A stretch of 45,695 nt of DNA from Prochlorococcus sp. AG-424-M03 (GTDB lineage Bacteria; Cyanobacteriota; Cyanobacteriia; PCC-6307; Cyanobiaceae), in NCBI GenBank assembly GCA_003213275.1, contig QCNH01000003.1, forward strand, positions 1 to 45,695, in the 5' to 3' direction. The notes under the pieces are model-generated. The model was not told where the DNA came from. It saw nothing but the letters and a program-made list of their open reading frames with translations, and did no database searches. Shown one piece after another: positions 1 through 45,695 of the stretch; position 1 is the stretch's first letter, and each line of letters begins with the position of its first letter. The position numbers and the translations under genes were made by a program.

Positions 1-72
1 CTTGCGATGGAATTTAATAAGTATATTAATGAGCATCCAAACAGTATTGACCTTATAAGATGCGAAAAATGA
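1..72 (+). CDS. 3' end of an unidentified gene (partial)
   Basis: An open frame enters from the left edge in frame 1 and ends at the TGA at 70-72. It gives 23 residues ending in NSIDLIRCEK. It converges on urtE, whose stop lies 37 bases further on. No motif is visible and the fragment is too short to assign to a family. It could also be a chance open frame, because only 24 codons are seen. Confidence 0.35.
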   Translation, partial: LAMEFNKYINEHPNSIDLIRCEK

Positions 73-108
73 AAAAAGATGTCAATTTATTTAAAAAGAA
101 TAATCTAT

Positions 109-819
109 TTAAACACTTAAAAATTTGTCAATAACTGACTGACTTAACTCATTAGTATTACCACTCGCGACAATACCACCGCGTTGCATGGCATAATATC
201 TATCTGCTTGCCTCACAAAATGTAAGTGTTGTTCAACTAATAAAACTCCAATACCTTTATTTCTAATTATCTGATTGATGGCATTTTCAATATCTAAAAC
301 TATATTGGGCTGAATACCTTCAGTTGGTTCATCAAGTAATAGTAGTTTAGGTTTACCCAGTAATGCTCTTGCAATAGCAAGCTGCTGTTGTTGTCCTCCA
401 CTAAGGTCTCCTCCTTTTCTTTGAAGAAAATCTTTTAGGATTGGAAACAAATCATAAATAAATGGGTCTATTTTACTGTTCTTAGATAATCCACCTGGCA
501 GAGACTCCATTCCTAACATTAGGTTCTCTTCAACTGATAAGTAAGGAATAATTTCTCTACCTTGAGGAACATAAGCCATTCCTTTTCTAGCCCTCAGATG
601 AGGTGCCTTTCTATTAATATTTTCTCCAATCAAAAAAATATCGCCTTTTTTCTGCTTTAGCAAACCGATAAGTGATTTCAATAATGTTGTTTTGCCAACT
701 CCATTTCTTCCTATTAAACAAACCATTTCTCCTGATTTAACATTTAAATCTACATCTCTTAGAATATGACTTTCGCCATAATAAGTATTTAATGATTTGA
801 TTTCTAGTAAATTTTCCAT
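109..819 (-). CDS. urtE: urea ABC transporter ATP-binding protein UrtE
   Basis: One of two ATPases that power the high-affinity urea importer at the cytoplasmic face of the plasma membrane. The 236-residue protein shows Walker A GRNGVGKT (residues 37-44), the ABC signature LSGGQ (139-143) and Walker B LLLLDE (159-164). This length and pattern are typical of LivF/UrtE-type ATPases. The ATG start follows the urtD stop by 1 base, making it the last gene of urtABCDE. The assignment to urea rather than branched-chain amino acids rests on the gene order and the adjacent urease genes. No terminator hairpin is obvious after its stop. Confidence 0.95.
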   Translation of the reverse strand: MENLLEIKSLNTYYGESHILRDVDLNVKSGEMVCLIGRNGVGKTTLLKSLIGLLKQKKGDIFLIGENINRKAPHLRARKGMAYVPQGREIIPYLSVEENLMLGMESLPGGLSKNSKIDPFIYDLFPILKDFLQRKGGDLSGGQQQQLAIARALLGKPKLLLLDEPTEGIQPNIVLDIENAINQIIRNKGIGVLLVEQHLHFVRQADRYYAMQRGGIVASGNTNELSQSVIDKFLSV

Positions 820-820
820 T

Positions 821-1570
821 TTAATCCTCAGGTCTTCCTAAATAAACGTCAATAACTTTTTTGTCCTTTTGTATGGTTTCCATTGTCCCCTCACATAATA
901 CTGTTCCTTGATTTAATACTGAAACATTACTATCAAGTCTTCTAATAAATTCCATATCGTGGTCTATTACAACAACAGTATTCTCTCCCGATAATGATTT
1001 TAATAGATCAGCAGTAAGATCAGTCTCTTCATCTGTTAAACCAGCAACAGGTTCATCTACCAACATTAAATCTGGCTTTTGTCCTACTAACATGGCTATT
1101 TCTAGCCATTGTTTTTGGCCATGAGATAAAGACCCTGCTTTTGAATTTTCTTTTTGGCCTAAATTCACAATATTCATAAGATGATCAATCTCTTCAATCT
1201 GCTTATCTTGAATATTTTTATTTATTAGGTTTAGGGGACTTTTTGGAGTTGATACTGATAATTCAAGATTTTCTTTGACTGTTAGATTTTCAAAGATTCT
1301 TGGACTTTGAAATTTTCTTCCTACTCCAAGTCTCGCTATCTTATGCTCTTTTCTTCCTACTAATGATTTCCCTTTGAAAATTACTTCTCCTTTTGTGGGT
1401 TTAACTTTTCCTGTTATTACATCAAGAAATGTTGTTTTGCCAGCACCATTGGGTCCTATTACAGCTCTTAATTCTCCTTTTTTTAATTTTAAATTAAGTT
1501 TGTTAAGAGCTAAAAATCCTTCAAAACTTACAGTTATATCGATTAAATTGAGTAGGTCTTTATTATTCAT
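821..1570 (-). CDS. urtD: urea ABC transporter ATP-binding protein UrtD
   Basis: Second ATPase of the urea importer, of the LivG type, 249 residues. Walker A is GPNGAGKT (39-46). The signature is LSHGQ (148-152), a variant of LSGGQ that also occurs in this subfamily. Walker B is LMLVDE (168-173), followed by the switch region VVVIDHD. The ATG start lies inside the end of urtC (8-base overlap), which suggests translational coupling. UrtD and UrtE should form the nucleotide-binding pair under the UrtB/UrtC membrane channel. Confidence 0.95.
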   Translation of the reverse strand: MNNKDLLNLIDITVSFEGFLALNKLNLKLKKGELRAVIGPNGAGKTTFLDVITGKVKPTKGEVIFKGKSLVGRKEHKIARLGVGRKFQSPRIFENLTVKENLELSVSTPKSPLNLINKNIQDKQIEEIDHLMNIVNLGQKENSKAGSLSHGQKQWLEIAMLVGQKPDLMLVDEPVAGLTDEETDLTADLLKSLSGENTVVVIDHDMEFIRRLDSNVSVLNQGTVLCEGTMETIQKDKKVIDVYLGRPED

Positions 1571-2693
1571 GATTTTGCTCCTTATTATTAATTTCTAAGC
1601 TTGGATAAGTTTCAATTTTTCTTTTTAAACCAAATCTCTGAAGAATATTTCTAGGACCATCTCCTTGGATCCATCCTAAAACACCTTCTGGCAGTGCTGT
1701 AACTACTAAAATAAATAAGCCTCCCTGAATAAACATCCAGCTAGCAGGTAGAGCTTCACTTACAAGACTTTTTGCATAGTTTATGAAAACTGCTCCTAGT
1801 ATTGCTCCTAATAAAGTTCCTCTACCTCCAACTGCAACCCAGATAACCATTTCTATAGAAAATGGAACAGTCATAAATTGAGGTGATACTATTCCGGACT
1901 GAACAGTATATAAAGCTCCCGAAATTCCAGCTAGTCCACCAGCGATAGAAAATATTATTGTCTTAAATATTACTGGATTGTAACCTGTAAACCTAACTCT
2001 TGGTTCATCATCTCTTATTCCTATAAGAATGTTGCCAAATCGTCCTTTAACTACCCACTTTGCAAAAAACCATGCCGCTATTACTAGTATTGATGTTAAC
2101 CAAAAGAATAGTCTCTGTATTGATTCGGAACCTACCATCTGACCAAATAGTAGGGTGACGTCTGTTTTTAATCCATTTGTTCCGTTTATAAGTTTTTGTT
2201 GCCCATTAAAAAAATTAAAGAATACAAGAAGAGAAGCTTGAGTAAGTATAGAAAAATATACCCCTTTGATTCTATTCCTGAAAACAAGAAATCCAATTAA
2301 ACCTGCAATTAATGCAGGAATAATCCAGATAGCGAAAAATGTGAAATATGGAGATTTAAATGGTTCCCAGAAAAAAGGTAATTTTTCTACACCATATAAA
2401 GCAAAAAATTCAGGAATATTATTTGGAAATTCAGAAGAACTGTTGATTTGCAAATACATTGCTGCACAATATCCACCTAGTGCAAAAAATATACCTTGTC
2501 CAAGACTTAATAAACCTGTATATCCCCAGATAAGATCAACGCCAAGAGCAACTATGGACAATGATAAGTATCTACCAAGTAGATTTAGTCTAAATACAGG
2601 AAGTAGTGTTGGTGCTGCAATAATTAAGGCTATTAATATTATCCAGAATGATAATACTATTTTTTTATCAAATTTAATTTTATTTTGGGACAT
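1563..2693 (-). CDS. urtC: urea ABC transporter permease UrtC
   Basis: Membrane permease of the LivM type, 376 residues, with many hydrophobic segments. Near residues 50-70 lies the family motif DLIWGYTGLLSLGQGIFFALGG, which is typical of LivM/UrtC. The C-terminal third contains a second conserved stretch with GGRGTLLGAILGA. Its ATG shares one base with the urtB stop (TAATG), and its end overlaps urtD by 8 bases, so urtB, urtC and urtD are tightly coupled. With UrtB it should form the transmembrane path for urea. Confidence 0.95.
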   Translation of the reverse strand: MSQNKIKFDKKIVLSFWIILIALIIAAPTLLPVFRLNLLGRYLSLSIVALGVDLIWGYTGLLSLGQGIFFALGGYCAAMYLQINSSSEFPNNIPEFFALYGVEKLPFFWEPFKSPYFTFFAIWIIPALIAGLIGFLVFRNRIKGVYFSILTQASLLVFFNFFNGQQKLINGTNGLKTDVTLLFGQMVGSESIQRLFFWLTSILVIAAWFFAKWVVKGRFGNILIGIRDDEPRVRFTGYNPVIFKTIIFSIAGGLAGISGALYTVQSGIVSPQFMTVPFSIEMVIWVAVGGRGTLLGAILGAVFINYAKSLVSEALPASWMFIQGGLFILVVTALPEGVLGWIQGDGPRNILQRFGLKRKIETYPSLEINNKEQNHE

Positions 2694-3847
2694 TAGTTTT
2701 CAACCATCCTTCCTTTTTGAGGGAATAAGCCTGTAGGTTTAAATTGTAAAAAAATAACTATTAATGCAAATATCATTACTCTTGCCATACTTGTTGTTGC
2801 AAAAAAATTAATTGTGTTTGAGATAGGTAAAGGCATATCTGGCCATATTGATAAGAGCCTTCCAGCTCCAATTAAATCTGTCATTATTCCTATTCCAAAG
2901 GAAGCAAGTACTGTTCCTAATAAGTTCCCTACTCCTCCGAGTACTACAACCATAAAACAACCAACTATATAATTTCCTCCAACATTTGGTCCTACAGAAC
3001 CTAAAAGTGATACTGCTACCCCGGCAACTCCTGCCAAGCCTGATCCTATGCCAAAGGTAATAATATCTACTTTTTCTGTCGATATACCAAGGCACTCACT
3101 CATTTGTCGGTTCTGTGTAACTGCTCTAATACGCATCCCCCAAGCACTTTGATTAAGAAATAATGTAATTGCTATTACAGAGATTAGTGTAATTATAATT
3201 ATCATTAATCTTGTTTTAGGAAATGCAGTTCCAATAATTTCTACTTGACCCCTCATCCATGACGGTGCTGTTACATCAACATTACGAGCACTTGCTCTAC
3301 TAAGTTTGCTTACAGAGGATGAGATTATGCTACCGCTCATGACCCCAGTTAAAGCTGCAAATATCCATGAACTAAATTTAAAATATTTGAAATTTATTGA
3401 TTCTTTTATTTTTAAAGAGAATGTTGTTGGTAAAAACAAACCAATTATCAGACTTATAACCAAACCTGTTCCATAAGCTAAAGGCACACTTCTAACAAAT
3501 TGTTGAAGGATTAAGCTTACGCCCCAAGTGGCGAGAAGTGTTTCTAGTGGACTTCCATAAAGCTTTCTTATTATAGTTTTTTCTAAGAGAATACCTACTA
3601 CTCCACTGACAATAAAAGATAAAAAAATTGAAACTATAATGTATGAATTATAGAAGGGCTTTAATATAGGTAATTTGAAAATTAATTGTGTAACGTATGT
3701 TGTGTAAGCTCCCAGCATCATAAGTTCTCCATGGGCAAGATTTATTACACCCATAAGCCCAAAAACAATTGCAAGACCTAATGCAGCAACAAGTAGTACG
3801 GATCCGATCGCTACACCATTAAAAAGACTATCTAGAAGTAACTCCAA
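2693..3847 (-). CDS. urtB: urea ABC transporter permease UrtB
   Basis: LivH-type permease of 384 residues. The N-terminal membrane region carries the family motif GLMGVINLAHGELMMLGAY (about residues 30-48). A second hallmark, GSGLAGVAGVAVSLLGSVGPNVG, lies in the C-terminal half. A central insert of about 60 residues makes it longer than a typical LivH protein, as is usual for UrtB. It lies 82 bases downstream of urtA, and that gap contains a strong hairpin, so its transcription probably depends on readthrough from the urtA promoter. Confidence 0.95.
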   Translation of the reverse strand: MELLLDSLFNGVAIGSVLLVAALGLAIVFGLMGVINLAHGELMMLGAYTTYVTQLIFKLPILKPFYNSYIIVSIFLSFIVSGVVGILLEKTIIRKLYGSPLETLLATWGVSLILQQFVRSVPLAYGTGLVISLIIGLFLPTTFSLKIKESINFKYFKFSSWIFAALTGVMSGSIISSSVSKLSRASARNVDVTAPSWMRGQVEIIGTAFPKTRLMIIIITLISVIAITLFLNQSAWGMRIRAVTQNRQMSECLGISTEKVDIITFGIGSGLAGVAGVAVSLLGSVGPNVGGNYIVGCFMVVVLGGVGNLLGTVLASFGIGIMTDLIGAGRLLSIWPDMPLPISNTINFFATTSMARVMIFALIVIFLQFKPTGLFPQKGRMVEN

Positions 3848-3874
3848 TTTAAAAAAATAAATATTAGATTATAT

Positions 3875-3908
3875 AAAATAAAAGGAGGTTAATACCTCCT
3901 TTTATTTT
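3875..3908 (-). terminator. 15-bp hairpin between urtA and urtB (terminator or attenuator)
   Basis: AAAATAAAAGGAGGT (3875-3889) and ACCTCCTTTTATTTT (3894-3908) are perfect reverse complements around the 4-base loop TAAT. On the minus strand the descending arm ends CCTCCTTTTATTTT, so the U-rich tract forms part of the stem, as in an intrinsic terminator. Its position after the solute-binding-protein gene suggests partial termination, which would give more urtA than urtBCDE transcript. That dosage role is inference. The sense arm also contains AAAGGAGGT, a perfect Shine-Dalgarno sequence that the stem would hide. Confidence 0.8.
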
Positions 3909-3929
3909 GAAGTGTAAGTTTTAGTTAAA

Positions 3930-5207
3930 TTAAAGCTTATACTTTTCTCCTTTTGAAGGATCTGTCCAATCGCATGCAAATCCTTTAGAACTTGGATGTT
4001 TTTGGTTCCATGCTTGAGGGAGAACAACTCCTGTCTCTTCAAGAATTGTAAAGCCACCTTCTGCATTAATCTGTCCAATTCTTACTGTTTGAGATAAGTG
4101 GTGATTAGGCATGACTTCGACAGGTCCTTGTGGAGCATCAAACTTTTGACCAACCAATGCTTCCCTAACTGCATTGTCGTCGAATGTTCCTGCATCTTCA
4201 ACTGCCTGTTTCCATAGGTAAACCATGTTATAAGCTGATTCTTGAGGGTCAGCTACAACACGATCTGCTCCCCATCTTTTTTTGAAATTTTTAGCAAATT
4301 TCTTAGATGCAGGAGTATCAATTGACATCATATAGTTCCAAGCACCGTAGTGACCTTCAAGGAACTCAGGACCAATTGTACTGATCTCTTCTTCAGCAAT
4401 AGAATAGTTCATTACGTAGTAACCACTTGAAGGAGTTATTCCCGCGTCTTGAATCTGTTTGAAGAATGCAACGTTTTGGTCACCATTAAGTGTATTGATT
4501 ATAATTCCACCTTCTGGTAAAGCTTTTTTGATTTTTGAGATAATTGGAGCAACTTCAGTATTACCTAATGGGAGGTAATCTTCTCCAACAACTTTACCTC
4601 CTAACTGTTTTACCTGAGCTTTTGTAATTGTGTTTGAGGTTCTTGGGAAAACATAATCTGATCCTACAAGGAAGAAATCTCCACCAGCTGCTGGAGAACG
4701 CTTATACATAAAATCTGTAGCAGGTTCTGACTGTTGGTTTGGTGTCGCTCCTGTGTAGAAAATGTTGTTAGAACATTCCTGAGCTTCATATTGAATTGGA
4801 TAGTAAAGGAAAGCATCCTTTGATTCGTAGACTGGTAACATTGCTTTTCTACTTGCAGATGTCCAACCACCAAATACGACAGGAACACCATCTTGGTCTA
4901 TAAGTTTTTTAGATTTTTCAGCAAAAGTAGGCCAGTCAGATGCGCCATCTTCAACTATGTACTCAATTTTGTAGCTTTTACCACCAACTTCTACACCACC
5001 GGCAGCATTAATCTCTTCAATAGCCATTTTTTCTGTATCAACAAGAGTTGATTCAGAGATTGCCATTGTTCCAGATAACGAATGCAAAATACCAACGGTT
5101 ACAGTGTCATCGAAACTTCCGGAGGTTCCTCCACCACCACATGAAGTTGCGGTAACAGCCAGTGAGGCAGTAGCTAATCCTGCCAGAATACGCCTTGAAA
5201 TTCTCAT
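3930..5207 (-). CDS. urtA: urea ABC transporter substrate-binding protein UrtA
   Basis: Extracytoplasmic urea receptor of 425 residues that delivers urea to UrtB/UrtC. The N-terminus has paired arginines (R5-R6 in SRRIL), a hydrophobic stretch and a cysteine at residue 23 after TATS. This looks like a lipoprotein signal that might use the Tat route. The mature part begins VTVGILHSLSGTMAISE, a signature of the UrtA/AmiC-like periplasmic-binding family, and the C-terminus is rich in UrtA-type sequence. It is the first gene of the urt operon, with an NtcA-like promoter about 80 bases upstream of the ATG and a hairpin after its stop. Confidence 0.95.
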   Translation of the reverse strand: MRISRRILAGLATASLAVTATSCGGGGTSGSFDDTVTVGILHSLSGTMAISESTLVDTEKMAIEEINAAGGVEVGGKSYKIEYIVEDGASDWPTFAEKSKKLIDQDGVPVVFGGWTSASRKAMLPVYESKDAFLYYPIQYEAQECSNNIFYTGATPNQQSEPATDFMYKRSPAAGGDFFLVGSDYVFPRTSNTITKAQVKQLGGKVVGEDYLPLGNTEVAPIISKIKKALPEGGIIINTLNGDQNVAFFKQIQDAGITPSSGYYVMNYSIAEEEISTIGPEFLEGHYGAWNYMMSIDTPASKKFAKNFKKRWGADRVVADPQESAYNMVYLWKQAVEDAGTFDDNAVREALVGQKFDAPQGPVEVMPNHHLSQTVRIGQINAEGGFTILEETGVVLPQAWNQKHPSSKGFACDWTDPSKGEKYKL

Positions 5208-5254
5208 GAATTCTTTTAATTAGGTAATAGACCCTCATTAAAGGGATAAAGTAA

Positions 5255-5296
5255 AAGTTATTAACGAGTGGGGATTCCTTTTGTATCAGTGGTAAC
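5255..5296 (-). promoter_or_regulatory. NtcA-type promoter of urtA
   Basis: On the minus strand GTTACCACTGATAC (5296-5283) matches the NtcA consensus GTA-N8-TAC with one mismatch (GTT). Exactly 22 bases later is TAACTT (5260-5255), which fits the TAN3T -10 box. The GTA-N8-TAC / N22 / TAN3T layout is the known architecture of NtcA-activated class II promoters in cyanobacteria. It would place transcription start about 40 bases before the urtA ATG and switch the transporter on under nitrogen limitation. Sequence and spacing are seen directly; NtcA control is inferred. Confidence 0.75.
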
Positions 5297-5340
5297 TTTT
5301 TGTTGAATCCAATATATAACAAATAATTATTTTTCTAGTT

Positions 5341-5946
5341 TCAATTGTTGGGTATTTGTGATTTTAAAAATTGAGTTATTTCTTCAACTCCTTTCCCAGT
5401 ACTTAGGTTGGTAAAAAACCAAGGTTTCCCTTTTCTCATGAATTCCGTATCACTTTTCATAATATTTAAATTTGCACCAACCATATCTGCTAGGTCAATT
5501 TTGTTTATTAATAATAAATCTGACCTTGTTATCCCTGGTCCACCTTTTCTAGGAATTTTGTCTCCAGCAGATACATCAATCACATATATTGATAAATCTA
5601 CAAGTTCTGGACTAAAACTAGATGCTAAATTATCGCCTCCACTTTCTACAAAAACAAAATCTAAAGGTTTATATTTATTTTCTAAATCTAAAACTGCATT
5701 TTTATTTAAGGAACAATCCTCTCTTATCGCTGTATGAGGACAACCTCCTGTTTCTACACCAATAATCCTTCCTTCCTCTAAAACTTTTTTCTTTATAAGA
5801 AAGTTTGCATCTTCTTTAGTGTAGATATCATTTGTGACAACTGCTATTTCATAATTTTCTTTCAGGCTTAAGCATAGAGTCTCTACTAATGCAGTTTTTC
5901 CTGAACCTACAGGCCCAGCAACTCCTACTCTCAATTTACTACTCAT
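5341..5946 (-). CDS. ureG: urease accessory GTPase UreG
   Basis: SIMIBI-class GTPase that drives nickel delivery into apo-urease. The 201-residue protein has a P-loop GPVGSGKT (11-18), the metal-binding Cys-Pro-His motif (C69-P70-H71) within [13 protein letters not shown], the switch stretch VESGGDNLA and the guanine-specificity motif NKID. It lies 3 bases after ureF and is the last of ureE-ureF-ureG. The following 133 bases lead to urtA and contain the urtA promoter. Length and motifs are normal for UreG, and no histidine-rich extension is present. Confidence 0.96.
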
Positions 5947-5949
5947 AAA

Positions 5950-6636
5950 TTAATTTCTAAAAAGTTTTGTATAAAGGTCATTATGCTGTTGTTGTGCCAT
6001 AGCTAAACCTACATTGCCAAAATATATGTCATCAATTTGTTTGTCTATAATTTCTTTAGAAACTTTTGAAATTATTGCTAATAAATCTTTCTGAATTAAT
6101 TGTGCTTTTGTTGAACCCATAGGAATAATCCTTAATGCTGCACTTAGTTGGTTTGCACTCCAAGCGTAGAAAAAATTTTCTACCATTTCTAACTTCTTAA
6201 TCTCAAAACAATAACAAGCCCAACTCCACGCTAATGGCCAGGAGTTTTTTTTATTTTTTTCATATAAATATTTAAATCCAAATTCTTTGGTTAAATTAAA
6301 GAGAGATTTCGCCATTTGATTTTGTTGTTCTCTCATTTCGAGAGAGTCCTTTGATGAGAGTATCCACTTATCCAAACTCAATAGCTTTTGCAAGTTACTT
6401 TTTAAATTTTTGGATTCGTTTATCTCATTGAAAATATCAAAAAAATCGAGTAAGAGTTTTGCATCTAGTCTGATCTGGCCAATTTTTAGTTCAGTTAAGA
6501 TTAATTCTTTTACCGAATTTGAGTCATTTAAATTTTTATTATGAAGATAACTCTCCATTCCCTCTGAATAACAAAATCCTCCAACTGGTAAATTAGGGCT
6601 TATTAATAAATATTTTAATAAGTGACTTTTACTCAT
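5950..6636 (-). CDS. ureF: urease accessory protein UreF
   Basis: Helical chaperone of 228 residues that works with UreD and UreG in the urease maturation complex. The family hallmarks are the N-terminal LLKYLLISPNLPVGGFCYSEG-like region (residues 8-27) and the late AALRIIPMGSTKAQ stretch. It is more lysine- and asparagine-rich than most homologues, in line with the low GC. The ATG lies within the end of ureE (8-base overlap), and ureG follows after 3 bases. Confidence 0.93.
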   Translation of the reverse strand: MSKSHLLKYLLISPNLPVGGFCYSEGMESYLHNKNLNDSNSVKELILTELKIGQIRLDAKLLLDFFDIFNEINESKNLKSNLQKLLSLDKWILSSKDSLEMREQQNQMAKSLFNLTKEFGFKYLYEKNKKNSWPLAWSWACYCFEIKKLEMVENFFYAWSANQLSAALRIIPMGSTKAQLIQKDLLAIISKVSKEIIDKQIDDIYFGNVGLAMAQQQHNDLYTKLFRN

Positions 6637-7078
6637 GATTATGGGCGCCTTTTGCAGGAAAAAATTTTTTCTTGGTATTTACGATATCAACATTAAAATT
6701 TTTTAGCATATTTTCAATTACGTAATCACTTTTTGTTAGAAGAATATCTTCTTTAATTTCTACTTCTACGTGTCTATTTCCTAGATGATATGCAGTTTTA
6801 ATAAGTTCAATTTTAGAATTTGAACTTATTTCAATTAGATTTTCAGTTTTGGCAATTATCTCTACATAAAAATTGGACTCATTAGTTGAAAGAATATCTC
6901 CATCATTTAATTTGCGCTTTCTAGGTAATTGTAAAATTATTTCTTGATCACAATCAGTTAATCTTTTACCTCTTATGATTCTTCTTTCATCTGAACTTAA
7001 GGTAAGTTTTAAAAAAGAACCTAATGGAGGTTTTTCCTTAATCCAATCAGTTACAACAATTTGTTTATTCATTTTCAT
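6629..7078 (-). CDS. ureE: urease accessory nickel chaperone UreE
   Basis: Cytosolic metallochaperone that hands nickel to the UreDFG complex. The N-terminal domain has the UreE pattern LTLSSDERRIIRGKRLTDCDQEIILQLPR in two blocks. The C-terminal domain contains the conserved AYHLGNRHVEVE segment, whose histidine is part of the nickel site. The protein ends AKGAHNHE, with only two histidines, so it lacks the long histidine tail of some enterobacterial UreE proteins. In-frame starts are TTG 7084, ATG 7078 and ATG 7072; I chose 7078, but 7072 (MNKQIVV) is equally possible. It diverges from ureD. Confidence 0.9.
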   Translation of the reverse strand: MKMNKQIVVTDWIKEKPPLGSFLKLTLSSDERRIIRGKRLTDCDQEIILQLPRKRKLNDGDILSTNESNFYVEIIAKTENLIEISSNSKIELIKTAYHLGNRHVEVEIKEDILLTKSDYVIENMLKNFNVDIVNTKKKFFPAKGAHNHE

Positions 7079-7093
7079 AATCAAGATTTTTGG

Positions 7094-7116
7094 TTACTTT
7101 AATTTAGTAATTAAAG
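7094..7116. promoter_or_regulatory. overlapping palindromes between ureE and ureD
   Basis: Two interleaved inverted repeats sit in the short divergent spacer: TTACT-N7-AGTAA (7094-7110) and CTTTAAT-ttagta-ATTAAAG (7097-7116). No good GTA-N8-TAC site is present. The position suggests an operator or divergent promoter element, but the spacer is very AT-rich, so chance symmetry is possible. Confidence 0.35.
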
Positions 7117-7126
7117 AAAACAATAT

Positions 7127-8029
7127 ATGATTAAAACTTCATGGGAAGGTAATTGTTTCATAAATTTCTTTAATAATAAAGAAAGTATAGGAAATGTTGA
7201 TAAAACAATATTTAAATCTAAATCAACTTCTCCCTATAAGTTATTAAAGTCTACTCATGATCAGGAGGGAAGATGCATTTTACCAGTTCTTCATACTGCA
7301 GGGGGTTTGGTTGGAGGAGATTTGCTTAAGTTTGAAGTAAATCTTGAAAAAGACTCTAAGGTTTTGTTGACAACTTCTTCAGCTCAGAAAGTATATGGAT
7401 CAGTAGGTAGATCTAAAATTAATCCAAAAGGAATTTTTTCAAAACAAAAAAATCTTATAAACATTCTTGATAATTCTCATTTGGAATATTTACCCCAAGA
7501 AACAATTATCTTTGCTAATGGTTTATATGATCAAAAGTTTAATGTTTCTATTTCAGAAACTTCAAGTTTTTTATTTACCGATTTAATAAGACTTGGAAGA
7601 TCTTCTTCTGGAGAATCTATAGAAAGTGGAGTTTTTAGGTCCAAATTAGAAATTATGAGAAATAATGATATATATGATGATTGGGAATATGTTGATCAAA
7701 TTGAATTATCTAAATCAAGTTTTGTTGCCAAGTCAGGTATGGATTGCATGCCCGTTTTTGGATCCTTAATTTGGATTTGCCAAAAAGATTTTTCCAAATC
7801 AAAAATAAATAATTTAGTGGGATATATAAAAAATATTTTCAATGAAAGTGATAATCATTTATCAATTGGGATTCTTGAAAATGGTATCTCTGTAAGATTC
7901 TTAGGAAGTTCTTCTCAAGATGCGAGGAAATGTTTTTTTTGTATTTGGAAACAAATTAGGTCTGTTGGTGGATTTTGTGAGCCAAAATATCAGGGTGTAT
8001 GGCCTTTACAAGATTCTATGAATTATTAA
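7127..8029 (+). CDS. ureD: urease accessory protein UreD (UreH)
   Basis: Scaffold protein of 300 residues that binds apo-urease together with UreF and UreG during nickel insertion. Recognisable family stretches are [12 protein letters not shown] (about residues 55-66), [11 protein letters not shown] and [14 protein letters not shown], with [15 protein letters not shown] later. It starts with ATG 42-54 bases from the divergent ureE start and heads the plus-strand run ureD-ureA-ureB-ureC. The gap to ureA is 50 bases. Confidence 0.93.
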
Positions 8030-8079
8030 TTATGTTCAGAAAGAACATTTTTTAATAATTTATAGATTAGTTTTTTATT

Positions 8080-8382
8080 ATGCATCTTTCACCTCAAGAA
8101 AAGGATAAATTGTTGATTTTTTCGGCTGCCCTCTTAGCTGAAAGAAGACTTAATCGAGGTCTAAAGCTTAATTATCCTGAAACAATTGCTTTTTTGAGTT
8201 TTCAAGTTCTTGAAGGAGCTAGAGATGGAAAAAGTGTAAGTCAATTAATGTCAGATGGAACTACCTGGCTTTCAAAATCACAAGTTATGGATGGCATTCC
8301 TGAAATGGTTGATGAAGTTCAGATAGAAGCGGTTTTTCCTGATGGGACTAAATTAGTTACTATTCACAATCCAATTAATTAG
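8080..8382 (+). CDS. ureA: urease gamma subunit UreA
   Basis: Smallest structural subunit of urease, 100 residues. It opens [17 protein letters not shown] and contains [14 protein letters not shown] and the [18 protein letters not shown]-like end, all typical of UreA. The three-gene bacterial arrangement ureA-ureB-ureC is intact, unlike the fused subunits of some organisms. It is followed by ureB after 2 bases. Confidence 0.97.
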
Positions 8383-8384
8383 TT

Positions 8385-8705
8385 ATGAGTAATTTAATTC
8401 CTGGCGAAATAATTCCTGAACAAGGTGATATCGAATTAAATCTTGGTAAGGAAGTTATACAAGTAAAAGTTTCTAATTTTGGAGATAGACCTGTGCAAGT
8501 TGGATCTCATTATCATTTTTTTGAAGCTAATAAGGCCTTAATTTTTGATCGAGAAATAACATTTGGTATGCGTCTTAATATTCCTGCAGGAACAGCAATT
8601 AGATTTGAACCTGGAGATACAACTGATGTCAAATTAGTTCCATATAAAGGTTTAAGAATTGCAAATGGTTTTAATTCATTAGTTAACGGTTCTTTAGATA
8701 CTTAA
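8385..8705 (+). CDS. ureB: urease beta subunit UreB
   Basis: Structural subunit of 106 residues. Characteristic segments are [16 protein letters not shown] at the start, [17 protein letters not shown] in the middle and [18 protein letters not shown] after it. Spacing is 2 bases after ureA and 4 before ureC, consistent with a single (UreABC)3 expression unit. Confidence 0.97.
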
Positions 8706-8709
8706 AATT

Positions 8710-10419
8710 ATGTCCTATAAAATTGACAGAAATACTTATGCTCAAACCTACGGACCAACTACCGGGGATAGAGTAAGACTTGCTGATACTGAACTTTTTA
8801 TAGAAGTAGAAAAGGATTTTACTACTTACGGAGATGAAGTTAAATTCGGAGGAGGTAAAGTTATTCGAGATGGGATGGGACAGTCCCAAGTAACAAGAGG
8901 CGATGGAGCTGTCGATACAGTAATAACTAATGCTTTGATCGTAGATTGTTGCGGAATAATTAAGGCTGATGTAGGAATAAAAGATGGAATTATTATTGAA
9001 ATCGGTAAGGCTGGTAATCCTGATATCCAGGATAAAGTCGATATTGTTATTGGTGCCTCAACAGAAGTAATAGCTGGAGAAGGCAATATTCTTACTGCAG
9101 GTTCAATAGATACCCATATTCACTTTATTTGTCCCCAACAAATTGAGACAGCACTAGCTTCAGGAATTACAACCATGTTGGGAGGAGGAACTGGTCCTGC
9201 AACTGGTACAAATGCCACTACCTGTACTCCGGGTTCTTTTCATATTTCACGAATGCTTCAATCTGCAGAAGCATTTCCCATGAATTTAGGTTTTTTTGGA
9301 AAAGGAAATTCAACCAACGAGAGAAATCTTATTGATCAGGTTGAAGCTGGTGCATGTGGATTGAAGCTTCATGAGGATTGGGGAACGACTCCTTCTACAA
9401 TAAATTCTTGTCTTAATGTCGCAGATAAGTTTGATGTTCAAGTATGTATTCATACTGATACTTTGAATGAAGCCGGCTTTGTTGAAGATACCATCAACGC
9501 TATTGCAGGAAGAACTATTCATACCTTTCATACCGAAGGAGCTGGTGGAGGTCATGCTCCAGACATTATTAAAATTTGTGGAGAAAAAAATGTTCTTCCA
9601 AGTAGTACTAATCCAACAAGACCCTATACGAGGAACACATTAGAAGAACATCTTGACATGTTAATGGTTTGTCATCATTTAGATTCTAAAATTCCAGAAG
9701 ATATTGCATTTGCTGAATCAAGGATCAGAAGAGAGACTATTGCTGCTGAGGATATCTTGCATGATATGGGTGCCTTTTCAATTATTGCTAGTGATTCTCA
9801 GGCTATGGGAAGAGTTGGTGAAGTAATTACAAGAACTTTTCAAACAGCTCATAAAATGAAAGTGCAAAGAGGTCCTCTATCGCAGGATTCAGATAGAAAT
9901 GATAATTACAGAGTCAAGAGATATATTTCTAAAGTCACAATTAATCCTGCAATAGCTCATGGTATTGATAAATATGTTGGATCTATAGAAAAGGGTAAAA
10001 TTGCGGATTTGGTATTGTGGAAACCATCCTTTTTTGCTGTAAAGCCTGAATTAGTTATTAAAGGAGGATCTATAGTTTGGTCCCAAATGGGTGATGCAAA
10101 CGCTTCAATTCCTACTCCAGGTCCTGTTCATGGTCGACCTATGTTTGCAAGTTTCGGCCGATCTCTAATAAAGAGTTCATTCACTTTTTTAAGTAAAAAT
10201 TCAATTGATCAAAATATTCCAAATAAATTAGGATTACAAAAGAATTGTATTCCTGTAGAAAATACAAGAAATATCAATAAATTAAACTTAAAATTCAATT
10301 CTAAACTGCCAAATATTTCTGTTGACCCTCAAACTTACGAAGTTTTTTCTGATGGGGAACTTCTTACTTGTGAACCACTTGATGAGGTCCCGATGGCTCA
10401 GAGGTACTTTTTACTTTAA
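8710..10419 (+). CDS. ureC: urease alpha (catalytic) subunit UreC
   Basis: Nickel amidohydrolase that hydrolyses urea to ammonia and carbamate. All active-site residues are visible with a constant +2 offset from Klebsiella numbering: H136 and H138 (DTHIHF), the lysine that is carbamylated to bridge the nickels K219 ([10 protein letters not shown]), H248, H274, the flap C321-H322 and D362 (SDSQAMGR). The length of 569 residues is full size. The stop overlaps the stop of the convergent gpgS-like gene by 4 bases, with no room for a separate terminator. Confidence 0.98.
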
Positions 10420-11642
10420 AAGTTTTTAATTAATTCTTTTTCTGTTGTCTGTATATCTTGTGACCCAGCAATTGCCAAATCTTCTTGCAGTTTGTTCTCA
10501 CATGACAGAACTCTTGACCAACTTGGTAACTGCTGTGTAGTAGGGCAAGCTAGGTAATCTTCTGTAGCAGGTCTCAATAGTTTAGCGAATTTTTGTACTG
10601 ATAGCTCTTCTTCGTGCCTATCATATGGAAGTTGATTAACTGCTGAATCTAGTCCAAATTGTTTTACCCGATCTTCTCCAACTCTTTTGTAAAGAACTTC
10701 TAAAGTTGCTAGTTGAGTGCTAGTTAAGGTTTCTGCTTGATGCTCCATAAGACCTCTTAAAACACTTGAAAGTATTTCAGTACACATTTTTTGCAATCCT
10801 TCTCTAGAAGAATTACCAATGTTTTTATGCTTGTGATCAAATAAACCTAAGTCTACTTGGGCTATTTTGGAAGTTCTTACGTTTCTATAAACCTCAGATA
10901 ATAAACCTATTTCTAAACCCCAGTCACAGGGTATTCTTAAATTCATAGCAAGGTCTTTAGTGAAAGCAAACTCACCTGCTAATGGATATCTAAATGATTG
11001 TAGATATTGTAAAAAAGGACCTTTCCCAACTAACTGTTCAAGACTTGCCAATAGAGGACCCACAAATAATCTTGTGGCTCTACCTTGTAATTGGTTTGTT
11101 TCTAAAGATAACCTGCTGTAGAAAGCTTTTACATAAGATATTCCATATGATTCATCTAGAAGAGGAAGTATCATTCTTGAAGGATACAAAGGACTAAAAG
11201 TTCTTATATCAGCATCAAAAAGAGCAACAACATCTGATTTTCTAGTGGCAACTCCTATTCCCTGCCAGACAGCCCATCCTTTGCCTGGCGTTCCTAAAAG
11301 TTCCAACCCATTTTTTTCTTGGTTTTTTAACAGCTCTATTACAGATGGGGAATTAGTCCATTGAACATGAACTGGAAATGGCATTGAGTCGAAAAAGGAT
11401 TTTGCTGCTTTAACTTGCTCAGCAGTCTTTGCTGAAAGAGCAATAACTAATTCATTTAACCCTGTAAGGTTTTTTAAAACTTCTTTTATATCTTTTAATG
11501 CTGGACGTTCAAACTCTTCATATAAACAAGGAATTAAAATACTCGTTGATCTTTTTTTAAGACTTTTGTTTAATTCTTTAATTAGATCGTTAGTTACACC
11601 GTATTCATGTATTGTTGTGATTAACCCTTGTTGAAAGTCCAT
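10416..11642 (-). CDS. gpgS: glucosyl-3-phosphoglycerate synthase (GpgS-like glycosyltransferase)
   Basis: GT-A fold glycosyltransferase of 408 residues, expected to join NDP-glucose and 3-phosphoglycerate to glucosyl-3-phosphoglycerate, the first step to glucosylglycerate. The N-terminus has the donor-binding strand [10 protein letters not shown] (34-43). The metal-binding D-x-D is D143-A-D145 in [11 protein letters not shown], and a conserved [11 protein letters not shown] stretch follows later. It lies head to head, 50 bases apart, with a phosphorylase-like gene and two further genes that complete the same pathway. That context is why I choose GpgS over mannosyl-type relatives. Donor specificity cannot be read from the sequence. 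Confidence 0.82.
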
Positions 11643-11692
11643 TTTCTAATTGATGTGCAGAATAGTGTTAATACTTCGATAATTTTTTCAAA

Positions 11693-13453
11693 GTGAAGCA
11701 AATTGATTCAGAGAAAAAATTAGATAGATTAAAACTTTATAAATTGTTGAAAACAATTTATTCAAATAATACTACAGAAGAAATTAATTTTATTTCAAAC
11801 CAATTATTACAGATTTTAGATAATTTCTCAGAGAAATCTGCTTATGAAGAAATAACTGACAAAGAAAAGTGGAATGAATCTCATTCGGTTTTAATAACTT
11901 ATGCAGATAGTATTTATAAAAATGGGGAGCCTACATTAGTTACTCTTCGAGACTTGTTAAGTAAACATTTTGGCAGTCTTTCTAAAGTTGTACACATTCT
12001 TCCTTTCCTAAAATCAACAAGCGATGGTGGGTTTGCTGTATCAAGTTATGATTCCCTAGAAGAAAAATTTGGTGGTTGGGATGATCTCAAAAGTATTTCT
12101 AAAAATCATATTTTGATGGCTGATTTAGTATTAAATCATGTTTCATCATCTCACCCATGGGTTCAGCAATTTATTAAATCCCAAAAACCAGGAATTTTAA
12201 ATGTTTTTTCACCAAAAGAAAATCTTGATTGGTCAAATGTAGTTAGGCCAAGAAGTTCCTCCTTGTTTTCTCTAATAAATACTGAAGATGGTCCCAAACA
12301 AGTTTGGACAACCTTTGGTCCAGATCAAATTGATTTGAATTGGCATAATCCAAAAATGACTCTTGAGTTTCTTAACTTAATTATTACTTATTTATCTAAT
12401 GGGATTAAATGGTTTAGGCTTGATGCTGTGGGTTTTATTTGGAAGGAATCAGGAACTACATGCTTACATTTGCCTAAAGCACATTCAATTGTAAAAATTT
12501 TAAGAGTTCTATTAAATAATCTTCTTGACGATGGAGTTTTAATAACAGAAACAAACGTTCCCCAGAAGGAAAATTTATCTTATCTTATTCCAGAGGATGA
12601 AGCCCATATGGCATATAATTTCCCATTGCCACCTCTTCTCTTGGAGGCAATTATTACTTCGAGAGCAGATATTCTAAACTCATGGATTTTTGATTGGCCT
12701 ATATTACCCGACGATACTACTCTCTTTAATTTTACTGCATCACATGATGGTGTTGGGTTAAGAGCTCTTGAAGGTCTAATGAATGAAGAGAGGATTAAAG
12801 ATTTATTAATTAATTGTGAAAAAAGAGGGGGTCTAGTAAGTCATAGACGTTTATCAAATGGTGAAGACAAACCTTATGAATTGAATATTAGTTGGTGGAG
12901 CGCAATGGAAGATTCAAGTAGAGATTCTAATCTATTCCAGTTTGAGAGATTTATCTTGACTCAGTTATTAGTAATGGCACTTAAAGGTGTTCCTGCCTTT
13001 TATTTGCCAGCATTACTTGCTTCAGAAAATGATATTAGAAGTTTTTCTATGACAGGTCAAAGAAGAGATCTCAATAGAGAAAAATTTAAATTAGAGAATC
13101 TTTTAGCTGTTTTAAATAATCCTGAATCTAATGCCAATAAAAACTTAAAATATCTTCGTAATGCTATGGGTGTTAGGTCACAATTAGTGCAATTTCACCC
13201 TTGTTCTGAAATGAAATGTTTGTCTAAGGGTAGAAGCGATATAGTAGTAATCAAAAGATGCAAAGGTCCAGATTCTATTTTTGCAATCCATAATATGACA
13301 GCAAATAAAATTAATTATCAATTGAATGATAAAGATCTACCAAACATCATTGATAATGAATTTAATATGCGAGATTTTTTATCATCCAATAAATACAATT
13401 GGAAAAATATTAGTCTTGATCCTTTTCAAGTTATTTGGCTTGGCGCTTTATAA
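11693..13453 (+). CDS. GH13 sucrose-phosphorylase-like enzyme, probable glucosylglycerate phosphorylase
   Basis: Cytosolic (beta/alpha)8 enzyme of 586 residues from the sucrose-phosphorylase branch of GH13. Visible catalytic residues are the nucleophile D244 (FRLDAVGF), the acid/base E286 (ITETNVP) and the transition-state stabiliser D352 (SHDGVG), with LVLNHVSSSHPW as the conserved region I. No signal peptide is present. Members of this branch act on sucrose, sucrose-6-phosphate or glucosylglycerate. The flanking synthase, phosphatase and glycerate kinase make glucosylglycerate + Pi to glucose-1-phosphate + glycerate the best guess. The start is GTG. The phosphatase follows after 1 base. Plain sucrose phosphorylase remains an alternative. 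Confidence 0.8.
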   Translation: MKQIDSEKKLDRLKLYKLLKTIYSNNTTEEINFISNQLLQILDNFSEKSAYEEITDKEKWNESHSVLITYADSIYKNGEPTLVTLRDLLSKHFGSLSKVVHILPFLKSTSDGGFAVSSYDSLEEKFGGWDDLKSISKNHILMADLVLNHVSSSHPWVQQFIKSQKPGILNVFSPKENLDWSNVVRPRSSSLFSLINTEDGPKQVWTTFGPDQIDLNWHNPKMTLEFLNLIITYLSNGIKWFRLDAVGFIWKESGTTCLHLPKAHSIVKILRVLLNNLLDDGVLITETNVPQKENLSYLIPEDEAHMAYNFPLPPLLLEAIITSRADILNSWIFDWPILPDDTTLFNFTASHDGVGLRALEGLMNEERIKDLLINCEKRGGLVSHRRLSNGEDKPYELNISWWSAMEDSSRDSNLFQFERFILTQLLVMALKGVPAFYLPALLASENDIRSFSMTGQRRDLNREKFKLENLLAVLNNPESNANKNLKYLRNAMGVRSQLVQFHPCSEMKCLSKGRSDIVVIKRCKGPDSIFAIHNMTANKINYQLNDKDLPNIIDNEFNMRDFLSSNKYNWKNISLDPFQVIWLGAL

Positions 13454-13454
13454 A

Positions 13455-14252
13455 ATGATTGAAAATTCTTCTCTTTGGGTTGTTAGTGATGTAGATGGTA
13501 CTTTAATGGATCACTCATATGATTTAACGCCTGCAAAAGAAACTATAAAAAAACTACAAAAATTATCAATACCTGTAATTCTTTGTACAAGCAAGACAGC
13601 ATCTGAAGTTAAAGTTATTAGGAATGATCTTAATTTAACTGATCCTTATATCGTTGAAAATGGTGCAGCAATATATGGTGAATCTCTTGAAAAGTTTAAT
13701 GGGGAAATTATTCTTGGTAAAAAATATAAATTACTTGAAGAAATCTTAAATCATATTTCTAATGAAATTGATTATGAACTTATTCCACTTAATAATCTCA
13801 CTGATCAAGAAGCAACTGATTTAACAGGCTTAAAAGGTAATTCATTGAATTTAATGCGTGATAGACATTGGAGTATGCCTTTTTTAAATCCACCCAGCTT
13901 TTTAGAAGAGAAAATTAATATTTGTTGTAAAAAGTTTGATGTAGATATTTTTAAAGGAAATAGAATGAGTCACTTATTATCTACAGATTCTAATAAAGGT
14001 AAAGCAATAAATACTCTTAAAAAATATTCAAATATTAAAAATATTCAAATTATAGGTTTGGGTGATTCTCCAAATGATTTACCTTTACTTTTAAACTCAG
14101 ATATTAAAGTTGTTATACCTGGAAAAGATGGCCCTAACTTAAATTTACTAAATCAATTAAAAGATTTGGAATTTATATTAGCTTCTGAACCTAACGGATA
14201 TGGTTGGAAAAATGAAATCAATAAATTAATAAGTAAGTTAGAACTAATTTAG
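13455..14252 (+). CDS. gpgP: HAD-family glucosyl/mannosyl-3-phosphoglycerate phosphatase
   Basis: HAD hydrolase of the MPGP/Cof-like subfamily, 265 residues, expected to dephosphorylate glucosyl-3-phosphoglycerate to glucosylglycerate. Motif I is D12-V-D14-G-T (SDVDGTLMDH), followed by LCTSKTASEV and YIVENGAAIYG. The late motif GLGDSPNDLPLL supplies the acidic magnesium ligands. The frame stays open upstream, but the ATG at 13455, 1 base after the phosphorylase stop, is the sensible start because the protein then begins right before motif I. The name follows the pathway; mannosyl-3-phosphoglycerate phosphatase is the nearest sequence label. Confidence 0.85.
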   Translation: MIENSSLWVVSDVDGTLMDHSYDLTPAKETIKKLQKLSIPVILCTSKTASEVKVIRNDLNLTDPYIVENGAAIYGESLEKFNGEIILGKKYKLLEEILNHISNEIDYELIPLNNLTDQEATDLTGLKGNSLNLMRDRHWSMPFLNPPSFLEEKINICCKKFDVDIFKGNRMSHLLSTDSNKGKAINTLKKYSNIKNIQIIGLGDSPNDLPLLLNSDIKVVIPGKDGPNLNLLNQLKDLEFILASEPNGYGWKNEINKLISKLELI

Positions 14253-14256
14253 GAAA

Positions 14257-15201
14257 GTGAACGATTTAGATATTAATTTTCCACTTGATAAATTTGAAAA
14301 ATTAATTATTGATATTGGTTGGGAATCCCTCGATGATTGGTACAATTTTTGGAATAATAGAAAAAATATTTTTTCAATTGATCAATATTGGCATAATAAT
14401 GTAAATGATGATTGGATTTGGGGTTTAGCTTTACCTCTTTTATCTCAGGCTTATAAATTTAAAAATAATTCTTCTGACAGAAAAATAATCGGTATCTCGG
14501 CACTCCCTGGGACAGGTAAAACAACTTTAGGAAAATGGCTTGAAGCCATGTCGGAAAAATTAAATTTCAAAATTTCTGTTATTTCAATTGATGATTTTTA
14601 TCTACCTTCAGATGAAATGAAATTAGCAATTATGAATAATCCTTGGAATGTCTCTAGAGGTTTCCCTGGTAGTCATTCTGTAAAATTAATGCATGAAAAA
14701 TTATTAAATTGGAAAATAAATGGAGAATTAAATGTACCTGTTTTCGATAAATCTTTAAGAAATGGTTTAGGAGATAGATCTCATTGGAGATCAGATACTC
14801 CTGATATATTAATAATCGAGGGATGGTTTTTGGGAATAGAACCTTTCTTAAATGTTGTTAATTATCAAGATATAAATTTAGCAGAGTTGAGTCCTCTTGA
14901 ATCTTCTTATAGATGTATCATTCAAAATAATCTAAAAAAATATTTAGATGTCTGGAATTTAATAAACAATATTTGGCACTTAAAGCCATTGAAGTTTGAA
15001 TACATGAATATTTGGAAGAGAAATCAAGAAAAAGAAATGTTTTTACAGAAAGGAAAAGCACTTCAAGATGAAAAATTACTTAATTTTTTGAGAATGCTAA
15101 ATGTTTCTATTCCTCATAAAAGTTTTGATGTTATAAATTCTTATGCCTTGTTTTTAATAGATCAAGAAAGAAATCTCATTGAGGCTAAATTAAATTTCTA
15201 A
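14257..15201 (+). CDS. glyK: D-glycerate 3-kinase-like P-loop kinase
   Basis: P-loop kinase of 314 residues like plant GLYK/cyanobacterial glycerate kinase, which phosphorylates D-glycerate to 3-phosphoglycerate. Motifs are ALPGTGKTT (82-90), ISIDDFYLP, RGFPGSHSVKLM, VPVFDKSLRNGLGDRS and DILIIEGWFLG. The start is GTG, 4 bases after the phosphatase stop, so it is the last gene of a three-gene plus-strand unit. Cyanobacteria also use this enzyme in photorespiration. Here its place in the glucosylglycerate cluster suggests it also recovers glycerate released by the phosphorylase. Confidence 0.88.
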   Translation: MNDLDINFPLDKFEKLIIDIGWESLDDWYNFWNNRKNIFSIDQYWHNNVNDDWIWGLALPLLSQAYKFKNNSSDRKIIGISALPGTGKTTLGKWLEAMSEKLNFKISVISIDDFYLPSDEMKLAIMNNPWNVSRGFPGSHSVKLMHEKLLNWKINGELNVPVFDKSLRNGLGDRSHWRSDTPDILIIEGWFLGIEPFLNVVNYQDINLAELSPLESSYRCIIQNNLKKYLDVWNLINNIWHLKPLKFEYMNIWKRNQEKEMFLQKGKALQDEKLLNFLRMLNVSIPHKSFDVINSYALFLIDQERNLIEAKLNF

Positions 15202-15291
15202 TATTTTTTAAATTTGTTTATTTTCAGTAATTTTTTATACTTTTTTTGTAGCTTTAAATGGTGTTTAATTGAATATATTTTTGGTTTAGTG

Positions 15292-15519
15292 ATGGTTGAG
15301 TTTTCTTACAAAAATGAAGGATGTAGGATGGTTGTATTGAGATGTATTGGTCCATCAAATTTTTTTTTAGAGAGAGTTTTATTCCCAACTGACATTCTTA
15401 CTTTTATGGCCCCAAACGATTCAAGAGTTGAAATCTGGGGAAATGAATTATATGGTCCTAAGTTGGAAGAGAGGATAAGAATTTCTGCTGATAATGAAGA
15501 TTCGACCTTAGTGGCTTAG
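15292..15519 (+). CDS. DUF1830 family protein
   Basis: Small soluble cyanobacterial protein with the DUF1830 pattern: CRMVVLRCIGPSNFFLERV, then LFPTDILTFMAPNDSRVEIWG. The frame extends upstream to a TTG at 15214, but that stretch is hydrophobic and unlike the family. The ATG at 15292 gives a 75-residue protein of normal size. Function is unknown. Confidence 0.8.
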   Translation: MVEFSYKNEGCRMVVLRCIGPSNFFLERVLFPTDILTFMAPNDSRVEIWGNELYGPKLEERIRISADNEDSTLVA

Positions 15520-15632
15520 AAGAGAAAATCTTTAATTGTCTTCGAGTCAAAATTTTTTACAATTAACTATTTTTTATTGATATTATCAAACTAGTTTTAT
15601 TTTTAAATTTGTATTATTTTTCTTCATTTGCT

Positions 15633-15734
15633 ATGGGAGGTTTTCTTCCTTCAGCAGCAATTGCTAGAGTTTTAATTTTAATTGGTTTAGGAGCTTACTT
15701 TTATCTTGGTATCAAAGGGCCTATAGATTATTAA
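15633..15734 (+). CDS. 33-residue single-span membrane microprotein
   Basis: ATG to TAA frame giving a short N-terminus (MGGFLPSAAIAR), one hydrophobic span (VLILIGLGAYFYLGI) and the tail KGPIDY. The layout resembles the one-helix subunits of photosystems and cytochrome b6f, but I do not recognise it as any named Psb, Psa or Pet protein. An in-frame TTG at 15609 would add 8 residues. Coding status is inferred from the clean TM architecture and its place in a row of similar genes. Confidence 0.55.
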   Translation: MGGFLPSAAIARVLILIGLGAYFYLGIKGPIDY

Positions 15735-15799
15735 AGCTTATTTTAATGAACAATTTGTTTTTTAATTTTTTATAAACTTATTAATTATTTTATTTAACT

Positions 15800-15934
15800 A
15801 TGGATTTAACAACAATTTTATATATATTAAGCTTACCATTTGTGTTATTAACGATTTACTTTGGTACAAAAAATGATTTTTACGAGAGTGAAAATTATAA
15901 AGGAGATGGTTGTGCTCACGATGTTAAAAGATAA
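15800..15934 (+). CDS. 44-residue membrane microprotein
   Basis: ATG-started frame. The N-terminal half is one hydrophobic helix (TTILYILSLPFVLLTIYFG). The C-terminal half is charged and includes DFYESENYKGDGCAHDVKR with a single cysteine. The stop is 8 bases before the convergent secreted-protein gene. No family is recognised. A bitopic protein with a cytosolic or lumenal tail is the plain reading. Confidence 0.55.
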   Translation: MDLTTILYILSLPFVLLTIYFGTKNDFYESENYKGDGCAHDVKR

Positions 15935-15942
15935 TTTTAACT

Positions 15943-16215
15943 TCAATCACCAGTAAATACACAAGTCCATCTACTGTCAAATTGCCAAACAGGTTTATAT
16001 ATATCATTTGTAATTTTTTCACCTGCCTTATTACATGTATCCAAGTCTTTCATAGGAATAGAATATAATGATGGACTTGTTATCCCACTTACCTCAGGCC
16101 TACCGCCTGGCCCTTGTCTATACGTTCCAATTATTAGCCAATAATCAGCTTTTACAGAATCTGAAAAGAATAAGGAAATAAGAAAAAAGAGTATTAAAAG
16201 AGATTTTTTTTTCAT
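15943..16215 (-). CDS. small secreted protein of unknown function
   Basis: 90 residues with a textbook Sec signal: MKKK, a hydrophobic core LLILFFLISLFF and a likely cleavage after SVKA (about residue 23). The mature part of about 67 residues starts DYWLIIGTYRQGPGGRPEV and carries two cysteines (in DTCNKAGEK and RWTCVF) that could form a disulfide. It is flanked by a convergent microprotein gene and the divergent uppP. No known domain is recognised. Confidence 0.75.
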   Translation of the reverse strand: MKKKSLLILFFLISLFFSDSVKADYWLIIGTYRQGPGGRPEVSGITSPSLYSIPMKDLDTCNKAGEKITNDIYKPVWQFDSRWTCVFTGD

Positions 16216-16296
16216 TCATCTATATTAGCTTTTACTTATTATATGTAAATTGCTTTTCCTAAATTGCTATTAATTAATTATGTCATTTAAAATTTT

Positions 16297-17097
16297 TTGG
16301 AATATTTAAGGTTTATTTTATATGGCTTAATTCAAGGTCTCACAGAATTTATACCTGTAAGTAGTACAGCCCATATAAAAGTTATATCCCAATTTTTTGG
16401 GATTGAAGATCCTGGCCCCTCATTGTCTGCAATTATTCATTTTGGAAGTGTTTTGGCTCTAGTTTGTTACTTTAAGAATGATATTTTTAATTTAAGAAGG
16501 CAATATTCAAAAAAGTTTTTTGATTATTTAATGCATAAAAGTTTATTTAGGTCAATTTTGATTGGAACTATACCAATTATGTTTTTTGGTGGGATTATAA
16601 AACTATTTATTCCTTATTTTTTTGATAATATTCTACGTTCAAATTTATCCATAGCATTAATTTCTTTCCTTATGGCTATTTTTATGTACATTGCTGACTG
16701 TTCCAAAAAAGGTTCAATAAATTTAAAAAATCATAACTATTCAGATTCTTTTCTTATAGGTCTTTCTCAAGTCTTTGCAATTATACCCGGGGTCTCACGA
16801 TCTGGTGTTACTATTTCCACCGCACTAGTATCAGGTTGGGAAAGAGGCGATGCTGCCAGATTTTCTTTTCTTTTAGGCATTCCTGCTATTTCTCTTGCCG
16901 CTATTGTTGAGTTCATTTCATCTTTTAATAAATTTAACTCATTTAGTTTTTTTTCAATAATTATTTGTCTTACTACAACATTTATATCTTCACTATTTGC
17001 TATCGATTTTCTCTTAAAGTATTTTTCATCAAATGGTTTGAAATTATTTATTATTTATCGCGTTATATTTGGTGTTGTAATTCTTCTGCATATATGA
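16297..17097 (+). CDS. uppP: undecaprenyl-diphosphatase UppP (BacA)
   Basis: Integral membrane phosphatase that recycles undecaprenyl pyrophosphate for peptidoglycan and polysaccharide synthesis. The 266-residue protein has both family motifs: QGLTEFIPVSST (13-24) and PGVSRSG (164-170), with about eight hydrophobic segments. The start is TTG: it yields MEYLRFILYGLIQGLTEF, matching the usual N-terminus, whereas the nearby ATG at 16280 runs into a stop after nine codons. Confidence 0.93.
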   Translation: MEYLRFILYGLIQGLTEFIPVSSTAHIKVISQFFGIEDPGPSLSAIIHFGSVLALVCYFKNDIFNLRRQYSKKFFDYLMHKSLFRSILIGTIPIMFFGGIIKLFIPYFFDNILRSNLSIALISFLMAIFMYIADCSKKGSINLKNHNYSDSFLIGLSQVFAIIPGVSRSGVTISTALVSGWERGDAARFSFLLGIPAISLAAIVEFISSFNKFNSFSFFSIIICLTTTFISSLFAIDFLLKYFSSNGLKLFIIYRVIFGVVILLHI

Positions 17098-17148
17098 TTC
17101 TTTTAAAATATTTTTTTCAAATATGGTAAGGTTTAAAAAAAGTTTTTT

Positions 17149-17301
17149 ATGAATATTTTTATATCATTCCAGCTAGGTGAAGTTGAGGTTTCAAATCTTA
17201 CAGTAGTAGTATTGGCATTTTTTTCATCTTTTACATTCATAGCTGTGGGAATAAGTTCATTTAAATTATACAAATCCCTTATTAATGATGAAGATAAGTA
17301 A
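17149..17301 (+). CDS. 50-residue membrane microprotein
   Basis: ATG-started frame with a short N-terminus (MNIFISFQLGEVEVSN), one hydrophobic span (LTVVVLAFFSSFTFIAVGI) and the charged tail KLYKSLINDEDK. The stop is 1 base before the end of the convergent tRNA-Pro. The one-helix layout and clean start and stop make it a plausible gene. No named family is recognised. Confidence 0.55.
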   Translation: MNIFISFQLGEVEVSNLTVVVLAFFSSFTFIAVGISSFKLYKSLINDEDK

Positions 17302-17302
17302 T

Positions 17303-17375
17303 CGGAACGGCGGGATTTGAACCCACGACCCCCACTACCCCAAAGTGGTGCGCTACCAAACTGCGCTACGCCCCG
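17303..17375 (-). tRNA. tRNA-Pro (anticodon GGG)
   Basis: The reverse complement folds into a full cloverleaf: acceptor CGGGGCG/CGTTCCG (two G-U pairs), D stem GCGC/GCGC, anticodon stem CCACT/AGTGG with loop TTGGGGT, and T stem GTGGG/CCCGC with loop TTCAAAT. Positions 34-36 of the loop read GGG, so it decodes CCC and CCU. CCA is not encoded. Confidence 0.95.
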
Positions 17376-17402
17376 TATTAGTACTATAAAGATAAGATTG
17401 AT

Positions 17403-18131
17403 TTAAATGTTATTCCTTATAGGTTTGTTATCAGATCTCAATACACACTTTTCTACTTCCCAATTAAAGTTATCCCAAATATGATCATTTAATTTGTAAT
17501 TACTGCCAGCAAAAGCTTCTAACTTGACTTTTGTAGGAGAAGCAGAACAATATTGCCTGCTTCCTTCTAAAGCAAGATATTGTTGATGATACTGTTCTGC
17601 ATAAAAATAGGTATCAATCTTTTTAATTTCTGTTTCAATTAAACCAAAATTTTTTTTATATAATTCTTTTTGGTATTGATCTTTACTAGCTAAAATTATT
17701 CTTTTATTATTTTCATTCTTATAATATATAGCAGACCTATATTGAGTTCCTATATCATTACCTTGTCTATTTTTTTGTGTAGGGTCATGGCATTCCCAAA
17801 ACATTTTTAATAAATCACTAATATCTATTTTATTTTTATCCCAAACAACTCTTACAACCTCGGAATGACCTGTTAATCCAGAACATACTTCATAATAAGT
17901 TGGGTTGCTTGACTCTCCACCAGCATACCCAACTGAAGTTGTAATAACTCCTGGAAGTTTCCAGAAACATTTTTCAGCCCCCCAGAAACAACCACAACCA
18001 AATATTATTTCATCTTCATTAAGATGAGGTTCTTTTTTTATATCTGTTTTTAATATTCTATGAATTGAATTAGAACTATTATTAGTAATTAATTTTTCAT
18101 TATTCATAATTTTTTTTAGAAATTCAAACAT
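17403..18131 (-). CDS. msrA: peptide methionine-S-sulfoxide reductase MsrA
   Basis: Repairs oxidised methionine (S-sulfoxide) using thioredoxin. The 242-residue protein has the catalytic motif GCFWG with Cys48, then VGYAGGESSNPTYYEVCSGLTGHSE and FWECHDPTQKNRQGNDIGTQYRS, all diagnostic. The C-terminal SRQYCSASPTK may carry a resolving cysteine. About 40 residues precede the catalytic domain; an internal ATG at codon 9 is an alternative start. It lies 35 bases after the ABC exporter gene on the same strand. Confidence 0.95.
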   Translation of the reverse strand: MFEFLKKIMNNEKLITNNSSNSIHRILKTDIKKEPHLNEDEIIFGCGCFWGAEKCFWKLPGVITTSVGYAGGESSNPTYYEVCSGLTGHSEVVRVVWDKNKIDISDLLKMFWECHDPTQKNRQGNDIGTQYRSAIYYKNENNKRIILASKDQYQKELYKKNFGLIETEIKKIDTYFYAEQYHQQYLALEGSRQYCSASPTKVKLEAFAGSNYKLNDHIWDNFNWEVEKCVLRSDNKPIRNNI

Positions 18132-18166
18132 AATTTTAATTTTTATATAATAGATGAAGAAATTTT

Positions 18167-19912
18167 TTAGCTTTTAACAATGTTAGTGGCTAATTCTCTT
18201 TCCCAAAGTTTTTTATATAAACCTTTTTGTTTTACTAAATCTATATGATTACCTTCTTGTACTATTTTCCCTTTATCCATTACTAAAACCCTGTCACATG
18301 TAGCAGCCACAGATAATTGGTGACTGATCATTAAAATTGTTTTATTAGTTCGGTATCGCATCTCATCTATTATTTTTGAGGCTGTTTTGTTGTCTACGCT
18401 TGCTAAAGCATCATCAAGCACGACAATAGGAGAATTTATAAGTAATGCCCTTCCAAGTGCTGTCCTTTGCCTTTGACCACCACTTAGTGTAATGCCTCTT
18501 TCTCCAACAATAGTTTTAAACTTTTGAGGGAAATTCTTAATATCATCTTTCAATCCAGCTTTTTTAGCACTTTCTTTGATTAGCTTCTTAGAAGCTTTTG
18601 GTTCGCCAAAACTTAGGTTTTCTGAAATCGTGGAAGTAAATAAAAATGCTTCTTGCGGAACGACTGCAATATTTTTTCTAAGATCATTTAGTTTAATACT
18701 TTTTAAATCAATTTCATCTAAAAATAATTGACCGTCGGGTATTTCAATAGTCCTTCCAAGAGACTTTGCTAGTGTTGTTTTGCCACAACCTACAGGGCCA
18801 ACAATGGCAATAAGTTCTCCTGGATGAATTTTGAAATTAAGACCATTTAATGAATTAAATTTCGATCCTGGATATTTTATAGTTAAGTCTTTAGCCTCTA
18901 ACAAACCTCTTATCTTTCTCTTTAAAAATTTGGTGTTCTCCCCATCTACAATATTTGGATTGTTTTGAAAGATTTCTTCAACACGATCTAAACTTACTTG
19001 ACCGAGTTGAAAAGTATTCAATGTAAAACCCAAAAGAGCTGTTGGGAAAACGAGCCTTTCGACGTAAAGAATTAAAGCAACTAAACCACCTATTGAAATA
19101 AATCCACTCTCTAGTTGAAAAGTTCCTAATCCTAATAATATTAATAATGAAATTGAGGAAATACCTTGCAACAATGGAAATAGAGTACTTGCTGTTCTAG
19201 CTAGTTTTATCGCCGAATTCTTATAAGCATTATTGTATATATTGAATTCTTTCTTTTCAGCATCTTCCTGTGCATAAATTTTAATGGCACTTATTCCAGA
19301 AAGATCCTCTTGTATTAGATCACTAAGTTTGGATAATGATTCTTGTTGAGCTTTCCTTTGATTTACCATTCTACCGCCAAACAAGCTTACAATTCCTAGA
19401 ATTAATGGAAAAATCATTAAAGCGGATATAGTTAATGTTTTGTTAATTGAAAACATTGATGGAATAGTAAATGAATAAGCTAAGACAATATTGCACAAGC
19501 TTAAAACTGTAAAACCTAATAACCTTCTTATATTTTCAACATCGCTTGTAGCTCTACTTATAATATCTCCACTCCCTTTTTTTTGTATCCATTCTGGGTC
19601 TTGTATAAGTAAATGATCGAAAAGTTTCTGACGTAGATTTACCTCAACCTTTCTACCTATCCCAAAGACAATCTGCCTTGAAAATAATCTGATTAAACCC
19701 ATACATGTTGCTAAAAATATTAACCATAATGATTTAGAAATCACAAAATCTGAAGAAAAACCATTTTGTAGTTGGTCAATTATGTTTTTTACTTCAAGCG
19801 GTATTACAACGCTCAATATATTAACTACTAATAGTGCTAAAGCCCCATATAGAAATTCTTTTTTGTATGGTCTTAGATATTGGGATATCACCTTAAACTT
19901 TAAATTTTTCAT
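18167..19912 (-). CDS. ABC exporter, fused membrane and ATPase domains (MsbA/MDR type)
   Basis: Half-transporter of 581 residues. Six hydrophobic segments lie in residues 1-300 and an ATPase domain follows: Walker A GPVGCGKT (372-379), Q-loop VVPQEAFLF, signature LSGGQ (476-480), Walker B IVVLDD (496-501) and the switch SHQLS. The residue after the Walker B aspartate is D501, where a catalytic glutamate is usual. This is a pattern of one partner in some heterodimeric exporters. Substrate is unknown; lipid or drug export are family possibilities. No partner gene is adjacent. Confidence 0.9.
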   Translation of the reverse strand: MKNLKFKVISQYLRPYKKEFLYGALALLVVNILSVVIPLEVKNIIDQLQNGFSSDFVISKSLWLIFLATCMGLIRLFSRQIVFGIGRKVEVNLRQKLFDHLLIQDPEWIQKKGSGDIISRATSDVENIRRLLGFTVLSLCNIVLAYSFTIPSMFSINKTLTISALMIFPLILGIVSLFGGRMVNQRKAQQESLSKLSDLIQEDLSGISAIKIYAQEDAEKKEFNIYNNAYKNSAIKLARTASTLFPLLQGISSISLLILLGLGTFQLESGFISIGGLVALILYVERLVFPTALLGFTLNTFQLGQVSLDRVEEIFQNNPNIVDGENTKFLKRKIRGLLEAKDLTIKYPGSKFNSLNGLNFKIHPGELIAIVGPVGCGKTTLAKSLGRTIEIPDGQLFLDEIDLKSIKLNDLRKNIAVVPQEAFLFTSTISENLSFGEPKASKKLIKESAKKAGLKDDIKNFPQKFKTIVGERGITLSGGQRQRTALGRALLINSPIVVLDDALASVDNKTASKIIDEMRYRTNKTILMISHQLSVAATCDRVLVMDKGKIVQEGNHIDLVKQKGLYKKLWERELATNIVKS

Positions 19913-19992
19913 TTAATTTTGCCGATATGATTAAGATAATGTTTCATTTTTAAATATGTGAGCTAATTTTATAAATGATTCAGTATTTATCT

Positions 19993-20289
19993 ATGAGTAA
20001 CGAACAAACTCATCCATTACATGCGACAGACAAGGATATTATAGATTCTCTTATAACTAAAGAAAGACCAGAAGATCTAGATTTTATTAATTTAGCTAGA
20101 TTAATAAATCGTTATACAAATTTCCCTGGTGAAACTGAATTTAAAAACGATATTGAAAAAATTTTAAATTTTTGGAAAATTTCTAAAAATGAACTTTTTT
20201 CAAAAACGAAAGATATTTGGTCAAAAAGCTTTAGGCCTTCTAATACAAATAAAGATTTAGTTGGGTCAGGTTTTGATACTTCAAATTAA
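19993..20289 (+). CDS. DUF3288 family protein
   Basis: Cyanobacterial soluble protein of 98 residues. The family signature is HPLHATDKDIIDSLI near the start, then LARLINRYTNFPG and ILNFWKISKNELFSKTKDIW. A frame opens at 19975, but the ATG at 19993 (MSNEQTHPLH) fits the family start better. It precedes trpD by 31 bases. Function is unknown. Confidence 0.8.
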   Translation: MSNEQTHPLHATDKDIIDSLITKERPEDLDFINLARLINRYTNFPGETEFKNDIEKILNFWKISKNELFSKTKDIWSKSFRPSNTNKDLVGSGFDTSN

Positions 20290-20320
20290 ATTTTATCTAC
20301 ATATTTTCTTATATAAATAA

Positions 20321-21373
20321 ATGTCTTCTAATTTATCTAACGTTGAAATCCTAAATATTTTGTTGGAGGGTAAAAACCTTGACGATTTAACTTCTAGATC
20401 ATTAATGCAAAGATGGCTTAATGATGAAATCTCTGATGTTCAAACAGGTGCTTTTTTGAGCTCTTTGAGAGCTAAGGGATGTTCAGGAGTTGAATTGTCT
20501 TCTATGGCTCAAGAACTTTTAAATGTTTGCGAATTGCCAATAGCAAGACCAAATTTGTATATGGTAGATACTTGCGGCACTGGTGGGGATGGGGCTAATA
20601 CATTTAATATTTCCACTGCAGTAGCATTTGTAGCTTCATCTTGTGGTGTAAAAATTGCTAAACATGGAAATAAAAGTGCCAGTGGAAAAGTTGGCTCTGC
20701 AGATGTTTTACTGAATCTTGGTTTAAATTTGAATTGTTCATTGGAAAAAGTAATATCTGCTGTAGATGAAATTGGAATAACTTTTTTGTTTGCCCCTATT
20801 TGGCATAAATCTTTAATAAAACTTGCTCCATTAAGAAAGGCCCTTGGAATAAGGACCGTATTTAATCAATTAGGACCATTGGTAAATCCTTTAAGACCCA
20901 ATGCTCAAGTACTAGGTGTAGCATCTGAAGATCTTTTAGAGCCTATGGGAAATGCACTTCTGAAAATGGGGATGAATAAAGCTATTGTGGTTTATGGTTC
21001 TGGCGGTATTGATGAGGCTTCACTTCAAGGTGATAATAAATTAATATTTGTTGAAAAAGGTTCATTACGACATTCAAAAATAAATATTTCAGATTTTAAT
21101 CATGAAAATATTTCAAACGAAAAGCTTGTTGTTTCCGATAGTGAATCTAATGAGGAAATATTAAAATCTGTTTTAAACGGTTCTGGACAAACATCTCATA
21201 TTAATGTTGTAGCCTTGAATACTGCATTAGTTCTTTGGGCTGCAGGCATTGAGGATGATTTAAATAAAGGATTTGACAAAGCTTTATTTTCAATTAATCA
21301 AGGAAATCCCTGGGAAAAGTTTTTACTATTAAAAGATTATTTATCCTCAGAAGAATTAATCTCGAATTCATGA
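20321..21373 (+). CDS. trpD: anthranilate phosphoribosyltransferase TrpD
   Basis: Second step of tryptophan synthesis: anthranilate + PRPP to phosphoribosyl-anthranilate. The 350-residue protein shows the PRPP loop GTGGD (86-90), the [15 protein letters not shown] region (114-128) and the [16 protein letters not shown] stretch. Its stop overlaps the carA start in ATGA, so the two are translationally coupled although they belong to different pathways. Confidence 0.97.
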
Positions 21374-22509
21374 ATAATCCTTATAAAAAAGATGCAAAAT
21401 TAGTTTTAAATAATGGTATCGTATTCCAAGGATTTTCCTTTGGAGCCTCTGGTACAACTGTTGGCGAAATAGTCTTCAATACAGGAATGACGGGATATCA
21501 GGAAGTTATTACTGATCCAAGTTATTATGGACAAATATTGACATTCACTTATCCAGAGATTGGAAATACTGGTATTAATTTTGAAGATTCAGAATCTAAT
21601 ATAAATGTTAAAGGGATAATTGTTAGAAATTATTCCTCAAATAATAGTAATTGGAGATCATTAAAAAATTTTAATCAATGGTTAGTAGAAAAAAACATAA
21701 TAGGTCTTTATGGAATTGATACGAGGGCTCTTGTTAAAATTTTAAGAACTAATGGTTCCATGAATGGAATTCTTACCTCTGAGGATAAAACTATAGACAC
21801 TTGTTTAAAACTAGCTTATGAAACTCCAGATATGAAAGGCTTGAATTTATCAAAAGAAGTATCTACAAAGCAACAATATTTATGGAAAAATACAACAGAA
21901 ACGACTTTTGACGTTAGAAAAATTTATTCAGCAAGTTCTAAAAAACTAAAAATAGTAGCAATAGATTTTGGAATAAAAAAATCTATTTTAAATAGACTAG
22001 TATCCCATGGTTGTGAAATTTTAGTATTACCTTCGCGATCTTCCTTAAAAGATGTTCTATCTAATAAACCTGATGGGATATTCTTCTCAAATGGGCCAGG
22101 AGATCCTTCTTCTGTTACTGAAGGAATAGATTTAGCAAGAGCCCTTATTGATCATGGTGAAATACCTATGTTCGGAATTTGTCTTGGACATCAAATATTT
22201 GGATTAGCCTTAGGTGGTTCTACTTTTAAACTCCCTTTTGGTCATCGTGGTTTAAATCATCCTTGCGGGAATGATAACCAAATTGAGATTACTAGCCAGA
22301 ATCATGGTTTTGCTATTGACCCTAATTCTCTCTCAAAGGATGTCGTCACGATAACTCATTACAATCTTAATGATAGAACTGTTGCTGGATTGGAAGTTAA
22401 TAATAAGCCAATATTTAGTGTTCAATATCATCCGGAAGCAGGCCCTGGCCCACATGATTCCGATTATTTATTTAAAAAATTTGTTTCTCTAATGTTAGAA
22501 AGATGTTGA
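21370..22509 (+). CDS. carA: carbamoyl-phosphate synthase small subunit CarA
   Basis: Glutaminase subunit that supplies ammonia to CarB for arginine and pyrimidine synthesis. The 379-residue protein has an N-terminal small-subunit domain ([14 protein letters not shown]) and a class I glutamine amidotransferase domain with nucleophile C271 (GICLGHQ) and the H354/E356 dyad ([11 protein letters not shown]). Full length for the family. Confidence 0.97.
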
Positions 22510-22570
22510 CATATCGTTATCTTTTGATTTGATAATTACATTTGATACATTAATTTTTTGGAGGCATTAG

Positions 22571-22936
22571 ATCATAGAAGATTTCCAAAAGCTAACGGTT
22601 TCTTTAAGAGCAAACCTCGATGTAAAAACAAAAATTATTGTTTTTACTTTTAAAGGCCAACTTGATGCCTTCTCAGAAAAACAATTTAAGAATTTTGTTA
22701 CTAATAATTTAAAGGATGATCTTCCATTCGTTATTGATCTTACAAAAATTGATTTTCTAGATTCTTCAGGTCTTGGAGCTCTTGTTCAGACTGCAAAGCA
22801 ATGTAAAAAGTTGAAGCTAGGTTTCGCAGTTGTTGGTAATTCTAGAGTTGCTCAAACTATTAAACTTGTACGTCTAGGGGATTTCCTTAATTTAAAGTCG
22901 TGTCTGGAAGATGCATTAACTTATTTAAAAAATTGA
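22571..22936 (+). CDS. STAS-domain protein (anti-sigma-factor-antagonist-like), non-AUG start
   Basis: A 121-codon frame closed by TGA at 22934 that has no ATG, GTG or TTG near its 5' end. The translation is a clear STAS domain, with FTFKGQLDAFSEKQF, VIDLTKIDFLDSSGLGALVQ and VGNSRVAQTIKLV; DSSG holds the serine that SpoIIAA-type proteins phosphorylate. A GGAGG (22560-22564) sits 6 bases before ATC (22571) and 9 before ATA (22574), and an in-frame TAG precedes ATC. Translation therefore probably starts at ATC or ATA, or the base is a variant or error. It overlaps mrnC. Role: probably partner switching with an unknown kinase. Confidence 0.8.
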   Translation: MIEDFQKLTVSLRANLDVKTKIIVFTFKGQLDAFSEKQFKNFVTNNLKDDLPFVIDLTKIDFLDSSGLGALVQTAKQCKKLKLGFAVVGNSRVAQTIKLVRLGDFLNLKSCLEDALTYLKN

Positions 22937-23328
22937 ATTATTGGATACAAAACTTGGTCCCTCACGGATCGCCAGAAGAAATAGGTGTTATTCAACTTGC
23001 TTGGCTTGGAGATTCAGTTTGGGAACTTCATCAAAGACTTAGACATGTTCATTTTCCTTTGAAATCAAAAGAACTCCATTTATCAGTAGTAAAAGAAGTT
23101 AAAGCAAAATCTCAATCAAAATCTTTATCTCAAATTGAACATTTGTTAAATGCTAATGAAATGGATTTAATTAGACGAGCTAGAAATAAAACAAAGAGAA
23201 TTCCAAAGTCATCAGACCCTACTATATACTCAAGAGCAACTGGATTCGAAACACTAATCGGCTGGCTATTTTTAAAAGATCCTCAAAGATTATCAATTCT
23301 TTTTGAATATCTTGAAATTAAAATGTAA
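22933..23328 (+). CDS. mrnC: Mini-ribonuclease III (MrnC)
   Basis: RNase III catalytic domain without a double-stranded-RNA-binding domain, 131 residues; the family matures 23S rRNA. Visible are LAWLGDSVWELHQRLR near the start (the catalytic aspartate region) and RARNKTKRIPKSSDPTIYSRATGFETLIGWLFL, with the second acidic site in GFETLIG. The TTG at 22933 shares TTGA with the STAS stop and gives MNYWIQNLVPHGSPEEIG, a normal start. The upstream GTG at 22900 would add 11 residues that lie inside the STAS gene. Confidence 0.88.
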   Translation: MNYWIQNLVPHGSPEEIGVIQLAWLGDSVWELHQRLRHVHFPLKSKELHLSVVKEVKAKSQSKSLSQIEHLLNANEMDLIRRARNKTKRIPKSSDPTIYSRATGFETLIGWLFLKDPQRLSILFEYLEIKM

Positions 23329-23335
23329 TTAATCT

Positions 23336-24346
23336 ATGAAAAACTCATCTAAAAATAATTATTCCAGAAAAAATAGTGATCAATACAAAAAAAATTCTAA
23401 TACTAATTCTTACTCTAAAAATACAAATCATCAAAAAAGAAACAGCAGATTTTTATCCCATTCTTCTAACAATAAAGAGGTTAACAATATAAATGAAATT
23501 TATAATAATAAAAGTAAATTTTCATCTAATAAGAGAAGAAAGCCAATAACTAAATCAAATTTAGAGGTATCAAGAAAAAATCTAGATATTTATCAAGACA
23601 ATACAAATAAAAGAACTTTCGATGATTGGATATGGGGAAAACATTCAGTATTTGAAGCTCTTATTAATGAAAGAGCTATTAATAGGATTTGGTGTACATC
23701 GGAAATCTATTCTTCAGATAAATTCTATATTTTACTCAAGGGCCTTAAATCAAAAGGAGTCCTCATTGAAGATGTTTCTTGGAATAGGCTTTCACAATTG
23801 ACTTTTGGTGCTTCACATCAAGGTATTGTTTTACAGTTAGCATGCTCTAAAACAATATCCTTAGCAAAATTAATCGATTATTCAAAAAAAAATTCTGCAA
23901 ATCCTATTATTCTGGCTTTAGATGGAATTACTGATCCTCATAATGTTGGTGCGATTATAAGATCCGCAGAGGCATTTGATTGCAAAGGTATTATCATCCC
24001 ACAAAGAAGATGTGCTGGCTTAACTGGAACAGTTGCGAAGGTGGCTGCAGGAGCCTTGGAACACTTGCCTGTAAGTAGAGTTGTTAACTTAAATAGGGCA
24101 CTTGAGGAGCTTAAGAAAAATGGTTTTATTGTTGTTGGATTATCTGGAGATGGACAATTATCAATTTCAAAGTTTAATGAGAATAGTCCTTTAGTAGTAA
24201 TAATCGGGGCTGAAGATAAAGGTATTTCTTTGCTTGCTCAAAAAAAATGTGATTTTCTTTTAAGGATTCCTCTTAAAGGTAAGACTTCAAGTTTAAATGC
24301 CTCTGTAGCAGCGGCAATATCACTATTTCACTTTACAAATAGATAA
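23336..24346 (+). CDS. rlmB: TrmH/SpoU-family 23S rRNA ribose methyltransferase (RlmB-like)
   Basis: SAM-dependent 2'-O-methyltransferase of 336 residues. After residue 95 comes the substrate-binding domain (WGKHSVFEALINERAI). The SPOUT domain follows: LALDGITDPHNVGAIIRSAEAF (motif 1), VVIIGAEDKGIS (motif 2) and IPLKGKTSSLNASVAAAI (motif 3). The first 95 residues are a Ser/Asn/Lys-rich, low-complexity extension not needed for the fold, perhaps an RNA-binding tail. It starts 7 bases after mrnC, another rRNA-processing gene. Confidence 0.93.
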   Translation: MKNSSKNNYSRKNSDQYKKNSNTNSYSKNTNHQKRNSRFLSHSSNNKEVNNINEIYNNKSKFSSNKRRKPITKSNLEVSRKNLDIYQDNTNKRTFDDWIWGKHSVFEALINERAINRIWCTSEIYSSDKFYILLKGLKSKGVLIEDVSWNRLSQLTFGASHQGIVLQLACSKTISLAKLIDYSKKNSANPIILALDGITDPHNVGAIIRSAEAFDCKGIIIPQRRCAGLTGTVAKVAAGALEHLPVSRVVNLNRALEELKKNGFIVVGLSGDGQLSISKFNENSPLVVIIGAEDKGISLLAQKKCDFLLRIPLKGKTSSLNASVAAAISLFHFTNR

Positions 24347-24428
24347 GTTGATTTTCCTATAAACAATTTATTTATTGAGTCCTAAAATATTGTTGTTTCA
24401 ATACATTTATTTAATTAATGAAAATTTA

Positions 24429-24456
24429 TTGAATTTTTACTACAAAATTGTATAGA
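24429..24456 (+). promoter_or_regulatory. probable promoter of the DUF1816 gene
   Basis: TTGAAT (24429-24434) and TATAGA (24451-24456) are separated by 16 bases, a sigma70-like pair. It lies in the 149-base gap after rlmB and would give a leader of about 30 bases that contains the 24473-24489 palindrome. Confidence 0.5.
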
Positions 24457-24472
24457 ATTTAACAAGAATTGA

Positions 24473-24489
24473 TTGTCCTATAAGGACAA
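24473..24489 (+). promoter_or_regulatory. perfect palindrome over the ribosome-binding site of the DUF1816 gene
   Basis: TTGTCCT-ATA-AGGACAA is a perfect 7-bp inverted repeat. Its right arm contains AAGGA, the only Shine-Dalgarno-like sequence before the TTG start at 24496. As RNA, the stem would hide that site; as DNA, it could be an operator. Neither role is shown. Confidence 0.55.
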
Positions 24490-24495
24490 ATTAAA

Positions 24496-24711
24496 TTGAT
24501 TAGAAATTTTGGAAACAAACTCGGATTAGCTTGGTGGGCTAAAATTGAGACAGATCAACCATCCACAATATACTGGTATGGTCCATTTATTACAAAACGT
24601 AGTTTAAAGGAAAATATGTCTTCTTTTATAAAAGAACTCTCCAATGAAGGTTCAACAAACATTAAACATAGTTTAATACGTTGCAAAAAAGAAGAACCTT
24701 TAACTGTTTAA
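24496..24711 (+). CDS. DUF1816 family protein
   Basis: Cyanobacterial protein of 71 residues: LGLAWWAKIETDQPSTIYWYGPFITKRS in two blocks, then the LSNEGSTNIKHSLIRCKKEEPLTV-like end. The family resembles the CpcD/phycobilisome-linker-associated small proteins in some databases, but its function is unknown. Prochlorococcus of this type has no true phycobilisome, which makes its retention notable. The start is TTG (MIRNFGNKLG). Confidence 0.78.
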   Translation: MIRNFGNKLGLAWWAKIETDQPSTIYWYGPFITKRSLKENMSSFIKELSNEGSTNIKHSLIRCKKEEPLTV

Positions 24712-24744
24712 AAATTTTTTTAATTTTAAAAAGTAAGTTTAAAG

Positions 24745-26193
24745 ATGAATTTTAATTCATTAAGAAATCAAATAAATAGTAAGAATGCTTCTGTTAAAGA
24801 AATAGTAAATGATTTTTTTTTAAAAATTGATTCTAAAGATCAAGAAATTAATTCTTATATTTGTACTACAAAAGAAAATGCAATCAAACAAGCTGAAAAT
24901 ATAGATAAATTAATTCAAAATGATGAAATACTTCCTCCCCTTGCAGGAATTCCAATAGCAATTAAGGATAATATTTGCACTAAGGGGGTTTTAACCACTT
25001 GCGCAAGTAAAATGCTCAAAAGCTTTGTTGCACCTTATGAATCCACAGCTTCAAGTAAATTATGGTCTTCGGGAGGAATTTGTTTAGGTAAAACAAATTT
25101 AGATGAATTTGCAATGGGTAGTTCAACAGAAACTTCAGTATATGGTGTTACTTCAAATCCTTGGGATATTAATAGAGTTCCAGGAGGTAGTTCAGGAGGT
25201 AGTGCTGCTTCAGTAGCTGCAGGATTATGTGCAGCTGCCATAGGTTCTGATACAGGAGGATCAATAAGACAACCAGCCTCTTTTTGTGGTGTTGTAGGTC
25301 TTAAGCCTACATATGGAAGAGTAAGTAGATGGGGACTTGTAGCATTTGCAAGCTCTCTTGATCAAATTGGCCCAATTACAAATACTGTTTCAGATGCTGC
25401 AGAAATCCTTTATGCAATATCTGGTAAAGACCCCTTAGATTCAACATGTCTTGATAAACCCGTACCAGATTATTTGAGTGATTTAAATAAACCCATAAAA
25501 GATTTAAAAATTGGAATAATTAAAGAATGCTTTGAACATCCTGGTCTTAATGCAGAAGTCAAAGAATCTGTTCTATCTGGAGTTGAAAGATTTAAATCAT
25601 TAGGAGCCGAAATTATTGATGTTGAATGCCCCAGGTTTAACGATGGAATTGCAACATATTATGTAATTGCACCTTCCGAAGCATCTGCAAATTTAGCTAG
25701 ATACGATGGGGTTAAATATGGCTACAGATCTAATGATGCTACTAATCTCATTGATATGACTTCAAAAAGCAGAGCTGAAGGATTTGGAGATGAAGTTCAA
25801 AGAAGAATACTTATAGGAACATATGCTTTGTCAGCTGGATACAGTGACGCCTACTACAAGAAAGCACAAAAGGTTAGAACACTAATAAGAAATGATTTTG
25901 ATAAGGCTTTTAAAAAAGTAGATATATTATTAACACCAACTTGTCCTACTACCGCTTTTTTGAAAGGTGATTTTGCTAATGATCCACTTTCTATGTATTT
26001 GTCTGATCTTTTAACAGTTCCAGCTAATTTAGCCGGATTACCAGCAATCAGTATTCCATGTGGTTTTGATAATAAAGGATTACCTATAGGACTTCAATTA
26101 ATAGGTAATGTATTGGAAGAGAATAGAATATTAAATGCTGCAAATATTTTCGAAATTGATGCTCAGGTAATCAAGAATAGACCTTTATTCTAA
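24745..26193 (+). CDS. gatA: aspartyl/glutamyl-tRNA amidotransferase subunit A (GatA)
   Basis: Amidase subunit that releases ammonia from glutamine for conversion of Glu-tRNA(Gln) to Gln-tRNA(Gln). The 482-residue protein has the full catalytic triad K74 (AIKDNIC), S149 (GGSSGGSAA) and S173 ([12 protein letters not shown]). Its length is normal. Partners gatB and gatC are not in the window. The 84 bases to dnaE contain no gene. Confidence 0.97.
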
Positions 26194-26277
26194 ATTTGTA
26201 TTAATAGTTAATTTGTAATCACAAACTATAGATCTTTTAGAAATTTTCTCTATCTTATATATATAAATTGATTGAGT

Positions 26278-29200
26278 ATGGGTTTCGTTCCGCTTCATAA
26301 TCACAGTGATTACAGTCTGCTTGATGGAGCAAGTCAAATTTCTAAGATTGTAGATAGAGCATCTGATCTTGGAATGGATTCTATTGCTCTAACCGATCAT
26401 GGAGTTATGTATGGAGTTCTTGATCTAGTCAAGAAGTGTAAAGAGAAAGGTATAAAACCAATTATTGGTAATGAAATGTATGTAATAAATGGTTCTATTG
26501 ATGATCCTCAACCAAAAAAGGAAAAAAGATATCATTTGGTGGTGTTAGCAAAAAATCATACTGGCTATAAGAATCTCGTAAAATTAACGACAATTAGCCA
26601 CTTAAATGGGATGAGAGGTAGAGGTATCTTTTCTAGACCATGTATTGATAAATTTCTTTTAAATAAATATAAGGATGGTCTTATTGTTTCTACAGCTTGT
26701 CTTGGAGGTGAGATACCTCAAGCAATCTTGAAAGGAAGATTAGATGTAGCAGAGGATATAGCTCTTTGGTATAAAAAATTATTTGCCGATGATTTTTATT
26801 TAGAAATCCAAGATCACGGATCTATTGAGGACAGAATTGTTAATGTAGAAATATTAAAAATTGGTAAGAAGCATCAAATAAAAGTAATAGCTACCAATGA
26901 TGCTCATTACATATCAAATATGGATGTTGAAGCACATGATGCTTTGCTTTGTGTATTAACAGGAAAACTAATAAGCGATGAAAAAAGATTGAGATATACC
27001 GGCACTGAATATATTAAAAGTGAGAATGAAATGCTTGAACTCTTTAAAGATCATATTGATGATGAATCAATTAAAGAGGCAGTCAATAATACAGTAGAAA
27101 TTTCCCAAAAAATTGAAGTATTTGATTTGTTTGGTAAATATAGAATGCCAAAATTCCCTCTTAATCAAAACACAGATTCATTTGCTTTACTAACAAAATT
27201 ATCTTATGAAGGTCTTTTAAAAAGACTTAAAAAAAACAATCTAACAGAAGTAGATGAGAATTATAAAAAAAGACTATCTTCGGAATTGAAAATTATAAAA
27301 GATATGGGTTTTCCAGATTATTTTTTGGTTGTTTGGGACTATATCAAATTTGCTAGAGATAACTCTATCCCCGTAGGACCGGGTAGAGGTTCTGCAGCAG
27401 GTTCACTAGTAGCCTATGTTCTTCAAATAACAAATATAGATCCTGTTGAGCATGGACTATTGTTTGAGAGATTCTTAAATCCCGCTAGAAAGTCTATGCC
27501 AGATATTGATACTGACTTCTGTATTGATAGGAGAAATGAAGTTATTGATTATGTTACTAATCGATATGGAGAGGACAAAGTTGCACAAATAATTACTTTT
27601 AATAAAATGACTTCTAAGGCGGTTTTGAAAGATGTAGCAAGGGTTCTTGATATACCTTATGGAGAAGCGGATAAATTGGCTAAGTTGATACCAGTTGTAA
27701 GAGGAAAACCTTATAAACTTAATGAAATGATTGATAAGAATTCTCCTAGCCATGAGTTTAGAGATAAATATATTAATGACAATAGGGTAAAAAAATGGAT
27801 TGATTTGGCTTTAAGAATTGAAGGAACTAATAAAACATATGGAGTTCATGCTGCAGGAGTTGTTATTGCATCAGATCCTCTCGATGAACTAGTACCTCTT
27901 CAAAGGAATAATGAAGGACAAATAATAACCCAATATTCTATGGATGATATTGAATCTCTTGGATTATTGAAAATGGATTTCTTGGGTTTAAAGAATCTTA
28001 CAATGATAGAAAAGACAGTTTCTCTGATTAATCAATCAACTGGTAAGACAATAAATATTGATAATTTACCTCAAAGTGATTCTAAAACCTTTGAGCTTAT
28101 TGGGAGAGGAGATCTTGAAGGTATATTTCAACTTGAATCTTCTGGTATGAAACAGGTTGTAAAGGACTTTAAACCTAACTCACTTGAGGATATATCTTCT
28201 ATCTTGGCTCTTTATAGACCTGGTCCTCTTGATGCTGGCCTTATACCTAAATTCATAAATAGAAAAAATGGGAATGAAAAGGTAGATTTTCCTCATCCTT
28301 TTATTAAGTCAATCCTTACAGAAACATATGGAATAATGGTATATCAAGAACAAATTATGAAAATTGCTCAAGATTTGGCCGGTTATTCATTAGGTGATGC
28401 TGATTTACTTCGAAGAGCAATGGGTAAAAAGAAAGTATCAGAAATGGTAAAACATAGGAATATTTTCGTAGAGGGCTCTATGAAGAAGGGTGTAGATGAA
28501 AAATTAGCTAATGATCTTTTTGATCAAATGGTTTTATTTGCAGAATATTGTTTTAACAAAAGTCACTCAACTGCTTATGGTGCAGTAACTTATCAAACTG
28601 CATTTTTAAAAGCTCATTTTCCTGTTGCATATATGGCAGCCCTTCTAAGTGTAAATTCTGGCTCTAGCGACAAGATGCAAAGATATATTTCTAATTGTTA
28701 TTCCATGGGAATTGAAGTTATCTCACCAAGCATTAATTTCTCAGGAATTGATTTCACTATTAAAAATAATCAGATTTTATTCGGACTTTCTGCAATTAAA
28801 AATTTGGGAGATTCAGCGATAAGAAACATTATTGAAAATCGTAATAATTTTGGAAGTTTCAAGTCATTATCAGATTTGTGCGATCGTTTACCTTCTAATG
28901 TTCTCAACAAAAGAAGCCTAGAATCACTAATTCATTGTGGAGCGCTGGATGAGTTTTCAAATGATAATAATAGAGCTCAATTATTGTCAGATCTAGAACA
29001 TGTCATTGAATGGGCTTCTTCAAGAAATAGAGATAGATTGTCAGGCCAAGGAAATTTATTTGATTCTAAAGAAGAATTTTCAAATGTAGCATTTTCAAAT
29101 GCCCAATTAGCAAAGGTTGATGATTATTCACTTATTGAGAAGTTAAAGTTAGAAAAGCAGCTCTTGGGCTTTTACTTATCTGACCATCCTCTAAAACATT

Positions 29201-29775
29201 TAACTAAGCCAGCAAAACTTGTATCTCCAATTAGTATTTCACAGCTAGAAGAAACAAAAGATAGAACCAAAGTCTCTTTAGTTGGGATGATACCTGAATT
29301 AAAACAAATCACAACAAGAAAAGGAGATAGGATGGCTATAGTTCAGCTTGAAGATCTTTCTGGGAGTTGCGAAGCAATAGTTTTTCCTAAAACTTATATC
29401 AGATTATCTGAATTTCTATTGACTGATACTAGATTATTGGTGTGGGGAACTATAGATAAAAAAAGTGATAAAACTCAATTAATAATTGATGATTGTAGAG
29501 AAATTGATAACCTTAAATTGCTTATTATTAATCTTGAAAGTTCTCAAGCATCTGATATAAGAGTTCAAAATACTTTAAGAGACTGTTTAATTAAATTTAA
29601 GCCAGATAAGGGCAAATGTGGAATAAAGATACCAGTTTTAGCTGCAGTAAGAAATAAAAATAATGTTACCTATGTTAAATTCGGTGAACAATTTTGTATT
29701 GGTGACATACAAGGGGCAATCAAACTATTAGAAGATAAATCATTTCAAGTTAATTTGAAATCATTAGTTTCATAG
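26278..29775 (+). CDS. dnaE: DNA polymerase III alpha subunit DnaE, intein-free
   Basis: Replicative polymerase of 1165 residues. The N-terminal PHP domain starts HNHSDYSLLDG; the polymerase active-site motif PDIDTDF has D409 and D411, and a third acidic site lies in KMDFLGLKNLT. A helix-hairpin-helix segment and an OB domain follow near the C-terminus (TKVSLVGMIPELKQITTRKGDRMAI). Many cyanobacteria carry a split intein between Tyr and Cys of AEYCFNKSHS; here that site (28540-28560) is uninterrupted and the gene is one piece. ATG 26278 is preferred to TTG 26272. It is convergent with the PAM68-like gene after 1 base. Confidence 0.98.
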   Translation: MGFVPLHNHSDYSLLDGASQISKIVDRASDLGMDSIALTDHGVMYGVLDLVKKCKEKGIKPIIGNEMYVINGSIDDPQPKKEKRYHLVVLAKNHTGYKNLVKLTTISHLNGMRGRGIFSRPCIDKFLLNKYKDGLIVSTACLGGEIPQAILKGRLDVAEDIALWYKKLFADDFYLEIQDHGSIEDRIVNVEILKIGKKHQIKVIATNDAHYISNMDVEAHDALLCVLTGKLISDEKRLRYTGTEYIKSENEMLELFKDHIDDESIKEAVNNTVEISQKIEVFDLFGKYRMPKFPLNQNTDSFALLTKLSYEGLLKRLKKNNLTEVDENYKKRLSSELKIIKDMGFPDYFLVVWDYIKFARDNSIPVGPGRGSAAGSLVAYVLQITNIDPVEHGLLFERFLNPARKSMPDIDTDFCIDRRNEVIDYVTNRYGEDKVAQIITFNKMTSKAVLKDVARVLDIPYGEADKLAKLIPVVRGKPYKLNEMIDKNSPSHEFRDKYINDNRVKKWIDLALRIEGTNKTYGVHAAGVVIASDPLDELVPLQRNNEGQIITQYSMDDIESLGLLKMDFLGLKNLTMIEKTVSLINQSTGKTINIDNLPQSDSKTFELIGRGDLEGIFQLESSGMKQVVKDFKPNSLEDISSILALYRPGPLDAGLIPKFINRKNGNEKVDFPHPFIKSILTETYGIMVYQEQIMKIAQDLAGYSLGDADLLRRAMGKKKVSEMVKHRNIFVEGSMKKGVDEKLANDLFDQMVLFAEYCFNKSHSTAYGAVTYQTAFLKAHFPVAYMAALLSVNSGSSDKMQRYISNCYSMGIEVISPSINFSGIDFTIKNNQILFGLSAIKNLGDSAIRNIIENRNNFGSFKSLSDLCDRLPSNVLNKRSLESLIHCGALDEFSNDNNRAQLLSDLEHVIEWASSRNRDRLSGQGNLFDSKEEFSNVAFSNAQLAKVDDYSLIEKLKLEKQLLGFYLSDHPLKHLTKPAKLVSPISISQLEETKDRTKVSLVGMIPELKQITTRKGDRMAIVQLEDLSGSCEAIVFPKTYIRLSEFLLTDTRLLVWGTIDKKSDKTQLIIDDCREIDNLKLLIINLESSQASDIRVQNTLRDCLIKFKPDKGKCGIKIPVLAAVRNKNNVTYVKFGEQFCIGDIQGAIKLLEDKSFQVNLKSLVS

Positions 29776-29776
29776 A

Positions 29777-30226
29777 TTAACTATTCTCATCATAATTTTG
29801 AGTTGCAGGTTTGAAGGCTGCTTTTGCTCTTTGTATGTTCAATGGAATATTTTCTATACCCAAAAATGATCCAGGCTCCTTATCCCAACTAGCTGATAAT
29901 ATTCCAAAGCTCAATCCTGCAAGACCTAATAAAAAAAACAAAGCTGAAATTGCAATTGTTGAAGAAGGAGGAATTTCAGCAATATTTCTAGTAACAATAA
30001 AGTAGCTCACAACAAAAACTGACATACCCATTATTGTAGGTATTCCTGTAGTAAAAAAAATTCTTCTGGCCATTCTATCAGCTACATATTTAGGTATCCC
30101 ACTTGAGGTTTGTTTTGGGGTGGTTGATATATTAGATTTTTTTTCAATATTAGAGAATGCAGTTTTCTCAGATAAATCTCTTTTCTTTTTATTAAGGAAC
30201 TTTTTTTTGGATTGTTTTTTATTCAT
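29777..30226 (-). CDS. PAM68-like photosystem II assembly protein
   Basis: 149 residues: a lysine-rich N-terminus, then IPKYVADRMARRIFFTTGIPTIMG, two hydrophobic helices, and SFGILSASWDKEPGSFLGIEN. This order is diagnostic for the PAM68 family (DUF3464), which helps assemble photosystem II in the thylakoid membrane. TTG 30229 and ATG 30226 are in-frame neighbours; ATG is preferred. It follows rpsO by 9 bases, a coupling of photosystem assembly with a ribosomal gene. Confidence 0.88.
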   Translation of the reverse strand: MNKKQSKKKFLNKKKRDLSEKTAFSNIEKKSNISTTPKQTSSGIPKYVADRMARRIFFTTGIPTIMGMSVFVVSYFIVTRNIAEIPPSSTIAISALFFLLGLAGLSFGILSASWDKEPGSFLGIENIPLNIQRAKAAFKPATQNYDENS

Positions 30227-30235
30227 CAATGGAAA

Positions 30236-30505
30236 TCATCCTCTGATTCCAATTTTCTTTACAAGATCTTGATATTTTTGAACGTTTTTATCTTTTATGT
30301 ATGATAGTAATCTTTTTCTTTTACCAATCATTTTTAATAAACCCTGCCTTGAGGCAAAATCATGAATGTTCCCTTGTAGATGATCACTTAATTTGGAAAT
30401 TCTTTTAGATAGGATTGCAACTTGAATTTCCACTGAGCCTGTATCGGTTGCGTGCACTTGATGGGTTTCAATAAGTTTCTGTTTTTCAGCTGTATCTAAT
30501 GACAT
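30236..30505 (-). CDS. rpsO: 30S ribosomal protein S15
   Basis: Primary rRNA-binding protein of the small subunit, 89 residues, with the conserved [17 protein letters not shown] and [29 protein letters not shown] segments in order. Length is exactly typical. It is placed between ruvA (33 bases upstream) and the PAM68-like gene. Confidence 0.98.
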
Positions 30506-30538
30506 AAAATTTATTTTCTTATATTCTATGATACTACG

Positions 30539-31216
30539 TCATCTAGCTAAATTACTACTATCCTTATTTAGATAATTCATAGCTAATTTCAATAAATTTT
30601 CAAATGATAAATTGTTTTCATTTTTAGCAAAGAGATCTACTTCTTTAAGAAGAATAGGCAAAATAGTCTCTATTTCTTTATTTTTATAATTTAATGATTT
30701 AAGGGTTAACTGAAGATCCTCCATCATTTTATTAATTTCAGGATCCTTAATCTCTAATTCATCTTTGCTTTTTTCTTCTTCAAATAGAATTTCACTTTTA
30801 AATTTACTTTTTAATTCTAAGATTAATCGATCACTCATTTTTTGTCCTATACCAGGTACAGAACATATTAATTTTTTATTTTGTGTTTTTATTGCATTGA
30901 TAAGTTCACTAATAGAAAATTTATTTAATATCCCCATACCAATTTGAGATCCAACACCTCTAATACTTAATATTTCAATAAAGAAATTCTTTTGATCCTT
31001 TGATGTAAAGCCAAATAACAAATCTGAATCTTCTTTCTTGATATGCTTTATCCAAAGAGTGATGTTTTTATTAGATATCTGAGTTGTTTTTAATTTGAGA
31101 AAAAAGGTTTCAAGTATTTGTATTTCGTATCCTAATCCTTGACAATTTACTAAAACAAAAAATTTTTGATTAGTATGCCATAATTCAACCAACTCTCCAT
31201 TTATCCAACTAATCAA
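30539..31216 (-). CDS. ruvA: Holliday junction branch-migration protein RuvA
   Basis: Tetrameric junction-binding subunit of RuvAB. The 225-residue protein has an N-terminal OB domain (MISWINGELVELW), a helix-hairpin-helix region (IRGVGSQIGMGIL and SVPGIGQKMSDRLILELK) and a C-terminal RuvB-contact domain. It is about 20 residues longer than the E. coli protein because of an acidic, lysine-rich linker. The start is TTG, directly abutting the TAA of the upstream gene. Confidence 0.95.
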   Translation of the reverse strand: MISWINGELVELWHTNQKFFVLVNCQGLGYEIQILETFFLKLKTTQISNKNITLWIKHIKKEDSDLLFGFTSKDQKNFFIEILSIRGVGSQIGMGILNKFSISELINAIKTQNKKLICSVPGIGQKMSDRLILELKSKFKSEILFEEEKSKDELEIKDPEINKMMEDLQLTLKSLNYKNKEIETILPILLKEVDLFAKNENNLSFENLLKLAMNYLNKDSSNLAR

Positions 31217-31573
31217 TTAACCACCATCCACTTGACATCCTATTAGCGCTCCTGCAGTCCCTCCAGCAGGTACGGCCCAAAATCTATCTTTCCCTCTAGA
31301 GGAGGATAGTGCTATACCAGCACCAAGAATACCTCCAATAAGAGAGCCTTCACTACAGTCATTATCATCTATTTTTTCAGCTTTACCTTGACCTCCACAA
31401 GGTATTACAATTTCAACTTCATAACTTTTCACGTAGCCTGGGTTTGATTTCGTCCCAGGAATGTATTCCTCTCTATATTCAGTTCTTGTACAAGTTACTG
31501 ACTTTGGAGTTGTTGCATTAACTTGAACAATAGGAGAAAAACAAAATAATAAAGCTAAATAAAAAAATCTCAC
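31217..31573 (-). CDS. secreted glycine-zipper-like protein of unknown function
   Basis: 118 residues with a signal peptide (MRFFYLALLFCFSPIVQVNA, cleavage after about residue 21). The mature part has four cysteines, a Tyr/Glu-rich middle and the C-terminal repeat GSLIGGILGAGIAL ... VPAGGTAGALIGCQ. That Gly-x3-Gly pattern is typical of outer-membrane or periplasmic glycine-zipper proteins. The start is GTG. Its stop touches the ruvA start with no gap, so the two are cotranscribed although functionally unrelated. Confidence 0.75.
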   Translation of the reverse strand: MRFFYLALLFCFSPIVQVNATTPKSVTCTRTEYREEYIPGTKSNPGYVKSYEVEIVIPCGGQGKAEKIDDNDCSEGSLIGGILGAGIALSSSRGKDRFWAVPAGGTAGALIGCQVDGG

Positions 31574-31599
31574 TTTTTTTATATTATGATAATTATATT

Positions 31600-32490
31600 C
31601 TATGTCCTTTTGATTAATTTGGTAGTAGATATAATAGTTCCTAATAAAACTAATGAGGCGCCTAATAAAAAATTTATGTTTATTATTTCACGAAAAAATA
31701 AAAACCCCCAAATTGAGCCAAATAAAACTTGTAAATAGTTAATTGTAGAAGCTTCAGAAGCAGGTAAATTTTTTAACCCTATAGTTAAGAAAGTCTGACC
31801 TAATTGAGTAAATAAGCCAATTCCAATTATCCAAACTAATTCATTCCAATTTGGAGTAACCCAGTTGATTAATACAATCGGCAATAAGGTTGTAAAAGAA
31901 ACAAGCGGAAAATATTCAATAATTACATAAACATCTTCAGTAAATGAAAGTTTCTTAACCGTAACGTAAGCTAATGCAGTGCAGATTGCTCCAAGAAATG
32001 CTATCGAAATCGAAACATTTTTAATTTCAACGTTTATATTTGATAATTGACTTGGATTTAAAATTACTAATATTCCAATCCAACCAATAATTAATGCAAT
32101 AATTATATTTCGAGTTATTTTTTCATTTATAAATATGCCAGCAAATATAGATATAAAAATAGGATATGTGTACTGAATGACAGTAGATATACTAAGAGGC
32201 ATATTTCTAATAGCATAAAAAATACAAACTAAGGCTAAAGTTCCTAAAACACCTCTTAATATAAGTAATGGTCTATTTTTGCCCCAAGGATTTATATTTT
32301 TTAGATTAATTATGAATAATGTAATAATTAGACTTAACAATGATCTGAATAATACTAATTCATAAATAGGTATCCTCTTATCAATATTTTTTACGCACAA
32401 AGTCATCAAACTAAAGAAGAATGATGCCAATACCAAATTAAACTTATTCAATGAATTAAATTTTTTTTCAAATTCTGCGATTATTATCAT
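31600..32490 (-). CDS. DMT-superfamily permease (EamA type)
   Basis: Ten-helix membrane protein of 296 residues made of two EamA repeats (LFRSLLSLIITLF ... RGVLGTLALVCIFYAIRNMPLSISTVIQYTYP in two blocks, then PASEASTINYLQVLFGSIWGFLFFREI). The YP/E motif IQYTYPIFISIFAGIFINEKI is typical of metabolite exporters of this family. Substrate is unknown. It is divergent from dnaG with a 93-base spacer. Confidence 0.88.
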   Translation of the reverse strand: MIIIAEFEKKFNSLNKFNLVLASFFFSLMTLCVKNIDKRIPIYELVLFRSLLSLIITLFIINLKNINPWGKNRPLLILRGVLGTLALVCIFYAIRNMPLSISTVIQYTYPIFISIFAGIFINEKITRNIIIALIIGWIGILVILNPSQLSNINVEIKNVSISIAFLGAICTALAYVTVKKLSFTEDVYVIIEYFPLVSFTTLLPIVLINWVTPNWNELVWIIGIGLFTQLGQTFLTIGLKNLPASEASTINYLQVLFGSIWGFLFFREIININFLLGASLVLLGTIISTTKLIKRT

Positions 32491-32583
32491 TTAAAAATAG
32501 TTTTTTTGTGAAATTAAGTAGATTCTTATTTCATTTTGACCTATAACAAATAAATTAATATTTGTTGTTTGACTAAAATCTCA

Positions 32584-34617
32584 ATGGTTCATTCTATTCA
32601 CCCAAGAACTGTTCAAGAGGTTAAGGAAAAGGCAGATATTGTTGACGTTATATCTGAACATATTGTTCTTAAGAAGAAAGGCAAGGAATTTGTTGGAATT
32701 TGTCCTTTTCATGATGATACTAAGCCATCTATGACAGTATCACCAAGTAAACAATTCTATTATTGTTTTTCTTGTGGTGCTGGTGGTAACTCTATTAAAT
32801 TTTTAATGGAATTTACTCGTGCAAATTTTTCTGATGTTGTACTTTCTCTTGCTAAGAAAAATAATATTAATGTTGAAAATGTTGAAGGTCCACAAGTAGA
32901 AGCATATAAAAAACAATTATCTAGAAAGGAAAAGCTTTATAAAATATTAAGTGTCACTAAAAATTGGTTTAAGTCTCAATTAAATAATTCTCTAGGTGTT
33001 GAAGCCATGAAATATTTATCATCCAAGAGAAAATTGAGTAATAAAATTATTGATGACTTTGAATTAGGTTTTGCCCCAAATTCATGGAATGATTTATTTA
33101 ACTATCTATCCAAGGTAGAAAAATTTCCAATAGATTTAATATTGGCCTCAGGTCTTGCTATTTCAAAAGAAAATTCTGACAGGATATATGATCGTTTTAG
33201 AAATCGATTAATCGTTCCAATACATGATATGCAAGGACGAGTAGTTGCCTTTGGTGGAAGATCTCTTGATGGAAAGGAACCCAAATATCTTAATTCTCCT
33301 GAATCAGACATATTTGAAAAAGGGAAAATGTTATTTGCATATGAAAAAGCATCTAGCAATATTAGAAAAAGAGATAAAGCTATTATTGTTGAAGGATACT
33401 TTGATGTAATTTCTCTTCATGCAAAGGGTATTACTAATTCTGTAGCTTCCCTAGGTACCGCATTAAATAAATATCAAATTTCTCAATTATGTAGATGTAC
33501 AGATAATAAAAATATAATCTTGAATTTTGATTCTGATAATGCAGGGATATTAGCTACAAAAAGAGTAATAAAAGAAGTCGAAAGCTTATCTCTCCATGAT
33601 CAAATTAATCTAAAGATACTTCAACTTAATGATTTTAAAGATCCTGACGAATTTTTGAATAATCATACTCCACAAGATTACTTTAACTTAATTGATAATT
33701 CATCCTTTTGGATTGATTGGGAGATTGATCAGATTTTTAAAGATAAAGATTTAACTAAGGCTGAAAATTTCCAGAGTGTAATTTCTTTATTGGTAAAATT
33801 GTTGAGTAAATTACCACATTCATCAACCAGAACACATTACTTACAAAAAGTTTCCGAACGATTGAGTAAGGGACAAGCAAGGTTAGCGATACAGTTTGAA
33901 CAAGATCTACGAAATCAAGTTAAGGGATTTCGTTGGCATGGTAGATCAAAAAAATTTGAACAACCAAATGAAATTTCTCGGCGTGAGAAAAATGAATCTG
34001 AAATAATTTTTTATTATTTACATTGTCCTGATCTTCGTCTTTTTATTCGCGATGAATTTTTTAAAAGAGAAATTAATGCTTTCACTACTAAATATATTCA
34101 AAATTTGTGGGAAACTATTTCAAAAATTGAACAAACTAATTTGGGTTTAAATTATTTAAATGAATTAAAACAATCAAATAGTCATATTCTACAAAAAGAG
34201 TTTTCTGCTATTAACTTAATTTCACTTTTAGCTGACTACTTAGCTATTAATAATCCTGATTCATCAAATAAAATTAATAATTTTGTTAACCCAAATGAAT
34301 TGTTTTTAACATTGCTTAGTAATCCTAAAGAAAATTTACTTGGAACTTTATCACTTCTTGAGAAATATAATTCTTTAAAAAGATGTAGACACTTGATTGA
34401 ATCTTGGGCATCTCAACGATTAAAAACGTTAGAAAACTGTATATCTATCTTGATTGATAATTCCTCTTCAGGTTTATCAGAGACTAATAAAGAGATAGAA
34501 GATCTTTTCAAGGATTTAAACTCAGATGCTATTAAATTTCAGGAATTATATTATCTTGAAAGACAACATATGAATTTTTTAGATAAACAACGCTGTGGCA
34601 ATTTTATTGCTAGTTAA
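32584..34617 (+). CDS. dnaG: DNA primase DnaG
   Basis: Primes replication. The 677-residue protein has the CHC2 zinc domain (C40, H43, C61, C64), then the TOPRIM core with E270 (IIVEGYFDVISL) and the acidic pair D316/D318 (FDSDNAG), and a helical C-terminal domain that should bind the DnaB helicase. A TTG at 32569 would add 5 residues; ATG 32584 (MVHSIHPRTVQEV) is the family-like start. Confidence 0.97.
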   Translation: MVHSIHPRTVQEVKEKADIVDVISEHIVLKKKGKEFVGICPFHDDTKPSMTVSPSKQFYYCFSCGAGGNSIKFLMEFTRANFSDVVLSLAKKNNINVENVEGPQVEAYKKQLSRKEKLYKILSVTKNWFKSQLNNSLGVEAMKYLSSKRKLSNKIIDDFELGFAPNSWNDLFNYLSKVEKFPIDLILASGLAISKENSDRIYDRFRNRLIVPIHDMQGRVVAFGGRSLDGKEPKYLNSPESDIFEKGKMLFAYEKASSNIRKRDKAIIVEGYFDVISLHAKGITNSVASLGTALNKYQISQLCRCTDNKNIILNFDSDNAGILATKRVIKEVESLSLHDQINLKILQLNDFKDPDEFLNNHTPQDYFNLIDNSSFWIDWEIDQIFKDKDLTKAENFQSVISLLVKLLSKLPHSSTRTHYLQKVSERLSKGQARLAIQFEQDLRNQVKGFRWHGRSKKFEQPNEISRREKNESEIIFYYLHCPDLRLFIRDEFFKREINAFTTKYIQNLWETISKIEQTNLGLNYLNELKQSNSHILQKEFSAINLISLLADYLAINNPDSSNKINNFVNPNELFLTLLSNPKENLLGTLSLLEKYNSLKRCRHLIESWASQRLKTLENCISILIDNSSSGLSETNKEIEDLFKDLNSDAIKFQELYYLERQHMNFLDKQRCGNFIAS

Positions 34618-34632
34618 CATGTTTATTTGAAT

Positions 34633-35100
34633 TTATAGACAGTATTTTTTAATCATATTTTTTACCTTTTTAGGCTTGTCTTCAAGAATATAAGCCTCTA
34701 CTTCTTTTGCATAAGTTCCAGAAAAATTTGAAGTAGAGAACTCTAACGATCTCCTCTTACTTTGATGTAATTTACCTTCTAATTTTTTTATGTCCCCCAC
34801 GGTCTTATTGTTGTTACATTTTTGTATGGCATGAGTAGCTTCATGTCTTAATGCTTTTCTTACTGCCAATTCTGTTTTGAAGTTATCTTTGTTTGGTCGC
34901 TTATTTTCATTTCTATAATTTGTTTTCCTTTTCGCATTTTCAGTACATATTATTATTTTATTTTCTACAAAATTATGTAGTCCTTTTATTTCTTTATTTA
35001 AGAGACATTCAATTTTATTTTCTTCAACTATGTAGTTTGCTTTTATTAATAAGTCAAGAATCTCTTTATCTAATTTGCTTAGAAATATAATAAATTCCAT
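34633..35100 (-). CDS. putative HExxH zinc metallopeptidase in the umuDC operon
   Basis: 155 residues without a signal peptide or membrane span, so cytosolic. The key motif is H86-E87-A-T-H90 in LRHEATHAIQKC, a zincin signature, followed about 42 residues later by KEVEAYILED, whose glutamates (E133, E135) could be the third zinc ligand. FVENKIIICTEN (residues 44-55) before it recalls the layout of M76/ATP23 peptidases, but similarity is weak and judged by eye. The ATG lies 7 bases after the umuC stop, so it should be cotranscribed with umuDC and possibly damage-induced. Substrate is unknown; zinc binding is inferred. Confidence 0.7.
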   Translation of the reverse strand: MEFIIFLSKLDKEILDLLIKANYIVEENKIECLLNKEIKGLHNFVENKIIICTENAKRKTNYRNENKRPNKDNFKTELAVRKALRHEATHAIQKCNNNKTVGDIKKLEGKLHQSKRRSLEFSTSNFSGTYAKEVEAYILEDKPKKVKNMIKKYCL

Positions 35101-35107
35101 ATTTTTT

Positions 35108-36394
35108 TTATTTTACTATAGTTGGAATCTGGTCTATATCAGTTGTAGATGAGTGACTTAAGAAATTCTTATTCATCGTCCAACTTTTTGGCGTTTTTGT
35201 AATAGCCCATGTAATTGCATTGTTATTAAATCTTTTATTTAATAAATCAATAGTTCTCATTAGATTTGTTGATTTTTTTAGGTCTTTTTGAGATTTGTAA
35301 TTGATAACTGATTGCTGTAAATATTCGCTATTAGTTAAATCCTGCATTAAAACACCAGCTTTTGAAAACTTATATTCGGGATTATAAATTTCTTTAGATA
35401 ATTCAACTACTATTTTTAAAATGCTGTTTGTGTCATCTGTTGCACTTGTAAGCTTTCTATGAGCACTTCTTTGATAATTTTGATTTGAATATTTACTGGT
35501 TCTGGCAAATACTCTAATATTAGATGATTGCAAATTCTGACTTCTCATTTTTTCAGATGCTTTTATTGCGTGAGTCGCCAGTGCTTGAGTTAAGTCTTCT
35601 AATTTTGTGACAGGAGTACCGAAACTCCTGCTTACCTGGATTTCTTTCTTTGACTTCTTGTTTTTTTCTATAGGCAGACATTTATAACCTTTTAGTTCTA
35701 ATTGCAATCTTTTTCCTATTATGCCTAGTTTCTTAATGATTTCATTTTCTTCCATATCTCTTAATTCTCTCGCATTTTTAATACCTTTACCTTGCAACCA
35801 ATTAGAGGTTTGTCTTCCGACTCCCCATATCTTATCTACACTAATTCTTTTTAAATAATTATTCTCATTTCTGGTTCTAGCTAAATCAAATATTCCAGCT
35901 GAATAATCAATATTTTTAGCTAATTTATTAGCAATTTTTGCTCTTACTTTATTTTCTCCTATTCCTACTGTTATGGTAATCCCTAGATTCTGATATATTA
36001 ATGATCTTATGTTTCTAGCCCAAGGATATAGATTTTTATCATTAGGTCTAGAAATCGAGACAAATGCTTCGTCAATAGAATAAATTTCTATTTCTTCACA
36101 GTAGTTTTTTAGTAAATGCATTAGTCTTCTGCTCATATCGCCGTAAAGCGAGTAGTTTGAGCTTAAGACTGCTACATCTAATTTATTTAATTTTTCTTTG
36201 ACCTTAAAATAAGGAGTTCCCATTTTAATTTTTAAAGCTCGCGCTTCAGGACTTCTCGCAATGATACATCCGTCATTATTAGATAAAATTACTACTGGTT
36301 TATTTCTCAAATTAGGATTAATATTTTGTTCACATGACGCATAAAAATTATTAGCATCTATAAGAGCTATAGCATTAATACTGGAAATTCTCAT
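35108..36394 (-). CDS. umuC: DNA polymerase V catalytic subunit UmuC
   Basis: Y-family translesion polymerase that copies past UV lesions with UmuD'2. From the ATG at 36394 it has 428 residues. D13 (LIDANNFYASCEQ) and D108-E109 (YSIDEAF) are the catalytic acids, and the little-finger region contains KKEIQVSRSFGTPV. ATG 36394 shares one base with the umuD stop (TGATG), so the pair is translationally coupled. TTG 36397 is the alternative start. Confidence 0.96.
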   Translation of the reverse strand: MRISSINAIALIDANNFYASCEQNINPNLRNKPVVILSNNDGCIIARSPEARALKIKMGTPYFKVKEKLNKLDVAVLSSNYSLYGDMSRRLMHLLKNYCEEIEIYSIDEAFVSISRPNDKNLYPWARNIRSLIYQNLGITITVGIGENKVRAKIANKLAKNIDYSAGIFDLARTRNENNYLKRISVDKIWGVGRQTSNWLQGKGIKNARELRDMEENEIIKKLGIIGKRLQLELKGYKCLPIEKNKKSKKEIQVSRSFGTPVTKLEDLTQALATHAIKASEKMRSQNLQSSNIRVFARTSKYSNQNYQRSAHRKLTSATDDTNSILKIVVELSKEIYNPEYKFSKAGVLMQDLTNSEYLQQSVINYKSQKDLKKSTNLMRTIDLLNKRFNNNAITWAITKTPKSWTMNKNFLSHSSTTDIDQIPTIVK

Positions 36395-36807
36395 CAATAG
36401 CTATGTATTGAATAAATAACAACTCCCCATATCTGTACATCAATATGGTTTTTAAATCTAAAATCAGGGTAATTATTGTTTTCTGCTTTTAAATATAATT
36501 CATCATTTTTTATAGATAATCTTTTTATTGTAAATTCCCCGTCTATCATTGCAATGATAATATTCCCTGGCTTGGCGATTAAACTCTTGTCTACGATTAT
36601 TAAATCTTTATCTTTAATTCCTGCATTTATCATTGAGTCACCTTTAACTCTAAGAAAAAAAGTGCTAAACGGATTAGATATTAAATGTTCATTTAAATCA
36701 ATATTTTCTTCCGTATAGTCATCTGCGGGAGAAGGAAAACCTGCAGATACCGAATCATTTAATAAGGGGATTCTCAACTTTTTAGTATTTGAATCAAAGG
36801 AATCCAA
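36394..36807 (-). CDS. umuD: UmuD-type S24 autopeptidase
   Basis: Self-cleaving partner of UmuC, 137 residues. The cleavage site reads SAGFPSP with an Ala22-Gly23 bond, where E. coli UmuD has Cys24-Gly25. The catalytic dyad is S58 (KGDSMI) and K95 (FTIKRL), each at an offset of -2 from E. coli. RecA-stimulated cleavage should give UmuD'. The Ala-Gly scissile bond is like that of LexA. The start is TTG at 36807, just below a LexA-box-like palindrome. Confidence 0.95.
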   Translation of the reverse strand: MDSFDSNTKKLRIPLLNDSVSAGFPSPADDYTEENIDLNEHLISNPFSTFFLRVKGDSMINAGIKDKDLIIVDKSLIAKPGNIIIAMIDGEFTIKRLSIKNDELYLKAENNNYPDFRFKNHIDVQIWGVVIYSIHSY

Positions 36808-36818
36808 GACTTAAATTA

Positions 36819-36850
36819 ATAGTATATATGTACTATACAACAAAATTCAA
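36819..36850 (-). promoter_or_regulatory. LexA (SOS) box over the umuD promoter
   Basis: ATAGTA-tatatg-TACTAT (36819-36836) is a perfect 6-bp inverted repeat. Read on the minus strand, AGTACATATATACT (36834-36821) fits 13 of 14 positions of the cyanobacterial LexA consensus RGTACNNNDGTWCB as I recall it. It overlaps a -10 box TATACT (36826-36821), with TTGAAT (36850-36845) 18 bases upstream as -35. A repressor bound here would block the umuDC promoter. Confidence 0.7.
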
Positions 36851-36905
36851 AAAATAGTTACTTATTCAAGTTTTATAGATTAATTTTAGATTAAATCTAA
36901 TCTTT

Positions 36906-37322
36906 TTAAGAACGATGGTAAGGGGAGTTGTTAGATATAGAAACAGCTCTATAGATTTGCTCGATTAGGATTAGCCTAGCTAATTCATGAGGAAAAGTTA
37001 AAGGAGAAAGACTTAGTGTAAGATCTGAATTTTTCTTGATATCTGAACTTATTCCATCAGTATCACCGATTAAGAAATTAATTTTTTTATTTTTAAAATT
37101 TAAGAGTAAAGAACATAATTCAAATGAATTAAACTGCTTCCCTTCTTCACTTAGGCAGATAATAATATTGTTATTGGATCTAAGATTATTTAAATTAAAA
37201 GTCTTTAACTCATTAATGATAAGTTCAGGCATTCTTTTTTTGTATTGATTAATTCCATCTCTAATCCAAAGTTTCTTTATTTTGCCGATAGCATTAATTG
37301 TTAATCTATTACTCTGAAGCAT
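36906..37322 (-). CDS. rlmH: 23S rRNA pseudouridine-1915 N3-methyltransferase RlmH
   Basis: SPOUT methyltransferase of 138 residues (YbeA family) that modifies helix 69 of 23S rRNA. The SAM-binding knot is [14 protein letters not shown], followed by [27 protein letters not shown] and the end NNSPYHRS, where most family members have R-G-x-PYHK. The gap of 98 bases to umuD holds the SOS promoter. Confidence 0.93.
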
Positions 37323-37341
37323 AAGTAAATATTAAAACCAA

Positions 37342-37674
37342 TTATTCATCAAGAAGATAATTAAATTCATCATATAGTTCCTCTTCGGTTGTTAATTTTT
37401 TTGAAAAATTAGCTTTTTTAGAATTCACATGAATTTGATTAAGCTCACTTGTTCTTAGTGAATTATTAACGTTAGAAGTCTCTTCTAAAGACTCTGAATT
37501 ATCAATTAACGAATAAAAAATTTTATTGGGATCTTCTGAATTAAGTGGATTGGGTATTAAATTATCATTGTTAGGTATATTTGTGTAATTACTTATATTT
37601 TTATTTTCGTTAGTTAAGTTTTTATTTTTTTTAAATTTATTGAGTTTATCTAAATTTTTTTTTGATAAGCTCAT
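37342..37674 (-). CDS. low-complexity hypothetical protein
   Basis: 110 residues, very rich in Asn, Ser, Lys and Glu and almost without hydrophobic stretches, so probably disordered. The only distinctive part is the acidic C-terminus TTEEELYDEFNYLLDE, which could be a short docking motif. No domain is recognised. It lies 19 bases upstream of rlmH on the same strand and is divergent from ksgA. Confidence 0.6.
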   Translation of the reverse strand: MSLSKKNLDKLNKFKKNKNLTNENKNISNYTNIPNNDNLIPNPLNSEDPNKIFYSLIDNSESLEETSNVNNSLRTSELNQIHVNSKKANFSKKLTTEEELYDEFNYLLDE

Positions 37675-37730
37675 GATATAAAGTATTAAATAATTTTATA
37701 TTTAATTTAAACATATTATTTATCTTTTAG

Positions 37731-38555
37731 ATGAATTCTAAAAACTATCATCAAAAAAAAAGATTTGGACAACACTGGTTGGTAAATAGAAAAATATTAG
37801 AAAAAATTAAAGAAATTGCTGTTCTTAATGAAAATGACTTTATTTTAGAAATTGGTCCAGGTAAAGGAGCCTTAACATCTAAGTTATTAGATTCAGAAAT
37901 TAAAAAATTACATGCGATTGAATTAGATAAAGATTTAATAAATTTATTAAATGATAAATTCAATAATAATGATAAGTTTTCACTTCAACAGGGAGATATT
38001 CTTTCTGTAAATTTAGATTCGATTAATAAGAAGATTACAAAAGTTATTGCAAATATTCCTTACAATATAACTGGCCCAATATTGGATATTTTCATCGGGC
38101 GATTGGGAATTATAAGAAACTATAATTACGAAAAAATAATTTTTTTAATGCAGAAAGACGTTGTAGATAGGATTTTATCAAAAGAAGGAAGTCCCAATGC
38201 TGGTGGGCTTAGTATAAGAATGCAACTTTTATCAAAAATAAAAAGAATTTGCGATGTACCGCCTTCATCATTTAGTCCACCTCCAAAAGTTTTTTCTTCT
38301 TTAGTAGTTTTCGAACCAATTAAAAATGATTTAAGATTAGACATTAGTATAGAAAAATATATAGATAAACTTCTAAGAATTTCATTTAATTCAAGAAGAA
38401 AAATGCTTAGAAATACTCTTAATTCAATACTTTCAAATGAAGAGATAAATGAATTATCTGAATCTTCAAAAGTTTGTTTTAATTTAAGGCCACAAGATAT
38501 TTCAATTGAACAATGGATTAAGCTTGCAGAAAATTGTATTAAAATTAAAAAATAA
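37731..38555 (+). CDS. ksgA: 16S rRNA dimethyladenosine transferase KsgA (RsmA)
   Basis: Dimethylates A1518 and A1519 of 16S rRNA late in 30S assembly. The 274-residue protein has [11 protein letters not shown], the SAM loop [11 protein letters not shown], the catalytic motif [11 protein letters not shown] and the substrate-loop region [16 protein letters not shown]. Gene order ksgA-ispE (12-base gap) is common in bacteria. Confidence 0.97.
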
Positions 38556-38567
38556 AAATCTAAGTAT

Positions 38568-39509
38568 ATGCAAAATCAAGATTTAGCTACAACGAAAATC
38601 ATTATAAAATCTCCTGCAAAAATAAATTTGCACCTTGAAGTTATTGGTAAAAGAGAGGATGGATTCCATGAGTTGGCAATGATTATGCAAAATATTGATC
38701 TTTCTGATTATTTAGAATTTCAAATTAATAATGAAGGTTTAATTAAACTTGAATCTGATTGTAATGATTTAAGCTTATCTAGTGATAACTTAATTGTTAA
38801 ATCAGCAAATCTATTAAGGAAAAAATTAAATATAGATTTCGGAGCGAATATATTTTTAAGAAAAAATATTCCAATTGGAGCAGGATTAGCTGGTGGATCC
38901 AGTAATGCAGCAGCAACATTAATTGGTCTTAATAAGTTATGGGAATTGAACTTAGATCAAGAAACATTATGTTCATTAGCATCAACATTAGGATCTGATA
39001 TTCCCTTTTTTATAAATGGCGGTATTCAATTATGTTTTGGAAGAGGCGAAATTTTGGAGAAATTAGATTCAAACTTTGAATATGGAGTAATTCTTTTAAA
39101 AAATCCAAATATATCAGTATCTACAGCTGAAGCTTATAAAAAATATAGTAATAGATTTTGTGATCAATATCTTACTAATAAAGAAATGATTGAGAACACA
39201 AGAAAAAATTTAAGAAATAATGGTTTAAATAACTTAAATTTTGATAATCAACATTCAACTATAAAAAATGATTTGCAGTTAGTTGTTGAAAATGACAATG
39301 ATTCTGTAAAGCAGGCATTATATTTACTTTCTAAATTACAGAATTGTCTGACATTTTCAATGAGTGGATCAGGCCCTACATGCTTTGCACTCTTTAAAGA
39401 TGTAGAGATTGCTAAAAAAGAATTAAATGCAAATTATAAATTATTTAAAGATAAAGGTTACGATTCATGGGTTTGCACTTTCCTTGAAAAAGGAATAACA
39501 TTCATTTAA
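38568..39509 (+). CDS. ispE: 4-diphosphocytidyl-2-C-methyl-D-erythritol kinase IspE
   Basis: GHMP kinase of the MEP pathway, which supplies isoprenoids for carotenoids, chlorophyll phytyl tails and quinones. The 313-residue protein has SPAKINLHLEVIGKREDGFHEL at the substrate site, the ATP loop PIGAGLAGGSSNAAA and SMSGSGPTCFALF at the end. Confidence 0.97.
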   Translation: MQNQDLATTKIIIKSPAKINLHLEVIGKREDGFHELAMIMQNIDLSDYLEFQINNEGLIKLESDCNDLSLSSDNLIVKSANLLRKKLNIDFGANIFLRKNIPIGAGLAGGSSNAAATLIGLNKLWELNLDQETLCSLASTLGSDIPFFINGGIQLCFGRGEILEKLDSNFEYGVILLKNPNISVSTAEAYKKYSNRFCDQYLTNKEMIENTRKNLRNNGLNNLNFDNQHSTIKNDLQLVVENDNDSVKQALYLLSKLQNCLTFSMSGSGPTCFALFKDVEIAKKELNANYKLFKDKGYDSWVCTFLEKGITFI

Positions 39510-39533
39510 ATTTTTTTAATACAATATTTTATT

Positions 39534-39836
39534 GTGGCTGAAAATACTAATGAGAATATTGAAAAAAATATTCCCGAAAAAGGACCATTAAATTTTATTG
39601 TAGGATCATTAACCAGTTTTTTATTATTTATATTTTTTTATTTTTTAAGTAATAAAATTGCAATTTATTTTTCAATACATAAACCATCTAATTCTTCTGA
39701 AATAGTCCAAAATATTTCTTCTAGTATTAATACTTTAATAATTGGATTATCTTTTTTGTTAACTTTTTCTTTTGCTTTTATAGGTATAGGACTTTTTATT
39801 GTATTTATTCGCAGTTTTTTTCTGAAGAAAAGTTGA
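39534..39836 (+). CDS. DUF3082 family membrane protein
   Basis: 100 residues with an acidic N-terminus (MAENTNENIEKN) and two hydrophobic segments (GSLTSFLLFIFFYFLSNKIAIYF and TLIIGLSFLLTFSFAFIGIGLFIVF regions). It matches the cyanobacterial DUF3082 pattern. The start is GTG. It lies between ispE and pdhB, as in other picocyanobacteria as far as I recall. Function is unknown. Confidence 0.78.
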   Translation: MAENTNENIEKNIPEKGPLNFIVGSLTSFLLFIFFYFLSNKIAIYFSIHKPSNSSEIVQNISSSINTLIIGLSFLLTFSFAFIGIGLFIVFIRSFFLKKS

Positions 39837-39870
39837 AATGTGAATAATATTAAGAAAACTCTTTTTTTGA

Positions 39871-39966
39871 ATGTCTTTACACGACCTAGGACTTTTAATA
39901 CTTTTGCTTTCACCAGGAATGATTTTGTCAATATTACTACTTATAACCTTCGCTGAAGGAGGTTAA
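39871..39966 (+). CDS. 31-residue membrane microprotein
   Basis: ATG-started frame reading MSLHDLGLLILLLSPGM, a hydrophobic run SILLLITF and the end AEGG. One transmembrane helix is likely. It resembles the one-helix thylakoid subunits in size, but no named subunit is recognised. It fills most of the gap between the DUF3082 gene and pdhB. Confidence 0.55.
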   Translation: MSLHDLGLLILLLSPGMILSILLLITFAEGG

Positions 39967-40015
39967 ATTAATCAAAGTGGTAGGATTATATATGTGATTA
40001 ATTAGGTAATTAATT

Positions 40016-40999
40016 GTGGCTGGAACATTATTATTTAATGCTTTGAAAGAGGCTATTGACGAAGAAATGGAAAATGATGTAAATGTTTGTGTTTTGGGGG
40101 AAGATGTTGGTCAATATGGAGGATCTTATAAGGTAACTAAGGATTTATATGAAAAATATGGAGAGTTAAGAGTATTAGATACTCCAATTGCAGAGAATAG
40201 TTTTACGGGTATGGCTGTGGGTGCAGCAATGACTGGGTTAAGACCAATAGTAGAAGGAATGAATATGGGTTTTTTGCTTTTAGCTTTTAATCAGATATCA
40301 AATAATATGGGTATGCTTAGATATACAAGCGGAGGAAATTATAAAATACCAGCAGTAGTTAGAGGACCTGGAGGAGTTGGTCGTCAACTTGGTGCTGAAC
40401 ACAGTCAAAGACTGGAAGCATATTTTCATGCTGTTCCTGGGATAAAGATTGTTGCATGCAGTACACCTACAAATGCTAAAGGTTTAATGAAAGCAGCTAT
40501 AAGAGATGATAATCCGGTTCTATTTTTCGAACATGTTCTTCTATACAACTTATCTGAAGAATTACCTGAGGGTGACTATACTTGCGCTTTAGATCAGGCT
40601 GACGTTGTAAAAGAAGGTAAAGATATCACTTTATTGACTTATTCAAGAATGAGACATCACTGCCTTAATGCTGTTGAAGAATTAGAAAAAAAAGGAATAG
40701 ATGTTGAGTTAATCGATTTAATAAGTTTAAAACCATTTGATATGGAAACCATCTCAAAATCAATAAGAAAAACAAATAAAGTAATTATTGTTGAAGAATG
40801 TATGAAGACTGGAGGTATTGGTGCAGAATTAATTGCCTTGATAACAGAAGAGTGTTTCGATGATCTTGATGCCCGACCAATTAGATTATCTAGTCAGGAT
40901 ATTCCAACTCCGTATAATGGAAATCTTGAGAATTTAACAATAATCCAACCACATCAAATAGTTAAAAAAGTTGAAGATTTAATTAATGGGAGTATATAG
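40016..40999 (+). CDS. pdhB: pyruvate dehydrogenase E1 component, beta subunit
   Basis: Transketolase-like subunit that, with PdhA, decarboxylates pyruvate on thiamine diphosphate. The 327-residue protein has [18 protein letters not shown] at the start, [17 protein letters not shown] with the catalytic-site glutamate, and [17 protein letters not shown] in the C-terminal domain. The start is GTG. secD follows after 3 bases, so metabolic and secretion genes share a transcript. Confidence 0.97.
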
Positions 41000-41002
41000 A
41001 CA

Positions 41003-42472
41003 ATGAAAAGAGGGCAAGGCTGGCTTTTTTTTATTATCTTTCTACTTACGTTATCTGTTTATCTATTAATTAATTATCCCTTACAGTTGGGATTGGATTT
41101 AAAAGGGGGTTCTCAACTTACACTACAAATTATTAAAGAGGAAGGGAAGGTAACAAAGGATGAACTTGATGCAGTTAATTCTGTTATAGATAGACGTGTT
41201 AACAACTTAGGGGTTTCAGAGTCTAACTTGCAAACCCTAGGTCTAGATCAATTGATTTTAGAATTACCTGGAGAACAAAATCCATTAGTTGCCACAAGAG
41301 TTTTAGGTAAGACTGCTTTATTAGAATTTAGGACCCAAAAAGAAGGAACATCTACAGATTTAAAAACTTTGCAACTTCAGAGATTACATATTAAAGAATT
41401 AATTGAACAATATTCCTCTTCAGATAAAAGTCAAAATGATGATAATTTCTTAAAAATTACTCAAGATGATCTTAAAGAGATAGAGGAAGAATTAAATTAC
41501 TCATCTACTAGTATTGATTTATATGGGAAGTTAATTGAAATTAAAAAGTATGTTGATAATGAAATTACAAATTTATTTATTAAAACAGATTTATCTGGTA
41601 AGGATCTTATTAACGCAGGAAGGAGGCAAGAACAAACAAATAGTAATTGGGAGGTTTTATTAACTTTTAGTAATTCAGGAGGAGAAAAGTTTGCAGAAAT
41701 TACAAAGTCAATTGCTGGCTCTAATCAACTATTGGCTATCATTCTTGATGGCGAATCAATAAGTGAAGCCAGTGTTGGTAGTCAGTTTGCAAATACAGGG
41801 ATTACAGGTGGATCAGCAACAATAAGCGGTAATTTTAGTGCTGAAAATGCTAGAGAATTAGAAGTTCAACTTAAAGGAGGTTCATTGCCATTGCCTATTG
41901 AAATAGTAGAAACTAACACTATAGGAGCTTTGATGGGATCCAAAAATATTTTAAAAAGTCTTTATGCAGCTATTAGTGGATTAATTTTTGTTGGAATATT
42001 TATGATATTAAATTATAGAATTCTAGGTTTTGTTTCAGTTCTTTCTCTAGTTCTTTATGGTTTCTTTAACTTAGCCCTTTATTCTTTAATTCCTGTAACC
42101 TTGACTTTACCTGGAATATCAGGGCTTATACTTAGCATTGGTATGGCTGTTGATGCAAATATTCTAATATTTGAGAGAATTAGAGAAGAATTATATGATG
42201 GTAATACTCTTACAAGATCTATTGATGGCGGTTTTCAAAGAGCTAATTCATCCATAGTTGATGGCCATATTACAACTCTTCTAAGTTGTTTTGTATTGTT
42301 TTTATTAGGAACAAATTTTGTTAAAGGCTTTGCGGCAACATTAGGTATTGGAGTCTTAATAAGCTTGTTTACCTCTTTAAATTGTTCTAAAACTATTTTG
42401 CGATTTTTTACAACATATCAATCTTTAAGACAAAAAAATCTCTATCTACCCAGGAACAATTTATCAAATTAA
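41003..42472 (+). CDS. secD: protein-export membrane protein SecD
   Basis: RND-type helper of the SecYEG translocon that uses the proton gradient to finish protein export. The 489-residue protein has one N-terminal helix, GLDLKGGSQLTLQI, a large extracytoplasmic P1 domain and five more helices with SIGMAVDANILIFERIREE. The P1 region carries a lysine- and serine-rich spacer. It is shorter than E. coli SecD but normal for cyanobacteria. secF follows after 22 bases. Confidence 0.96.
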   Translation: MKRGQGWLFFIIFLLTLSVYLLINYPLQLGLDLKGGSQLTLQIIKEEGKVTKDELDAVNSVIDRRVNNLGVSESNLQTLGLDQLILELPGEQNPLVATRVLGKTALLEFRTQKEGTSTDLKTLQLQRLHIKELIEQYSSSDKSQNDDNFLKITQDDLKEIEEELNYSSTSIDLYGKLIEIKKYVDNEITNLFIKTDLSGKDLINAGRRQEQTNSNWEVLLTFSNSGGEKFAEITKSIAGSNQLLAIILDGESISEASVGSQFANTGITGGSATISGNFSAENARELEVQLKGGSLPLPIEIVETNTIGALMGSKNILKSLYAAISGLIFVGIFMILNYRILGFVSVLSLVLYGFFNLALYSLIPVTLTLPGISGLILSIGMAVDANILIFERIREELYDGNTLTRSIDGGFQRANSSIVDGHITTLLSCFVLFLLGTNFVKGFAATLGIGVLISLFTSLNCSKTILRFFTTYQSLRQKNLYLPRNNLSN

Positions 42473-42494
42473 ATTTTTTATTTCTAATTTTCCC

Positions 42495-43409
42495 ATGAAA
42501 TACAATCTTGAACTAATAAAAAATAAAAGAAAGATAATTAGTTTTTCCACTGTTCTTATTTTGTTGAGTCTTTTAGGAATTTTATATTCTTCTTTTAATA
42601 CTTCTTATAAGAAACCTATTAACTTAGGGATGGATTTTGTTGGGGGAAATGAAATAAGAATAGAGAGACTCTGTGAAGAGGAATGTTCTAATTTTTCCCC
42701 TGATTCAGTTTTAGAAAATTTAAGAGAGATCTCTAAAAATAAAAACGTTTTAAATAATATTAAATTACAATTCCAAAATAATAATAAATTAATTTCAATA
42801 AGAACACCTTATTTGAGTATCGAAGAATCAAATAATCTTATTACTAATCTTGATAATATTATTGGACCTTTAAATTATGATAGTAAAGATTCAAGATTAA
42901 TAGGTCCAAAGCTTGGGAAAAGATTACTTACTAATTGTGTTACTTCATTGTTAGTTTCTTTATTTGCAATATCTTTATATATAACTATTAGATTTGATAA
43001 AAAATATGCATTATTTGCATTATTAGCTTTATTCCATGATTTATTAATTGTTTTCGGTATATTCTCCTGGTTGGGAATTATATTATCTGTCGAGGTAAAT
43101 AGTTTATTTGCTGTTTCTTTGTTAACTATTGCTGGTTATTCTGTAAATGATACTGTTGTTATTTTTGATAGAATTCGTGAGAATTTAAAATCAAGGAAAG
43201 AAGGCTATAACGAAACTATTCAATTATCAGTAAACGAATCATTTAGGAGAACAACGTTTACCAGTATTACAACCCTTATCCCTTTATTAAGCATAATTTT
43301 GTTTGGATCTTACTCGCTTTTTTGGTTTTCTTTGGCCTTATCATTAGGAATTATAATTGGTAGTTATTCAAGTATTTTATTGGCTCCATCTTTATTGCTT
43401 AAAGACTGA
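42495..43409 (+). CDS. secF: protein-export membrane protein SecF
   Basis: Partner of SecD, 304 residues, six membrane segments. GMDFVGGNEIRIERL matches the SecF head motif, and SLLTIAGYSVNDTVVIFDRIREN is the conserved core helix with its acidic residue. Two cysteines in LCEEECSNF lie at the start of the extracytoplasmic loop. Confidence 0.96.
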   Translation: MKYNLELIKNKRKIISFSTVLILLSLLGILYSSFNTSYKKPINLGMDFVGGNEIRIERLCEEECSNFSPDSVLENLREISKNKNVLNNIKLQFQNNNKLISIRTPYLSIEESNNLITNLDNIIGPLNYDSKDSRLIGPKLGKRLLTNCVTSLLVSLFAISLYITIRFDKKYALFALLALFHDLLIVFGIFSWLGIILSVEVNSLFAVSLLTIAGYSVNDTVVIFDRIRENLKSRKEGYNETIQLSVNESFRRTTFTSITTLIPLLSIILFGSYSLFWFSLALSLGIIIGSYSSILLAPSLLLKD

Positions 43410-43427
43410 GCTTAAGCTTCTAATTTT

Positions 43428-43610
43428 ATGAAATTGAATTATTATTTGATAATTTTATTTTCTTTAGTTTTAATAGATCTTTCTACTGAGCTAAGGATAC
43501 TTGTTGATCATTTTACTTTTAGTTCACTATATTTTGCTATAGGTAAACATCCCTTAGCTTTCTTTATACTTTTTTCCTACCCATATTTATATAAAAAATT
43601 AATTAAGTAA
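43428..43610 (+). CDS. 60-residue hypothetical membrane protein
   Basis: ATG-started frame 18 bases after secF. Two hydrophobic stretches (YYLIILFSLVLIDL and SLYFAIGKHPLAFFILFSYPYL) suggest a small hairpin membrane protein with a basic tail KKLIK. No family is recognised. It meets the convergent perM-like gene after 3 bases. Confidence 0.55.
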   Translation: MKLNYYLIILFSLVLIDLSTELRILVDHFTFSSLYFAIGKHPLAFFILFSYPYLYKKLIK

Positions 43611-43613
43611 TTT

Positions 43614-44657
43614 TTAAATATCTTTAAATGATTCTTTGATTAAAACTTGTATTACCACAGCTAACGGAAGAGATAGTATTAAGCCTAATGGACCAAAAAT
43701 GAAGGTAAATCCAAATTGTGATATTAATGTCAAACCAGGAAGTAAGTTTGCTTTTTTCTTCATTATAGATGGCATTATTATATAGCTTTCAATATTTTGA
43801 ATGATTACATATGCTCCTAAAACGGCCAGTGGTTTCCAAAAATTATCTAGTAGTGCAATTGAGATTGGAAATATACCACTAATAACTGGACCTATATTTG
43901 GAATTATATTAAGAAGCATTGCTATTAAAGCATTTGAGACAACATATTTGACATCTAATATAGATAAAACTATTAATGATAATAGACCTACTGATAATGA
44001 GCTTATGACCATAGAAAAAGTCCAATTTGCTAATGCAATATTGCATTTTTCAAGAATATTTCTAAATTTGTTGCGATAATTTTTTGGAATTAATAGAAGT
44101 ATACTTTCTTTATATTGTTTTGGTTCAATAGAAATCATCAAACTCACTGCTAATACGAAAATTAATTTCAAAAAACCTGAACCCAGATTCCCCGCTATAT
44201 TTATTAAATTCTTAAAACTTTCTTGAATAGCTTTTGCAATAGTTGAGGCATCTGGAATGCTAACTACATTATTTATAAGACTGAATATGTCTATAACATT
44301 TTCTGATTGTTCGCCATAGAATAGGCTATTAAATTTGTTCAGATTTGTATTAATCAAAATATTTATTTTTGATAAACCATTTGGAATATCAACTAGTATT
44401 TCATTGAATTCTTTTATAAACGGAGGCAATACAATAATAAAAATAGTTAATACTATTACTGATATCACTGTTAAGACAAGAAACAAAGACAGCGATCGGG
44501 GGATTTTCAGACCCTTTTGTATTTGATTAGATAAATTACATACAATATTCGAAATTACTAAAGAACATATTATTAAGAGGAGAAAATCTCTTAAAGTCCA
44601 TATTATTAACGAACTGATTAAAATTACTACTAACTTGAAATATGATGAACTACTCAA
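43614..44657 (-). CDS. AI-2E/PerM-family membrane protein
   Basis: 347 residues and about eight hydrophobic segments, with the family pattern: N-terminal paired helices, a soluble middle (GEQSENVIDIFSLINNV), then LIAMLLNIIPNIGPVISGIFPI and the end FGFTFIFGPLGLILSLPLAVVIQVLIKE. Members include the AI-2 exporter TqsA and sodium/proton-type exchangers; substrate here is unknown. The start is TTG at 44657. Confidence 0.88.
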   Translation of the reverse strand: MSSSSYFKLVVILISSLIIWTLRDFLLLIICSLVISNIVCNLSNQIQKGLKIPRSLSLFLVLTVISVIVLTIFIIVLPPFIKEFNEILVDIPNGLSKINILINTNLNKFNSLFYGEQSENVIDIFSLINNVVSIPDASTIAKAIQESFKNLINIAGNLGSGFLKLIFVLAVSLMISIEPKQYKESILLLIPKNYRNKFRNILEKCNIALANWTFSMVISSLSVGLLSLIVLSILDVKYVVSNALIAMLLNIIPNIGPVISGIFPISIALLDNFWKPLAVLGAYVIIQNIESYIIMPSIMKKKANLLPGLTLISQFGFTFIFGPLGLILSLPLAVVIQVLIKESFKDI

Positions 44658-44670
44658 TTTTCAAAATATT

Positions 44671-45024
44671 CTACTTTTTCTCAGAATATCCTAATCCATT
44701 TGATTTGGCATAACTATTTGCAAATCTCATAAATCTATCAAAGTCTGATGTGTTCTTCCAAATATAAACTGCTTCTAAAAATATTGGTTCTCCATCAACA
44801 AACTTTACTTTAACTTCCCTAGTTAGTAATTCACCTTCGGTATCAATCATACGCATACCTGTGATTTCACCTTCAGTAATTGATGATAATGCCTGCGGTT
44901 TTTCGAACAAAAATAATGCTTGGCCGGTGGTACCATCCTTACTCCTAGTCAGTCTTATTTCAGGCACTACTGGTTCATCAGTTCCTTCATAAAATTGTAT
45001 TTTTGCATTTTTATTTGCTGCCAT
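44671..45024 (-). CDS. psb28: photosystem II assembly protein Psb28
   Basis: Extrinsic cytoplasmic-side protein that binds the PSII assembly intermediate containing CP47. The 117-residue protein has [25 protein letters not shown] in two blocks, then [25 protein letters not shown] and [11 protein letters not shown]-like helix. Length and sequence are typical. The 60-base leader is AT-rich with a possible -10 (TATAAA). Confidence 0.95.
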
Positions 45025-45084
45025 AATATTCGGTTAATAATTATTTATATTAGGAAATATTTTTCACATTCGTTTGTAATTATT

Positions 45085-45695
45085 TTATAAAACATTATTT
45101 ATTAACTCGATGATCCTTTCATCATATTTTTTGTCAGTTAAATCTAAAAACATAATATTTGTTTTGCCAACCTTATCATATTCATAACACTTATCGTAAT
45201 AATCTAGTACTGATTTGCAAACTAAGTCCCATTTCTCTTTATTAATTGATTCAAGAGCTATTTTTGTTCTTTGCGGTCCTAATCTTTTTTTTATCCTTAA
45301 TACAGATTCTTGAAGTTCCTCTTTCTTAAAAACACTATAAGTATCTATCAACTCATCTAACCTATTAGATTCGCTCCTTAAAATTTCAATTCTCCTAGAA
45401 TTTTTCATCTGATTGAAGAATTCATGAGGGATTTTACATTTACCTATATTTGCACTTTCAGCTTCTACAAAAATATTATAAGAACATGTAAAGGAATGTA
45501 ATTTTTCTGCAATTATATTTTCAAATTGTTCATTTGAAGGTTGTTTTTTCATTCCTAAACCTCCAAATGTACTTCCTCTATGACAAGCAAGTCCTTCAAG
45601 ATCAATAGTTTGATATTTATATTTCTCTAGTAATGACAATAATCTGGTCTTCCCTGTTCCTGTTTTTCCGCCAATAACTACAATATTCAACTTTT
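45085..45695 (-). CDS. mnmH: tRNA 2-selenouridine/geranyl-2-thiouridine synthase, C-terminal part (partial)
   Basis: The frame stays open through the right edge, so the 5' end is outside the window. The visible 203 codons match the P-loop domain of MnmH/SelU (YbbB): GGKTGTGKTRLLSLL, DLEGLACHRGSTFGGLG, QPSNEQFENIIAEKL and IFVEAESANIGKCKIP. A TTG at 45690 is the first in-frame start inside the window, but the family has an N-terminal rhodanese domain that should lie beyond position 45695. The enzyme modifies the wobble 2-thiouridine of tRNA Lys, Glu and Gln. Confidence 0.85.
   Translation of the reverse strand, partial: KLNIVVIGGKTGTGKTRLLSLLEKYKYQTIDLEGLACHRGSTFGGLGMKKQPSNEQFENIIAEKLHSFTCSYNIFVEAESANIGKCKIPHEFFNQMKNSRRIEILRSESNRLDELIDTYSVFKKEELQESVLRIKKRLGPQRTKIALESINKEKWDLVCKSVLDYYDKCYEYDKVGKTNIMFLDLTDKKYDERIIELINNVL

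Follow-up and report, generated by a model that had tools for sequence, protein, structure and literature searches.

The window, by which we mean the whole stretch of 45,695 nucleotides analysed here, carries four adjoining genes that we read, with a probability of about 0.87, as a cluster with which a high-light-type Prochlorococcus makes and recovers glucosylglycerate (GG), composed of a three-gene module plus a general glycerate kinase. The genes, their motifs, linkage, co-occurrence and conservation are observed; in this reading we infer the substrates, the direction of flux, the donor nucleotide, co-transcription and the part played in photorespiration. The cluster is genuine, well conserved and ordinary for its group. 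It has already been described and is not new.

In the proposed pathway, GpgS would join NDP-glucose and 3-phosphoglycerate, and GpgP would remove the phosphate to yield GG, a nitrogen-free compatible solute. A GH13_18 enzyme would convert GG and phosphate to glucose-1-phosphate and D-glycerate. A plant-type glycerate kinase, whose gene follows gpgP directly in the small-genome lineages, would return the glycerate to 3-phosphoglycerate. The preliminary description of this DNA credited the cycle with little loss of glucosyl-bond energy. Counted out on paper, however, two ATP equivalents are spent in each turn, one fewer than with hydrolysis, so that phosphorolysis saves one third.

Organization and conservation of the cluster

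The GpgS-like glucosyl-3-phosphoglycerate synthase gene (10416..11642, 408 aa) lies on the minus strand. It is separated by an intergenic spacer of 50 bp (11643..11692) from the divergent GH13_18 gene (11693..13453, plus strand, 586 aa, GTG start), which encodes a predicted glucosylglycerate phosphorylase (GGaP). These are followed on the plus strand by the genes for a GpgP-like HAD phosphatase of the mannosyl/glucosyl-3-phosphoglycerate phosphatase family (13455..14252, 265 aa) and a plant-type (class III) D-glycerate 3-kinase (14257..15201, 314 aa, GTG start). The phosphatase ORF as mechanically listed spans 13326-14252 (plus strand, 308 aa); we set its start at the ATG at 13455 because no family-specific profile match extends further towards the N-terminus than residue 44. 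In the window the neighbour of gpgS is ureC. That a synthase, a phosphatase, a GH13 phosphorylase-like gene and a glycerate kinase adjoin, as first reported, is confirmed by the ORFs, their families and the constant order across relatives.

The order gpgS(-) GH13(+) GpgP(+) is identical in all 80 of the best 80 of 195 loci; a duplicate of the window (L083) was excluded. The kinase comes next after GpgP in 78 of these 80, and the remaining two loci (L050 and L076) end within GpgP. The first three genes are thus a fixed module in which gpgS is divergent from GH13-gpgP. For the same 80 loci the median dN/dS against the window ranges from 0.04 to 0.20 across the four genes, with 75-79 of the 80 loci per gene; the calculation was restricted to near-full-length ungapped matches (71-79 of 80). 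All four genes are under purifying selection.

The spacer between the divergent genes is 50 bp long in 81/81 rows and has a median identity of 94% to the window, compared with approximately 70% at the four-fold sites of the flanking genes. It is probably the control region of both genes. As to a possible bidirectional promoter, scanning for promoters revealed no sigma-70-like site within the spacer, and the region held as many sites as its shuffled versions. The spacer consensus contains a 12-bp palindrome, and a palindrome of at least 10 bp is present in 59 of the 81 rows; 3.2% of consensus shuffles do as well, and the window's own palindrome is imperfect.

The synthase and the phosphatase

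The synthase matches NF040724 (GpgS_Meth) at E 1e-120 over positions 1-400 of 402, with 403 bits against a naming cut-off of 700, and NF010496 at E 1.1e-30. The profile search gave no Pfam match for it. Its best solved relatives are GpgS proteins (for example 7pdo, E 1.2e-17), and it carries PGKG, DAD and GEF. We use the name GpgS-like because the score lies under the cut-off of GpgS_Meth, a model made for another branch. The phosphatase scores 546 bits with NF001215 (cut-off 488) and 302 bits with TIGR01486 (cut-off 165), and carries DVDGT and GDSPND. By its sequence it belongs to the HAD-IIB GpgP/MpgP family.

The top model of the phosphatase bears the name mannosyl-3-phosphoglycerate phosphatase, and 'glucosyl glycerate or mannosylglycerate' is given for Synechococcus WH8102 (PMC2874817). 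The solute could accordingly be mannosylglycerate or a mixture, made by a GDP-mannose synthase and a mannosyl-3-phosphoglycerate phosphatase. We consider this exceedingly improbable: the synthase has its matches among models and structures of GpgS, the residues that form the glucosyl-binding subsite in GH13_18 enzymes, whose role is described in PMC7178133, are kept here, and GG is a major solute of Prochlorococcus NATL2A according to PMC11631117, which cites Klahn 2010.

The GH13 enzyme

The GH13 protein matches PF00128 with 65 bits (cut-off 22). Its catalytic residues D244, E286 and D352 align with D192, E232 and D290 of BaSP, the nucleophile, the acid/base and the transition-state Asp. Two features of GGaPs have been described, a (T/S)ETN motif and a loop-A Glu in place of Gln (PMC7178133). 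The window enzyme has both, the first as TETN (N288) at beta-strand 5 and the second as E396, which aligns with Q345 of BaSP; E. coli YcjM also has Glu there. Both features are found in 25/25 family GH13s in the tree and in 8/8 from other cyanobacterial families, and both are absent (0/5) from the sucrose, sucrose-phosphate and glucosylglycerol-type phosphorylases (SP/SPP/GGoP). The enzyme is 34% identical to YcjM (319 bits) and scores 137-157 bits against the five SP/SPP/GGoP-type phosphorylases, about half its YcjM score.

Of the 45 family GH13s, 25 entered the tree, some of them represented by part of the match range; 7qqi, deposited as 'Aamy domain-containing protein', was grouped with the sucrose phosphorylases on its motif. 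Without an outgroup the five SP/SPP/GGoP-type rows split from YcjM and 33 cyanobacterial rows (100/100). When amylosucrase-like rows, each trimmed to the longest stretch free of stops, serve as outgroup, YcjM joins the sucrose-phosphorylase side (96/88) and not the cyanobacterial rows, a placement that long branches make uncertain. The cyanobacterial GH13s are apart from the sucrose phosphorylases in both trees, and whether they form one clade with YcjM changes with the rooting. The GTG start of the gene is kept in 81/81 rows.

These data bear on whether the enzyme is instead a sucrose phosphorylase, or a dual-function enzyme that also recycles sucrose, like Xylanomonas XpGP, which acts on both sucrose and GG (PMC11009771). 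The best NCBIfam match is indeed to the sucrose phosphorylase model TIGR03852 (sucrose_gtfA, 158 bits), and sucrose is a major solute of NATL2A (PMC11631117). However, the score is far under the sucrose phosphorylase cut-off of 334 bits, and the marks of that family are replaced, Gln by Glu in loop A and His by Asn after the acid/base. The preliminary description had named clustering with true sucrose phosphorylases as the outcome that would speak against its assignment; the enzyme falls outside the SP/SPP/GGoP group in the tree, which favours that assignment. It also co-occurs perfectly with gpgS. On the sub-cut-off score, the motif residues and the tree place, we reject assignment as a sucrose phosphorylase and regard the sucrose-recycling alternative as very unlikely.

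Distribution and co-occurrence

Among 101 family genomes, all 45 with the GH13 gene have a divergent gpgS beside it, and GpgP adjoins in 44 of the 45. These counts exclude other GH13 enzymes (those matching less strongly than 1e-160), a gpgS fragment in G060 and the second pieces of split matches. Across the phylum GH13 (E <= 1e-60) and gpgS (E <= 1e-30) are present in the identical 13 of 146 cyanobacterial genomes, and they are unlinked in 5 of the 13. The motif, the tree, the likeness to a characterised GGaP, the constant linkage and the co-occurrence with gpgS make prediction of a glucosylglycerate phosphorylase well supported. These lines, with co-occurrence at the level of the phylum, likewise give good support to the enzyme assignments of the GG cycle first put forward, as predictions from sequence.

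One genome, G055, has a broken GH13 gene and retains gpgS and gpgP, so recovery through GH13 would be dispensable in at least one lineage. This genome also bears on the idea that the phosphorylase mainly makes GG from photorespiratory glycerate and glucose-1-phosphate, with gpgS and gpgP as a second route. GH13_18 reactions are reversible (PMC11009771) and the adjoining kinase uses glycerate too. We nevertheless hold synthesis by the phosphorylase to be highly improbable. The synthesis genes kept in G055 would make GG without GH13, and phosphorolysis is expected in a cell with millimolar phosphate and abundant GG. In dark-tolerant NATL2A, moreover, the genes are grouped as recycling and change in the opposite direction to the synthesis genes (PMC11631117).

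A TauE/SafE gene is found in 38 of the 101 genomes. Only six genomes, all of one group (g32), have it within approximately 35 bases of gpgS; the distance is 0.4 kb in G001 and 3-6 kb in G006, G022, G050 and G061. We rejected the idea that it regularly belongs to the cluster, as it is close to gpgS in few genomes and is present in 10 that have no intact glucosylglycerate gene.

The glycerate kinase

The top phmmer matches of the kinase among solved structures are the D-glycerate 3-kinases 7xpc (E 4.4e-17) and 6ckg (E 5.5e-15). It carries GTGKT (P-loop), SIDDFY and DKS. No Pfam match was found, and NCBIfam gave sub-cut-off matches only, to P-loop kinases. Kinase matches at E <= 0.001 occur in 97/101 family genomes. 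Eight of the 97 matches, with E between 8.9e-20 and 5e-6, are weak and for the most part partial, and may be other P-loop kinases, which leaves 89/101 with a strong match. PF02595 and PF05161, which we take to represent class I and class II glycerate kinases, were found in 2/101 (both belonging to the 4 genomes that lack the plant-type kinase) and 0/101 family genomes, respectively; both searches were positive in named control genomes. The plant-type kinase is therefore the sole one found in the sample of the window's genus. None of the three glycerate kinase classes was found in G007 and G053.

The suggestion that the kinase is part of a dedicated locus is not borne out. A strong match without any of the other three genes is present in 43 genomes (48 counting weak matches). 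Counting strong matches only, the kinase of the 45 module genomes adjoins the module in 21, is elsewhere in 21, and is represented by only a weak match elsewhere in 3; the 24 with no match beside the module are mostly larger genomes. We thus reject a dedicated kinase, because in the family it is mostly without or away from the other three genes. Its wide distribution points to a shared enzyme, probably a general glycerate kinase that also serves photorespiration, and suggests that GG recovery borrows a photorespiratory enzyme.

Glycerate would then be a shared node. With ample glucose-1-phosphate, a reversible phosphorylase could bank photorespiratory glycerate as GG, and with little glucose-1-phosphate it could set the glycerate free again. 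GG would in this way cushion the solute pool against changes in photorespiration and the reverse, and the conserved 50-bp region would govern the genes on either side of it. We regard this extension as very unlikely.

Significance

The cluster adds one more genome to a predicted, published pathway. Because GG contains no nitrogen and serves as a solute in cyanobacteria that are very abundant in the ocean, the ways in which they make and recover it affect how they manage carbon and nitrogen and how carbon passes between them and the bacteria around them. G055, in which only the phosphorylase is lost, is a natural deletion for studying GG recovery.

Comparison with known systems

Locus L112, which we take to be that of Prochlorococcus NATL2A, has the same arrangement as the window, gpgS(-) GH13(+) GpgP(+) GLYK(+), but a TauE/SafE family gene lies beside gpgS where the window has ureC. 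A 'glucosylglycerate metabolism operon' has been reported for NATL2A, in which GG is recycled into glucose-1-phosphate and 3-phosphoglycerate and a transporter gene is adjacent (PMC11631117, ISME Commun 2024). Like the window it holds the GG synthesis and recycling genes together and has the same products. Genes for GGaP often have a gene for glycerate kinase, GpgS or a phosphatase as neighbour (PMC7178133). The pairing of synthesis with phosphorolytic recycling, which the preliminary description singled out for attention, is thus already in print in these two papers.

The characterised GGaPs (EC 2.4.1.352; Meiothermus silvanus, Spirochaeta thermophila and E. coli YcjM; PMC7178133) share with the window enzyme TETN, the loop-A Glu, the catalytic residues and nearby kinase, synthase or phosphatase genes. 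The window enzyme differs in belonging to a cyanobacterial branch and is 34% identical to YcjM, and the available portion of PMC11009771 lists no cyanobacterial enzyme among the characterised GGaPs. The neighbours of E. coli ycjM, unlike those in the window, are ABC transporter and kojibiose phosphorylase genes. In Synechococcus WH8102, SYNW2434-2436 resemble the window: the two genes predicted to synthesize GG flank a third, which is assigned to one operon with GpgP (PMC2874817). The middle gene, SYNW2435, is not named as a phosphorylase in the available portion of that paper; because the gene order is constant, it is presumably the GH13 gene.

Structure of the glucosylglycerate (GG) locus

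The GG cluster lies between ureC and a BacA/UppP-type gene (assigned from PF02673). The gpgS gene is on the minus strand. The GH13, phosphatase and kinase genes are tightly packed in this order on the plus strand, with 1 base separating the first two and 4 bases the last two. The phosphatase start was taken as 13455, and the mechanical ORF start at 13326 was set aside. Gene order is invariant across the loci examined (the best 80 of 195). A small DUF1830 gene (15214-15519) follows the kinase in 78 of these 80 close loci. The genome assembly is judged 63% complete, the GC content of the window is 26-37% in 2-kb steps, and the closest named loci among the matches listed are Prochlorococcus single-cell contigs, with GH13 identity of up to 92%.

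Genes for a branched-chain/urea-type ABC transporter and urease adjoin the cluster (109-10419); UreE was identified by Pfam, and ureA, B, C and D were assigned by reading. The tail-to-tail ends of ureC and gpgS overlap by 4 bases. Because ureC was not found near the cluster in loci L107-L120, which lie outside group g1, the placement of nitrogen-free solute genes beside urea-use genes may be due to chance. In genomes of another group, g32, a TauE/SafE-type transporter gene (locus L112, 5557-6330) runs into gpgS tail to tail. It is perhaps the "adjacent transporter" of PMC11631117. A family-wide tie of this gene to the GG genes was rejected, as no such tie exists outside g32.

The GH13 protein is a predicted glucosylglycerate phosphorylase

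The window GH13 retains the GH13_18 catalytic residues and carries a TETN motif as well as a loop-A Glu, the two hallmarks of glucosylglycerate phosphorylases (GGaPs) according to PMC7178133. In the same review, exchange of Asn275 or Glu383 in the M. silvanus GGaP is reported to reduce activity severely; N288 and E396 of the window GH13, matched by motif, should be the counterparts. Local alignment gave 319 bits against E. coli YcjM versus 137-157 bits against five sucrose, sucrose-phosphate or glucosylglycerol-type phosphorylases. YcjM is annotated as a GGaP and is counted as one in PMC7178133.

The preliminary description had proposed that the enzyme acts on GG, and its position in the outgroup-free tree agrees with this: the five phosphorylases split from YcjM and 33 cyanobacterial sequences (100/100), leaving the window GH13 outside the sucrose phosphorylases. 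With an amylosucrase-like outgroup the five are still grouped (100/100), and YcjM falls with them (96/88) and not with the cyanobacterial sequences. The tree program issued long-branch warnings in each case, which leaves the family root unsettled.

Synthase and phosphorylase genes occur together

A GH13 of this type (1e-160 or better) is present in 45 of 101 Cyanobiaceae genomes, the window's included. gpgS lies beside it on the opposite strand in all 45, and the phosphatase adjoins it in the same orientation in 44, being on a separate contig in the other (G083). Among 146 genomes sampled across the phylum, again counting the window's, GH13 (1e-60 or better) occurs in 13 and gpgS (1e-30 or better) in the identical 13, five from the window's family and eight from four other families. 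The naive chance of identical sets is 8e-19, although related genomes are not independent. The two genes are far apart or on different contigs in five of the 13 (G102, G160, G202, G208 and G211); outside the window's family the link persists even without adjacency. All eight GH13s from other families have both a TETN-type motif and the loop-A Glu. The gpgS matches of G202 and G211 were flagged with one stop each, that of G211 at codon 401, the gene end.

Median dN/dS relative to the window (best 80 of 195 loci) is 0.039 (gpgS), 0.095 (GH13), 0.136 (phosphatase) and 0.204 (kinase), compared with 0.062 in the neighbouring ureC. The spacer between gpgS and GH13 (11643-11692) is 50 bp in all 81 rows (window plus 80 loci). 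Its median identity to the window is 94% (n=80) versus about 70% at four-fold sites of gpgS and GH13, and it is therefore under constraint. The consensus contains a 12-bp palindrome, AGTATTAATACT, which is perfect over 10 bp or more in 59 of the 81 rows and imperfect in the window copy. A promoter scan of the spacer identified no promoter; the spacer might serve the two divergent genes as a common promoter or operator.

The glycerate kinase and decay of the module

A plant-type glycerate kinase is matched (E <= 0.001) in 97 of 101 family genomes, in 89 at 1e-20 or better; the eight weak matches may be other P-loop kinases. Among the 45 module genomes, a strong match lies less than 2 kb from the phosphatase in 21 and elsewhere in another 21; a further 43 family genomes have a strong match but none of the other three genes. 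The 21 genomes with the kinase beside the module are all small (about 1.6-1.9 Mb, the window's incomplete one aside), and module genomes with the kinase elsewhere mostly exceed 2 Mb. Other glycerate kinase classes are rare in the family (PF02595 in 2 of 101, PF05161 in 0 of 101). Class III kinases close photorespiration in plants and occur in some cyanobacteria (PMC10970406). The simplest reading of these distributions is that the kinase would be a shared photorespiratory enzyme that ended up behind gpgP in small-genome lineages.

Three decay cases fit a shared photorespiratory kinase. In G055, gpgS, phosphatase and kinase are kept around a broken GH13 stretch, and this relative seems to have retained synthesis and lost recovery. 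The GH13 remnant (L107, 4685-5434) has stops in all frames and lies between intact gpgS and GpgP genes. G014 (L108, 3473-5342) has an intact kinase beside a gpgS remnant containing a stop, and a search of the genome found neither GH13 nor GpgP; it can be read as a later stage of loss. G029 has the kinase and no match to gpgS, GH13 or phosphatase. G055 and G014 are draft assemblies, and their broken genes could stem from assembly faults.

Energy balance and relation to known systems

GG is made from NDP-glucose and 3-phosphoglycerate via glucosyl-3-phosphoglycerate, which then loses its phosphate. Recovery proceeds by phosphorolysis, phosphorylation of glycerate with ATP and recharging of glucose-1-phosphate with NTP. 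By bookkeeping from these established reactions, a full turn costs a net two phosphoanhydride equivalents, besides pyrophosphate hydrolysis, and hydrolysis of GG would require a third for glucose phosphorylation. The "little loss" initially claimed is therefore only relative: one equivalent is saved, and two per turn are still spent.

A literature search with few subscription papers within reach surfaced no assay of a picocyanobacterial enzyme from this cluster, and the characterised GGaPs named in PMC11009771 are all from non-cyanobacterial bacteria. The pairing of synthesis and recycling in one locus, pointed out in the preliminary description, is correct in substance and already in print. 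The 2010 osmoregulation model of WH8102 includes gpgS, gpgP and a gene in the gpgP operon (PMC2874817); glycerate kinase, gpgS or phosphatase genes often accompany GGaP genes (PMC7178133); and putative sucrose phosphorylase genes tend to be near GG genes (PMC11009771). A "glucosylglycerate metabolism operon" for synthesis and for recycling to glucose-1-phosphate and 3-phosphoglycerate is described in Prochlorococcus NATL2A, where dark-tolerant cells have increased GG recycling transcripts and decreased synthesis transcripts (PMC11631117).
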